Below are positions 1 through 64,000 of a stretch of 64,000 bases of DNA, piece by piece. Numbering within the stretch: the stretch's first letter is position 1; each line of letters opens with the position of its first letter. The translations under genes were made by a program, and so were the position numbers. The notes beneath the pieces were generated by a model. It made no database searches. It was given only the letters and a program-made list of their open reading frames with translations, and had not been told where the DNA came from. This DNA comes from Kondoa malvinella (Eukaryota; Basidiomycota; Agaricostilbomycetes; Agaricostilbales; Kondoaceae), in assembly GCA_039545315.1 (NCBI GenBank), contig BCIM01000001.1:358805-422804 (forward strand), written 5' to 3'.

Positions 1-2773
1 GAGCCAGCAGAGTCGTACATCGAGACTTGTTGCTCCGTCTGCCAGAAATCATTCGGTCGACAAGGATGCGGTGTCTCATTGAATAGCTGCGGTGGGTCGA
101 AAGGCATACTATCACACTGCCATTGAGGCGGAGTAGGAGTCCTGCAGTAGGGATAGAATTGAGGCGGATGATAGTCAACTTGAAGATCATAGGCAGACCA
201 GCAGGAAACGTCTGGATCTTCTATTTCTTCCCAATACGCTGTTGAAGTGATTGCGCGACTGCTTCTTGTCCTACGAGGTGGACGTTCATGAGTTGAAGGA
301 GTGCCATCGGATTGTGGTAAAGGCTGTGGATCGATCATTGGTTCATTTGCGATAGCTAAAGGTGCTGAGCATGGCTGAATTTCAGGTAAAGGGGTAGGTG
401 CGGGCGTCGAAGGTGTGACATCGATTGTAGTAACGATATCAGGAGGACTTGAAGGACCCAGGTCAGGAAACGGAAAGCCTTCATTCGCTTTCGGCTCGAC
501 GGTCAGATCGTGAAAAGTAGGTGGGGGTGTAAAAGCTCTGTCATCCGGCTCATCTTCTATCAGTCTTTGTAGCCATGGGTGTCCTTCCGCTTCTGTTGCT
601 GCATGACAAGGTTGATGGGATTGATCGCTGACTATCGATTCTGTGTAGGGTGGGCGATCTTCTATCAGCAGCGGCAAGCGATCCATGTTCAATTGCTCAA
701 GCGGTCGCTCGTTTCGGATGCGCTGCTGCTCTTCTTCATACTGCAAGCGCAACCTCTTTTCCTCTTCTAAAAATCGCTGCTGCTCTCGATCCCTTTCGGC
801 CACCGCTTCCAACTCTTCAGCATTGAAGGGATTTCGCAGAATAGAATGTAGTGGCTCATGTAATGTAGCAGTAGTCGTTGACTTTCTTCTCGTTTTCGGC
901 CGCTTATCCTGCCTCACTTCCGACTTGGCTTTTTTCGACGCTGCAGATTCTTTTGCTGGTTGAGGTTGTCCAAGGTCCTTATTGTTCTTCATAAAGATCT
1001 CAAAGACCTCAGTCATAGCACCGCGGACCTCTGTAGTGTCTGGAGTTGCTGGTCTGTCGGGCTCTTTTGGTTTCGGTTTTGGTTGAACAGGTGCTGCAGG
1101 TTTCGCAGCTTGTTGTGGAGGAGGAGGAGGAGCAGGTCTAGCGGGCTGAGGCATCATTGGAGGAGGCATAGGTCGAGGCGGAATCATGGGAAAGGCAGGA
1201 CGAGGTGGAATTGGCATGGCGGGTCTGGCAGCGGGAGGTGCGACGTTTGGCTTTGGTGGAGCAGGTCTGTACAAGACTCAATATACTCCCATCCGATTCA
1301 AAGAGAATACGTACGGCGCGGGCTTCGGTTTCGCCTTTTCTTCAGCTTCAAGCACTTTTAATCTTGCTTTGACATCCTTCCTCCGAATACCAATGTTTTC
1401 AGCTTTCATGAGCCACTTGAAGGATATCAGAGACCAGTCTCGAGCTCAGCAAATGGAGCTTACCTGCAAGTTTTTGATCCGCTTCATGTCGAAATTGCCA
1501 CCCTTCCCATCGCTTGACAATTCACTGAGCTCGTTGGCAATCATGATTCTTCGATTATTTGATGGCTCGTATGAATCGTATCTGCTTTCCGCACAAGGAC
1601 CACATGCACCTGATTTGAGCATCAGCGAATCGTTCGAGATTCATTTTGACACCTACATGGGCGACCGGTGATGTTGATGTGCTCTTGCTTTCGTATACTA
1701 AAGCCTATTAGCCCGCCCAGTTCTGTAGAACGAATACTTACTCCCATGGTAGCAACGGATCGATCTGAGCGAAATGAAGGCGCTCTGTCAGGATCACCTA
1801 TCAACTGTGTGGAAACGGCAACCGGCCTGAACACTCACTATACGGTTTGATATTCCTGGTAGCGACCAACTTCATGATCAACCCATCCATTTGTACTTCC
1901 ATATTCGGAGAACAAGAATGGGCTAAAACAACATCAGTCGATGCTCATCCGGGATCGACATACGCACTTGCTCGAGCAAGATAAGGATAAAGTGCCTTTA
2001 CCACATTTCCAAAGGGTGGTAATTCGGTTCCCCACGCGTTGTTGCGCATCACGGAAGCGACTTTCCTTGCGGTGAATGGTTCGGGCTTGCTGTCGTCTGC
2101 TGGATTGGTAGGCATGGCATTGATTGCTTTCTATTCCAGGTGTCAGTCTTGAGTCATCAGTGCTATCTCTTTCGACGGAAGCGAGGCATACCTGTGCTTC
2201 TTTCGGCAAGAAACTGTTTCATGTGTTCAGGTTAATCCGTCTCCCAGATGGAGAACTCACTCAAACAGCTTCTGTAAATCCGCCTCTTTGATAGACTCGC
2301 TGATCGCAAACAAAGGCATTTCGGCGCAAATGACTTCATCCTCTTGTATCGCCTGAGAAGAGAACAAGCCTTTCCCACCGGTAGTTTTACCGATCACCGC
2401 TTTAGGTTGCATCGAGAAGTACTGATGACTGTCATCAACAAGACGCAACCATGGTGTAAGTGTTGCTCACGTCTTCAGCACAAGCCGGGCCCAAAGGCAT
2501 CCAATAAGTCCAAGCATGTTCAATCACGTCAATCCAAATAGCGCCCAAGTCTTGATCGACACCCATCCCAGCCACTGCTGCTGCAATGTGTTCTCTCGAT
2601 GGAGGAGGATCATCTTCCGCCGTCGGGAAAGGATCACTTCGATCAGGTATGCCAGTATCAGATCTAGGCATATTCATGCCAGGTATCATCCCGCCCATTC
2701 CGCTGTTTCCGTAAGCCATGGGAGCGTTGTGGTGCATACCAGCAAACGCTTCTTGTGTTTGGTAAGGCAACAT
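1..2773 (-). CDS. SET-domain protein (SMYD/Set5-like, no MYND finger), 3' end outside the window
   Basis: Probable protein lysine methyltransferase. The model starts at the ATG at 2773 and runs off the left edge. Exons: 2773-2471, 2421-2261, 2213-2192 (22-base microexon), 2130-1968, 1922-1839, then more small exons before a long open tail. The SET core is split over exons: KGLFSSQAIQEDEVICAE near residue 120, THSCSPN (family form NHSCxPN) near 220, then ATRNIKPY, and the post-SET cysteines GRPCACGPC. No cysteine-rich MYND insert is seen. The tail is rich in Pro, Glu and Lys, with a polyproline stretch and a charged helix (EELEAVAERDREQQRFLEEE), and is probably disordered. In my splice the usual SET tyrosine (SYID) reads FAQID, so activity is uncertain. 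The family call is firm; substrate is unknown. Confidence 0.72.
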
Positions 2774-3068
2774 GACGGTGAACCCGACCAGGGAAGGCTA
2801 AAGTGGTCGCGTGACAGACAGATAAGAGAGAAGAAGAGCGACGTAGAGAATAGGACAGTTGGGCTATGTTGATAAAGGGTTACCGCTTGGAACAGTTTGC
2901 ACAGCTCCGGCATTTGACGTGGCACGGAGCAGCTATATTCTAAGAAACCAACGCAGCCGAAAGCCTCCATACAAGCAGAGATGCGCAGGAACACGAAGAA
3001 ATGTACGGGCTTGACATGTTTTGACGAAACGAGCGAGTCCGACCCAAATATACCACACCTTTCTCTAG

Positions 3069-5241
3069 ATGCCCCAGGCAGACGAAGATGTGGATGATAC
3101 CGAGCTCGACAAGTTGTCCATGGCAGTCAAAGAATATCCAGCAGAATCACGGCCGTCGGTAGAGAACGAAGAGGAAGGCGCGCTGTTGAAGGATGCAAGC
3201 AGCGACAGCAGACCGTCTCGAGGCAGATCAAACACGCTCTCTCGCTTCTCGTTCGAATACACAAGGAATCTACTGCCGCTTCCGTTGAGCAGCGAGCAAG
3301 ATGTCGAGGGAGAGTCGAAGGCAGCGTTGAGTGTCATAAGTGGGATAGCACTCAATGCAGGGGTCATTATAGGATGTAAGTTATGTCTCAGTGTCGATAG
3401 ATCATGCTGATATGTTACCAGCTGGAATCTTCGCGTCGCGTGAGTATGATCCCTGCATGAAAGAGTGCACCGCTAATCTGGTAACAGCCGGGACTATCGT
3501 AGCAGACACACAATCTGTGGGCGCCAGTATGATCGTCTGGGTCGCAGGCGGTCTGCTAGCTTGGACGGGCGCTTCGAGCTATGCTGAGCTGGGGTCAGCA
3601 ATACCGCTCAATGGGGGAAGTCAGGCGTATCTGCAGTATGCGTTTGGCCCTGGCGTGGCATATTGTTACGCTTGGACATCTATAACAGCAGTCAAGGTCT
3701 GTCTGGCACTTGTTGAAATATATCGTAGCTCACATATCGATAGCCAGGAAGTGTCAGTGAACGCTATCACCTGTTTCGCTTATCCTAACGAAGAATGAGT
3801 AGGCTGCTATTATATCTCTAGTCTTTGCAGAGTACCTGTGTAGGGTTTTCTACCACACCGCTTTCGCAGCATGTAAGCATCCGTTCTGTCTTGATCATAC
3901 TGAGCTCAACTATTGCTAGCTTCAGAAGAATCAGTCGAAGCAATACCACTAGCAGTAATCAAGCTAGTAGCCATCTCGATAATCATCTTGATCTCTGCCC
4001 TCAATATGCTCAGCAACACCCTTGGTCGACGAACCCAAGTAGTCACCACCGCAGCGAAAATCATTGCGCTTTTCTTGATAGCGATAGCTGGGATAGTCCA
4101 ATTAGCAAGAGGACAGGCTTCTTCAAGTCTAAGAGGGAATACGTTTGCAAACAGTTCGACTTCGCCTGGCGCTTATGCTCTGGCTCTGTATTCGTATGTT
4201 GCAAGAAACCGCTGTCGAGATGTATGTTGACGTTAAATAGAGGATTATGGGCCTTCGACGGTTGGGACCAAGTCAATTATGTAGCTGCAGAGCTGGCGAA
4301 CACCTCGCGTGATTTACCGAGAGTGATACATATATCCGTACGTGGTCTGACTATACAAGAAGACTCTCTCTTAGTAGATGCAATACCGCGTACAGATCGC
4401 AGCCGTCCTGATCCTCTTCATCATTACCAACCTTTCCTTCTACATCGTCCTACCTCGCGAATTGGTGGCACATTCAAATACAGTCGCTCTAGACTTTGGC
4501 AAAGCTATCTTCGGTCCAGTCGGGGGACTTTTGCTCGCTCTGGTCGTTGCTTTGTCTTGCTTTGGCTCGCTGAATGGTACATTCCCAATCTTCTGTTTGA
4601 GCAATGGTACTGACATTCAAACAGGTGGATTATATACTACCGCCCGCCTAATCAGAGTCGCAGGTCAAGAAGGTTTCCTGCCCAAGACCTTTGCGAAACT
4701 ACACTCTACGCGAGAGACACCGCTCAATGCGATACTCCTCAATGGCGCTCTAACACTCGTCATGATCCTCTTTGGCGATTTCAAGAGTCTCGTCATCTTC
4801 TTTTCGATATCGGCCTGGACGTTTTACTTTGCGACAGTGTCGGCCCTGCTCGTACTTCGTGTCAGGGAACCCGATCTGCCCAGACCGTACAAGACTTACC
4901 TCGCTACACCTATCGTCTTTACCTGCACAGCACTCTTCCTCCTCTTTATGCCCATCGTCTCGTCACCGATAGCTGCATTATTGAGTTTCACGTTTATGAT
5001 TGCTGGATTACCGATCTACTTTCTTACACAGCGGTCACAAGGTATGTCTCTACGTTGCTCTGTTCGAACTGAACCTGAAGAGTCTCTAGATCTCTACGCT
5101 GCATTGCCAGTACAGCTGGACGCGCTAAAGTCAAAATTCGGGAGACAGTCAACAGCCGAAGATGACGAGCTGGATAGCTATAAGCCTCATCGACTGAGTA
5201 GGGTAGACGAGAGGGATGAATCAGAGGGTGACATGAAATGA
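3069..5241 (+). CDS. L-type amino acid transporter (APC superfamily, LAT/SLC7-like)
   Basis: Membrane amino-acid permease. A soluble acidic N-terminus of about 90 residues is followed by about 12 hydrophobic segments. Family signatures: GIALNAGVIIG joined to SGIFASPGTIV in TM1, GLWAFDGWDQVNYVAAEL in the middle, and FGSLNG joined to GLYTTARLIRVAGQEGFLP. The SGIFAS motif sits on an 18-base microexon (3422-3439). An intron at about 4577-4624 separates FGSLNG from GLYTTARL. The C-terminus is an acidic, Ser-rich tail. The stop at 5241 lies only 37 bases before the next gene's ATG on the same strand. LAT-like proteins usually exchange large neutral amino acids or methionine; the substrate here is not shown by the sequence. 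Confidence 0.88.
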
Positions 5242-5278
5242 TCAGCCACGATCATTTACTGGTCTTCTCGTATCGATC

Positions 5279-7051
5279 ATGCAGGTGTATACCAGTCCAT
5301 TGGGATTCCGTTCAGCAGCTAGAGCATTCACGACATGCTCTAGGGCACGAACGGCGCTAGAAAGCGTGCAGCCTGAGCCTGAGATACCACTTGAAGATTT
5401 GGAAATACCAGTTTCGAGAAGATCGTTGGCTTCGTTGTATGGCGATAACAGGATCGGGAGCGTCCGTCTGCCACAAGAGCTTCAAGACATAGTCTCTGCT
5501 CTCATTCAGGGTTCGCTACGGACAGCAATTGGGAATTGCTCGAAAGCTGATTTGTTCATCCAGAGGCGGACAAGAAGAAACTCAGACAAGATGCTCTGTC
5601 GCTCTATGCGCACTTGCGAGCCTCTTCGAGCGAACAAACAAAGAGAGCAGCAGCCGATCTCAAAGGCACTCGAGATCCAAGACCAAAGAAAACGTCCCCT
5701 CCGTATAATGAAGATGTTTCGCTCGCTTATGCTGCTGGGCTCATGCCTTCGATCTATGCTTCGACCTATCGTGTCTTGTCCGAGGTCCGCAAACGTACAG
5801 AGAACGATGACTGGTCACCGAAGAGATTAGTAGACTGGGGTAGCGGAACAGCCAGCGCAGCATGGGCAGCAAAAGAGGTCTGGCCTGCGATACGGCATTA
5901 CGTTGGGCTGGACGAAATACGGCCTATGCATATCATGTCGACACAGCTGCTCGAAGCTCTTCGGCCCGCCTTGCAAACGAAGCTACATCAAACCAGCTTT
6001 GCCAACCCGAATCTACCCACCATGTCATCATCGGGCGAGGGAGAGATAGCAATAGCAGCTTATACGCTAGGCGATATAAAACATCCGGACAGGCGGAAGC
6101 ACCTTGTCGAGCGTATGTGGGATAGCGAAGCGGAAATAATTGTGCTGCTGGACAGAGGGACGCCCGCTGGATTCCAGCTGATCGCGGAAGCGAGAGCTCA
6201 TTTGCTCAAGTATGCAAAGAACGAGTGTCACATTATTGCACCGGCAAGTGGTGTCACAAAACACTCTCGCAGTCAACTGACTCTTTATCCAGTGCTCGCA
6301 TGAGAAGTCATGTCCGCTACGCTTCGCAGACAGTTTTTGTCATTTCGGTCAAAGACGTAAGGTCCCTTCGATCTCATCCTGTACGCCAGCTCATGATCAG
6401 ACAGTCGAGCGACCCGATTTCCTTCGCAAAACCAAGCACTCAACTAACGGAGAGGAAGACAGCAAATTTTCATACGTCGTCTTCCGGCGAGGTTCTCGCC
6501 CAGCTTCATCGCACCACCCAAACCCTCATACTCTGACAAAGCTCGGTCCATTGTCCGAGGAGTCAGCTAGACCGCCGGTCTTCCACGAACAGCCTGAAGA
6601 ACTATTCGACGAGCGACCGGTTTTTGATCGAATGCCCGTGACGGCCGGCCCTGCAGTGATTGAAAATGAAGCTGCTGCAACGGAAGAGATGAGGCAAGAA
6701 GCTTTTTCTTGGCCGAGAATAGTCGCTCCGCCGATGAAGAGGTCGGGTCATGTAGTCTTTGATGTTTGTGCAGCGTCTGGTGCGTCAATTTACTACATCA
6801 CGTTCAAACAACTAATACAAGGATGCAACAGGCGATATTGAGCGCTTTACTATCCCGAAATCACAAGGCAAACAAGCGTACTGTGATGCAAGAAAGAGTC
6901 ATTGGGGTGATCTTTTCCCTCATCTGGCAAAGAACGGCAATGAGAAGCGGCCAAAGAGAAGAGGCGCAAAGGCGAGGGATAGTAAAGATGGTGGTTTGGA
7001 AGCATTGAGAGGGTTCGACATGCTCGAGGATATGGATCTAGACCTAGATTG
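5279..7051 (+). CDS. RSM22: Mitochondrial small-ribosomal-subunit assembly protein Rsm22 (METTL17-like)
   Basis: Class I methyltransferase-fold protein of the mitochondrial ribosome. The N-terminus is basic and Ser/Arg-rich, as for mitochondrial import. Family motifs in order: [13 protein letters not shown] (SAM-fold glycine loop), [16 protein letters not shown], a cysteine cluster [48 protein letters not shown] and [12 protein letters not shown]. In this family the cysteines are known to bind an iron-sulfur cluster. CHIIAP joins to CSHEKSCP only by removing a GC-AG intron (6244-6292); the next intron is 6357-6414. The last exon encodes a Lys/Arg-rich tail ending DMDLDLD. At least five introns are likely. 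The start ATG at 5279 gives the import-like leader. Confidence 0.9.
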
Positions 7052-7174
7052 ATGTACTGCATTATCATGTATACCCTCATCCATAAACCTTTCGTCGTCT
7101 TTAGGGCAAACCTGCAGGATCCTTATCGCACCTGAGCCGGAATCAGGCAACGTCAAGGCAATCTCAAGCCTCGC

Positions 7175-7966
7175 TTACCAGTAGTTGGTGGAGTGGAAAG
7201 TTGGTAATTTAGGCGTGAAAGAAAAGACTGGGCTGGTAGCAGATGCTAGACTGGGTGTTCGAAGCGCTTTGACGTGCGCAGGTGATTCACAAAGTGGTGG
7301 TGCTTGAATTTGAGTAGCGACAGGTTTGAATCGTTGGAAAGGTGCATCCAGTCGTAGTTTGCGCTGAGGTAGAAGTATTGGAGCTGGTCGAGGTGGATTT
7401 TGGTTGACCTTCTGTTCTTTATTCTTTGGCCGAACGTATGAGGCTCTTTCGAAGGGTCTCCAGATGATCTTTGAGCGCTGTTGTGGTGGCTCGATTATAG
7501 AAGCAGGCGCTGCAACAACAAGAGTTTTATCGTGCTTGCGCTTTCGAGATGGTTTCTCTTGCACGTGAACGGTTTCTACCAATCTGACGACTCGGCCATT
7601 GACAAGCAGTCCATCCTTGACGGCACAAAGAGCCTTGTCTGTTGCCTAAATTGATCCAGGTGTTAGATTAGGATTGGCTTCTCTTTGATATAAAGGCGTG
7701 CCTCTTGAGAAGGAAAGGTCAAGAAGGCGTATTCTTTCTCTGGCGCAATCCTGATCGGAGGCAGTCAGGCTTTCTCCACGAGACCATTGAAGCTAAACAT
7801 ACACGATGGTCGAGGGCGCTCCGCTAGCTGTTGATGCGTTAAATCAAGCTGTATTCAAATGTGGTCATAACTTACCTCTGAAGCTGACTTTCAATTCATA
7901 TGTCAGGCGCTCCAGGGATAATTCATTGGGCAAATTGGACAGCTGGAGAGTCAATTGCTCGACCAT
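7175..7966 (-). CDS. RRM-like protein with a basic C-terminal tail
   Basis: Small protein of about 200 residues in several exons. The ATG at 7966 begins MVEQLTLQLSNLPNELSLER, a first strand and helix typical of an RNA-recognition motif. After two introns come STIVIAPEKEYAFLTF (RNP1-like) and SQEATDKALCAVKDGLLVNGRVVRLVET, closing the RRM. The rest is low-complexity and basic: KPSRKRKHDK, then many Pro and Arg residues. It is probably nuclear and RNA-binding. I do not recognise an orthologue. Its start lies 77 bases from the proposed start of the plus-strand gene at 8044, so the two may share a bidirectional promoter. Confidence 0.6.
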
Positions 7967-8043
7967 AGGGTGAGCAATGGTTGAATCGGACTGGGATGAG
8001 AGAAGGACCGAACGGCGCGTGGTCTGAAGCGGAAACAAAGGGA

Positions 8044-9241
8044 ATGGATTGTAAAAGCGGCTTTGGATGTCTGAACAAGGAGACGCTCAGGTAAGCGTGG
8101 CTCGTCCTGCAAAACGAGCGCTTCGCGTCGAGGCTAGCGCGGGAGGTAGAGACGCTCCGTACGCAGCCTAGCCAACGCAATAGGGAAGATATAAGACTTT
8201 CGGAGTGATGCGTATTTGGCGGATAGAATAGCAAGCGACAGAGCAAAGCGCAAAACGGTTAGATCGCTCGATACCTGGAAACTCGATGGCCAAGTCAGGT
8301 CAAGAGAGATCGGCCAGCTTCTCGTGCGATTACCCATGCCATGCCTTGATACCTTGCTTGAGGATACCTCGGCTATGCTTTGCGAAGTGGCAGTGCAACG
8401 AGCACCGAGCAAATTGCAGCAGGCATTGCTTGAAATGCCAAACATTCATGTCTCCAAGGAGCCAGCCTCGTCGCGCTGTATACTTCTTCGTCTCTGCACT
8501 GCTCGACCGTGGAAGACCTTGGGAAAAAGCGATAGTCTGAATCGTTACAGCCTGTCAGGTGTCTTCGGGTATTGTTGTCTGTGTTGCGCACGGGTTCCTC
8601 AATTTGTCTCGCGTCCTCAGAAGCCTTTCTGCTTCTGTCTGAACTGTTGGCCTTCTCTCCTGCGCAACTTCCGCAGCAATCATCTTCGGGAAAGCGACGG
8701 TCGACTAAGCAACCTTGCATTGATGCTGACAATCTTGGAACAATTGACTTAAAAGCATCAGCATCGCTCTCAACAGTATGGTGCGAGTCAGCAACACAAA
8801 GGACTATCGTGTCTGCGCCGAATGCAATTATAGGACCGTAGGCACCGCAGGCAAATCGACCTCTGCTGGCATTTAGAGAGCGAGATACAGCTCTCGTCCA
8901 AATCTACTACGTTCGAAGCTTGCCGCTCTCTATCAGCAAATGATACCTCGCAATATCCAGATGCTCACCAGCCAGAGCCAAAACGCCCTCGACAACAGCT
9001 AACCGCTGTCCGGTTACAAGCGTACGAACAGGAACGACCCATGACCACCGGCAGCAAGCACACTGGCAGATTCGAGCTGCTCGTGCTTTCCTGGTCTCAA
9101 GTTCACTCTTGGCGACGAGTCAGGTTTGGAAGACAAGTTGGACTCGGTTCACAAGCATTATTATTATGTCCGGAATTAGCACAGGGAGCGTTCGATTTGA
9201 CACAAGCTCACTCTGGCCAGGCTTTCTCCGATGAAGACTAG
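8044..9241 (+). CDS. Divergent protein of unknown function (spliced model)
   Basis: I do not recognise this protein. The model joins four exons in a consistent frame: ATG 8044 (MDCKSGFGCLNKETLR), a 136-base intron ending at 8226, a long exon containing WKLDGQVRSREIGQLLVRL and PSKLQQALLEMPNIHV, an intron from about 8558 to 8620 leading to SEAFLLLSELLAFSPAQ, and an intron from a GTATGG donor near 8777 to an acceptor at about 8829. The last exon includes PEPKRPRQQLTAVRLQAYEQ and ends FSDED. Total about 340 residues, with no transmembrane segment or recognised motif. Each join keeps an otherwise long frame open, which supports a real gene, but donor sites are weak and the first intron is long for this genome. 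Confidence 0.42.
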
Positions 9242-9640
9242 CTCGTTGATGATGGCAAGACTGCCTATGTCGGGGACATTCAAGAGCGTCATGAAGAAGT
9301 TTAGGCTTTCCTCCGTCCCATGACGTTCAAGGTAGTGATCTTTTCGCATCACTGTGCTGTGCTGATCGAGTGCATCAGAGATACTCTCACCGAGAATCTA
9401 TGATGAGCTGTAGAAGAGTTGGTTTCACAGTGAGAACTGCGTCTGTGACGGGTCACCTCGTCTAGTCCTTCTGCTGCCTGCGTAATCACCTTTGTAATCT
9501 ACATATACACACGAGAGCTTGTCAGAAGCCTTCCGAGTCTTCTCCAGGCTTCCGGCTCAACCACCGACAGCATAGCTTGACTTGTTTTCCAGAGCTCAAA
9601 TCGCGGATGAGCTGCTGAAGCAAGCGTAGATACCCAAAGG
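9242..9640. other. Intergenic stretch, no gene seen
   Basis: About 400 bases between the divergent unknown gene and raptor. All frames are broken and I see no tRNA or repeat. It presumably holds the Kog1 promoter. Confidence 0.5.
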
Positions 9641-12600
9641 ATGCCTATGACGAATGGATACACGAATGGACATGAGGCCAGCTCGCCTGATGAAACAGGA
9701 GGGCATGAAAGCAACATTAGCGAGTTGAGGCATGGATTCCCGTCAACGGATGATGAGCTGCAGGACACGTATTACTACTGGACAGAAGTAAATGGCTTTG
9801 CTGGAGACGGATTTGGGGAGAAAGGCTAAGTTGTTTGGCATAGGTTCGGCCAGAGCAAGGCAACATTTCGTGGACGCCTTCCAGCAGACCTGCGCCGGAT
9901 TGGAAAGGCAAAGAAAAGGTCAAGACGTCTCAAGCTTCATTGTTGGTCTGCCTGCGGTTAGGTTATGAACCGCCAGATGTTGTCAAGACGGATCCTTGTG
10001 CCAAACTCGAATGCTGGGTCGATACTCAAGTAGTCGCAAAGGACAAGGCGTTAGAGCAAGTCGGTCAGAATCTACAGCGACAATACGAGAGCTTGGCTAC
10101 TGCTCGCATCAGGTACAAGCCTCAACTGGATCCAAAGCTCGACGAGACTAGAAGGGCGCTACCAGCATTGCGGAAAGCAGCAAAGACCGAGCGAGTCCTG
10201 GTGCACTACAATGGACATGGCGTACCTAAACCAACAGCAAGCGGTGAAATCTGGCTCTTCGACAACGACTACACGCAGTATATACCCGTCCGATTGAACG
10301 AATTCTTGGGCTTGGTAGAAGCGCCAAACATCTTTATTTGGGATTGTTCAGCTGCTGGGAACATTGTGTCCAAGATGGAAGAGGTTTCGCGAGAGAGAGC
10401 AGAAGAAGCAGCCAAACCCTTGTTTAACAAACATGGTCAGCCAACAGCGAACCCTGGCGCGAGAATACCATGGAAAGATACGCTGCAACTAGGCGCCTGT
10501 GCAGCAAACCAGACTTTACCGATGAACCCAGATCTGCCAGCAGACCTCTTCACCTCTTGCCTCACTTCGCCGATTGAAATCGCTCTTCGATTCTTTATCC
10601 TACGAAATCCTCTCAAGGCCGAATACGACCTCAACCTCGCTTTTCATATTCCTGGTCGCCTGACAGATCGCAAGTCTCCCCTCGGCGAGCTGTTCTGGAT
10701 CTTCACAAGCGTAGCCGATACCATCGCTTGGAACACGATGCCTCAAGCCACTTTCCAGCGACTGTTTCGTGGCGATCTGACTGTTGGCGCACTCTTCAGA
10801 GGCTATCTGCTTGCTGAAAGAATTATGCGACACTACGAATGCACACCTGTTTCTGTTCCGGCGCTACCACCAATGCACAATCATCCGCTCTGGGATTCTT
10901 GGGATCTAGCGGTGGACAGATGTTTAGCACAGCTGCCTGCAATATTGGCGAGGGAGAAACTGAGGCAAGAGAGGAATGATCAAGGTTTACCTGTGCCGCC
11001 AGAAACCGTCTTCCAGCCTTCAAGGTTCTTCACCGACCAATTGATGGCCTTTCAGCTTTGGCTCGAGCAAGGTGCAGCCCGATGCGCGGCTCCGTCCCTG
11101 GCAGAATTTACAACAGAAGCACCGAGTACTCTACCTTGCGATGGCACTACTCGACCACACAAGTCCTTCCCTGAACAGCTTCCGATTGTGCTGCAAGTCC
11201 TTCTATCCCAAGCATACCGCCAACGCGCTCTTCATCTCCTCGTCACTTTCCTCAATCTCGGCTCTTGGGCTGTCCACCTCGCCCTCTCGATCGGTACATT
11301 CCCTTATGTCCTCAAACTCTTACAAGCACCATCGGGCGACCACAAACCATACCTGATCTTCATCTGGACTCGCATTCTTGGCGTCTTCCCATCATGTCAA
11401 GAAGATTTAATCAAGCCTCAAGCACAAGCACCGACCGCTAGTCGACAAGGCGAATTACCTTTCCACTTCTTCGTCCGAGCCCTTCTACCACCTCAAACGC
11501 CTATATCACCAGAAGAACTATCTGAACATCGAGCAATGTGCTGTTTCATCATCGCTCAGCTTTGTCGGGATTTCATTCATGGTCAACTTGCCTGCCTCGC
11601 CCATCCTTCAGTCATGCCTTGTCTTTCGCTTCATTTGGAAGACGATGATCCGCTTCTTCGACAATGGGCTGCTCTGGCCATCTCGCAACTTTGGAATAAC
11701 AATGCTCAAGCCAAGAGTCGCGGCTTGCAAGAGAATGTTCATACTCGATTGACGGACATGATGGTGGACGAAGTACCTGAAGTACGAGCGGCTGTCATTT
11801 ATGCTTTGAGCACTTTCCTTGGCGCATCAGGAAGTGCCGATATCAACAGTCCTGCTGGTCGGTCATTGGCTAGCATCTCGCCAGCAGAACTGGACGTGGA
11901 CGTAGAGGTAGCGGAAAATGAGCTCGGCATTGCACTTTCGATCTTGCGCGCTTTGTCAGATGGTTCGCCTATGGTCAGAAGACAGGTCGTCTCGCTGTTG
12001 TCGGTGGTAGTGGGAGATCATATGGGTCACATGATTGTCGCGGCCCATCAGAACTCTGAACGAGAAAAGACGAGAAGACAATCAGCGGACGAGCCGCCGC
12101 GCACAATCGAAGAGAGTCTCAGAGATGCGATAGAAGCTGGCGATCCGCTATCAAGCCCGGCCTTCAAGGCAATCATTTTCTCCAGTATATACAGAGCGTT
12201 ATGTGATCTGGCTAGCGATCCTCACCCATCTGTCAGCGAGATCGCAGGCATTGTGCTCGATCAGATCCACGAGGCTCTCTTCTCTTCTCCCCTCTTCTCG
12301 GCAACCGACTCTGCATTCGCCGAATCTACGTTACCGTCTCGCAAATCATCTCCCTTTTCGTCTGTCCGCGGTGGCCTAGAGCGATCTGCTTCGACCGCTA
12401 CAAACCTTGGCGCGCTACAAGAAGATGAACACTTCAGACCTCCTCGTCGTATTAATTCTGTTGGCAATGCATTCAAGAGTCTTGCCGGTCTTGGCTTCAC
12501 CGATACCCAAGACACCGCGTCAATGTCACGGCAGCGCGGAACAAGAAGTCAAATCCCTTCCCCGGAGAATGCCAGTCCTCTCTTACGGCAAGCCAAGAGC

Positions 12601-14293
12601 GTCGAATCCTTTAAACATAGCTCTTCGGACGACGAAGCGTCAATTGAGAACCTCTACGCTGAGATGATTGAAAAGGACGAGATGCGACTCGATCATCTGC
12701 GTACTCGACATACCGCTCACTTTCCTCTAGCGGATGATGAAGAGTCGAAGAAGGCTGGCAGATACTTTGATAGAGGGCCTTTGCCGCTTCGCTCAAACTT
12801 TTACGACTATTCTTCGCGACTGTTTACCGAGCCTCAGATCAAGGTATGCTCAAGACATCTGTATGGACTGCACTGACTTTGTCTTCAGGAGGTCGAAAGA
12901 TCAGAACCTGGCAGTGTCGAATATAACGCTCGCCTTTGGCGCAGAGAACGAGCAGACAACATCATCCTCGCTACACAACCCTTGAGGGAAGAAGCTGGCC
13001 GGCATAGATGGGATGAACAGATTGCTTTCGCCCTGAACGATTCGCCGCCGACGCGAGCTATCTTTCATCAATTCGAGGACCATCTCATCAGCTCTGACGA
13101 AGCTGGTCGCATAACGTGAGTCTTGTTCTTGATTGTTTTTTTTGAGGCATTCATAACTAGCACCTAACAGTACATTCGATTGGCGGCGGAACAAGCGAAT
13201 ACATCGCTTCTCGAACGAGACCTTCTCTGATGGCCGAGCGCCTACAAGTAAAATCACCACACTCAAGCTCATCAATGAGACAGATCAAGCTATGCTGCTG
13301 ACAGGCTCAGGTCAGTCTTTACACTATTGAGCTGGACTTTTGCTCATTTCCAACCAGCTGACGGCGGCATTCGACTCTTTCGTAAATATGCAACCCCAGA
13401 AGTAGAGCTCGTCACCGCTTTCAGAGCCCTGTCCGACCTAACTAGAAGCACGAGACAAGAAGCCGGCGTGATATCGGAATGGCAGCAAAGTCGTGGTCAA
13501 TTGCTTGTCGGTGGTAACTCCAAGACGATCCGTGTTTGGGATGCATCGAAGGACGCTTGTGCTCTCGTATGCCTCCTCTTATTCGAGGATACGTCGCTGA
13601 TGGTTGTATAGGAAATACCTACCCGTTCCAATTCTTGCATCACTTCAATGACTTCAGACCAAGTCGAAGGCAACATTGTCGTTGCTGGCTTTGGTGATGG
13701 AGTAGTGAGGGTATATGACCGTCGCCTGAATTCAAGAGAACAGATGACGCATGCTTATCGCGGTCAACACCAAGCTTGGATCCAGGATGTGCATATGCAA
13801 TCTGGCGGAAGGCGAGAGTTGATGTCTGGCAGGTACGTAGGCATATACCCTAAGTAGACTTAGCTGATGAGTCTTGTAGTATGGCTGGTGAAGTCTGTTT
13901 GTGGGATATCAGGCGGACTTCTGGACCTATGCGAATCACGCAAGCGCATCAAGGTGGTCTGGTTGGCTTTGCGCTACATGATCATGCTCCAGTCTATGCT
14001 ACGTATGGCTCTCCCAGAATTTGACAGTATTGCACTAACGGTAACATAGCGGGTCATCGTTCCAAGTCATCAAAGTCTGGAATACGGCTGGTCAAGAACC
14101 GATCAGCAAGTTCCGCAATGGCGCTGGTTACACCGCATCGAAGAATGTGTCAATGACAACGATGTCTTTCCACCCTCATCATAATGTTTTGGCTGTGGGT
14201 TCGGCGGATGGTCAGACGAATGTGAGCCCTGAGATCATGCCGCAGCACCAAGCTAATAAGAGGTGATAGGTCTACCGCAGTGATGTGCACTAG
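9641..14293 (+). CDS. KOG1: Raptor homologue, TORC1 scaffold (Kog1/Mip1)
   Basis: TORC1 subunit that presents substrates to the TOR kinase. Exon 1 (9641-9787) encodes DTYYYWTE; after an intron (9788-9843) the second exon is about 3 kb. The raptor N-terminal conserved, caspase-like domain is clear: LRLGYEPPDVVKTDPCAKLE, VLVHYNGHGVPKPT, WLFDNDYTQYIPVRLNEF and FIWDCSAAGNIV. HEAT-type helical repeats follow (QWAALAISQLWNN, EVRAAVIYALSTFLG), then a Ser-rich linker. The C-terminus is a WD40 propeller: KTIRVWDASKD, GDGVVRVYDRR, AGEVCLWDIRR, FQVIKVWNTAG and NVLAVGSADGQTNVYRS. Introns cluster in the 3' part (for example 12844-12888). Length of about 1,350 residues fits fungal raptors. Confidence 0.95.
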
Positions 14294-14393
14294 AAGTAAC
14301 AGGTATACCTCAAGAGTCTGAGATAACCCCTCTTGGCAGAATATACCGAAATGTAGGATAGCCCCATGTGCAAAACAACGTAACAATACAGTA

Positions 14394-15009
14394 TTACTTG
14401 GATTCCTCTTCTTCTGGTCTCTGCCAACTCTCTACCCACTTGAAGTCCCCAATCGTTTCCGTCGGTATACGCATCTGTCTTGGAAACAGACCCGGAATTC
14501 TCCCTTCTTTACTCGCTAGATCCCCTTGCGTCCCTCGCGTATTCCTCGCAGGCGAGATCTTGCCTTCTACAGCAGCAGCAAACAACCTCGGATCTTCCTT
14601 TTCCAATTCCCTCAATGCCTCTCTCATGCTCTCGTATTTGATCCGCAAGTTCTCACTGTGTTCCTCCCGCTCGCGACGCTGGTATAATTTCCAAGCTCGT
14701 TCGATCGTTTCGTGCGCTTCTAAAGATGGGACAACAGCTTGCAACGCTTCTAATCGTCGAGCAGTAGCCGCTTCTGGGTCAGTGAAGGATTCGCCATAGA
14801 TTTGCTGTACCACAGTCAGACAAATCATAAGCCATGGAATGGCTACGTACTGCTCGTATTTGATCAGACCGCGTAGCATCCACAGGCGAATCAGAAATTG
14901 TCGTGCGTTTTTTGGCAGAGGAAGATGATTTCTTGCCTGTCGCTGCTTTGGCTTTCGCTTTTGTTGCGGCGTGTCGTATAAAGATGCGCGGGAGTGTTGA
15001 AGTAGACAT
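14394..15009 (-). CDS. MRPL28: Mitochondrial large-subunit ribosomal protein mL40 (yeast MRPL28 family)
   Basis: Component of the mitochondrial large ribosomal subunit. Exon 1 starts at ATG 15009 with a basic, Ala/Lys/Ser-rich leader typical of mitochondrial import. One intron (14805-14850) joins DQIRA to QIYGESFTDPEA. Exon 2 has a helical, Arg/Glu-rich middle (WKLYQRREREEHSENLRIKY) and the conserved end LFPRQMRIPTETIGDFKW, followed by an acidic tail. Total about 190 residues. Its 3' end faces the 3' end of raptor, about 100 bases away. Confidence 0.85.
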
Positions 15010-15599
15010 GGCTGTGAGGGAATGAGCCAGGTTGAAATTTGAGAAACGGGTTGGAGAGTAACGAACTGTGATATCGCTGCTCGCTGTGTGTCTCTCTTGT
15101 CTGCTCAAGCTACTTTGCGTCCTGCGAATGTCTGATCAACGGCTGGCATCGACTGTTGAATCATTGCTGCGCGATCTTTGTCAATTCTGCCTCGATTTCG
15201 TTCTGTCGCTCTGCAGCGGTCCATACGAGCAAGAATCACGCACATATACTCTATAAAGCGCAACATGAAACAACAAGGAGCCAGCAGCCATACATGCTGA
15301 AATGACAGTATGTGCGCAGATCTCGTCTATCTGCCTTGCCAGCAAGCCTGTGATACCACTCAAATAAGCCTGATGCTTGACCTCTTTACCTCTTCCTGTC
15401 TGTCAAGCATCGTCGCGAAGCATTCGAAGCATGAGACGTTCGAGCTGGCGTCCGATGGAATGTTTTTGCTCGCGAACCCACAATTTAGCTTCCTGACTCT
15501 TGCGTCGCCGTGTGTTCACCAAATGCGGTGTTGGCCGTCTTCTGACCGTGTCCGATCCGTTCGCTGTATACCTCTTCGCTGATGTTTATGCGACAAACA
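15010..15599. other. Intergenic stretch, no gene seen
   Basis: About 590 bases upstream of mL40. Only short antisense or broken frames occur. It probably holds the mL40 promoter and decayed sequence next to the degenerate copy at 15600-15717. Confidence 0.4.
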
Positions 15600-15717
15600 A
15601 CTGAATCATTCGTATATGGAAGCTTCGGCATCTCCTCTGCGTTGTAGCGACACACGCATTCATTACCTTGGTTGTCCACGTCGCTGATTTGACGCCGTTC
15701 TGGCTCTTGCGGGACAT
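15600..15717 (-). pseudogene. Decayed copy of the small SGTNSQGN-type protein
   Basis: A minus-strand stretch resembles exon 1 of the gene at 15890-16228. One frame reads DVDNQGNECVCRYN then PYTND, against GTNSQGNEYISRSD then TYNN. The only plausible ATG (15717) is in another frame, so a frameshift separates start and homologous part, and no counterpart of exon 2 is obvious. This suggests a tandem duplication followed by decay. The match is short; chance similarity is possible. Confidence 0.4.
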
Positions 15718-15889
15718 TGGGTGATCTCACATTAGGATAAGAGCAAGTCCAGGTCGTGGATGCATGCAAATAAGAGTCAGTAAGTGTCTCTCTTGTTCAT
15801 CTAGCTCGACGGTTCTCATCAATAGCATAGTATTTCAAGCCAAACGTCCTTTCAAGCCAATCATTGCAATGTCCCCGTCTAAGCTAGCC

Positions 15890-16228
15890 TCATCTTTCAC
15901 TTCTTTCCAGTTGCATAACGCTCAGATCCGGCTCCTTGAATCCACTGCGACTAAGATTGAGCCTTTGATCGTGCGACATGGATCCCGAACTTACGCTCTC
16001 TCCTCCTTCCGGTGCGGAATACTTTGCAAAGCCATCGTCGCCAGTCTTTTCATAGTACTGAGAACCGTCAGCTGGAGCCCAAATCAGCAATATCTAGTGC
16101 ACAAGATGTCTGTGCGCACCGTTATTGTACGTGAAGCTCGTATTGTTTCCTTCTCCGTCTGAGCGTGAAATGTATTCGTTGCCCTGGCTGTTTGTGCCGC
16201 TGCTAGAATAGGTTTCTTGTTTAGACAT
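15890..16228 (-). CDS. Small conserved fungal protein of the SGTNSQGN / YYSNPDGSTYY type
   Basis: Function unknown. The ATG at 16228 starts MSKQETYSSSGTNSQGNEY. The Ser/Asn/Gly/Tyr-rich pattern continues as RSDGEGNNTSFTYNN, and after a 48-base intron (16072-16119) as ADGSQYYEKTGDDGFAKYSA then PEGGES. Short proteins with the order SGTNSQGN, YHYSN, DGSYYYSN and PSGG are widespread in fungi as conserved hypotheticals. The last 60 bases before EPDLSVMQ begin GTAAGT and end in AAG. Whether or not they are spliced, the frame to the stop at 15890 is kept, so the C-terminus is ambiguous. Length is about 75-95 residues. A decayed second copy lies just downstream. Confidence 0.6.
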
Positions 16229-16389
16229 TGCTTCTCTTTGGTGGTTCTTTGTCAAAAGGGGGGCACAGTGCGGAGAAGTCGCGCTTTTGGTAATTACGAG
16301 GTCAGTCAGCAACACTTCTCGTTTCTGGGTAAGTAGATCAGCCTAGACTCTTTACATGTACCCATATTTCGCTGTAGATACGGTGCTAC

Positions 16390-17694
16390 ATGGACCGCTT
16401 CACCTCTCTCCCGCTCGACATTCTCGACGAAATCGGTTCCAACCTGACACATTCAACATGGGCTCTTCCAGCTCATTGCGATCCATCTCATTGGAGTTCA
16501 ACTGCCTTACGCTTGGAAGACCTGTCCACGCATGCAGCGCTCGCCTCACTCTGCCTGACGAGCAAGGCATGTCATGAAGCATTCGCCTCTTGGCTCTATC
16601 GCAAGCTTTCCGCGAGCAACCTACAGAGTGCAAGTCTGGGAGACTCGCTTGTTTGCAATAGCAAGCTGCCATTGTTGGTTCGGGAAGCGACATGGTCACT
16701 TCGTCTCGCTAAACCTCGAAACGGATACCAACCGCCTGGCGCAGTGCCGAGCGATATGACTCTGTTTCATACGACAGTGGATCTGTTCTTTCAATTGGTG
16801 AACCTAAAGGCCCTGCATATTGTGATCGAGCATTCGAAGGAATCCAGTCTGCAAGATTTATCAGGTTATACTTGGAGCGATACCGTCGACTTTGAAGATC
16901 TCAGCTTTCTTTCGCAGCTAGAGTCACTCAAGATATCGTGCACCCGCGTCTCTGATATATATTTACCGGCCTTTGCACCAGCTTTCGAACCTGAGGCTTC
17001 ATTACGTCGTCTGGCGCTTCAGAACCTCTCTCCCGACTGGATAAAGTCGCATCGACTAGACTCTGGCCTCTCTGAGCTATCTATCAGCGGCATACCGCTC
17101 TCGACTACCATCCTACCGACAACAGCCAAACCACACGTCACCCAGCTTAGTATATCCGATCTCAGGGTAGACACTGGAATAGACTTGGTCACGTATCCTA
17201 AGTTACAATCACTTTCAATCATCTACCCCTCGTTCGAAGCGGAAGGTTCCAATACCGCTGGAAACCTTCGAAAGCTCTGGTCATCTTTTCCAGCATGCAA
17301 AGAGCTCAGTATCCTACTCATGGATGTCGGTGATTCAGAGGATGTGACTATCCTCGCGCAAAGTTTGCAATTCCTACCCAACTTGCAATCCTTCAGCGTG
17401 CAAATGGTCGCTCGACGCCCAGTCCCTTCTTCCATCTACTTGCCGCTTTTATCGCTCTGCTATCTTTGCATCGACGCGACTTTCGACCACTATGCCGACC
17501 AAGACTTTTCAGCAATAGCCAGCCGCGACATGTATGAAAATCCGCTCACGGTGTCGAGAAGATACTTTGCACCTCTGCTTCGGGCGAATGAAGGCCGCAT
17601 TGGGCTACGTCTGCGCTACAAGTACAAGCTACCGGATGGGGAGAGGAAGGAGGTTTTGTTTATGAATGAGAAGGGGGAGAGTTTGCATCAGTAG
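16390..17694 (+). CDS. F-box protein with leucine-rich C-terminal region
   Basis: Single-exon gene, 434 residues, unusual here for lacking introns. The N-terminus MDRFTSLPLDILDEIGSNLT, followed by LASLCLTSKACHEAFASWLY, matches an F-box, which docks substrate adaptors on the Skp1-cullin ubiquitin ligase. The rest has irregular leucine-rich segments (LESLKISCTRVSDIYLP, LRRLALQNLSP, LSELSISGIPL, LQSLSIIYPSF), suggesting LRR-like substrate binding. No orthologue is recognised; this fits the expanded F-box/LRR sets of basidiomycetes. Confidence 0.75.
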   Translation: MDRFTSLPLDILDEIGSNLTHSTWALPAHCDPSHWSSTALRLEDLSTHAALASLCLTSKACHEAFASWLYRKLSASNLQSASLGDSLVCNSKLPLLVREATWSLRLAKPRNGYQPPGAVPSDMTLFHTTVDLFFQLVNLKALHIVIEHSKESSLQDLSGYTWSDTVDFEDLSFLSQLESLKISCTRVSDIYLPAFAPAFEPEASLRRLALQNLSPDWIKSHRLDSGLSELSISGIPLSTTILPTTAKPHVTQLSISDLRVDTGIDLVTYPKLQSLSIIYPSFEAEGSNTAGNLRKLWSSFPACKELSILLMDVGDSEDVTILAQSLQFLPNLQSFSVQMVARRPVPSSIYLPLLSLCYLCIDATFDHYADQDFSAIASRDMYENPLTVSRRYFAPLLRANEGRIGLRLRYKYKLPDGERKEVLFMNEKGESLHQ

Positions 17695-18109
17695 GGCGCG
17701 GATTGGAACAGCTCTCGGAATGCGCGAAGAGATGATCATTACTATTAGTGAGCTCAGAACGGTGGTATGGATCAGGTCGCGAGAGGGCGAACGGTTGGAA
17801 TGTCAGAAGATTATATAATAGCTTTGGTGTGAGACTAAGTTGGGGCTAAGAGGGCAATTATTGTTTTGGGATCCTCTAAGGAAGGGGAGGAAGGGTTAGG
17901 GAGGGTAGTAGAAGTACTTGTATTTGCGCATGATTCGGAACAATAGCAATAGGTTTATCAGACATTCACAAACGCCACATTAAATGTTTTCAATCGAAAG
18001 CTACTTCTCGCTCTGGTAAAGGTGAATGAGAGCGCAATCAAACAGTGGGTGACAGTGCTTTGTGCGCGAACTCCTGCTGTTGGATTTTGTTATCAGAACG
18101 GCGGCGGAT

Positions 18110-18137
18110 GAACGATGAACGATATTCTCGATTGGCA
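18110..18137 (+). repeat. Direct repeat, copy 1 of 2
   Basis: The 28-base unit contains TGAACGATATTCTCGATTGG and recurs at 18254-18281 with one mismatch, 144 bases further on. Both copies lie upstream of the proline tRNA. Origin unknown; it may mark a small duplication. Confidence 0.75.
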
Positions 18138-18253
18138 TCGCTTCAAGCATATAGCGAGAAGCTTCGGTACAAGATCAGAATCCCGCCCCGGCCCAATCAC
18201 AACCGATTCTACAGCATCCGTATACTTTGCAGTACCTAGCCGCAGGCGGCGTT

Positions 18254-18281
18254 GAACGCTGAACGATATTCTCGATTGGCA
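18254..18281 (+). repeat. Direct repeat, copy 2 of 2
   Basis: Second copy of the unit at 18110-18137 (27 of 28 bases identical). It ends about 87 bases before the tRNA. Confidence 0.75.
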
Positions 18282-18377
18282 AAACGTGGGACTCCATACT
18301 TTTTTCTTTTTCTGTCAATAATACAAAACCATTTTTATATACGCATTGCTGCTGAATCGCACCTAATTGGCTTTTTG

Positions 18378-18388
18378 GTCTAGAAGTA
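18378..18388 (+). promoter_or_regulatory. Internal Pol III A-box region of tRNA-Pro
   Basis: The sequence TGGTCTAGAAG, starting at about 18376, fits the A-box consensus TRGYNNARNNG. It lies in the D-arm of the tRNA as expected for an internal Pol III promoter. Confidence 0.7.
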
Positions 18389-18404
18389 TGATTCGCCCTT
18401 CGGG

Positions 18405-18436
18405 TTTTGCATCCCGCCAGTCTGTGCTGGTTAAAT
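18405..18436 (+). other. Canonical-position intron (37/38) of tRNA-Pro
   Basis: A 32-base insertion directly after G37, the standard site of eukaryotic nuclear tRNA introns. It contains CCCG (18413-18416), complementary to the CGGG of the anticodon loop, and a small hairpin with CCAG against CTGG arms. Both are usual for tRNA introns cut by the splicing endonuclease. Confidence 0.75.
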
Positions 18437-18452
18437 TGGGCGAGGTCCAGGG

Positions 18453-18502
18453 GTTTGTCGAGCTCGTCGTGCTTTTGGCCCTAGGCTGACGATACCTACC
18501 AG
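18453..18502 (+). other. Ectopic intron-like insertion in the T arm of tRNA-Pro
   Basis: A 50-base insertion between T stem and T loop (positions 53/54). Deleting it restores CAGGG-TTCAATT-CCCTG exactly. The boundary can shift by one base because G occurs at both ends. Internally TCGTC pairs with GACGA. Its last bases, CCAG, precede TTCAATTCC and give a near-consensus B-box across the junction. I could not confirm a bulge-helix-bulge splicing motif by eye. Confidence 0.65.
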
Positions 18503-18511
18503 TTCAATTCC
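18501..18511 (+). promoter_or_regulatory. Internal Pol III B-box of tRNA-Pro
   Basis: AGTTCAATTCC resembles the B-box GGTTCRANNCC. Its first two bases come from the end of the insertion and the rest from the T loop and stem, so promoter strength may not depend on removing the insertion. Confidence 0.6.
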
Positions 18512-18528
18512 CTGAAAGGCCCGCAAAC

Positions 18529-18533
18529 TTTTT
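18529..18533 (+). terminator. Pol III terminator (T5)
   Basis: Five T residues start seven bases after the discriminator base of the proline tRNA. This is the usual spacing and form of a Pol III terminator and supports an expressed gene. Confidence 0.7.
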
Positions 18534-18793
18534 GCACCCTGAGCCGTTCCACTTTGCGTGCAGACGAGACCCAACGCCTGGGCAGGCACCTTGAGATCTC
18601 TTCGAAGGCAGTCTCGATGCATGCTACGGTCATCATAGGGTCCTGACTTGCTTTGCGGCATGTGCGCCCGGTCAAGCTTAGAGATGCTGCTCAGAATGAG
18701 GGAAGAACACAACGGGAGAGAAGTAGAAGTAGGCAACCAGGGAGCAAATGCAGTTTGTCAAAAGCGGATACTTTTCCCAAATCCTCAAAAGTC

Positions 18794-19107
18794 ATGGCAG
18801 AGCGCGACAGTGATTGCCAGCAGATACAGAGCATGGCGAGAGCAGATATAGAACATGAACTAGAGCTTCTAGCAGCAGCTATTACGTAGACAGTGCAATA
18901 GACTGAGAAAGGCGATACGACAAAGGTCTTTTGAAGGTTCTTGCTGCAGCGAGACTGAGGACAAATGGCAAGCCAGACCAAGAGCAGCAGTAGCTCAAGA
19001 GACGTCTTCATCAGAGTGATCAACCTTTTGGAGGTCTTTGACAAATTCAGGGCTACCACGACGTCTTCTATACGACCAACCGAGCAGCAAGACCGACAGC
19101 TAGATTA
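18794..19107 (+). CDS. Possible small upstream exons, identity unknown
   Basis: Two short ATG frames lie between the tRNA and the E2 gene: 18794-18889 (MAERDSDCQQIQSMARADIE, then HELELLAAAIT) and 18964-19107 (MASQTKSSSSSRDVFIRVIN, then LLEVFDKFRATTTS). Both look helical. They could be a small two-exon protein, or first exons of the E2 gene: a GTAGAC donor at the end of AAAIT can join in frame to DNLLRNGERRVY near 19144. No family is recognised. Confidence 0.25.
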
Positions 19108-19183
19108 GGCAGCCAACCGAGAAGTCAAAGCAAGTACAGCGAGTTTGGATAACTTGCTGCGAAACGGCGAAAGACGCGTCTAC

Positions 19184-21941
19184 ATGACAAGCGAAGCAAG
19201 CTCAGAGACGGAGACAGAGGACGAAGTAGACGACCTAGCAGCTGTGCAAAAGGCTTCGACGTCAAAGACCAAACATGTCGCGGACTCGGACACTCAATCC
19301 CAGACTGAAAGCGAAGAGGACGAGCTACCAATTGCGTCGAGCTCGAAAGCACCTTTGCCTGACGACCTGCTGTTCCCTTACAAAGCTCTCCTACGCTCAA
19401 AAGGCCGATGCCCTTGCTTCTCAAAGCTACCCTCGTCCACCAAAGGCTGTATAGACTTGCGCAAGACAGAAGCCGAGCTCCTTGCGATATTGTCAAAGCG
19501 AGCCTGTCGCAAATGCTTTACATGCAGAATCCATGTCTGTATGGGATGTTTCAGAGACCTCGCAGACAACAAGCCAGACGAGTGCTGCGCAAAAGTCCAG
19601 CTCGTGCTTTGCTACGAAGTCAGCATCTTGCCGAAACGAATGATCGAGCTCATGTTCAAACAGATACTCGCAGCATTGGACGAAGAGTATCGAAAGACTA
19701 CCCTTTGCGTTGATTACAAGTCATCAAAGAGACGCAGAACTGCTGCTGGAACAGGATATGGCCAGGACAGAAAGCCTGCAAAGTGGAAGGTAGCTGGCAA
19801 GACGAAACCAAAGGCTCAAGCAGTAGAGTCATCTGAAGACGAGCTATATGGTCCAGCAGCGATGATTCAGGCTCGAACTACGGATGAGACAGAAGGGTAC
19901 GTCCGTGCCATTGGTCTGATGCCCGTCTAACGAGTCTACTAGCCCTAGTGATGCGAAATCTAGCAAGGATGATACCAGAGTGACGACCGCTCTTCGATTG
20001 CTTGATCGCTTCTTACCTCACCCCGAGACCCCGAATCCAATTGCATCCCATCAAAGTCCCCATCCAGCACTATCGGCACTCGTGTTGACCTCCAACCTCT
20101 TAGAATTGCTGCAACGTCTGCTTCGAAATGATTCGTTCGAGGACATCTGCGCAAACAAAGGTCGATCAGATCTTTACTTTGCCGCTCTGTCCGTGATCCA
20201 AACTCTCAGCGCTTGCGAGTCTACTCTGGATCTTCTCATCGCTCCTCGTCACATCAAGAAGACCAGCCCAGGTTTGACCGCTTGGCTCTTCGACACTATA
20301 CAAATACAGTGGGAGATACAGTCAGACGTCAAAGGCAAGGGCAAGAAACGGGCTGCCCCCTCGGACCAGATTGAGATGACCGAGCCTTTGATGCATGTCT
20401 TTGATAATCTGGTTCGCCAAGCTACTTTTCTGCAGACGGCGATGAAGGACCGACGAGGTTTTCAAGCTGATGCGTGAGCCAATCTCGAGACCGCATCTGA
20501 ACAACAGCTGATTGTTTCTAGCGAGTCTGAAACCCTTTTATCCATGACCAAAGGCTTCCTGGATACCCACGAACAGATCACTCGTGCAGCGGCAGGCCTT
20601 CTTCAACGCTCAGATAGGGTATCCTCAACCCAGACATCAAGACAATCCAATCAAGACGCTTCGCAAACTTTCATCGACTCTTGTCGAGCTATTGCTCTCA
20701 ACCAAGTCACATTAGTCATTGCTCGAGATCGTCAGCTGATGGTGCCAGACTTTCACTTTACCTTGCCGAACACTCAAAGCCCACATGGGTTGAAGATTGC
20801 AAAGGAGATTTCGTCTCTTGCAACTGGTCTGTAGTCTACAAAAAGATGTTATCGATCTGATGATCCCGTCTATCTAGGTCTTCCACCTGGCATATTCGTC
20901 AGAGTGGATGAATCCCGCTCAGATATCATCAAGGTGTTGATCGCTGGTCAGACACTTGTTCTGTGTTGTGATACCATTCTAATCCGATGGGCAGGACCAG
21001 AGGAAACGCCGTACGCTTATGGAGTAAGGCCAAGTCATTGCGTGTCTGGCGGGCGTAGCTCATTGACGTATAGCTGTTCGAGTTTGACATCCTGCTTTCG
21101 GCCGATTACCCAGTCTCTGCGCCTCAAGTACAATTCAAGTAAGCTCACTGTTACTGCATATGCCAGTCGATTGATATGGTTGCAGAACTACCGGAAATGG
21201 AATGGTCAGCTTCAAGTTAGCCATCTTGCTGAAATGATTCTGTCTTTATGTTGACTGCATCCCATATGACAGTCCGAATCTGTACCCAAACGGCAAAGTG
21301 TGCTTGAGCCTGCTGGGGACTTGGCATGGGTCGCCAGAAGAAATGTGGCTGCCTATGAAATCGACTATACTCCAAGTGCTCGTTTCTATCCAAGTAGGTC
21401 GCTTCGATGCTGTGTCAAACCCTCCTGATTGTACCAGAGCATGATTTCGAATGGGCAACCGTATGATAACGAGCCTGGACATTTCGGGCGTGCGGCCGAT
21501 CATGCTGGCTACAATGCTGGCATCACTGCAGAAACGGTCCGATGGGCAATTGTGAGTGACCACATTTATTGAAGGCGAAGCATGCTCAATTTGGGGCTTC
21601 CTGGGGTGCAGAATGATTGGCTTGTCCCGGCTAAGAGAGTATCCTTATGGTCAGAGGCAATTGAGGTAGCGCTGGTACGGAGAAGCAGTGCTGTGCGTCA
21701 ACAGATCGGCGACTGGTGTGAGAAGGCGCCCCGGATCAAGTCTTGTGCGTATTCTCCTTTATTTAGAACAGGACCAGCTGAGCGAAACCTTTCAGATCGT
21801 CATCAGGCTGTTCCTTTCCTTTCCGAGTGGCTTGGTCCAGCGGCAGATCAGCAGTCGTCCAGTTCCTCAGCGGTAGACTTGCTTGCGGAGTTCGACAAGC
21901 TTGTCGGCGAATGGTCCACTTCAGGTAATCGCTTAGCATAA
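19184..21941 (+). CDS. Large E2 ubiquitin-conjugating enzyme (BIRC6/UBE2O-like UBC domain)
   Basis: Ubiquitin-transfer enzyme with a long N-terminal extension. An acidic Ser-rich start is followed by a Cys-rich block (RCPCFSKLP to [19 protein letters not shown] and DECCAK) that may bind zinc. A helical region follows. The UBC fold is at the C-terminal end, spread over several short exons: [64 protein letters not shown] and PYDNEPG. The Cys in [10 protein letters not shown] is the expected catalytic residue. The intron joining VSF to NPNLYPNG uses a GTTAGC donor. The UBC sequence is closest to giant E2s rather than Ubc4/Ubc13 types. The start is uncertain: ATG 19184 is used, but upstream exons at 18794 may belong here. 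Confidence 0.75.
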
Positions 21942-22541
21942 GCGTGTTGGCCTGTCTAGTTATCAGGTCGCTGTGAGCACGTCTATGAGAGCTGGCTACG
22001 GTCTCTATGTGTCCGTGTAGTTGCTACTTGTGCCATGCATTCGCTTGACAAGCGACCCTGACTTGCCTCTCAAGCAACCGCAACAACGGATGGATTCGCA
22101 ACTGAAAGCAGCAGACAACAGCCTCGGGCACAGAAAGACAGCGAATCCGAAGGTGTCTTCCCTCCGATGGACTGCTCTTGCATTTCGAGTCTTTGTTTCG
22201 CGAGCTGTTATGAATCGCTCCAGCTGTCTCTACTGCTCTGGCCAAGCTAGAGCCTACTATAAGTTGGCTTAAAGGCTTGATCTCCTTTCTCCTGGTCTCG
22301 CAAGAGACGCTCGTCACAGCCTGCCGGAAGTCGTCCAGAGACCGTTCAGAATCATCTGTCCCGGAGGCATCCTTCTTAATACCTCTTCAGACGATATCAG
22401 TAGACTTGCTTGCCCATTTGCCTCTGCCATTGGATGCCTGGCTTCGCTCAATCCCGGCTTGACCTCACGTCCCATCCGCGACCTCTCCGCCGATACTGAG
22501 CGCTGCCGGCTAGCGTTCCTAATAGAGGATAGACCTTTCGT
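21942..22541. other. Intergenic stretch between E2 and STE3, no gene seen
   Basis: About 600 bases. I looked for a pheromone precursor (short frame ending in a CaaX motif) next to the receptor and found none. All frames are short or broken. Confidence 0.4.
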
Positions 22542-24673
22542 ATGGCAGACCCGTTCATCCTGGTTGGCAGCGCCATATTCCTCGTCGCAATCCTGGTAAG
22601 CGTTCTCAGATGCTAGGCGATGCATGGCTGACTTTCAACGCCAGTATCCTTCCCCGCTGTGGTTCATCTTGATTCATCGCATCAGCGCGCCGCTTAGCCT
22701 CATAATCTGGCTTATCATTTTGAACTTCATCTCGTTTCTCAACGCCATCATATGGGCTGATACCGACGTGATTGAGGGAGCCTTCTGGTGTGATCTATCC
22801 AGCAAAGCGATCCTCGTTGGTCCGATTGGTCTATCAGCCAGCATTTTCGCTATTGCATACTATATCGCTCGCTCGATGCAAAGTACGGGCAAGTTCGGCA
22901 GCAGCGAGAAGAAGTCAACAAAGCTCTTCGACTATATGATCAGCTTTGTCCTACCTATCGTCATTGCCGGCCTATCCTTCATATATCAGCCGGCGAGATT
23001 CGCCATAGCGAGAAACATCGGTTGTCAGGTGCGGCAGACCATCTGCGTTGACAAATACGTCTAACATTTTGAGTAGCCATCCATCGTGGTCTCGACTCCC
23101 ATGATTCTGCTCTACTTTCTTTTCGCGCCCCTCATCTCTTTTACCACAATGCTCATGTCTGGCTACATTGGTTTCCAGCTCATCTCGAAAAGACGGCATA
23201 TAGCTCGCCTAGCCAGACCAGCCGAGAACACCTTTTCCGCTCCCTGGTTCGTCAAACTTGGGGTGCTTTCTGCTATTCTGGGCCCAGTCAGCTTTGCATT
23301 TGCCGTCTGGGTATCAGTCGACATTTTTGCTAGTATGTCGCACCAAAGTCAGTCTTGTTCGTGCTAAGCTTGCGCTGCAGTATATGGACCATTTGAAAAG
23401 TTTGATTGGAATGCCATCCATGAAGGGGTTGGTCAATAATTTGCGCGGATTCAAGCTATCTGATGCAAATTCTAGACAACGGAAGACATTCGTCAGATTC
23501 CAGATACTATGCACGCAAACGCTTTCGGATGGTTTGCTGTCGTGGTTGGCATCATTACAATACTGGTGCTCGGTGTTGGCGCTGAGATGGGAGACCATCT
23601 AAAGAAGGTTGCAGTCTGGCTTAAGCTCGACAGTTTCTTCGACTATACCGATCGTTTCTCGCGACGTATCTCAAGACGCATTACTGGGCATTCCTTCTGG
23701 AACGATGCGCACTCTCATCACATGTGGGCTTTCTGCTCGCTCAACGAAAGCTGTTTTGCTCACGCTTTGCTTGACATCACCTAGCCCGCCCGAGATGAAG
23801 ACTTGGTACACTGATGATCGCGAAGACCAGCAGTCCTTCATCTCCAAAAGCCCTCACGAGTTTTCTGTTCCAACCCTAGGCTACAAAAAGCATGCAAGCC
23901 GCTTCGAGAACCCATATCAAGAACAGTATGATGCTCGATCAGAAGCAGCAACACAAGCACAGTCTTTTCACCCTGCTAGAACCCGTCTGCACAGAGAAGA
24001 GACCGAATCACTCCTTTCAGGCGCTTCAACACCTCCAAAAGGCTCGCCCCCTAGCACGCGCCAGAACTCCTTCAGAACAGATCGACCGCCTCGACCACCC
24101 AGAGTAGAATCAGACTTCAGCACGCCTGTATCTCGACCAAGTCGTGTAGACTCGCGGCCGCCTCGACCTCAAAGAGCCGACTCTGACTTTAATGAGCCAT
24201 ATCGACCACAACGTTCGCGATCAGCCAGTCGCCGTACTGAGAGATCAGATTACGCTCAGTCGCCTAGTCGAAGCAAAACTTCTCCTAGTCGTGCTTCTCC
24301 TAGCTCGAAACAATCTCCCATTTCTCCTCGGAGATATCCCGATGCGAGTCAATCACCCATCTCACCGCGGCGACAACGACTCGGCACACTTCGGGAGGAA
24401 ACGAGAGGGGATAGTAAGCAGACACGAGGCGAAAGAGGCGATCCAGGACAGCCGGACTATGATAGGCAGCCGAAAAGGCCAGTGCCAGCTCGAACACATT
24501 CAGCTAGACGCAATGTTCCAAGTACTATATCTTCCGCTGCTCCATCATCATCTATACTGAAGAGGAGGAATCACGACAACGATCATGCGGAAGCAGCATC
24601 GGAATGGATCAGGCTATATGCATCGGAAGAAGGTACAGCTACAGAGTCAGGGAGTGTAATCAGATTCGTGTAA
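22542..24673 (+). CDS. STE3: Ste3-type pheromone receptor (seven-transmembrane GPCR)
   Basis: Mating-pheromone receptor in the plasma membrane. Exon 1 encodes MADPFILVGSAIFLVAIL; after an intron comes YPSPLWFILIHR. Family hallmarks follow: LNAIIWADTDV, FWCDLSSKAILVGPIGL (TM3), LFDYMISFVLPIVIAG, FIYQPARFAIARNIGCQPS, and TM5-TM7. A cytoplasmic tail of about 290 residues is rich in Ser, Arg and Pro with SPSR, SPISPRR and RPPRP repeats, giving many potential phosphorylation sites. At least four introns occur, one before IYGPFEKFDW and one after the last transmembrane segment. In basidiomycetes STE3 defines the P/R mating-type locus, but no pheromone gene or other usual locus gene is recognised nearby. 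Confidence 0.88.
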
Positions 24674-24733
24674 ATAGTTTAGCATAAGGGGTAGTACAAA
24701 TGCATTTACAGATGGTATCAATGCTACAAAAGA

Positions 24734-25954
24734 TCAGCTTCTAGATCCAACCTTCATCTTCCACGCTTCCTTCTCATGCTGCTTGATGAACGTCGGGTCC
24801 AACCTCGCACCATTGCCAACACGTCGAGCTCGCCTTTCCTTCTCTTCCTGTTCTGCTGCAGCACGATCTTGCACTTGCTGTTTCGCTAGTCGGTCTGTTC
24901 GAGCGCTGGTAAGGGAAGCAGCTGAGGCAGTCATTGCAGCTAGACGAGCTTCTCTATCTTCTGCTGATGGTCCAGCTGGTGGAGCGTGATCCGAACGAGG
25001 CCGGGAATCGTATGAAGGTCTAGGCCGATCATCCTGGACACGTCGGTCATCATGTGAAGGTCTTGGTCGGTCTTCATGTCTTCTCGGAGGTGAGCGTGAG
25101 CGCCTTCGAGGTGGAGGTGAGCGAGAGCGAGATCGCTTCGAAGGCCGATCACCGTGTCTGTCTCCGTCATGACGCTCATGCTTCCTTCTCTTCCTCTCTG
25201 CACGCTCTTCGTCATCTTCATCTCGATGCTTCTTGTGCTTCTTTTCCTTCTTTCCGCCCTGAGCAGCTTCTCTAGCCTCACGCAACTCTTTCAGCTTGCG
25301 GGGGTTCTTCATCAATTCCTCGTAAGCCTTCTGTTCCTGACGCTTGATGGCCAGAAGTGGGTCTTCGCGGATTTTGGATGCCATGTCACGCACGCTAGCT
25401 GGGTTATTGCCCAATGCTTGGAAGTTGCCTGGAGTGACTGCTGCGCTGCTAGAGTTGGCTGAAGAATTGGCTAGCGCTTCCATCTGAATACAGTGGATGA
25501 GCTTTATTGGTGCGCAGGGGAAGAGAAAATTACCTTTGCCCTATCTTTATCTTTGAACAGCTGCTCGACACTCTTCTTTCCCAGCAAGTACTGCTCCAAC
25601 TCTCCCTCATTCGGTCCAGATCCACTCGCAGGCGCAGCATATAACCAATCGACCCTCTCTTCTCTCTTTCCGCCCATCTTCTGCAGCTCCTCAATCTGCC
25701 TCTCTTCCGCTTTCTCCTTGAGCAACTGTTGCGTCCGCTTGCGCTCATCAATAGCTTTTCGTTCCTCCTTCCATACCCGCTCTTGATTTTTCATTACTGC
25801 CAAATTCTGCATCAGCAGAGACCGGCGTTTCGCAAGCAATTGTACGAACGCAGGGGATGCCATGATTTCTTCAAGTCTATGCGTAGAGCACGTAGGTCAA
25901 TTGTGTGCAGCCAGCGGAGTCGAAAGAGGACAAACTGAGATCACCACCACCCAT
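24734..25954 (-). CDS. CWC25: Pre-mRNA splicing factor Cwc25
   Basis: Spliceosomal factor needed for the first catalytic step. The true start is the ATG at 25954: MGGGDL, then intron, then NLKKSWHPL, then intron, then LMKNQERVWKEERKAI. This restores the family N-terminus exactly, whereas the in-frame ATG at 25863 gives a non-family start. Further motifs: WLYAAPA, EQYLLGKKSVEQLF, then after an intron NFQALGNNPASVRDMASKIR, REDPLLAIKRQEQKAYEEL. The rest is an RS/RD-rich basic tail (SRSRSPPPRRRSRS) ending WKMKVGSRS. About 365 residues in four exons. Confidence 0.92.
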
Positions 25955-26478
25955 TTTGACGAATTTGCTCGGTTAACTTCGGGGAGTGCTAGGAAACGTT
26001 TGTATATAGATGTAGTAGGAGGTTGCTTGACCTGTGGAAGCTTGTTGGCTGTTCTTTGGCGACCCTGAGTGTAATACGATGCGAAGCGGTCGTTCGTTGT
26101 TCGACAGATTCAACCGACTAAGAGCACTCAGTACAGCAGCAGAACTGATATACAAGACTTACTATAGTCCACAGCTAGCTCTCCTAGGCGGATGAGTAGC
26201 AATGTATTCGAGATTTCAAGTTTCTGTCTCGCGGATGCGCGGACTCTGGAAAGCTGATGTCTGCCTCAAAGGGTCTTGTAGGTCGTTACGAGTAATACAC
26301 GGAGAGCAGAGTAGTGCCTAGCAGGAGTTAGACGGGTGACGAGATAACGGTCGGGAGGAAGGGACAATTCGGACGTCGTCGCCCGCCGGATGATGTGGCG
26401 GATTGCCCAACAACGAAAGCGAAGGCAGCCCTAAATGACAAGCCAGGCTCGCTACGTCTATGCTGCAAATGTAAATGC
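25955..26478. other. Intergenic stretch between SLD2 and CWC25, no gene seen
   Basis: About 520 bases. Only short frames; presumed CWC25 promoter on the right and SLD2 3' region on the left. Confidence 0.45.
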
Positions 26479-28110
26479 CTAGAAGTCCAAATCCGCATCC
26501 ACGCCTAAACCTTTCCATCCTTCGGGATCACTGTCCCAATCATCATCATCGCTAGGCAGCTCATCCAATCTCTCATCCCTTTCTTCTTCATTTCCACTTT
26601 GATCTTCTTCCTCATCCTCCAAGTCTTGCAACCCTTCTGCTCTGTCCCTCTTATGCAAACTCGGTTCCTGCAAAACTTGCTGCACCAACAACCTTTTCTG
26701 ATTCGCCAATGCATGTCGATGCTTCTTTGTCGGACTCGCACCGAGGCTTAGCAGCTGCGCGAGATGTTCCGGTAGTCCTCTATCTTCTTCAACCATTTCC
26801 ACATCCCTCGTCGGATCTTGTCCAGGAAAAGAAGCAGGCACATATTCATCATCCCATTCCCATTCATCCTCTTCGCCCTCTTCTGTTGTTGTGCGAGACT
26901 TTTTCGATCCCCATGGTTTATGAGAACCGATTTTGATAGGTCGGTAATTCCCTTCTGCGTCTTCTAATTCAATCATGTAGCCGCCATCTTCGGTCGGTAC
27001 GTGCGGTCTGGCTATGTGCTCTTCTTTATCCTCTTCTATCTGAGATGTTGAGGCTTTCGGTTTGCTCAAACGAGGTTTCTTTGCTTTCCTTTGTGCGGGT
27101 TGGGCATCCGTCGTCTTTGGTTCGACAAAAGAAACCGACTGCGCTGTACTTGCCTGTCGTTTCTTTGGATTCGCTGGAGCAGAAGGAGGCAAGAAGGTAT
27201 CTTTTCCGAAAGTAAGTTTGGATTGTTTGAGAGCAGGTTCGACAGGTTTCGTTTCATCAAACAAAGCGCGAAAAGAGCGGACTTTGCCATTGATTGCTTT
27301 GACAGGTGAAGGACCAAGACCGTCATCCATGACTGTATCCATCTCTTCCACCAATTCAGGCGCATCTGATCGAACGGCATTGACTGCTTTGCCCAAAACA
27401 GACTTTGCATCTTCTTCCATCTCTGCAGCACCAGCAGTGAAAGCTTTCTTCCAATTTGATGCTTCAGCCTCTTTCGCAGGCGAGACTGGAACAGAACCGC
27501 TCAACCATTTCCGTGCTTTTGTACGAGGTGTATCTGCAGGTCGAGCAAAGGGATTGCTGCCTTTCACAGGTGACAAGCGTGCCGCAACGGAAGGAGGTCG
27601 CGCATTCGGTGAAGCTATACCGGCATGAGAAGCGATCATGTCGCGTAATTTCGAGGGAGAGGGAGCATATTCGAATGTCGTGCCATTGACTGCTTTGGAT
27701 GCTGAACCTTTCTTGGGCGTAATAAAGATGTTTGGGGCCAGTTGAGGTGATTTAGGCTTCTTTGCAGCCTTTACCGGTTTGCTTGCACTCGATTTTGACG
27801 CTGAAGGGGCCGCAAAGGGATCATCCGTCTCCATTGCATTCGATACCATCTTCACAGGTATACGTGCAGCAGGACTACCATTAGACGGAGCAGCAGAAGT
27901 AGATGCAGAAGGTTGCGGTTGACTGCCTTTCAAGCTGTACGCCTTGTATTTCGCAGCTGAGAAACGCGTATAAGCCTCGTATGCACGCATGATTATGGCC
28001 GACTCGCCTATTTCAGGCTGGGCTTTGATGTCTGCTTTGCCTGGCGCGCGTCCGTTCTTTGCTTTGAAATCTCGCTCGAAAGCCTTCAATTCCGCTTTCA
28101 GCAGGTCCAT
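26479..28110 (-). CDS. SLD2: DNA replication initiation regulator Sld2/Drc1
   Basis: CDK-regulated factor that, once phosphorylated, binds Dpb11 to load the replicative helicase complex. The N-terminus MDLLKAELKAFERDFKAKNG followed by RAPGKADIKAQPEIG and FSAAKYKAYSLK is the Sld2 signature, shared with RecQL4 N-termini. The middle has many SP/TP sites in basic surroundings (SPVK, DTPRTKARK, SPAKE, GPSPVKAINGK), fitting CDK control. The C-terminus is very acidic (DDDDWDSDPEGW). The ATG at 28110 gives the family start; an in-frame ATG at 28224 would add 38 residues not typical of the family. One uninterrupted exon of 543 codons. Confidence 0.88.
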   Translation of the reverse strand: MDLLKAELKAFERDFKAKNGRAPGKADIKAQPEIGESAIIMRAYEAYTRFSAAKYKAYSLKGSQPQPSASTSAAPSNGSPAARIPVKMVSNAMETDDPFAAPSASKSSASKPVKAAKKPKSPQLAPNIFITPKKGSASKAVNGTTFEYAPSPSKLRDMIASHAGIASPNARPPSVAARLSPVKGSNPFARPADTPRTKARKWLSGSVPVSPAKEAEASNWKKAFTAGAAEMEEDAKSVLGKAVNAVRSDAPELVEEMDTVMDDGLGPSPVKAINGKVRSFRALFDETKPVEPALKQSKLTFGKDTFLPPSAPANPKKRQASTAQSVSFVEPKTTDAQPAQRKAKKPRLSKPKASTSQIEEDKEEHIARPHVPTEDGGYMIELEDAEGNYRPIKIGSHKPWGSKKSRTTTEEGEEDEWEWDDEYVPASFPGQDPTRDVEMVEEDRGLPEHLAQLLSLGASPTKKHRHALANQKRLLVQQVLQEPSLHKRDRAEGLQDLEDEEEDQSGNEEERDERLDELPSDDDDWDSDPEGWKGLGVDADLDF

Positions 28111-28314
28111 CGCTGGCTTTTGTTGTTCCTGATCGAGGTATAAACCAATCAAGGCAGGTATCTGAGCAGTCGAGCGGGGATATGGTTGGGAGCAAGATAA
28201 CGCGAGCATGGAACGCGCCGACATCGGACAATGCGCGACTCGACATTTGACAGACTGTACTATTCACATGAAGACACCTTGATCAGACTATATACACACA
28301 TATGCCGGCATTGA

Positions 28315-30091
28315 TCAGTTGGGGATTTCGTCAATGTTCTTGAGCGTAATCTCTTCGCGAGCATTCATCTTTCTGCGATAGTCAGATGAAGCTTGATAGA
28401 CGTCCCTAGCACACATCATTAGTGCTAAGGATTTTGATACTGAGCAGACAGTAGCGCACTTTCGAGTCCGGTTGATGCTACCGAGGGGCTTGAAAGATTT
28501 GAGACCCTGTATGAAAGGCGTGATCAGTAAAGCTTGGAAAGGAGAGTGGAAAAGCCTGACATGCCAAGGGTCCAATCGCATATGCTGTAACATCAATGCC
28601 TTCAGCTTCGGTCACAACAGACACGCGAATGGACTCACATCCTGCCAGAAGGTCCGGCGCTATCGAACAAAGATCAGCTCAGGTCTCTCTCGATGTGCTG
28701 AGACGTACCTTGTAAGAGTAGCTCTCCTGCTTAGGGATCTTGAGCGTAGCCACGGTCTCGAAGGGATATTTCTTCTCGTCCCATTCATACTTTGAGTCCT
28801 CAACGGGCTGATCCTCAATGTTCTGCAACAGCTGAACTTGGAAGAGGTATTGCGCATCACTGTTTTTGAAGTAGTCTTGCATCCTTCAACCTTGCTTAGC
28901 ACGCTTCAAAGATGGAAAGAGAAAAACTTACCAATCACGCAAGACGTTGGCTGAGCAACTCTCGTCGACGTATTTCTCTGCTAGCTTCTTTTGCGCTTCA
29001 GAGTCTGGGATAATGCGGTATTTGCAAACATAATCGCCGTAACGGTAAGCGGATTGGGACCACATCCTGCAGTACAATCAACCAGAGCATAAAACCCAAG
29101 ACGAAGGACGTACTTTTGTGCGACTAGATGATTGTTGGGCAAGTGATTGCGCATTTGCTGAATTTGGCCGCTGACGTACTATCAGCTTGGACAGAGAAAG
29201 GCTCAAGAGGACACACTCATCGCGCTTGTCGAGATGCTGGCTGAGGATATGAGGGCACCCGCCGTGGGTCTATCGTTAGCTAATAAGCTAGTGGATCCTG
29301 TCTTGTGGGAAATGAACTCGCCATACGCAGGTTGACGATATCGTAACAAGTCTTTGCGTTAGCCAACTCAAGGATCGGAGCGGAATTGAATTCCTTTTGG
29401 GTTGTCAGCATGCTCCACATCTACGGGACTGACGCACAATGTCATGAACATCGCGACCAACACCATCGTCCTCATTTTGGTGGAATTTGTCGCCGGGTAC
29501 ATTGAAGACTTTCATACCGAGACCACGAGGAGCAGGGACTTTGTCGTCTAGGGCCGGATCACCTGGTTCGGAGGAGTATCGCATGGCTAAAATCTGATCA
29601 ACGATGCGACAATCACACGGATGAGAGAAGACTTGCCGAAGGGGTAGGTCTTTGGCGCGCTGAACATGGTCTGCTTCAAGTGCTCGGGCAAATTGTCATG
29701 CACTATCAGCTCGCCTTTGACCAGGCCGCTATTTCATCGCGTCAGCAGTGTAGATAATACGACCAAAGCGACTGACTGAGTAAAGGCGTGAGTGCCTGTA
29801 CATCTCATTAGCCAATTGTTTCTCGAGATTCAGACGACTGACCTCCAAAGCAATGCCCGTGAGCGTTAAACATGACATCTTGTATGGTATTGAACTGCTT
29901 GCAGATCTTGGCTATACTATCCGATCAAACGACCAATCAGCTGCTCCGCATTAGCGACGCGGGGGTCAACTCACATCTCATCCTCGTCCGCTTCCTTGTG
30001 CTCCACACTGTTTGCCATCAGAATCAGCTTTGTCAGAAACTTAGTCACTGTGAGCTCACCGTGGATCATCCCATTTGATATAGTTCGACAT
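28315..30091 (-). CDS. Catalase-like heme protein (catalase-fold family)
   Basis: Catalase-fold protein, probably peroxide-related. The gene has about a dozen short exons. The ATG at 30091 begins MSNYIKWDDPRVEHKEADED. Motifs in order: FNAHGHCFGG, LVKGELIVHDNLPEHLKQTM, FSAPKTYPF, VPAPRGLGMKVFNVPGDKFH, QNEDDGVGRDVHDIV, TQKEFNSAPILELANAKTCY, QSAYRYGDYVCKYRI and VEDSKYEWDEKKYPFETVAT, ending NIDEIPN. The PRGLGMKVF and YRYGDY segments are those of the heme-binding face in catalase-like proteins. Total length of about 380 residues is shorter than classical catalases, so catalytic turnover may differ. It diverges from the GFA gene across 105 bases. Confidence 0.78.
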
Positions 30092-30196
30092 GTTGTGCTG
30101 GTTGCAAGCAAGGGAAGAAGCTCTAGTGCATGCAGATCCTGATCGAGCGGTGAGGGCCTGATGACCCGATTTGCGGAGACCGGATAAACGGCTGTT

Positions 30197-30749
30197 ATGA
30201 ACAGCCCAGAGATGACCAGACCAGAATCAAAGACAGAGAAGTGGATACCGCTTGCAGGAGGAAGCGAAGATGGATGGCCTAACGAGAACGAAGCGACATG
30301 CACTTGCTTCTGCGGCGCGGTTCAGCTTGTCCTTGTGCGTGTTCTCAGATCTGCTCCTAGCATAGCTGATGATGTGTGCAGCCCTTGAAGCCACCAGGAC
30401 TAGTCGGCACGTCCCTTTGCAAGTAAGCTCGCAGCCTCTGTAGCGTGTGGACATGTCTGAGACAGTCCAAAGTTGCACAGACTGTCGCAAAATCACGGCT
30501 TCCATGTTTGCGTCCAATTTTATCGTCACTTCCGACAGTGTGCGGCATAGTAGAGGAGCAGATAACCTGCAGCAATTCGCCATGAACAAGTCCATAGAAT
30601 CGCACAACACTATGACAAACTTCTTTTGCAAGACGTGCGGGACGTTGATGTACCGAGTCAGCAAAGGCTACCCACAATGGAAGATCTGCAGAATAGAGAC
30701 AGTGGATGACTTCGATACGTGCGAAGTTGGAATTCTATTGGCACTCTGA
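30197..30749 (+). CDS. GFA/CENP-V domain protein (glutathione-dependent formaldehyde-activating family)
   Basis: Small zinc-binding protein of three exons. Exon 1 starts at ATG 30197 (MNSPEMTRPES) and encodes TCTCFCGAVQL; exon 2 encodes PLKPPGLVGTSLC; exon 3 begins NCTDCRKITASMFASNFI and continues NFFCKTCGTLMYRVS. The cysteine pattern CxC-(x)-CxxC-CxxC is that of GFA proteins. The splice giving CNCTDCRK uses the AG at TCCAAAG. Family members bind zinc and some are linked to formaldehyde-glutathione chemistry, but many have no proven enzyme activity. It shares its 5' region with the catalase-like gene. Confidence 0.82.
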
Positions 30750-31141
30750 CTAAAATTTCTGCAGCTATACTGCAAGCATAGAGTCAGCTGGCTGGCTGGA
30801 GCTACGGGAGTGTCTCAGATCCAGACTGCAAAGCTTTGACCCTCCTCTCTGGCTTACACCTTCCTTTCCGCAACATGTCTCTAAAGCTCCCCATCTTTCT
30901 CAAAAGGCATGCTTCAGGCATTTCACTGGCAACCTCGTCTCATTCTCCTTATTCTCTCCAGCAGTCTTGCTATTCCGCTGCTTGTCCGACCTGTGCACTT
31001 TCTTGATTCGGCAAAGGGTTTTCGCAATCGAAAGTCGTTTCTAGCCATGTGGGCATTGTGGGTAGATCTGCAATACCTTTCCCCGCGTCTCGCACCTCAA
31101 GTCCCAGACCTGTAACTCTTCTTCTACCCGTATCGCACAAT
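30750..31141. other. Intergenic stretch, no gene seen
   Basis: About 390 bases between the GFA gene and the Ato-type transporter. Pyrimidine-rich toward the right end, as expected for a fungal core promoter. Confidence 0.45.
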
Positions 31142-32334
31142 ATGTCCGCTCATTCAGCAACTAAAGGATCTGGAATCGAGGAAGTCGAGGCTATTCAGCC
31201 TGGACGCGAACTCAACAGGGCTTTGTCTGTGCAACTGACACCGCAACAATTTGAGTGCGTGCCATCACTTGCCGGGCGAACGCCGTCTGATGCCCTTTTA
31301 GGAAACTATACCTGACCTCACCGGCTGAAAAGCCCAAGGGCGACCTATCTAAGCGTCTTGGGAACCCAAGTAAGCGAGACTGCTTCGTCTGAAACACCTT
31401 TGCTGAAAGACTGCGGCAGCTGCTTTGGGATTGATCTCGTTCTTACTGTACATCTTCCCGCCGTGAAAGACTGTAAGGCAACTGACAGTGTCTGTTCAGT
31501 TGCTTTACACCTGTCTGTGCTTTCTTTTGTGGCTTTGGCAACTCCAGTCTGCAATCTTTGGCGGTCAACTCTGGTACATTCATCCTCATCGGCGGCATCG
31601 GCAGCTTCATTGCTGGAATTGGCGAATTCATCTTGGGCAACACCTTTCCCTTCTGTATGCATTTCACTACATGGGAATTTGAGTATTCTGATTATGGTTT
31701 GTAGTGGTTTTCTTTTCATTCGGCGTTAGTCGATCATGCTCCGTGCGGAACAATGAGCCGATTCGTACTCAGGGCTTCTGGACCAACCTTGGTTTCATCT
31801 TCAATCCGCAGCAGAACCTGGCTTCCGCTTATGCCAATGGCAATGCTGACCCGGTCAGCCAATTTGTCATTGCTCACGAGTTTCAGCTAATTATCTGCTT
31901 CGCAGGCGTACAATGCTGGTCTCGCCGTCTATCTGGTCGGCTGGGGTCTGTGGGTTTCCATCCTACTCATCGCCAGCACCAGAACCAATGCAGTCTTCGT
32001 CCTCATTTTCTTGTCGCTCGAACTATGTCTCTGGGTTCTGGTTGCAGCTTTCTTCGCTCTATCAAACGGCAACGTGGCTCACGCGGAAAACTTATTCGGC
32101 GTCGGTGGTGGATCGGCTTTCGTTACCTGTATATGTAAGTCACCTTCTAGCGTGCTTTTACCCCCAAGAGTTGTCTGATCCACATCGCTAGCTGGATGGT
32201 ATCTTGCTTTGGTCCTGGTTCTCGCATCCACCGCATTCCCAGGTACGGCTGTACTGCCTTCTATCGATTGCCAGCTCAATCTTCTGCAGTCAATTTACCT
32301 GTTGGCGATCTCACTAAGCTTTGGAAGGACTGAT
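31142..32334 (+). CDS. Ato/Gpr1/FUN34/YaaH-family acetate-ammonium transporter
   Basis: Six-transmembrane plasma-membrane transporter for acetate/succinate or ammonium export. The ATG at 31142 begins MSAHSATKGSGIEEVEAIQP, a soluble start. GNP joins across an intron to TALGLISFLL, reproducing the family NPxxLG motif. Next come GTFILIGGIGSFIAGIGEFI, LGNTFPF, FNPQQNLASAYANGNADPVS, YNAGLAVYLVGWGLW and NVAHAENLFGVGG. The last intron gives the end TAFPAQSSAVNLPVGDLTKL. At least seven short exons. The substrate is not determined by the sequence. Confidence 0.88.
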
Positions 32335-32671
32335 TTGGAAGTCCTTTATGGGTAAAGCCAACGGGCTCGAAACATTGATTTTACAGTACATACCAAGTAC
32401 TAGTCTCTATATTTGCAATAATGTACATCTGTTCTGATCATCTGCTCGCGCGCATCCGCTTCATCGTGATCTGTTGGTTCTCCATGACTATTCAAGCTGT
32501 ACCGATGCGACGTTTCGCGCTGTGCTTCCCTTGGCTGAGCGCTAGTCATGACCACGGTAGCTACCATTCGGCAATGCAACAGTCACCTTACGCATCGCTT
32601 CGGCCTCGCCAGTTCGACTGACCATTATTTAATCCCGCTGCTCTCTCTTGATCTCTACCACGAGCAACACA
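32335..32671. other. Intergenic stretch, no gene seen
   Basis: About 340 bases between the Ato-type transporter and the methyltransferase; presumed promoter of the latter. Confidence 0.4.
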
Positions 32672-33843
32672 ATGTCGCACTCCCATTCACACTCGCACTC
32701 CCACGGCAACGATCACTCTCATTCCCACTCGCACTCGCATGAAAATGATGACGTGACAACGAACGAGTCCCAAACTCTACTGGAGCACAACAGGAAGCAC
32801 TTTGATTCCAAAGCCAAGACCTACATCAACGAAGCTTCCACTTTCATGGCGAAACATTGTAAAGAAGCTATCGTGGCAGCAGCGACTGGTGACTTGAGTG
32901 AGAAGTCAGCGTTGGATTTCGCTTGTGGTCCTGGCACTGTCAGTCTGAAGATGGCGCCTCTGCTGAAGGAGGTTGTGGGTGCGGATATCTCAACGGGGAT
33001 GGTTGAGGAATATGGCAATCAAGTGAGTCTAAATGTCTGTCGGATGCTTTTCGATGTTTATGGTTATTCAGGCCAAGCTGGCAGGATTGGAGAGCACGAT
33101 GCGCGCTGTACAATTGCAGGATGGGACTGATCTGTCTGCTTTGAGGGGACAGAAGTTTGATTTGATCTTTGTGAGCTCTTCTCAACCTTACCTATGCAGA
33201 ATGCTGATTGCTCTTATCAGTGCTGTCATTCTTAGTGCGTCAAGTACGAGGTAGCCCAGTCTCAACTCATGGTGTGGTGCTTATCGTACAGCCATCATTT
33301 CCACGACCTAGACAAGGTCACCAAAATGCTATCAGAAGCTTTGAATCCACAAGGACAACTGATCGTGCTTGACTTCCTCGCGTCAGAGTCTTTAGGTGTG
33401 TCTGATTCCAATATGTCCATCGGGATGCTGACAGTGGATCAGGCGAGAACGGAGCCTTCATTTCTGATGAAGCTGCTGCGTCAAAAGGAGTACATCATAA
33501 ACACGGTTAGTGATCCCTTACGCTGTCGGCGAACTCTGACTGATTAATCGCTTCCGATAACAGGTTTCTCACCTGCAGACATGCAAAAGCTCTTCGGAAA
33601 GTACTTTAAAACAGTTGATGCTAAAGTGTGTCTTTCCGTAACCATCTTGTTTCACCAGCTGATCTGTTTCAGCCTGCTATGTCGATCCATAAATCTCAAT
33701 TTGAGACAATGCAAGGAGGCGATATGCTCAAACCTTTGTTGGATCGGACACGGGGCGATTAGTGAGTGTTCGAACTTTTCCGCTTAGCGGATGCTGATGT
33801 TTGGTACAGTCTACAGTACATTATTGCTTCTGGTACTTTATAG
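32672..33843 (+). CDS. SAM-dependent methyltransferase with a histidine-rich N-terminus
   Basis: Class I methyltransferase. The ATG at 32672 begins MSHSHSHSHSHGNDHSHSHS; about half of the first 25 residues are His, a metal-binding type of sequence. The SAM fold follows: ALDFACGPGTVSLKMAPLLK (motif I), VVGADISTGMVEEY, then after an intron LESTMRAVQLQDGTDLSAL and FDLIF, then SYSHHFHDLDKVTKMLSEAL and GQLIVLDFL. Later exons encode FSPADMQKLFGKYFKTVDAK. A GTGAGT donor at the end of RGD allows a last exon ending YLQYIIASGTL; without it the protein stops at RGD (33761). Substrate unknown. Confidence 0.78.
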
Positions 33844-34068
33844 AGTGCAATTGATCGGCTATTACTTCAATTTTGGTCTGCAAAACATGTATTATTTACT
33901 CAATGCGACTGCTCAACGCAAAAAGGAGCCTCAAGCTACGTGGTGACATCTCTACCAGGTAGACCAACGACAAAGCTTTGTATAGCTCAATACACAGTGT
34001 GACTTTCATTGCAGGCTTAAAAGTATCTGTACAGGGTTACGAGAAGCACGAAGTTCGCCGCCTTCTAC

Positions 34069-35105
34069 TCAAGCAGCAGGTAATTGACCGCGCAGTTCGC
34101 GTTCATGAGCATTAGGAACACCATTGGCATCTGGCGAATCATCGAAGACGGTCGTTCTTCGCATATCACGAACTTCCATTTGGTCAGAGCTACACCATCA
34201 CAATCAGCGACAGCAGAAGAAAAGAAGTAGAACGGCTCACAATGGAGTTGCGCGATGCATGGTGGTAATGTTGGACCACCAAACGAGCTGACCGACTTGT
34301 TGCTCCCACTTGACAGNNNNNNNNNNNNNNNNNNNNNNNNNNNNNNNNNNNNNNNNNNNNNNNNNNNNNNNNNNNNNNNNNNNNNNNNNNNNNNNNNNNN
34401 NNNNNNNNNNNNNNNNNNNNNNNNNNNNNNNNNNNNNNNNNNNNNNNNNNNNNNNNNNNNNNNNNNNNNNNGGCACCTTGTGCGACAGAAGCAACGAGTA
34501 TTTGGAGCGGCGCTGGTTGAAGGAAGAGTCGACATGCCAAAGAGCGTTTCCCTCTATATACGCTGTCAGTACTGTTCTGAGATATATAGAACGAGCTTAC
34601 TGTTGTAGTGCCAGCGGCGCGAGTCCTTCTTGACCAGAGTACCATCAATGAGCGTGTTCCCGGCATCGAACAGGTAGGGCTCGCTGAAGCGGTCAGGCTG
34701 ATCTGGTCCTGTGAACTTGGGAGACCTGGAAAGGCGTCAGCAGGAGATCTGTTGTACCATGTTTGAACTCACTTTTCGAGCTCTCCGAGCTGCTTGGAGA
34801 AGGCGCAATGGGTTTGATCGTTCAGGCCAGTGTTGTAGAAGACCAGGACGCCATAGTGATTGTGTGCTCTGACCAGCTGTTACCCACATCGCTTGATTAG
34901 CTGACTGTTTTGCAGAAACGACGAAAGACTCACATCGTCGACTACATTCTGAGGCACTGCCCTTGTAAAGTCCACGCCGTGTACAGAGGCTCCTACGAAA
35001 GCAGAACAAGTCAGCCCAAGGTGACCGTGCGCGACGATGTGATATGGGCACACCAAAAGTTTCGCTAAGAGGTCGACATTCAACTGATCCGAATTGCTTG
35101 CTCAT
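34069..35105 (-). CDS. TauD/TfdA-family 2-oxoglutarate/Fe(II) dioxygenase, copy A (contains assembly gap)
   Basis: The family hydroxylates small acids such as taurine, sulfonates or phenoxyacetates using Fe(II) and 2-oxoglutarate. The ATG at 35105 encodes MSKQFGSVECRPLSETFG; after introns come ASVHGVDFTRAVPQNVVDDV, GVLVFYNTGLNDQTHCAFSK and LGELEKSPKFTGPDQPDRF, LWHVDSSF (the HxD iron ligands), then a run of N, then WWSNITTMHRATPF (distal His) and RDMRRTTVFDDSPDA with the 2-oxoglutarate Arg. The last intron uses a GTGAGC donor. The region lost to N encodes about 100 residues by comparison with copy B. No break is seen outside the gap, so the gene is probably intact. Confidence 0.82.
34317..34471. 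other. Assembly gap (155 N)
   Basis: All N. The same point in copy B (46861-47349) holds about 489 bases of real sequence, so the gap is probably too short as drawn. Both flanks match copy B exactly or nearly so. Confidence 0.95.
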
Positions 35106-35280
35106 GTCTGCTATGTTGCTGCGGCTTATCAGGACTTGTCGAAATTGCGCTGTACATTTATTGGCGCTCTCTTGGAGTTTCTAATTCCCCGTACCCTGCA
35201 GCCGCTTTCCTCGTGTTGTCTCTTCGGCCCTTAGATTTAGCGCATGGGTATCTCGCATATCCCGCGTATCTCGTGGAGCC

Positions 35281-35296
35281 GCGTGGTTTAGACGAG
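35281..35296 (+). promoter_or_regulatory. Candidate shared operator in the divergent promoter, copy A
   Basis: The pattern GCGTGGnnTAnnCGAG occurs here, 134 bases before the transporter ATG, and at 48142-48157 in copy B, 119 bases before its ATG. The rest of the two promoter regions has diverged much more. Conservation inside diverged sequence suggests a binding site, but no factor is known to bind it. Confidence 0.3.
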
Positions 35297-35414
35297 CAAC
35301 TTTATTGTGCTGGCTTATCTGTTACCGCTCACAATCGCCGAGTCGCATTAGGCCCCGCACTCAACTTACTCTCTCTGCTTTATCACGGCTTTGTCACTGG
35401 AATCATCTACCAAA

Positions 35415-37713
35415 ATGGTGGGACAAGCTGGTAACTCTGTTGTGGTTGAGGGCATTCCTGTCACTTCCTTGCGCGAAAACAAGCGAATCTTCTTCCTCTG
35501 CCTTGGTGTAAGCTTTGCAACGTTTCAGTGTACATGCTTCTCTCTGTCTCCTGCACGAGTAACCTGACCTGTCGTGGTGCAGATGGCTTCGACACTGGTA
35601 TCATCAATGGCTTTCAAGCGATGCAGGGCTTCCTCCGGGTGTAAGCGTTTTGCTGGTTCATCGCGAGCTCTTTACCGATCCGTGTGATAGATTTGGAGTC
35701 TACAATCCAACAACAGGCATTTATGGCATCGAAACGGTCTTCCAACAACTGATCACTTCACTGCTTCAAGTCGGCTTGATTGTGGCTTCTTTCAGTCTCG
35801 GGTATTTCTCTCGCTTCGTAAGCCCATCTGTGACTCTTCGAGCGTAATTCTTGACATTCATGATCAGTTCGGAAGAAGGGCAGGATTCATCGTTGCCTCC
35901 GTGTTGTCGTTCTTTTCAATCACTGTACAAGAACTGGTGACTGTGCAATGGCCCATTGTAAGGTTTTCTTGCATTTTACAAGGTCTGACATCTCACAAGC
36001 TTCTTTAGTACATTGCTCGACTCATCCTCGGAACGGCGAGTATGCTTGCATCTGTGGAAGTCGCTGTTTCGAGTTTCTGATGTCGCATGTTTTCGTTACC
36101 CAGACGGGATGTATGTCAATCTCGTCGTCATGTACATCAGGTGAGCGACTTTCTGTATCCTCGTCTATTCGCTGACGACTTCATAGCGAAACAACCCCGC
36201 ACTATCTTCGTGGCTCTATTGTCTCGTGCTTCCAGCCTATGGTTTCCGGAGGCGGTCTAGGTAAGACTGGTCAGTCGCTAGACAGTGTCATTCCTGACGA
36301 TTTTGTCTTGCAGTTGGAGCTATTATCAACAACGCCTGGAAGCAAAACCTCACCAAGCACAGCTATCAACTACAATTGGTCGTCCTTTATGTCGTCCCAA
36401 TTTGGTTTATGTTTTACGCTTTCTACATGCCTGAAGTGAGTCTACTGCTAATTACCGATACATTACATGCTTATTCTGGCCGATGCAGTCTCCTCGCTGG
36501 CTCGCGACGCGTGGTCAAGACCAGAAAGCTCGAGAATCACTCATTAGGCTGAGAGGCCACTCTGTCGAACCGCGCTTTGTTGAAATGGAACTACAAGCGA
36601 TCATCGAGTCTGTTCGTATCGAGAATGAACTCAAGACTGGCTCTTCTTTCCTCGACATCTTCCGTGGCACCGATCTGCGCCGGACCTTGCTTTGCATTGG
36701 TTGCTCTATCCTGCATGCGGCTTCTGGCATGAACTTCTTGGTGTGAGTTCTTGTGCTTGAAGAAATTCAATCGTAGTAATCGTTGGTTGCAGTGGATACG
36801 CTACCGTCTTCTTTCAAGTTGCTGGATCAGGCAATGCCTTCGTTAATACAATGATCCTAAAGTCTGTTGGCGTCTTCGGTGCTCTATGTTCTCCTTTCAT
36901 CGCACGCTACATCGGGCGCAAGACCATTCTCTGCTGGGGCTTTGGAACTGCAACTGTGAGATGCTTTTCGTCGGTAACTTTAGTTCGCTCATGTCTATAC
37001 TTTCGACTACCTTAGGTCAGCATGGGTCTAGTAGCCATCATCTCTACCACCTTGCCTGACAGCACGAGCGCTGGCAAAGCTAGTGAGAAGGTTTCATAGT
37101 CGCACTTACCTTTGCTGATCAGTCTGTTAGTGATTGCCATGATCATGGTCTATGAGTACGCCTATTCTGTGTCCATCGGACCTCTTGCTTGGGTCTGTGC
37201 TGTGAGTCTGCGTTGCACAATCTGCAGAAAGCTAGGGCTGATGCGCATCTTAGGGAGAAATGCCCAGTAATCGACTGCGCTCGCAAACTTTCGGTTTCTC
37301 CATGGCCATCGGCTTTGTCTTCGCATGGCTTACGGTATTTACCACGCCTTACTTTGTCAATCCCAGAAGCGCAACTTTCCTTGGTGCCAAACTCAGCTGG
37401 ATCTGGTTCCCTTCAAACCTCGTTACCTGGATTTGGCTTGTCCTCTATCTGCCTGAGACCCAGAACCGAACTCTTGAAGAGCTTGATGAGATGTGAGTCC
37501 CTGCTTCAACACAATCTCTTCGGCTCCGTTATTAACCCTTTCTATAGGTTCCACAACAAGGTATCGGCTCGGCAATTCTCCAAGTACATCGTTCGCGGCA
37601 TGGACGGTGTCGATCAAGACAAGATTATTGTCGGTGAAGATGAGAAGGAGAAGATGGACGTTTCTGAGGATCGTATTGAACACGCACACGTACTCTCCAA
37701 AGTTGGCGCTTGA
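35415..37713 (+). CDS. MFS transporter, sugar-porter type, copy A
   Basis: Twelve-transmembrane proton-coupled permease of the sugar-porter group. ATG 35415 (MVGQAGNSVVVEGIPVTSL). Signatures: ATFQYGFDTGIINGFQAMQ, FFGRRAGF, SETTPHYLRGSIVS, ESPRWLATRG, GYATVFFQVAGSGNAFVN, RYIGRK and PETQNRTLEELDEM. About nine short introns. The C-terminal tail is charged (DKIIVGEDEKEKM). Closest in type to alpha-glucoside/maltose-permease-like fungal transporters, but linkage to a TauD enzyme may point to another organic substrate. All exons read through, so it looks functional. Divergent from the copy A dioxygenase. Confidence 0.85.
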
Positions 37714-37918
37714 AGGGAGATGCTCTGGTCTGTTCAAGTAATCGACGTGACGTTTCTGTGCTCCGTATGTAGTCAATGTGGAATGAAGAAACGATGAATT
37801 GTACAATCGCCAAATGGACAGATGAATCTTGATAGTCAGCGCGTGCCAATAGCCTTCACTTCTTGCTGTTGCTCGATTCGCAATTACCCTTGTTTCGGAC
37901 AACGACTGGATTTTCAGC

Positions 37919-40901
37919 ATGAAGCTGCCTGCCGCGCTGCTCTCTTTGGTAGCGCTGCTGCTATCGACCAGCCTAGTTCAAGCAAGTCAGATACCCCTGC
38001 AAGCCCTTGAGGATGATACACCGGTGCATGCACAGCGAACGACAATCGTAGATCTGCTCAGCCAGGACGGCAATTATACCCATCTCGTGTATCTATTACA
38101 GCGTTCACGACTTGTGCCTACCATCAATCGCTTGCATAATGGCTCGACTTTGTTCGCTCCTGTTAATTCTGCGATAGAAGCCGCAGCGTTGCAAGAGAGT
38201 GATGACTCTATCTGGTCGCTCGCTCTACAGCAAGACACTCGTGCATGGACAGACAACATTAACGCCAAGCTGAGAGCTACCCTGCTGTATCATCTGTTGA
38301 ATGTCACCCTGCCACTAAATTCGAACATCACCGAGCCAATACTATTGCCCACTATGCTCTTCCCGCATCCAACAAAGGCAGGAAATGAGAAGCCTGGAGG
38401 ACCATTCCCTGATTCGCCTGACGTGCACTCGCTGCTAGGCAATGCTTCTCAAGTCATCCGATTCCTCGCTAGTCCCTTAGACGATGGCAACCACACCTTT
38501 TCGGTAGGCGTCGACGCGTACGGTCAAGGCGGTGTTTCCGTTGTGCACGACAAGATTGCAACATCAACAAACGGCATCATCCTGCCTATCGAAACTGTTC
38601 TGTCTCGTCCAAAATCTATTGGTCACCTCCTGCGCACCCACGAGAAGCTAAATACAGTTCGCGAACTATATTCCGAAGAAGCTCTGCACAGCATGGACAA
38701 TCAAAGCGAGATTACACTCTTCGCACCGGATGATGACGCCTGGCAACACTTGGATGACATGGAGATGGGCTATTTGAAGAGCGGATTTGCGCAGAACGAC
38801 TTGAAGGAGATCTTTGATCATCACACGACGAGGCAAGAGCATGTTGGGTATGTGGATCAGCTACTCGCTCAAGGCAAAGCACGCACAATCTCCCATCAAT
38901 CGCTCGAGATTACCAAAGATGGAGATGATGTCAAAGTGAATGAGAGTACCATCATAGAAAAAGACATTCTTGCTTCGAATGGTATGTCGAAACTGAAATG
39001 CAGCTGGAATGTCCTTAACTATAAGACAGGCGTTCTACACATCATGGACTCTCTTCTACTACCAGCAGGATCCTTACAGCTTAACGCCGAGAAGACTTTA
39101 CTTGCCTTGAATTGCACCCGCTTCGTCACGCTTCTTCGCGATGCCGGCCTTTCCAACTATGTCCAGAACGCCGACCAGGCATACACCATCCTCGCACCTA
39201 AGGACGACGTCTTTGCAGAATGGTACGACTGGGCGAATCTACCTTCACCCGGTTCGAGCGAAATGAAGACTCTGCTCCGGTACCATTTCGTCGAAGGCAA
39301 GTATGAACCGAGCGATTTAGAGGATCAAGCGTTGCTCAAGACGGCGCTGAGACCAAACAAGCTCAAGGGAGAGAGCCAGAGGTTGCAAGTGTTCAAGTCT
39401 TCGAGCGAATCGGGCGAATTGATTAGCTTTGGCAATGCAAATGTCGAGGGCAACCCAAGTGAGCGATTTTCTGCCTATTTAGATGCAAAGAGCTGACCAG
39501 AGTCTAGTCAATGTGGGCTCATCAATCATCTACCTCGTCTCTCAGCCTGTCGAGCCGCCGAGTGATCTCCTCTCAACAGCACTGACGGACCTACATCTTT
39601 CTACCTTTGTCGCTTCCGTCTATGCTGCAGACCTGGACAAGAAGCTAAAGCGAGCCTTTTCGACCACTTTGGTCGCGCCTACCAACACTGCCTTCGAGCG
39701 ACTCGGTTTGGTCCTCTCTTATCTGCTTCTACCCTCTTCAATCGAGGATCTCCGCTCTGTCATTCGTTATCACTTCCTAGACGGTGTCGCCTACCTGCGC
39801 GATCTGCAGCAAGACTCGACCCGATTCCGCACACTTGAGGGATCTGATATTGATATCGTCCGAGAAGACAATTGTACAACTCTCGAAGGTCCCAAGATCA
39901 ATGGATATCCTGTCTCTGGTCAGATCACACCTACCAATCTCACCTCTGGCGATCTCCTTACTTCCACCGGGGTTGCCCATGTGATTGACCAAGTCATGCT
40001 ACCCATCTCTGTGCAGATAACAAACCGTAAATTGCTACAAGGTGCCAAAGCAGAGACTATGGCTCATTTGATTCGCCGGGCGAACATGACATGGATCCTT
40101 GATGGAAAGGATATGCCTGCCAAACTAACCAGATCGAAAGCGCATTCAGCAACTGAACGGAGCTACACACTTCTCGCGCCGTCGGACCACGCGTTCAGTA
40201 GAGTCAACTTAACCTATTACGAGAATAATCCTGAAGCTTTACAAGATCTGATTCGACTGCACATCATCCCTCAAGATGCGGAAGAAAAGGTTCGAGGTCC
40301 ATTGAACGATATGATGGGTCGACCGTTCTCCTTGAAAGATGGCCTGCAGATGGACTCGTTGCTCAGTAAGAAGGAAGGAGGCAAGAGTCAGTATGGCACG
40401 ATCGCTTTCCGCTTGCTGGGTGATTCGTTCCTTTGTGGGATCAAGGGCGCAAGAGGCAGGTTGGAGAATGATTGGGCCCATATTGTTAGTTTTGGAAGGG
40501 CACCGCCCAGGCTGGATATGGTCGATGTCATGAAGCACAAGAAGAACTTGCTCATCAATGGCGGAGGAGTCCTGACGGTAAGGTTATTCTCTTTTTGCTA
40601 TAAGCTACATACTTACGTGCATGCCAGATTGATACGGTACTGTTACCTTATCAGCCTGATTGGTTCCAGTAAGTCTTTCTGTATGCTATGAAACAAAGAC
40701 TGATGGTATTGCTTTCAGTCGCTGGGGATGGTGAGGAGCTTCAACATTCCAAGCAGCTGGCCACTAACACTTGTCTACAGGATCGTTGTCGTGGTAGCAT
40801 TGACGCTCGTAGGTGTCGTCTGCCTTGGTCTTTTAGGTTGGCGCGTGTACGAGAACCGACGGGACCAGGTGTACGAGCCGCTTGAAGGGGAAGAGTCGTG
40901 A
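37919..40901 (+). CDS. Membrane-anchored fasciclin (FAS1) repeat protein
   Basis: Large secreted or vacuolar-type glycoprotein. ATG 37919 starts a signal peptide (MKLPAALLSLVALLLSTSLV). Several FAS1-type units follow, each with a T/LFAP or LLAP block and a YH block: STLFAPVNSAIE, ITLFAPDDDAWQHL, YTILAPKDDVFAEW, TLVAPTNTAFERLG, and YTLLAPSDHAFSRV, with LLYHLL and IRYHFLDG. Many N-glycosylation sequons (NYT, NGS, NVT, NLT). The C-terminus, reached after short introns near 40580-40780, is a single hydrophobic helix (VVVVALTLVGVVCLGLLGW) and a short charged tail, so type I topology. An intron at about 39461-39507 joins EGNP to INVGSSIIYL. Similar fungal proteins act in adhesion or vacuolar turnover. 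Confidence 0.85.
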
Positions 40902-41094
40902 TGGTGTATCATAGACAATCAGCATGTGCATGTGTATATAGCAACAATGAGCCATTTACTGGTTCTCACGGGACCATCGTTTGCAGAAGTGTTTACAATT
41001 GATACCAAGCAGAAAGAAGGACTGCAGGGCCAGACATATTGGAGAAGCGCTCTGCGGCTGCTGTGATACCCCCAGACCGTGCCCTCCGCTGGCT

Positions 41095-43089
41095 ATGGAA
41101 GGCATCATGAATTCACGTCAGCACTACGTCTACACTGCTCGTCTGAACATCAAGCTTCCCAATCCTTCAAGCTCTTCGCCCGGACAAAGCAGCTTTGTGC
41201 AAATTGACTTGCGCTTGACAAGACCTGGCGAAGTTGGACATGCCAGCAATCCGATAGTGATGGAACTACAGGTGAGCCTTCACGCGCAAGGGACTGCCCA
41301 TATGTTGACAAAAGGGCTGGCCAGGCGTCAGACATTTCCTTCGAGTCGAGCAAGACGTCTCTAGCGGTACATCCTGACTTTCTTTCAACACACACTCCGC
41401 AAGCTGGACCAGCTCTAGGTCAAATGACCATACCATCTACTACTTCTCCTTCAGCAGAAGCGTCTACAAGCTGGCAAAGCTTCTCCTTCGACACAAATGC
41501 ACCCGTTATGAGCCAGTTCTTACCTTCACCCATCGCGCAAATCAGCGCAGCCAATACAGAACCGCCTTTGAATCTTCCACAAATCCCTTTCGATCGTCTT
41601 ATAGCGCCTGCTGGTCGTACTACAGCTGAAGAGGCTTTGGTCAAAGAATGTGTGATTACCGCGCTGAAGAAGGCAAATCAATGGTCTGGCACTCGACCTG
41701 CGCCTTTGATCCAGATCGATAGATTGCTCACCCGCGTCGAGCTCTTCGTCAAAATCCACCGCCTTGTACATTACGAAAAGAATGCGCCTACCATTCCTCT
41801 GCCAAACGCTAGTCCATCCGATGCCGCTTCAGGAGATTCAGAAATGCCTATGGTCTTTTGGAACGACCTACTCAAGCACGGCGGTTTAGCTACAGCCTGG
41901 ACAGAACAAAAAGCTCGTAGAGCATATCGACACATCTATGCCGATATCCTCACACATCAGAACAACCCAGCCATCAAACCTTTTCTTACTTCTGAACGGT
42001 CAAAGACTCTCGACGACTTGGAAGTAGCTCTTGTCGTGCTCGTCGGTCGACCGCCCAAGCATCAATACCCTGCTACACCTCTTGCATCGACTTCGAAGAT
42101 TCCCTCTGCTGCTTCGACTCCAGCTCCAAATAGTTCTGTCAACGGCGTCGAAATACATGAGGATCAACAATTGCTGGAATTGCCGGATGTGAAGCCGCAA
42201 CGATCAGGCAGGAAACGCAAGCGGGATGAAGAGCAAGGTCCTGAGTTCTCAGTCAGTCTATCTGTCTTTTGATTCCACACATGCTGAGCTCTACCTTAGG
42301 CTGATGCCCCATTGGATCTACCCGAAATCCCTACAACTAGGTTAACACGCCCAGCAGAACGCACTTCCGTAGAAGACGAGGATATCAAGAAGGCCATCAT
42401 CGCAGCTCTGAGCGAAGCATCGCAATGGTCTGGATCTCGACCTTCAGTCATTACCAGCATGGGAACTCTCGTCGGTCGAATAAGGATGTTGATTGAGCTA
42501 CATCAAAAGGAGACCATAGGTGGGCATGCAGTGACTTGGGAGGATTTGGTCAAGCATGGAGGCATTGCGCAGTCATGGGCACACAAGAAAGCCGGTCGAA
42601 ATGCGTGCGTTGACAGTCACCTTCAATTTTTGCAGTGCTGACTCTTGTTTTAGGTACAAGCTGACTTATGGTCTGTTACGCCAATACAGCGATAACACTA
42701 CTATCCGCCAATTGCTGGCTGGTCCAGCACCGGTAGATATCAAAGCAGTCGAATATGCCTTACAAAGTGTCAGTCAGTCAGACCCCGAGCCGCAACAGCA
42801 ACAGCAGCCTGTGCCGTCTGCCAGCTACCTACCTGCTCGCGATCCAATGCAAGATGTCATTGAGCCAAGCCTGATGAGCAACACATCGCATCAGAACATG
42901 TTCACCTTTCAAGCGAATGGTGACGGTGAACATGTAGAGAAGGATGGCTCGATGCCTCACTGGGACAGCACGATGGTAAGATCACCTGCGCTACCTATAC
43001 CTCGTACGAATCAGTCGAATGGCATGGGGCCTTCCGACGTGGACGAGCTAGGGACAGACTCGGAACAAGATGAAACGCTGGATTCGTAG
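41095..43089 (+). CDS. Unknown nuclear-type protein with an internally duplicated domain
   Basis: Not recognised. ATG 41095 (MEGIMNSRQHYVYTARL); an intron starting after VMELQ (about 41272) joins to ASDISFESSKTSLAVHP. The core has two related domains of about 130 residues. Domain 1: LPQIPFDRLIAPAGRTT, ALKKANQWSGTRPAP, WNDLLKHGGLATAW. Domain 2: LPEIPTTRLTRPAERTS, ALSEASQWSGSRPSV, WEDLVKHGGIAQSW. A basic stretch (RSGRKRKRDEE) between them looks like a nuclear localisation signal. The tail is Gln/Ser-rich and acidic at the end. Three introns. The duplicated unit (helix, QWSGxRP, WxDLxKHGG) is consistent with a small helical binding domain. Confidence 0.65.
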
Positions 43090-43245
43090 TCTTGTATCTG
43101 AACGAATGCATACGTAATCGTGCCACAGACGATTTGTGAATCTACATGCGACATGCTATAATGTGTGTCTTGCTGTCTATTATGCGCTATCATACAGACG
43201 AGTTTTGCTAGTGTACATGCCATATAGCTCTAGGCTCACGCTTTC

Positions 43246-44299
43246 TTACGGTTGATTCCAAGTGGGTTGTGGTAAATCTCTTCCACTTGCTGCAGTGTTG
43301 CTGTAGTCGTCTGTGTCGTGTGGTCGTGATGGTTGCTGTAAAGCGGTAGAGTCGAAGTCGCTCTTGCGTGGAGCGTCCGAACAGGTCCCTTGTAGCCTAA
43401 GGCGAACACATCGATCGCATGGCCGCATTCCAGATTCTGTCGGTACACATCGCTTCTTGGCCTGCAGACGGGTGAAGCTTAGTTAGCTGTAGCGTGCAGC
43501 AAGATCATTCTCAGTACCTTTTGGCAGTTCACCTATACGAGAAGCTCAATCAGGATTGACTTTATCGGGAATGTGACCAGATACGTACACAGGCGCGCTG
43601 TGATCGCGGTGCAAACCGACTATACCCGTCATCAGTCTCTCCTCCCGGCAGCAGCATCGCTTGCTGCCTTCGTCGCAGATGTTCCACTGATTCAATGATG
43701 GATTCGGAAACGTCATAGGCTCTTGGAGGTGCAGACGAAGGACCTGCTGAAGGGTAGCTAGAGAAGGGGGCAGAGGTAGAAGGGAGGGATCGGGACCCGT
43801 CTTCGTATGAGGGCGGATAAGGTTGCGACGTCGGCCAATGTAGTGTAGGCGCGGAAGACGGTACGCTGATAGGCGGTGGAAAGCGAGAGTAAGCTGAGCG
43901 CGATGATTGACTGCTTGAAGGCAGAGTCGCTGTTGCCGCAGTGTATTCTGACGTGAGGCTTGGAAGCGTGCGCTGCCGGTGCGATTGCGGATGTGATGGC
44001 CAGCCCTCCATGGCCGATAAAGCCGCCAGTGTTGACAATTTCGAGCCAGAGGTCGCGCCGAATAAATCATGTTCATCTAACGAGCTGGTTGAAGAACTTT
44101 GTTTCTGATGAGATGCTGCTTCTTCTGGACTGAAAGCCAAGCGCTGTAGCTGTGGCGGCAATGAGGATGTCGAATTTGGTGAGCCAACGTGAATCGGCGG
44201 TAACCTCAGCCCTTGATAGTCGTCCGTATGCTGAGCCGACGATGTAGCTGTTGAGCCTTCCTTTGCTGCTGCGGCTAACAGATCTTCTAGAGGCATCAC
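43246..44299 (-). CDS. Transcription factor with a C-terminal Zn(II)2Cys6 cluster
   Basis: Fungal binuclear zinc-cluster protein with the cluster near the C-terminus, opposite to the usual N-terminal place. The ATG at 44299 (MMPLEDLLAAAAKEGSTATS) opens about 230 residues of Ser/Pro-rich, low-complexity sequence. The cluster is built from three exons: ...RAC, a 15-base microexon VNCQK (43518-43532), and AKKRCVPTESGMRPCDRCVR with LRLQGTC. Spacing C-x2-C-x6-C-x9-C-x2-C-x6-C fits Zn2Cys6. It ends with a short Ser/Gln-rich tail at 43246. DNA target unknown. Confidence 0.75.
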
Positions 44300-46612
44300 T
44301 ACTTTGTTTGGCTTGTAATTGGCTGACGGTGTAAGCAGCTATGCCTGAGAAAGTGCAAAGAGCTTGTTCTGTTGGAAAGGAGGGCCAAATTGACGACTGG
44401 ACAAGGTGGTGGAACTGAAAAAAGCGGGAGAATGGAACATCAAAGCGCTCTCGAGCCTTCTGTTTGTCGGGTCGGCGAAGAAGGGACGGCCAAGGAGCGG
44501 AAGTCTGGAGAAGATCGTCTCTTGTGATTCAAATACACCACGGGTATCTCACTTTGCTGTCGCTGGCCAAGCCGTCGTCTCTGTTCAACAGCAGACAGCG
44601 AAAGATGGGTTTTTGCAAAAGATTTGATTGTTGCATCATCGGTTGCCGGAAATCTGGGGTTTTAAGTTCGGTCTTGCCACTGTATTGGCCGCTGACTTGG
44701 GTCCCTCTAGCCAATATACGGTTTACAGGCACAGTAAATCACCGACAAGGCGACAAGCAGCTGAATTGCTCGAGAGTACGGCCTGCAGGCTGCTGAGCCC
44801 CTGAGATAAATAAATGACTTGTCGAGCTCGCGACTGCTCGCGGCCAATCAGACGCGGTGGATCTGGCGGACCGGGTCGGCAATCTGTTATCACTGGTGAC
44901 CAATCTGAATCCATGTTGGCTTTTTAAAGTTTGCCAGTCTTCCTTTTCGGCCCCAGCATGCCTTTTGCGTGGTCTCGACCCGGCCTGACGGAGCTGCTAG
45001 CATCGAGGTTGCACTCCTTTGCTTCCTGTACTGTACATCTCGCGGTGATCGTTGGACTTGCTAGACCGAGCTCGGCGCTGCGGCAAAAGCAAGCCTTGCA
45101 TTGTTTTGGCAATCATACCGCAGCGACGCGGTTCACCTTGGAGATGCAAGAATCTGACAGCGCTGCTCTTCATGTGTGTTCGACGATCCAAGGACAAGCG
45201 CCAGCTCTTCAATAGGCTGGATGAACCCGGTCTCAGGTGTAGCCAATGAAACAAGAGGTCTTGAGCAATCAGCATATCAGCTACGATCGAGTGCACAAGA
45301 TCAGCAGCACTTCTTCAGCTTCTGCACTGTGATTGGATACCTGCTGTATGTTGCAAGCTTCGACGGAATTTCGACGACAGCAAACTTCTTGCTGAGCGTA
45401 AGCAAGAGCAAGACTTCCTTGTGCAGCAGACGGAGGAGAACATAACAAGGCAAGATCTCTTCACATTGTGGAACAGAAGCAAGAAGGTTATGCTTTATCG
45501 CATTCTCTGTTTCCAGGCCAGATTGGAATGACGCGTCACCGACTACACAACTTTGTGACATGCAACTGAAGTAGACGAAGTGCGTTCTTTGGCTTTAAAT
45601 GATGTGCGCGTTGCCTAGATATTGGGAGACGCGTCAAACTAGCTAAGTGATGAAGTCGAAGCGAATTGGCTTGTTCAAGCGGTTTCACGGCGAAATCGAT
45701 GCATGCCATTCATGACACAGTGTCACTCTCCAGTTTCTTACGAGGTCATGGCTGCGTACAAGCACTGTCTTGCAGCGCGATCACGATTGGGAGTAGCGGA
45801 CGGCACCAGTCAGGTCTGTACGAGTCACAGCTCTGGCAATCTTGCGGCGTTTCCTGACGCCTTTCGATAGATTCGCGGTAGAATGTGGCACTAGCAAGGA
45901 CTTCACGAGCTGTATTCAAGCAGACTTGATCCGATACGACGGTCATCAAGGCTTCTTGCTGCCAGCTACGTGTGTAGCTCTTCGCCGGTCTATCACGTCG
46001 CTTGTCTGGTCGTTCTTTGCCTCTAATTCAATCTCGGGCTGTTCCGTTTGTGTGCTTGATTGGCTGTTCAAACGAAAAGAGCTGTGCATGCGAATTCTGC
46101 TGTGAGGCTCTCAATGCCTGAAGCCATCTGTCTAGCCTTTCGTTAACTAGTCTCATCTGTCTGCGCCCTTGTTCAATGCGCAGAAGCTTACCCTATCCTG
46201 TCTGCCCTCGTCATGTTGCTTGAATTTCAGATTGTCCAACTCTTCACTATTACGTGACTGGAGTTTCCTTGGTCTTTTTGGATGGCCCAAAGCAGCATTG
46301 GTATCTCTACAACGAAGCATTTCTGTTATAGTTTTCTTTGTCCAGCCTAGATGATGCAAGAATTGGCTAAGACGCCATTTCAATTGGCTTCTATTCATTG
46401 GCAGTCTGTCTCCATACGTATAGCCTAGCCTCGGGGTAGCACGGCGTCACTTGCTTGCTGTCTTCACAAAGGCAGTCTTTTGCAACTGTTGGAGTGGCAA
46501 CAAAAGCAAACAGTCAAACAAGCTACTTTGGGAAGGCATACAAAGCACGTCCACATTTCATATTGGTATTGTACAAGATTTCCCAAGAAGCACACAGTCC
46601 ACCGCCTCCTAC
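44300..46612. other. Gene-poor stretch, no gene supported
   Basis: About 2.3 kb with no convincing gene, the longest empty stretch in the window. Open frames are short, lack family motifs and occur on both strands. No tRNA, transposon end or tandem repeat was found. The right end approaches the 3' end of dioxygenase copy B, where similarity to copy A begins at about 46600. It may be decayed sequence or a long promoter for the regulator at 44299. Confidence 0.4.
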
Positions 46613-47982
46613 TCAAGCAGCAGGTAATTGACCGCGCAGTTCGCGTTCATGAGCATTAGGAACACCATTGGCATCTGGCGAATCATCGAAGACGGTCGTT
46701 CTTCGCATATCACGAACTTCCATTTGGTCAGAGCTACACCATCACAATCAGCGACAGCAGAAGANAAGAAGTAGAACGGCTCACAATGGAGTTGCGCGAT
46801 GCATGGTGGTAATGTTGGACCACCAAACGAGCTGACCGACTTGTTGCTCCCACTTGACAGTCATGGTGTATTTCTAAACGAATCGTCAATATTGGAAGAG
46901 AAGAAGAAGCAGTCAGACTTACAGGCTGAGAGCACCAATCAAGNAGCTCATTGATCAAAGCCAAACCCTTGTCATCAGGCCAACCCAAGATCCTCTTGGC
47001 GTGAGCGGCAATGTACAGAGTTTTGCGTCCGTCAGGTCCAGTCTGAACCAGTCTGTGGTAGGCAGGCGGCTTGACTGCCATTTCCGTTTCGGTGATTTTG
47101 GCAAATTCTTCAGGGGCAGCGACTTTGCGGGAATGCCTGTTTGATGGAAGAGTAAGCTCATGTGCAAGAATAAGTTTGCAGCAGGCTTACCAGAGATTGT
47201 GCTCGACAACTAGATCTTCGATTTGATCCTTCTTCTCTTGAGGCAAATCGTTGTATGCAGTGCGTACATCAGCGAAGCCACTGGTAGAATGAGTCAGCCC
47301 AAAGCTCGTCGGAATAACGGAGGAACTTACGTGTCGCCTCCAGCCTTAGGCACCTTGTGCGACAGAAGCAACGAGTATTTGGAGCGGCGCTGGTTGAAGG
47401 AAGAGTCGACATGCCAAAGAGCGTTTCCCTCTATATACGCTGTCAGTACTGTTCTGAGATATATAGAACGAGCTTACTGTTGTAGTGCCAGCGGCGCGAG
47501 TCCTTCTTGACCAGAGTACCATCAATGAGCGTGTTCCCGGCATCAAACAGGTACGGCTCGCTGAAGCGGTCAGGCTGATCTGGGCCAGTGAATTTGGGAG
47601 ACCTGGAAAGGCTTCAGCAGGAGATCTGTTGTCTCATGTTTGAACTCACTTTTCGAGCTCTCCGAGCTGCTTGGAGAAGGCGCAATGGGTTTGATCGTTC
47701 AGGCCAGTGTTGTAGAAGACCAAGACGCCATAGTGATTGTGTGCTCTGACCAGCTAAGACAGAGCGATTTTAATATCTCTGAAAGATTGCATGAACGGCG
47801 ATATTGCTCACATCGTCCACGACATCCTGAGGGACCGGCTTGGTGAAGTCAACACCGTGTGCAGAGGCACCTGAAGGAAGGCCGCAGGTTAGGCGCAATT
47901 GACTGTTGCTGGACAAGACATGAGACGCACCAAAAGTGTCGCTAAGAGGGCGACATTCAACTGATCCGAATTGCTTGCTCAT
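46613..47982 (-). CDS. TauD/TfdA-family 2-oxoglutarate/Fe(II) dioxygenase, copy B
   Basis: Complete copy of the enzyme in module A. ATG 47982 (MSKQFGSVECRPLSDTFG), then ASAHGVDFTKPVPQDVVDDV, GVLVFYNTGLNDQTHCAFSK, SPKFTGPDQPDRFSEPYLFD, LWHVDSSFNQRRSKYSLLL (HxD), GFADVRTAYNDLPQEKKDQI, AYHRLVQTGPDGRKTLYIAA, SNITTMHRATPF (distal His) and RDMRRTTVFDDSPDA (Arg). At least eight introns. Two single N bases occur (46765 in an intron, 46944 in coding sequence). The 3' part up to about 47755 is nearly identical to copy A, while the first two exons are clearly diverged. Probable cytosolic enzyme for a small organic acid; the exact substrate cannot be told. Confidence 0.88.
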
Positions 47983-48141
47983 GATGGAATACTATATCTT
48001 GCAAAAGATGGCCAAGATGTCCTGTTTGGAGGACCGCATTTATCGCTCCTCGCATACGGAGAATGCTTTTTTCCACGCGCAAGGCGATCATCTGCCCTTT
48101 GCTCGCGTAGGCGGGTCGGCAGTATTTAGCCTCGTCCGCTC

Positions 48142-48157
48142 GCGTGGCCTAAGCGAG
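48142..48157 (+). promoter_or_regulatory. Candidate shared operator in the divergent promoter, copy B
   Basis: Matches GCGTGGnnTAnnCGAG found at 35281-35296 in copy A, at a similar distance from the transporter ATG. Candidate site only. Confidence 0.3.
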
Positions 48158-48260
48158 TCAGCCTATCACTCGAGGCTTATATATTCTGCTCCTCCTTTCT
48201 GCTCACTCTCCCCGCACCTTTTCTCCACGAATCTTCTCTCCATTCTTCTATCTCGACAAG

Positions 48261-50485
48261 ATGGTCGGACAAGCTGGTACATCTGTCGTTGTTGAGGGCA
48301 TCCCAGTCACATCTCTGTGGGAGAACAAGCGTATCTTTTTCCTCTGTCTCGGTGTTTCTTTTGCTACCTTTCAATGTATGCTCTGCCCTATTCTTGCTTC
48401 TCACACACTGATGATGCCTTGCAGATGGTTTTGATACCGGTATCATCAACGGTTTCCAAGCTATGCAAGGCTTCCTAAGAGTGTGAGTCTATCTCCTGAA
48501 TACAAGAGCAACACTGTTCTGACGCACATTCAGCTTTGGGACCTATAACGCTGGAACTGGACGCTGGGGTATAGAAACGGTCTTTCAACAGCTCATCACC
48601 AGTCTGCTGCAAGTTGGATTGATCATAGCCTCCTTTGGGCTTGGATACTTTTCTCGTTTCGTATGCTTATCCGATCATGCGCTCGTACTTCCTGACATGA
48701 ATGATTAGTTTGGGAGAAGAGCTGGTTTCGTCGCGGCTTCCCTGCTCTCTTTCTTCTCCATTACTATCCAAGAATTGGTGACTGTTCAATGGCCAATCGT
48801 GAGTGTTCAAGGTCTGGTCGATCAATCTTTCTGATCATCACCCACAGTACATTGCTAGACTCATTCTCGGCATCGCAAGTAAGTCTGCAGCCCGTCAGGA
48901 GCCTTCAATCTGCTTATTCTTACTTTTGCCTTTGCCCAGACGGAATGTATGTGAACCTGGTGGTCATGTACATCAGGTGAGCAACTTTCTTCCGTGTCAT
49001 TGGATCCCACCTGACAATTGTCTCAGTGAAACAACTCCGCACTATCTACGTGGTTCTATCGTCTCGTGCTTCCAGCCCATGGTATCAGGAGGAGGATTGA
49101 GTACGTTGTGACTTGCTAATCATGGTGCGTATGCTAATGTGAATGTCCAGTTGGTGCAATCATCAACAACGCATGGAAACAGAATCTCACCAAGCACAGC
49201 TATCAGCTACAGCTTGTCGTCTTGTACATCGTGCCAGTCTGGTTCATGTTCTACTCCTTCTACATGCCCGAGGTAAGATCGCTCATCATCCCATACTGAT
49301 ATCACTGACGGCTTTTCAAGTCCCCTCGATGGCTCGCGACCCGCGGCGAAAACGAAAAGGCCCGGAAAGCCCTCGTCAGACTTAGAGGCAACTCTGTCGA
49401 AGCTCGATTTGTCGAAATGGAACTGCAAGCGATTCTCGAATCTGTTCGCATTGAAAACGAATTAAAGACCGGCTCTTCTTTCATGGACATTTTCCGCGGA
49501 CCAGATCTCAGGCGAACGCTCCTCTGCGTGGGTTGTGCTATACTACATGCTGCTTCTGGAATCAACTTCCTTGTGTCAGTCTATCCTTTGCAGCAGCCAG
49601 ACTGCGCTGACAATGTGTTCAGTGGTTACGCTACAGTTTTTTTCCAGGTTGCTGGCTCGGGTAACGCATTCGTCAATACGACTATCCTCAAAGCTATTGG
49701 CGTCTTCGGTGCCTTGTGCGCGCCCTTCGCTGCTCGCTACATTGGACGCCGTGATATCTTGATTTACGGTTTTGCAACCACTACGATCAGCATGGGCTTG
49801 GTTGCTATCCTCGTCACCGCTCTTCCTGACAGTGCAGCTGCCGGTAAAGCTAGTGAGTGGCTTTAGCGCTGAGGCCTTTACAACGCTGATGTCAAGTTCA
49901 GTGATCGCCTTTGTTTGCGTCTACGAATATGCTTACTCTATCTCCGTTGGTCCTTTGGCATGGGTCTCTGCTGGAGAGATGCCTAGCAATAGACTGCGCT
50001 CCCAGACTTTGTGAGTGCCCTTTCAACTCCCTGCTACGAATTACTTATGCGTTTACCAATACTCAGCGGCTTCTCAATGGCTATTGGTTTCGTCTTCGCT
50101 TGGCTCACTGTATTCACCACACCTTACTTTGTCAACCCAAGAAGCGCAACCTTCCTGGGCGGCAAGCTTGCATGGATCTGGTTCCCTTCAAACCTCGTCA
50201 CCTGGATCTGGCTTGTCTTCTACCTACCAGAAACTCAGAACAGGACGCTTGAAGAGCTCGACGAGATGTGAGCGTCCCGAGCAATTGGTGCTCAACCTGT
50301 ATCTCATTTATTATTATAACAGGTTCCACAACAAAGTCCCTGCTCGACACTTCTCCAAGTATGTCGTCCGTGGGATGGATGGCGTTGATCAAGATAGAAT
50401 TATCGTTGGTCAAGACGAGAAGGAACAGATGGAGAAGTCAGAAGAGGATCGCTTGGAGAATACAAACGTCCTTCCAAAGGTCTAA
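48261..50485 (+). CDS. MFS transporter, sugar-porter type, copy B
   Basis: Paralogue of the copy A transporter. ATG 48261 (MVGQAGTSVVVEGIPVTSLW). Signatures: FATFQYGFDTGIINGF, SETTPHYLRGSIVSCFQPMV, PESPRWLATRGENEKARKAL, GYATVFFQVAGSGNAFVNTT, RYIGRR, GPLAWVSAGEMPSNRLRSQT and PETQNRTLEELDEM. About nine introns at the same places as in copy A. The tail ends NVLPKV. Exon sequences align over the full length without breaks; differences are scattered and mostly conservative, so both copies seem to be under selection. Confidence 0.87.
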
Positions 50486-50647
50486 GAGTGAATTGGAATG
50501 CTGTATATTAGAAACGAGTTGTAACGCTTGAATGAACGCTTATAGGGTATTGCCAACCGCGAGCAGACCGGGGCTAAAAGTGAGGGGCTCCGTGACCGTC
50601 AAGAGACCGCTTTTGTTTTCTGCTAACAACCACCTCAAGCCATCATA

Positions 50648-52618
50648 ATGGCCAAAGCGAGCGGGCAGAAGACGCGCTATACGAGGTCTAGAACTGGATG
50701 CGCGAGTTGTAGGAAGCGACAGTCAGTCTACAGCCTTTGGTAGATGCGCCTTCTATTCGCTCATGTCTACGCCTGGCTATTTCAGTGTCAAATGCACCGA
50801 AGAGCGCCCAGTCTGCGCTGATTGCATGACTCTTGGGCTATCATGCGAATATCCTACACCAAAGCAAAAGATCAACAAGCACAGATCAATTTCTACACGA
50901 GCATGGGAGACCTTCTCGCATTCTGGTTCGCTCGGTCAAGTCGCAGCAGATGCACCTGTCGCGTCGACATCCAAGCTTTCTCCGCCGGAAGAGAATGTGC
51001 CATTGAGCCCAAGCTTGTTCCAACATACGTTGACCAATGTACCTACTTCGCCGGAACTGCAGTCGACATTCGCACTTGGAAGCGAAATAGATGTAGACTG
51101 GCAGCAATTCCTCATACCGGACTTGATCGATACTCGCAGCTCCAGTGTCGAAACAAGTATTCCTAGCGACCAGCAACTGGTCGAGCATTTTCTCTTTTCG
51201 ATGGCACGAAAGGCACAAGACAGAGACCGGCACACCGTTGATTACGCTTCAGCTATCTACCGCCAAGCTGTTCACAACCCAACGCTGTTCGGCACTCTGC
51301 TAGCTTTGAGCGCTATGCACTTGACTCGCGCCGCTCAAGGCAGCTCTGGTCGCAACGAGAACTTTGCCTCTACATTACCATCAGAAGCCTGGAATCGCTA
51401 TCTCTTATACGGACCTACTCCAATTGGAACAGAAGATGGCGCGCGCCAGTCTGGCAGAGATTTGGAATGGCTCATAGCGACCAGCTTGGCTACTTGCGAA
51501 TACGAGATTTCGAGCGCAACAAGCCATGCCAAGCTGCAATCTCAGATTGATCTGGCCTGCAAAGTTTTCGAAAGGATGCCAAGTATGTTTGTGCGTTCAG
51601 AAGACAGATGGATTCATGATGACCTTGCTTGCCAGCCTGTTCCTTCGACAGCTTGGGACCGACAGCAAAACGAATGTGTCTCGTCATTGCCTCTCTCGAC
51701 CTACGTGCCTCTATGTTTGGCTTTGGTCCTTGTCGATTCGTCCAGATGGTCGCTACAGCTACCTTTACAACGAACGCGACTTGTACTCCGGTCAACGATG
51801 ATGGAGATCCATCAGCTCACTTTGCTGGTACATTACGAAATGTCCTCTAGTCAGTCATCATGCTGATACATTACTCTCTGCTGATCAATGAACAGCGTTT
51901 TCTGGCTCTTGGCTCGCATCAGCAGCTTGTACGGCCGTCTATCAAGCAACAACACTTCTACAAACCGTCAGGATATGCTACAATTGGTGCATGAAGTGCA
52001 AACCATTCACATGGAGGTTTGCAACCTCTCGTCGACGCTGGATCCTCCCTACCTCGATCCGCTCTTGTCTATCTCAAGCTACGATAACATGTCGAGTCTC
52101 TCGGTCGCTGTTACGAATGTACTTCTCAGCTCAGCACTCTACAATGCTAGCATCATCTACATCAACAGGCTGCTGCAACGCGTATCGTCGACACCTATAC
52201 CTGGTCAACCAGTGCTGCCGAGATCAACTATACAAGCGGCTCATAGGATTGTTGCAGCTCACATAATTGAGCGCAAATCGAAGCATAATCCTCTCAGGGT
52301 ATGTGGCCGAGATCATTGCATACACACTACTAAGTCAAAGTCTTGGGACAGCCTATTTGGGCGATAGCACTTGTCTTTTCTGCATTAGAAGCTACAGAAA
52401 TCATATCGCTAGATTCAGGTACAACCTGGCCCACATCACATTCTTCCTGCCTGATGTTTTGTTCGCCAGCTTTGAATGGTCTTGCCTACAATATGACCAG
52501 CCGAGACATCGTGCAGAAGGCCGAGATGCTGGTGAAGGACGTCAGGCAGCAAGAATCGACCGGGATCAAGGTGGATATTCGTGAACGGATGCAGCTCATG
52601 GGCGCCTTTGTGCTTTGA
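50648..52618 (+). CDS. Zn(II)2Cys6 transcription factor (Fungal_trans_2 type)
   Basis: Fungal binuclear zinc-cluster regulator. ATG 50648 (MAKASGQKTRYTRSRTGCAS). The cluster CASCRKRQ, then after an intron VKCTEERPVCADCMTLGLSC, gives C-x2-C-x6-C-x6-C-x2-C-x6-C. A Ser/Pro linker is followed by the helical regulatory region typical of such factors (LLALSAMHLTRAA, SLATCEYEISSA, LSVAVTNVLLSSALYNASII), ending RERMQLMGAFVL. Introns near 50720-50790 and several in the 3' half. It starts about 160 bases after the end of transporter copy B on the same strand, so it is a natural candidate regulator for the dioxygenase/transporter genes; this is inference from position. Confidence 0.82.
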
Positions 52619-52842
52619 AGGATGCCTGAGACGATCGGAGCGTTCACTTCATTTGAGGTTGAAGCTGCGTTTCTATGACACCTGTGATTAGACGAGTAAG
52701 CTTTGTTCTTGCCGCGATTGATGAAAGACAAACTCCGTCGCACAGGCAAAAAATACTTAAGTGACCTGCCCTCCACCTTCGCTCTTGCTGGCATTTTTGC
52801 AATGCTTTATCAAGCCACCATCACTTAGGAAGCCATGTCCAC

Positions 52843-54087
52843 TCAAGGCTTGAATTTCAAGCTGCTTTTCAGACCGCCTCCAGCCTTTCCAACCCTTTCC
52901 CACACTGCTGCACCGATGCCTTTCTCCCATATCGCTCCCTCTTCTGGTCGCTCCACCAATATCACATCAACACCTTGCTGTTCCAGTGATCGAAGGCCGT
53001 CGAACAGCTTTGCGGCATGTGATGATGGGGCATCTGTTGGTCCGAACGAGTAGGAAATAACTTCTTGCGACTGCAGCAAAGAAGGCAAAGCACTGGGCTC
53101 GAGATGTAGAAGACCGATCTTGGCACCTGTCTGTACGTAGGACTGGATCACGGTCGCCAAAGGAGAAGAGGCTCTTGGATCGGCCTGAACGCAGATCACA
53201 GGACATGATGGCGCGTAATGCCGATACTTCATTCCAGGCGTAGAAGGTTTCGCTGCCATCGCTTTGTCCTGCCAATCCTTTCCATACACCTTGACCGACA
53301 CATCCAGCCCAGCTTTGTTCAGACAATCTGAAATTTCATCCGAACCAACACCGCCCAGCCTCAAAATTCGCACTTCTCCTTCGCATGTTACTCCGTCAAC
53401 AACTGTACTTTCGAGACCTACATCCGCAGCACCACCATCCAAGATTGTCAACCTCCAATCTGGATCATGTCCATGTTTGGTCAACATGTCGTTATACACA
53501 TGCAGCGCATCGGTTGGGCTTGGTCGACCGGAAACATTGGCCGAAGGAGCAGCTATTGGTCTGTCTGCTTGTTGAATGAGGGCGCGAGCGACTGGATGAG
53601 CTGGCATGCGTACTGCTATAGTCGGTAGCGAGGCGACTACTTCTGGTGCGAATGGTGAAGGCGATGGAAGAGGGAAGAGTAGCGTGAGCGGACCAGGCCA
53701 GAAAGCTTCCATCAGGGCAGAGTAGGATTTGGGCAGAGGGTTTGGAGCGACAAAGCGGTGAAGCATGGCTAGACTGTCGACATGGATGATGAGGGGATTG
53801 TCAGATGGTCTGCCTTTTGCTGCATAGATGGATTGGACAGCTTTAGAGGATAAGGCAGAAGCGCCTAGGCCATAAACTGTTTCTGTAGGGAAAGCTACCA
53901 ATTGATCGGCTCGAAGTAGTGCAGCTGCGGCCTTCAGGGACTCTGCTGTATCTTGATCGGTGATAGTACAGGCTTCATCTGAGCCGAACCGAAGAGAATC
54001 TGGCAGACATCGTTTGATGCTCAAAATTTCATGCATGGTCGAGATTGCTTGGAACTGTTTGAGATTGATACGGCAGCTTCTGAGCAT
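52843..54087 (-). CDS. SUA5: Threonylcarbamoyl-AMP synthase Sua5
   Basis: Makes threonylcarbamoyl-AMP from threonine, bicarbonate and ATP, the first step of the t6A modification of tRNAs reading ANN codons. Single exon, 414 codons. YrdC domain: LRADQLVAFPTETVYGLGA, KGRPSDNPLIIHV, AFWPGPLTLL, IAVRMPAHPVARALI, PIAAPSANVSGRPSPT, LDGGAADVGLESTVVD and ILRLGGV. A linker PSTPGMKYRHYAPSCP leads into the C-terminal Sua5 domain (GLLHLEPSALPSLL, HAAKLFDGLRSLEQQGVDVI). Start at 54087; an in-frame ATG 16 codons later (MHEILSIKR) is an alternative. Confidence 0.95.
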   Translation of the reverse strand: MLRSCRINLKQFQAISTMHEILSIKRCLPDSLRFGSDEACTITDQDTAESLKAAAALLRADQLVAFPTETVYGLGASALSSKAVQSIYAAKGRPSDNPLIIHVDSLAMLHRFVAPNPLPKSYSALMEAFWPGPLTLLFPLPSPSPFAPEVVASLPTIAVRMPAHPVARALIQQADRPIAAPSANVSGRPSPTDALHVYNDMLTKHGHDPDWRLTILDGGAADVGLESTVVDGVTCEGEVRILRLGGVGSDEISDCLNKAGLDVSVKVYGKDWQDKAMAAKPSTPGMKYRHYAPSCPVICVQADPRASSPLATVIQSYVQTGAKIGLLHLEPSALPSLLQSQEVISYSFGPTDAPSSHAAKLFDGLRSLEQQGVDVILVERPEEGAIWEKGIGAAVWERVGKAGGGLKSSLKFKP

Positions 54088-54694
54088 GCACCAAAGGGGC
54101 TTTGGCTGATCAAAACAGCTGTATAGAAGCTGGGAAAAGACGTGTGGGTCACGTGATGCGGCTCCAAGACATGCTCTCTCGAAAATCCTTTCTCTTGTCT
54201 CAACACCTTCATCCTTGTGGTGATCTGCTTCCAGCTTGGCCTCCGACGTCTCTTCAGAGCTTCTTTCATCCGCTGTACCCTCAACAGGTCTGCGGCTCTT
54301 TTGAACGACTTGAAGCTACTGGCTTCTCACGTCTCAGCGCTTACCAGCCCTAGTCTCGACCATAGTAACCGCTGTTGCTGCATTTGCTTTATAGCTTAGC
54401 CATGCTTATTTCGTCCTCGTTTCTTCCAATCAATCATCTACACCACGCACACTACCGCATACAACAGAGAAGCGACGCCGGTCACATCTAGCCTCAAGAC
54501 AGTCCTTACAGATCAACCAGTCAGTTGGCCGCCTGCTGCAACAAGACAGCACAGCGGCTGCAAATCTCTATTCAAGTTTTCTTTACCCCAGCTTTAAAAA
54601 CCATTCTTCGGGCGCTAACATCAAATCACCGAGCGCTATCATCAATCTATCTACTGGCAAACTTACCTATATCATCCCTTGCCGATATTTTACA
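54088..54694. other. Divergent promoter stretch, no gene seen
   Basis: About 600 bases between SUA5 (minus) and the AT-hook gene (plus). Pyrimidine-rich near 54400-54690. No gene is supported. Confidence 0.45.
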
Positions 54695-57044
54695 ATGAGT
54701 CGTTGTGAGTATCTCGCTCGCGTGGATGCCATGCTGCAAAATCTGACATGCGGCGTTATCAGCTCGTCGAACCGCAGATCCGGTCGCTTCGAGCAGTCGA
54801 CAGCCATACATATCACGCAACGACGCTTCCTCATCAAACAAAAGCAACAAGCGCAAACAAGCAAAATCTCACTCTGGCCACTCTTCAGGCCGAGCTACTC
54901 AAAACTCCCTCGCTAACTCTCCCTACCATGTCCGCACCGCTATCGCCGATGATCTATACGATCAAGGCGAAGAAGAACCTGAAGATGAATACAAACCGCC
55001 TCGTCAGCTTGCTCCTGCCATCAAACGCAAACGCGGTCGTCCACCTAAAAATCGCAATACCGATACTCATCCTAACGACTCTAACCAACCACTCCGAATT
55101 CGACTAAAAACATCTGCATCCAATTCGCCCAATGTCTTGCCCACCCGAAGTTCAGGTCGAAAGAAGACTGCTAGTTCTTCTGATTCGTCCTCGGAAGATG
55201 GATCTGGTTCATCCTCTGACGAGAAAGATACCAATGGTCATCAAAGCACTATCCCACCTGCTCAAAACAGCCATCCCGGATCGCATGCCAGCGGAGAAGA
55301 CAGCGACGGTGATCTGCTTTCCGGCGGAATCGAACGTGCTGGAATGAATGTTTGGGAATTAAACGGTCCACCTGCTTTCGTCACTTGGTCAGAAGACGAA
55401 GATCCTCTGACTGCGAACGCTTGGGGCACCGAGGCAACGGAGGAAGAAGAGGCTGATGGAGGGGATGAAGATTTTCAGGAATTGCTCGCTTGGGGCAATG
55501 GAGAGATGCAATTGGAGGGCATGCCAGAGACGGAAACGGAAGGTCCGGCCAACGAAAACACGCATTGGTCAGTTTGGGATATTGGCTATCAGATTCGCGC
55601 TGATGGTGCACTTTTAATTTGACAGGTTTGAAACTGCTCCCTCTGTGTATGGCATGGAATTGGATGCTACTACCGATGAAGAAGATCCTGGAGTAGCGGA
55701 TTCAGAAGATGATCAAAATGCCGATTCTTCCGAAGAATTGGATCAAATGATGGTCATCAACGGTCTGTATGGCGATTCTGACGACTCTGAAGATGGGGGC
55801 AATACAACGGATACGTTAGACGACGCGGACGACGATGGTCTCGCTCGCTTTGGAATCGAAACGGATGAAGTGCATGTACCTCATGATGAGCACAAAGAAT
55901 TGGAAGACACTGCCGATGGTCTCACTCGACCTGTCACTCGAAAGCAATCGAAGAAGGCAGTCAATGGCGAATCACTACCACCTCCAGGTCCATCTATGGG
56001 AGATTTCAATCTGCCCGAACCTTCTCCTTTTGGTCGTAAGACAATGACGGTGCTCGATGGCTCGCAACAAGGTCCTATCTTGTCTCCCTTCTCCGTCACA
56101 AAAGTCAGAAGACGCAACAAAAGAACCAGAGTGAGAATATTCAGTCAAATTTCGATGAATATACTGATGCTTGGCTTGCTTCCTTCTTACAGTCTTGCAG
56201 CGAGAGTGTCACGCCAGGTCAGCGTATTCGGCGATCCTCGTTCACCTCATCGCGGTCTACCATGTCTGCTCCTTCTATCGAGCTGAACCGACCCTCTCCA
56301 CCTTCCGATATCTTGGAAGAAGACGAAGCTGTCTTGATGCAATTAGACCTCGACGACATTCTTGAAGCGTCAATTCTTGGCGGAGGAGAGGTTGAGGTGG
56401 TCCTGCAAGAGTCAGAGGGTGAAACAGACGCGGATGGTGTGCAGACGGATGGTCCAGATCTCTATCGCTGGGACCGCGTTCCTATCGGCGCCTTCCGTAG
56501 CTCTCGAGACTCTCATGATGCACACTCGCAAAGAGGTCCTGTCATGCAGAACGGCCCTTTCATCAATGGCAACGCTTCCGTCTATCTGCCCATCACCACA
56601 GCCATCCTCAATGCTGCTCAAGCTCAGCAAACCAGCACGACTTGGCAATCTACCAAGGGCAACAAGCGAGTCAAGATCACTCGTAGAGAAGCTATTGGCA
56701 TGTCTCCGATGCTCATGCCCTTTCTTACATCCCGAGTCCCTTCAGCAATCAAGTCTCGAAAAGACCGCCGAGCTGAAAAGAAGCGGGCTTCAAGCCAGTC
56801 GCCTGCTCCTAATGGTCGACAATTCGAAGGCTCCGTTTCACCGGCACCTGATGTCGATGTGCCCACTCTGTCGCTCGAGAACGCTTCCGGTTCACCCGCG
56901 CCCAATCTTCCTCAACCAACCCTCCCATCCTCTCACGTAAATTTCTGCCCCTCGCCTCTGTTCTCTGCGCAAGCACAAGCAGCTGGCATCCCTGCTTTGA
57001 GCCTCCTCGACGACCACACACATCAAAACATCTTTCGCCGATAG
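54695..57044 (+). CDS. Acidic Ser-rich nuclear protein with an AT-hook
   Basis: Function not recognised. The first exon is tiny (ATGAGTCGT plus one base, then GTGAGT); its join gives MSRSRRTADPVASSS. An AT-hook (KRKRGRPPKNR) at about residue 80 suggests minor-groove DNA binding. The middle is a long acidic Ser/Asp/Glu-rich region (SSSDSSSEDGSGSSSDEKD; EDEDPLTANAWG; DATTDEEDPGVADSEDDQN). Further on are YLPITTAILNAAQA and KGNKRVKITRREAIGMSPML, then Ser/Pro-rich sequence to NIFRR. Introns near 55565-55624 and 56131-56195. Probably a chromatin or transcription-associated protein. Confidence 0.7.
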
Positions 57045-57227
57045 ATTCGCCGTCGAAGATTGATGCATCCAATCTATTTCTTCCTTCAGTGTCGATGATT
57101 ATGTGGTAGTGCAATCGGTGTCTTTTTTGGCATCTCAGTGGTCACGGAACGCATTTGTGTAGATGATATCGGTAGGACATTTTGGGCTTATTTCTCCTTT
57201 TGTACATTGCATTATCATTGGTCGTAT

Positions 57228-58095
<868 letters not shown>

Positions 58096-58180
58096 CTATG
58101 CCTTTCGCGTATTGTTTGACGTGGTGGGCGCTATCAAGCTTCCAAAGAAATTAGTCCTTGTCCAATACCGCGAAGTCAAG

Positions 58181-59045
58181 ATGAAAGACCTGCCTGACGA
58201 CGTTGAAACCTTCCTATTGCTGGCTCTGAGCGACAGTAACCTGCCAACGGGTGGATTTGTCGCTTCCTCTGGCCTCGAGTCAACTTGTCTGCATGGCTTC
58301 CTGCCGCTACACTACGACTTGGAAGCTCCTGCTACTCTCAGTACTGTACAATCAGTGGTTGCTTTCATCGACAAGAGCTTGACTTCGTATTCTCGATTGG
58401 CAATGGCATTCGTCAATGATGCCCATCATCTCGTTTGCTCAGTCGAGTCCAAGGACGCTTTCAGGCAGGCTAAAGAAGAGCTCGTAACTCTCAGCACTCT
58501 ACACGAAGCCATGCTACTCAATAACGTCGCGAGACGCGCCTCGAAAGCTCAGGGAGCTGCCCTACTTTCACTCTACGTCCGCTCATTCGCACCACCCTTG
58601 CCTGAATCTGGTATCATACGGCCTATCGATCAGCTCGTCGATGATATCAGAATCAGTGTTCGCACTGGGAGCTTCGAAGCTCATCTGCCCGTCTGCTGGG
58701 GAATTCTATGTGCAGCTGTTGGCTTGTCAGCTGGTATGTCTACCTGCTCTATTCGTATAGAAGATCACTAAGTATTCCACAATAGAAAAGACACGACACT
58801 TGCATCTCTTCCTGCATGCCAGATCCATCCTATCTTCAGCCGTTCGACTGAATCTCATCGGACCATATCTGGCTCATCGTGAATTACTGCATGCTATTCA
58901 ACCTCTTGTTACCAAGACCTTGAACGCGTGTAGCAGCGCCACGACAAAGGGCGAAATTGAGCAAGATCCAGTAACGATTTGGCCTTTGCAAGAGATACTA
59001 GCTACTAGGCACGACTGCATTCATTCGCGCATCTTCAACAGCTAG
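58181..59045 (+). CDS. Urease accessory protein UreF
   Basis: Part of the UreD-UreF-UreG machine that inserts nickel into urease. ATG 58181 (MKDLPDDVETFLLLALSDSN). Signature LSDSNLPTGGFVASSGLES, then SVVAFIDKSLTSYSRLAMAF, STLHEAMLLNNVARRASKAQ, HLPVCWGILCAAVGLS, and after one intron (58734-58784) LHLFLHARSILSSAVRLNLI, ending HSRIFNS. About 270 residues, normal for fungal UreF. Its presence implies a nickel-dependent urease in this organism. Confidence 0.92.
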
Positions 59046-59617
59046 TTCTTGTACACTCGAAAGCTGGTGTGGACTATTGGGTCGGAACTGGCGCGTCGAA
59101 AAGGCATGGAATGACGAGTCCGGTCGCGGCTGTTCGCAGTTAGTGGGTAGCGGGAGCGGTTTGCTTAGATCATAACGCCAAACAGAGTCTGTCTCTCAGT
59201 CTGTGCCTCAAATTCCACGAACTCCTGGCTGACTTCATGCCTTCATTGACAGAACTCAAATTTGTCAACATTGTCAATCGCCTCACTCGGGTTGACTGCA
59301 GTACACACGCCCTCTGACACCAGCAGCTCATCTCGCTGCAAGGTTGCTGTACAAAGCGGCTGTTAATAGTTTCCCGCCGATCAGTAGAGTCAAGGCGGCA
59401 ACCGCCCCTGATCTGGCCCACGGTCAACAAACTCCCCAAGCTGCTTATATCAAGGATATGCCCCGCCCAGCGATCTACCTCTGCTTTGGACGACCTTCTG
59501 AACTCAAAAATTCGCAATCTTGGGTCTGGCGGAATCAATAGCGGAATTCGACTTTGGCCTGGAGCGGAACTCTGACTGAACTAAACGCCCTCGAATTCTG
59601 GGTGCAAGTGAAATTGC
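59046..59617. other. Intergenic stretch, no gene seen
   Basis: About 570 bases between UreF and the three-RRM gene, both plus. Frames are short; no tRNA found. Confidence 0.45.
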
Positions 59618-61997
59618 ATGACGTCTAGGGCTCGTCCTCCGCCGCTAGATCTCTCGTCGCAAACGCCAAAGGATGATTTCGCCTTTCAGATTGATCTTCA
59701 AAGCCAGGGCACGAGAAATACAGGTCATCAAGAATTCGCTACTCTCAGCCCCTCTTATCTGCTAGCAGACTCTCGCTTCAACTTTAGCAGGTCGCACGCC
59801 ATTGCGGAGCCTTCAAATCCACCTACTGCCAACATACTGTTCAACCCCGCTGATGCATCTTCACCAAATTCATCGCGCTTTCTGCGGGCTCAAGACTTGA
59901 CTAACTTAGATCCCGTCGCAGCAGAGCGCTCTTCCACCCTTCCAGACTTCTTCGGGCCCAAAGGCTTCCCTACATCAGACTTCCTTCCTTCAAACACGCC
60001 TTCTCGCCAACACAACTATAACCTTCCAGAGCGAACGAGACATGACATCGATACTTCAACAGTCATGAGAGATGCTCCAAGTCTGGACTTTTTGCCGTCG
60101 CCTGAAGATGCCCAGAATGCCCAAAAGTCTTCCTGTACCCTTTGGCTTGGTGATCTAGAGGTCTGGATGTCGGAGGAGTACATCAAGAGCTGTGTGAATC
60201 TGATGGGATGGGATCGTGATGCAACATCGCCAACAGGTCGTGTTGATGTGATGGTCAAGCTGGCTAAGAATAACCGACAGTCAGTCAAGTCTTGCGTTAC
60301 TCTGTTTCTGCTGACAGAACTGTTCAGAGCAAATTCTCACTACTGCTTTCTGTATTACCCTACCGCGGCTCATGCTATCGCGATAATGGATCATTATGAA
60401 GCTAAGCAACGTAGAACATTGATGCCCGGTTCAGGGAGAACTTTCAAGTGTTCGTTTGTCTCTTTGAACGCAAGCAAAGACTGATGTGTATAGATAGTGA
60501 ATTGGGCCACGGGGCTTCCAGGCATGCAGCCTCAATGGGAGAACGAGTACTCACTTTTCGCCGGAGAGTAAGTTTCCTCCTTTTTCTCAAGGTGTCTATG
60601 GAGCTGACTCTACCACCCGTAGTCTGGACAAAGCCGTTACAGAGATCGAGCTTTTGGTAAGCTGCCTTAGATACAAAGGTCCAATTGGCTGATAAAGGAT
60701 TCTAAAAGGCTCTCTTCACTCCATCTTTCCCGTCTTGCTCTGCGGCCAAAATCATGTGCGATGCTCAAGGGCTATCCAAAGGCTATGGCTTTGTGCGGTT
60801 CAGCTCGCTGGATGATCGAGAGCGCGGGTTATATCTGGGTCGCTCGTCTCCCTCGTCTTTCGTACTCCGTGGCCGACGAGTACGTATCAATGAAGCCAGT
60901 GTCACAGGCAAGACATCGCCGACCATTGGTCGCTCTTCTCGTGATTCGCCAACGACTAGGTCTCCCATCGCCTCAAGCGGAGGCTCGCCATTCTCGCAAT
61001 CTGTGGATGCGCTGGACCGAGGACGCATCACTCGCTCTGCGCCGATTGATCCCTACAATACGACTGTCTTTGTTGGCGGTCTGCCCAATGCCATCTCTGA
61101 AGACATGCTCAAGGTGAGATCATCTTGGGTTGTACAGGCCATCCACGCACTAACATCATGGATTCTTAGTCCCTGTTCATGGAGTTCGGCGAAGGTCTGC
61201 CATCTTGACATTAGATGTGAGGCGCGATTGACCAATACTGCTACAGTGAGCTATGTCAAAGTACCACCTGGTAAAGGATGCGGCTTCGTGCACTACGTGA
61301 GACGTGAAGATGCCGAAAGAGCGATGACACAACTGAAGTGAGTACCTCCGATGCTGATCACCCAAGTCCGTGTTGATCGCCTCCAAGCAATTACCCTGTG
61401 CATGGTCATCGGATCAGACTGTCTTGGGGCAGATCACCGCTCGACAAGCACGCTGCTCAAGTATCTCGGCTATCATCTACCATGGGGCAGGTCACACAGA
61501 ATCAATGGGAGAGTCAACAAGGCGCGCCTTTAAGCAGGCCAAGAGGGAATTCGTCTCCGGTCAATCCGACTCGCTTCTCGCCCAACATGCCAATGTCGAG
61601 TCTGCAGATGCAACTTCCAGCGCGCAACGATGTGCAGCCAACGTACGGCTTTCCAATGCGAGAGTCAGCACCTTCATCGCAGCCGAATTCCTTGGGACTC
61701 GAAATCCCTTTTGGCAGTCTGAATCTGCAAAGTACAGCCGCTGCGAATCTACCTCGTCCCAATGAAGGGTCATCTCAGACTCGTTTCGACCGGTTCGAGG
61801 ACCCATCCAACCTTCATCGCCGGCGGCATCATTCAAGCGGTTACACACCACTCTCGCTTGCGGGCTTCACCTCACCTGCGTTCATGCGCTCAGGCAGTTC
61901 TCTCACGCCAGACGGAACTCGCTATGCGCCTCGTCTCAGCTCACCTTTGTCCTCAGACGTAACACCTACTACCACGAAGAGAAGGTCGTACTTCTGA
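59618..61997 (+). CDS. Three-RRM RNA-binding protein (Nam8/Csx1/Ngr1-like)
   Basis: RNA-binding protein. ATG 59618 (MTSRARPPPLDLSSQTPKDD), then about 150 low-complexity residues. RRM1 starts CTLWLGDLEVWMSEEYIKSC and continues after an intron SHYCFLYYPTAAHAIAIM. RRM2 is diverged at its start (NEYSLFAGD) but has GLSKGYGFVRFSSLDDRERG. RRM3 has NTTVFVGGLPNAISEDMLK, then GCGFVHYVRREDAERAMTQL and RVRLSWGRSPLDKHAAQV. The tail is Pro/Ser/Gln-rich. The order of three RRMs with a final LSWG is typical of Nam8/Csx1/Ngr1 proteins, which act in splicing or mRNA stability. At least six introns. Confidence 0.85.
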
Positions 61998-62951
61998 TCT
62001 TCTTCAGCTACACATCACCCTTCTTACCATCTCAATCATACGGCATGTACCCATAGACTTTCACCAACCAATTCTCAACAGCAAATAATCGTTCAACGCC
62101 TGTACAGCATATAGAACATTGTCTCTCGAGTCTGAAGAGGAGCAGGGTGTACTCCAGATAACAGATACTCGCACGGCATCAACGCAGAGTGCGGCAGACC
62201 ATTGTGTCTTCCTCGGAAGATTGGATTTTCGGTCTTAGCACGGGTCACTGGGAGCATAGCATATACATGTACTTCAATTAGCATTATCTTGTCTCTTTAG
62301 AAAGTCATAGGCGCTCGCAAAGACTTGCCACAGAGACCTTCGAAGGCGGCAGGCCAACAAAGGTTCGAAGCCGTCTTCTTTTTCAAGTCGAGCTGTGTCA
62401 TACCTTTTCTTCCCTGTCTGGTGTATACCGCGACTGGCAAGCGCTGCAATCATCAAGCGCTGCAGCATTGCATCCTTTCGCCGGATTGGGATACCAGATC
62501 TACTTAGCGCAATTGCAAGACACGGGCCTCTCAAGCATATTCTGGAGAAGCGGCACAAGCAGCTGTGCATCTCGCAAGCTCTTCAGTCGGTCACCAGTCT
62601 GTAGGCGCCTCTCTGGCCAGCTGCTGTATTATCCCCAAACAAGCCGAAACCTGGCAATCAAGCCCAACAGCACTGCATTGGCAGAGCAGACCGCGCGCTG
62701 CTTCAAGCTTCATATATCTGGTCGCTACTCGCACACAACAACGTCGACTACTCAGCGGAATTAGCCATATTGAACTCCGCTGCGCACAATTTCAAGGAAA
62801 CGCCGGCATCCTGTTTGAAGGCTTATCTGCGCCTTGTCAAAACCTGATCCTCAGTCATACGGCTATCAAAACGGCTTCTTCTCTGACTGACGACGCGTAC
62901 AAAGGCGGGACATCACGGTCTTGCATTGTCTTTGGGAATTGCATCTAGCAC
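61998..62951. other. Intergenic stretch, no gene supported
   Basis: About 950 bases. Plus-strand frames at 62325-62948 are open but lack motifs and look compositional. It probably contains the long promoter and 5' leader of the LisH gene. Confidence 0.4.
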
Positions 62952-64000
62952 ATGTTTTCCTACCAGCAGCAGCCCGGTAGCGTAGCTCCTCCGATGGCCG
63001 CAACGCAATCCATGCCAGCTCAAGACTTTAATGTACAACACAATACTGGATTCCCAAACTTTTCGACGGCAGCGACGCCCAGGTCAAGCGCACCTTTGAA
63101 CGGCGTGCAGCATCAAACCAGCATGGCTCAGAGAATGAGTGGTCCTTCACATTCCGTCAGTCAAGCTATGAACGCGTCTTCACCATTCGCCATGGCAGAT
63201 GGCAGCGAGAGCATATATCAACCTCAGCATCAAGATCTTCCCGGTATGCCTGATCCGCACGCCTCTTCCCAGTCAAGTCGTCACGGTGGTTTGCGGGTCG
63301 ATACACAGATGATGAACGGCGCGGCAAGGTCTCATTCTCAGCCTGGCTTGCCGACGCAGCCGCCTTCAGCTACAATGAATCGTAACTTCAGCTTCAACAC
63401 TCCTACCCTTTCTGGACCATTGCATATGCCTAATGTAGCGAGTCATATGGAAGTCCCTCAGCTAGAAGAAGATCTCTCGTCGCATGTCAATCGCGTCAAC
63501 GTGCCGCAGCCAGTGACGAGCGAAGTCCGACGATCTTTTCACGCTTCTTTATACGCCTATCTGTATCAAACCGGCTTCACGAATGCTGCCAGAGCTTTCT
63601 TCGAACAAGCACCAGACACTCCTGTTCATCCCACCAGCCCACCACCAGGCTCTGCATCTTTCAATATGAAGACCTTTTCTGCAGCAGCGAATGCAGGCAA
63701 TGAGGGACAGGAGCAGGATCTCAATTCACCCAAAAGCCCTAATAGCGCAAATGGCAAGGTGGGAGATGGCGATGACAACATGGGTCGGCAGAGGTCGGGA
63801 GATGGTCGAAACAATACTGCAAACCCAGACAACAACTCCAGCTCAGCCAGCTCTATCGGCTCTACTTCGAGCATCACCTTCAAAACGGACACAATCCGTT
63901 CCGATACCACGCCACCAGCTGCCTTTTCGCCTTCGCATACAGGAGATGCCCAGCCTACTGGTGAAGCACAAGCGAAGCAGAAGACCTCTGATCAATCTGC
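62952..64000 (+). CDS. LisH-domain protein, probable transcriptional regulator (3' end outside the window)
   Basis: Open from ATG 62952 (MFSYQQQPGSVAPPMAATQS) to the right edge with no stop. About 180 residues rich in Gln, Ser, Pro and Met come first. A LisH-like helix pair follows: VRRSFHASLYAYLYQTGFTN then AARAFFEQAP. After it the sequence is Ser/Asn/Asp-rich (GSTSSITFKTD). LisH near Gln/Ser-rich sequence is typical of the Flo8/SSBP group of fungal regulators and of Lis1/TBL1-like corepressors; the rest is needed to decide. A long plus-strand pre-gene region (about 950 bases) also fits a regulatory gene. Confidence 0.65.
   Translation, partial: MFSYQQQPGSVAPPMAATQSMPAQDFNVQHNTGFPNFSTAATPRSSAPLNGVQHQTSMAQRMSGPSHSVSQAMNASSPFAMADGSESIYQPQHQDLPGMPDPHASSQSSRHGGLRVDTQMMNGAARSHSQPGLPTQPPSATMNRNFSFNTPTLSGPLHMPNVASHMEVPQLEEDLSSHVNRVNVPQPVTSEVRRSFHASLYAYLYQTGFTNAARAFFEQAPDTPVHPTSPPPGSASFNMKTFSAAANAGNEGQEQDLNSPKSPNSANGKVGDGDDNMGRQRSGDGRNNTANPDNNSSSASSIGSTSSITFKTDTIRSDTTPPAAFSPSHTGDAQPTGEAQAKQKTSDQS

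What the first reader, a model, noticed from the sequence alone, without database searches (positions are those of the whole stretch)
18369..18522. Proline tRNA gene with a second, T-arm insertion besides the normal anticodon intron
Seen: acceptor 7/7, anticodon stem 5/5 and T stem 5/5 pair only if 18405-18436 and 18453-18502 are removed. The remaining 72 bases match the length and layout of yeast tRNA-Pro, with TTCAATT loop, A-box and T5 terminator. Known: eukaryotic nuclear tRNA introns normally sit at 37/38; ectopic introns are known from archaea and red algae. I know of no fungal T-arm intron, but cannot search. Inference: a spliced ectopic intron, or a recent insertion that made a pseudogene.
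Basis: partly seen in the sequence, partly recalled or inferred. Interest (0 to 1): 0.88.

Follow-up and report, generated by a model that had tools for sequence, protein, structure and literature searches.

The report
Messenger-type introns inside tRNA genes
In this fungus, related to Mixia, the T-arm insertion in a proline tRNA gene looks like an ordinary mRNA (spliceosomal) intron, and at least 15 other tRNA genes of the same genome carry similar inserts, including the only tryptophan tRNA gene found, so making proteins here may depend on the spliceosome cutting tRNAs.

Summary
The first insert is a normal 37/38 tRNA intron. The second is not of the archaeal/Sen kind: it reads GTTTGT...CTGAC...CAG, 50 nt, like this fungus's mRNA introns. 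In the whole genome (19.1 Mb, nearest named relative Mixia osmundae) I recognised 45 tRNA genes; 16 carry 17 inserts away from 37/38, all 47-55 nt, in the D arm, anticodon arm, variable region or T arm; 16 are GT-AG, one GA-AG. G at +5 occurs in 17/17 and CTRAY in 12/17, against 25.5% and 14.1% of random GT..AG segments. At seven inserts GT-AG is the sole best of all scored deletions under a motif-blind cloverleaf score, and an uninterrupted Asn paralogue gives exactly GTAAGT...AAG. Bulge-helix-bulge pairing is at chance. Direct searches found no second Pro(CGG) or Trp(CCA) gene. Best reading: spliceosomal introns in Pol III tRNA genes, some genes needing both splicing systems. Ten open-access text searches listed no such report. 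No RNA evidence was available; that is the decisive gap.

The parts
18369..18522 (+). tRNA-Pro(CGG) gene with two introns; 72-base mature body = 18369-18404 + 18437-18452 + 18503-18522
   Evidence: cloverleaf complete only after both removals
18405..18436 (+). canonical 32-nt tRNA intron after base 37 (TTTTGC...TTAAAT, not GT-AG)
   Evidence: ARAGORN parse; 3 of 4 central-helix pairs and the base-32 anticodon-intron pair present
18453..18502 (+). 50-nt GT-AG, spliceosomal-type intron between bases 53 and 54 (T stem/T loop)
   Evidence: sole best deletion; motifs and length as in coding introns
18453..18458 (+). 5' splice site GTTTGT
   Evidence: G at +5 as in 17 of 17 tRNA inserts and 20 of 22 coding introns; one actin intron starts with the same GTTTGT
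18486..18490 (+). branch-point motif CTGAC, A 13 nt before the intron end
   Evidence: 13 of the 14 coding introns with CTRAY have it 10-14 nt from the end
18500..18502 (+). 3' splice site CAG
   Evidence: C at -3 in 11 of 17 inserts
18336..18341 (+). TATATA upstream (-33 to -28)
   Evidence: TATAW at -50..-13 in 5 of 16 interrupted and 14 of 28 other tRNA genes examined, 2.9% of random 60-mers
18529..18535 (+). Pol III terminator TTTTTGC
   Evidence: B box followed by TTTTGC has 92 genome matches (not all tRNAs) against 32 for the reversed pattern

Best explanation
18453-18502 is a major-class (U2-type, GT-AG) spliceosomal intron inside a Pol III tRNA-Pro(CGG) gene, one of at least 17 such introns in 16 tRNA genes of this genome. 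The primary transcript carries two introns of different kinds. I infer that the spliceosome removes the GT-AG intron by 5' site recognition, branching at the CTGAC adenosine and joining at CAG; this restores the T arm, after which the Sen endonuclease and tRNA ligase remove the 37/38 intron, for which they need a folded tRNA body. Shown: sequence, exact excisability, splice motifs, lengths, recurrence, absence of BHB pairing, no second Pro(CGG) or Trp copy found. Inferred: transcription, removal by the spliceosome, and the order of the two reactions.
For: Motif-blind deletion test: the sole best deletion is GT-AG at 7 of 17 inserts; background share of GT-AG among deletions 0.75% on average, binomial P about 2e-11, or 1e-9 at the highest background. 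An eighth sole best is the GA-AG of Ala(AGC). At 5 more the GT-AG cut ties for best. G at +5 in 8 of 8 of these sole-best inserts. Free of any tRNA model: aligning the uninterrupted Asn(GTT) gene L001 to L064 puts the large gap at GTAAGT...ATGAAG in all four top-scoring alignments of 26,800 tried (68 of 74 identical). All inserts: +5 G 17/17 (background 25.5%, P 8e-11), CTRAY 12/17 (14.1%, P 2e-7), +5G+CTRAY+YAG together 11/17 (2.5%, P 3e-14); 22 coding introns by protein alignment: 20, 14 and 12 of 22. Lengths 47-55, median 50; coding 45-58, median 48. BHB central-helix pairs 24 of 68 at inserts (about chance, no insert with 4 of 4) against 32 of 52 at 13 canonical introns of the same genes. 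Pro(CGG) and Trp(CCA): single locus each.
Against: No RNA data: neither transcription nor splicing is shown. At 4 inserts another deletion scores better: GlyUCC 2, Trp 1, GlyCCC 2 (and 25 ties), LeuCAA 16. Ala(AGC) is GA-AG. 5 of 17 lack CTRAY; 3 of 17 lack YAG. One mismatched stem pair outside the D arm remains in Trp, LeuCAA and Met, two in Ala. Some isotypes rest on my layout parse: after intron removal ARAGORN names Asp L061 Phe, LeuCAA L069 SeC, and gives LeuUAA L062 no isotype. Interrupted genes and, where the cut is ambiguous, their splice sites were recognised by eye with GT-AG in mind, so the all-insert motif P values are optimistic and 16 of 45 is not an unbiased rate. The Rfam search scored only 63 of 531 candidates, so intact copies may have been missed. 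The U6 gene found is uninterrupted, so the Pol III precedent recalled from other fungi is absent here. Inserts are slightly longer than coding introns (Mann-Whitney P 0.058).
Confidence: 0.86

Rival explanations
1. Ectopic archaeal-type introns: a relaxed tRNA splicing endonuclease cuts bulge-helix-bulge sites at non-canonical positions, as in Crenarchaeota and Cyanidioschyzon.
For: Ectopic positions overlap those known in archaea, including 53/54, 45/46 and 25/26 (PMC4090602, passages). The same genes carry ordinary 37/38 introns, so the enzyme is presumably present.
Against: Central-helix pairs 24 of 68, about chance, none with 4 of 4; 13 canonical introns of the same genes 32 of 52. GT-AG, +5G, branch motif and 47-55 nt length would need a separate explanation. 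The BHB test covers one register and +/-1 only, and central helix only.
Confidence: 0.06
2. Pseudogenes: mobile or spliceosomal introns landed in tRNA genes and killed them; other intact genes do the work.
For: One Asn(GTT) gene has an uninterrupted copy (L001). The tRNA inventory is incomplete, so intact genes may have been missed.
Against: No second copy of Trp(CCA) or Pro(CGG) by direct search, and no uninterrupted copy of Cys, Asp or the others except Asn in the capped tRNA family search, which favours uninterrupted genes; these others were not searched one by one. Stems and loops stay intact or nearly so around the inserts.
Confidence: 0.04
3. Spliceosomal removal happens only on occasional Pol II read-through transcripts or is otherwise a minor route, and the inserted genes contribute little tRNA.
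For: Spliceosomes usually act on Pol II transcripts (general knowledge).
Against: The window gene keeps a T-run terminator and a TATA box, and TATAW is enriched upstream of tRNA genes here; U6 of some fungi is recalled as a Pol III transcript with an mRNA-type intron.
Confidence: 0.04

Closest known systems
mRNA-type introns in U6 snRNA genes of fission yeast and of Rhodosporidium/Rhodotorula (recalled; no call)
   Same: Short GT-AG introns with a branch point in a Pol III transcript, one case in the same fungal subphylum
   Different: U6 is part of the spliceosome; here the hosts are many tRNA genes, and the U6 gene found in this genome is uninterrupted
Ectopic BHB introns of archaeal tRNAs and Cyanidioschyzon merolae (PMC4090602, PMC3978253, passages)
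   Same: Introns away from 37/38, in archaea including 53/54 and 45/46, sometimes several per gene
   Different: Those depend on BHB motifs and the tRNA endonuclease; here no BHB pairing but GT-AG, +5G and a branch motif
Non-canonical nucleomorph tRNA introns of Guillardia theta (PMC4090602, PMC3978253, passages)
   Same: Eukaryotic; D, anticodon and T arms; many lack a defined BHB; removal shown by RT-PCR, mechanism unknown
   Different: 3-24 nt there, 47-55 nt here; no spliceosomal signature is mentioned in the passages seen
Spliceosomal introns in nuclear rRNA genes of lichen fungi (recalled; no call)
   Same: Spliceosomal introns in a non-Pol II structural RNA gene
   Different: Pol I transcript, not tRNA
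Canonical 37/38 tRNA introns
   Same: Present in 15 of the 16 interrupted genes
   Different: Fixed position, 4-33 nt, no GT-AG ends among those parsed

Membership tests
U2-type spliceosomal intron | GT...AG ends | tested here: met
   window insert yes; 16 of 17 inserts, one GA-AG
U2-type spliceosomal intron | host's extended 5' site (+5 G) | tested here: met
   17 of 17 inserts; 20 of 22 coding introns
U2-type spliceosomal intron | branch-point motif upstream of the 3' site | tested here: met
   window CTGAC 13 nt from the end; CTRAY in 12 of 17 inserts, 14 of 22 coding introns
U2-type spliceosomal intron | length within the host's intron range | tested here: met
   50 nt; inserts 47-55, coding 45-58
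U2-type spliceosomal intron | removed as a lariat by the spliceosome | not testable with these tools
   needs RNA
Archaeal/eukaryal BHB tRNA intron | bulge-helix-bulge at the joints | tested here: not met
   window 0, 1 and 1 of 4 central pairs in three registers; all inserts 24 of 68 in the main register
Archaeal/eukaryal BHB tRNA intron | position 37/38 (eukaryotic nuclear) | tested here: not met
   53/54
Functional nuclear tRNA gene | cloverleaf with conserved bases after intron removal | tested here: met
Functional nuclear tRNA gene | Pol III terminator and promoter elements | tested here: met
   TTTTTGC, TATATA; AG|TTCAATTCC keeps most of a B box
Functional nuclear tRNA gene | transcribed and matured | not testable with these tools
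   needs RNA
Group I or II self-splicing intron | match to a catalytic intron family | tested here: not met
   Rfam search of 18300-18600 at E up to 10 lists one unrelated lncRNA only; 50 nt is too short (general knowledge)

The most novel reading that the evidence does not exclude
A fungus whose translation depends on the spliceosome at the tRNA level: GT-AG introns have spread through its Pol III tRNA genes, essential single-copy tRNAs (Trp, probably Cys, Asp and others) need spliceosomal splicing, and individual pre-tRNAs need two unrelated splicing machines in sequence.
Probability: 0.75. Interest if true: 0.97.

Novelty: new variant of a known kind. Interest (0 to 1): 0.93.

Why it matters
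Nuclear tRNA splicing and mRNA splicing are taught as separate systems with separate machines. Here the mRNA machine would be needed to make tRNAs, from Pol III transcripts, in tightly folding RNAs and, in Pro(UGG), around an internal exon of only 23 nt. It would tie spliceosome activity directly to translation, show that intron gain is not confined to Pol II genes, and explain why ordinary tRNA finders miss such genes: ARAGORN found none in this window, and the capped Rfam search found 30 in the genome at E<=0.001.

Tried and rejected
Codon-usage ORF joining for coding introns gave one doubtful intron; one search showed why (weak codon signal) and protein-to-genome alignment replaced it. From one 30-nt Raptor gap was dropped (likely alignment noise), and two extra gaps seen only with permease P0127 were not used; that aligner assumes GT/GC-AG, so coding +1/+2 and 3' AG are not independent findings. 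ARAGORN alone as deletion score was too loose for D-arm and variable-region inserts: there the GT-AG cut was often not first (e.g. rank 42 at Trp, 34 at GlyUCC), because it accepts odd loops; a fixed-layout score replaced it. In one search the GlyCCC start was wrong; redone (2 better, 25 ties), but still uses the background for it.

Introner (mobile intron) origin: the inserts share mostly exact matches of 8-11 nt with each other or with coding introns, some around the branch motif, plus two imperfect ones of 12 and 16 nt; no family seen.

Loci fetched but rejected as tRNAs: L063, L065, L066, L070, L072, L073, L074, L078, L080, L082, L083, L085-L088, L090-L095, and of L031-L060 all but L031 (this gene), L032 and L035 (= L024). 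Of the pattern matches I fetched only those whose 3' end looked like a T arm by eye. A search in plasmids gave nothing. The U6 gene found has no intron.

Full report
WHAT IS THERE. The window comes from a 19,088,850-base, 20-contig genome. The Raptor/KOG1 protein of the window is 51% identical to that of Mixia osmundae, the closest named relative among the 120 hits listed of 4,075 (unnamed proteins reach 99, 70 and 53%), so this is a Mixia-like basidiomycete fungus. The finding is correct to the base: 18369-18404 + 18437-18452 + 18503-18522 is a 72-base tRNA-Pro(CGG). 18405-18436 is an ordinary 37/38 intron. 18453-18502, between bases 53 and 54, is the extra insert. Its ends are GTTTGT and CTACCAG, with the A of CTGAC 13 nt before the end.

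IT IS NOT ALONE. The Rfam tRNA family gave 30 genes at E<=0.001, with 63 of 531 candidates scored; ARAGORN with introns calls a tRNA in 29 of the 30. Weaker Rfam hits, an A-box pattern and B-box-plus-T-run patterns, followed by small fetched stretches, added this gene and 14 more, 45 in all; further patterns added none. One of the 15, Lys(UUU) L084, is my reading of a locus that ARAGORN names Asp. Sixteen of the 45 have inserts outside 37/38, 17 inserts in total: Pro(CGG) 53/54; Pro(UGG) 27/28 and 45/46; Gly(UCC) 51/52; Thr(CGU) 32/33; Asp(GUC) 53/54; Leu(UAA) 25/26; Asn(GUU) 51/52; Trp(CCA) 25/26; Gly(CCC), Ile(UAU) and Arg(UCU) in the D loop after base 15; Leu(CAA) 32/33; Arg(UCG) 52/53; Ala(AGC) 57/58; Cys(GCA) 13/14; Met(CAU) 48/49. 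Fifteen of these sixteen genes also have a 37/38 intron, so Pro(UGG) needs three removals.

ARE THE CUTS REAL? I deleted every stretch of 30-120 nt inside each gene and scored the rest as a cloverleaf without looking at splice motifs (GlyCCC redone; each Pro(UGG) insert tested with the other one removed). At 7 of 17 inserts the single best deletion is GT-AG: Pro(CGG), Pro(UGG) first, Asp, Leu(UAA), Asn, Arg(UCG), Met. At Ala(AGC) it is GA-AG. At 5 the GT-AG cut is among tied best (Pro(UGG) second, Thr, Ile, Cys, Arg(UCU)). At 4 something scores better (Gly(UCC) 2, Trp 1, Gly(CCC) 2, Leu(CAA) 16 products). GT-AG makes up 0.75% of scored deletions on average, so seven sole bests of 17 has P about 2e-11. 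A check free of any tRNA model: the uninterrupted Asn gene L001 aligned to L064 puts the 51-nt gap at GTAAGT...ATGAAG in all four top-scoring alignments.

WHAT KIND OF INTRON? I derived 22 coding introns of this genome by aligning actin, Raptor and permease proteins to DNA (GT/GC-AG was assumed there). They are 45-58 nt, with G at +5 in 20 of 22 and CTRAY in 14 of 22. The tRNA inserts are 47-55 nt, with G at +5 in 17 of 17 and CTRAY in 12 of 17. Among 6,963 GT..AG stretches of 45-58 nt in the window the values are 25.5% and 14.1%. Because ambiguous cuts were chosen with GT-AG in mind, the cleaner figure is +5 G in 8 of 8 inserts whose cut was fixed by structure alone. The bulge-helix-bulge expected for the tRNA endonuclease is missing: 24 of 68 central pairs at the inserts, against 32 of 52 at the 13 scorable canonical introns of the same genes. 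Base 32 pairs with the third-last intron base in 10 of 15 canonical introns. So one gene carries two kinds of intron with two kinds of signal.

ARE THE GENES USED? Direct searches with the spliced sequence found no second copy of Pro(CGG) or Trp(CCA). Uninterrupted copies of the others, except Asn, were not listed by the capped family search; they were not searched one by one. TATAW lies at -50..-13 in 5 of 16 interrupted genes and 14 of 28 others (L084 not examined), against 2.9% at random. Outside the D arm stems are complete, or have one mismatch (Trp, Leu(CAA), Met) or two (Ala). A genome whose only Trp gene is dead would not be viable.

MECHANISM. Likely: Pol III transcribes the whole gene, perhaps helped by the upstream TATA; introns at 53/54 end in AG and so leave AGTTCAATTCC, close to a B box. 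The spliceosome removes the GT-AG intron; the folded body then serves the Sen endonuclease at 37/38. The order is inferred from the endonuclease's need for a folded tRNA body (general knowledge). Transcription of genes whose boxes are broken more deeply (Ala 57/58, Cys 13/14) is unexplained.

COMPARISON. The reviews I looked at (passages only: PMC4090602, PMC3978253) describe ectopic eukaryotic tRNA introns in red algae and nucleomorphs, tied to BHB motifs or of unknown mechanism; the stem 'spliceosom' does not occur in the main text of the first and occurs once in the second, about protein genes. tRNAscan-SE 2.0 (PMC8450103, 12 of 18 passages) looks for noncanonical introns in archaea. The passages seen of PMC11782384, PMC12730881, PMC4494063 and PMC9548191 say nothing of spliceosomal introns in nuclear tRNA genes. 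Ten text searches listed no title or abstract that reports it; some lists were cut (20 of 266 papers, 15 of 1,378, 20 of 33), and subscription papers and most preprints are not covered. mRNA-type introns in fungal U6 and rRNA genes are recalled, not looked up.

VERDICT. An unreported setting, as far as I could search, for a known intron type: strong sequence evidence, no RNA evidence. I call it a new variant of a known kind because the intron type is known; spliceosome-dependent nuclear tRNA maturation would itself be a first to my knowledge.

Noticed in passing
L077 (G000 C3:1147990-1148280): The Ala(AGC) insert is GA-AG instead of GT-AG, yet its removal is the sole best deletion; either a non-canonical donor that works or a recently damaged gene.
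   Followed up: partly
G000 C5:932028-958801: Nested inverted order of tRNA genes: Gly(-), Glu(-), Glu(+), Gly(+); similar inverted pairs of Phe on C13 (119662/135899) and of Thr and Lys on C2. It recalls the tRNAs flanking fission yeast centromeres (recalled comparison).
   Followed up: no
L063, L078, L082: GC-rich hairpin elements with repeated parts, ending in a B-box-like sequence (GGCGGTTCGAAACCGCC or GCCGGTTCGAGCCCGGC), not tRNAs, possibly SINE-like.
   Followed up: no
window 18529-18535 and many tRNA loci: T-run terminators are often followed by GC: TTTTTGC recurs after many of the tRNA genes (B box plus TTTTGC: 92 matches against 32 for the reversed pattern; not counted gene by gene).
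   Followed up: partly
G000 C14:428362-428477: The single U6 gene found has no intron, unlike some related fungi (recalled).
   Followed up: yes
whole genome G000: No initiator Met, Tyr, His, Val(AAC/UAC), Ile(AAU), Glu(UUC) or Gln(UUG) gene is among the 45 recognised; no dedicated search was made for them, and they may be interrupted in ways these searches miss.
   Followed up: no
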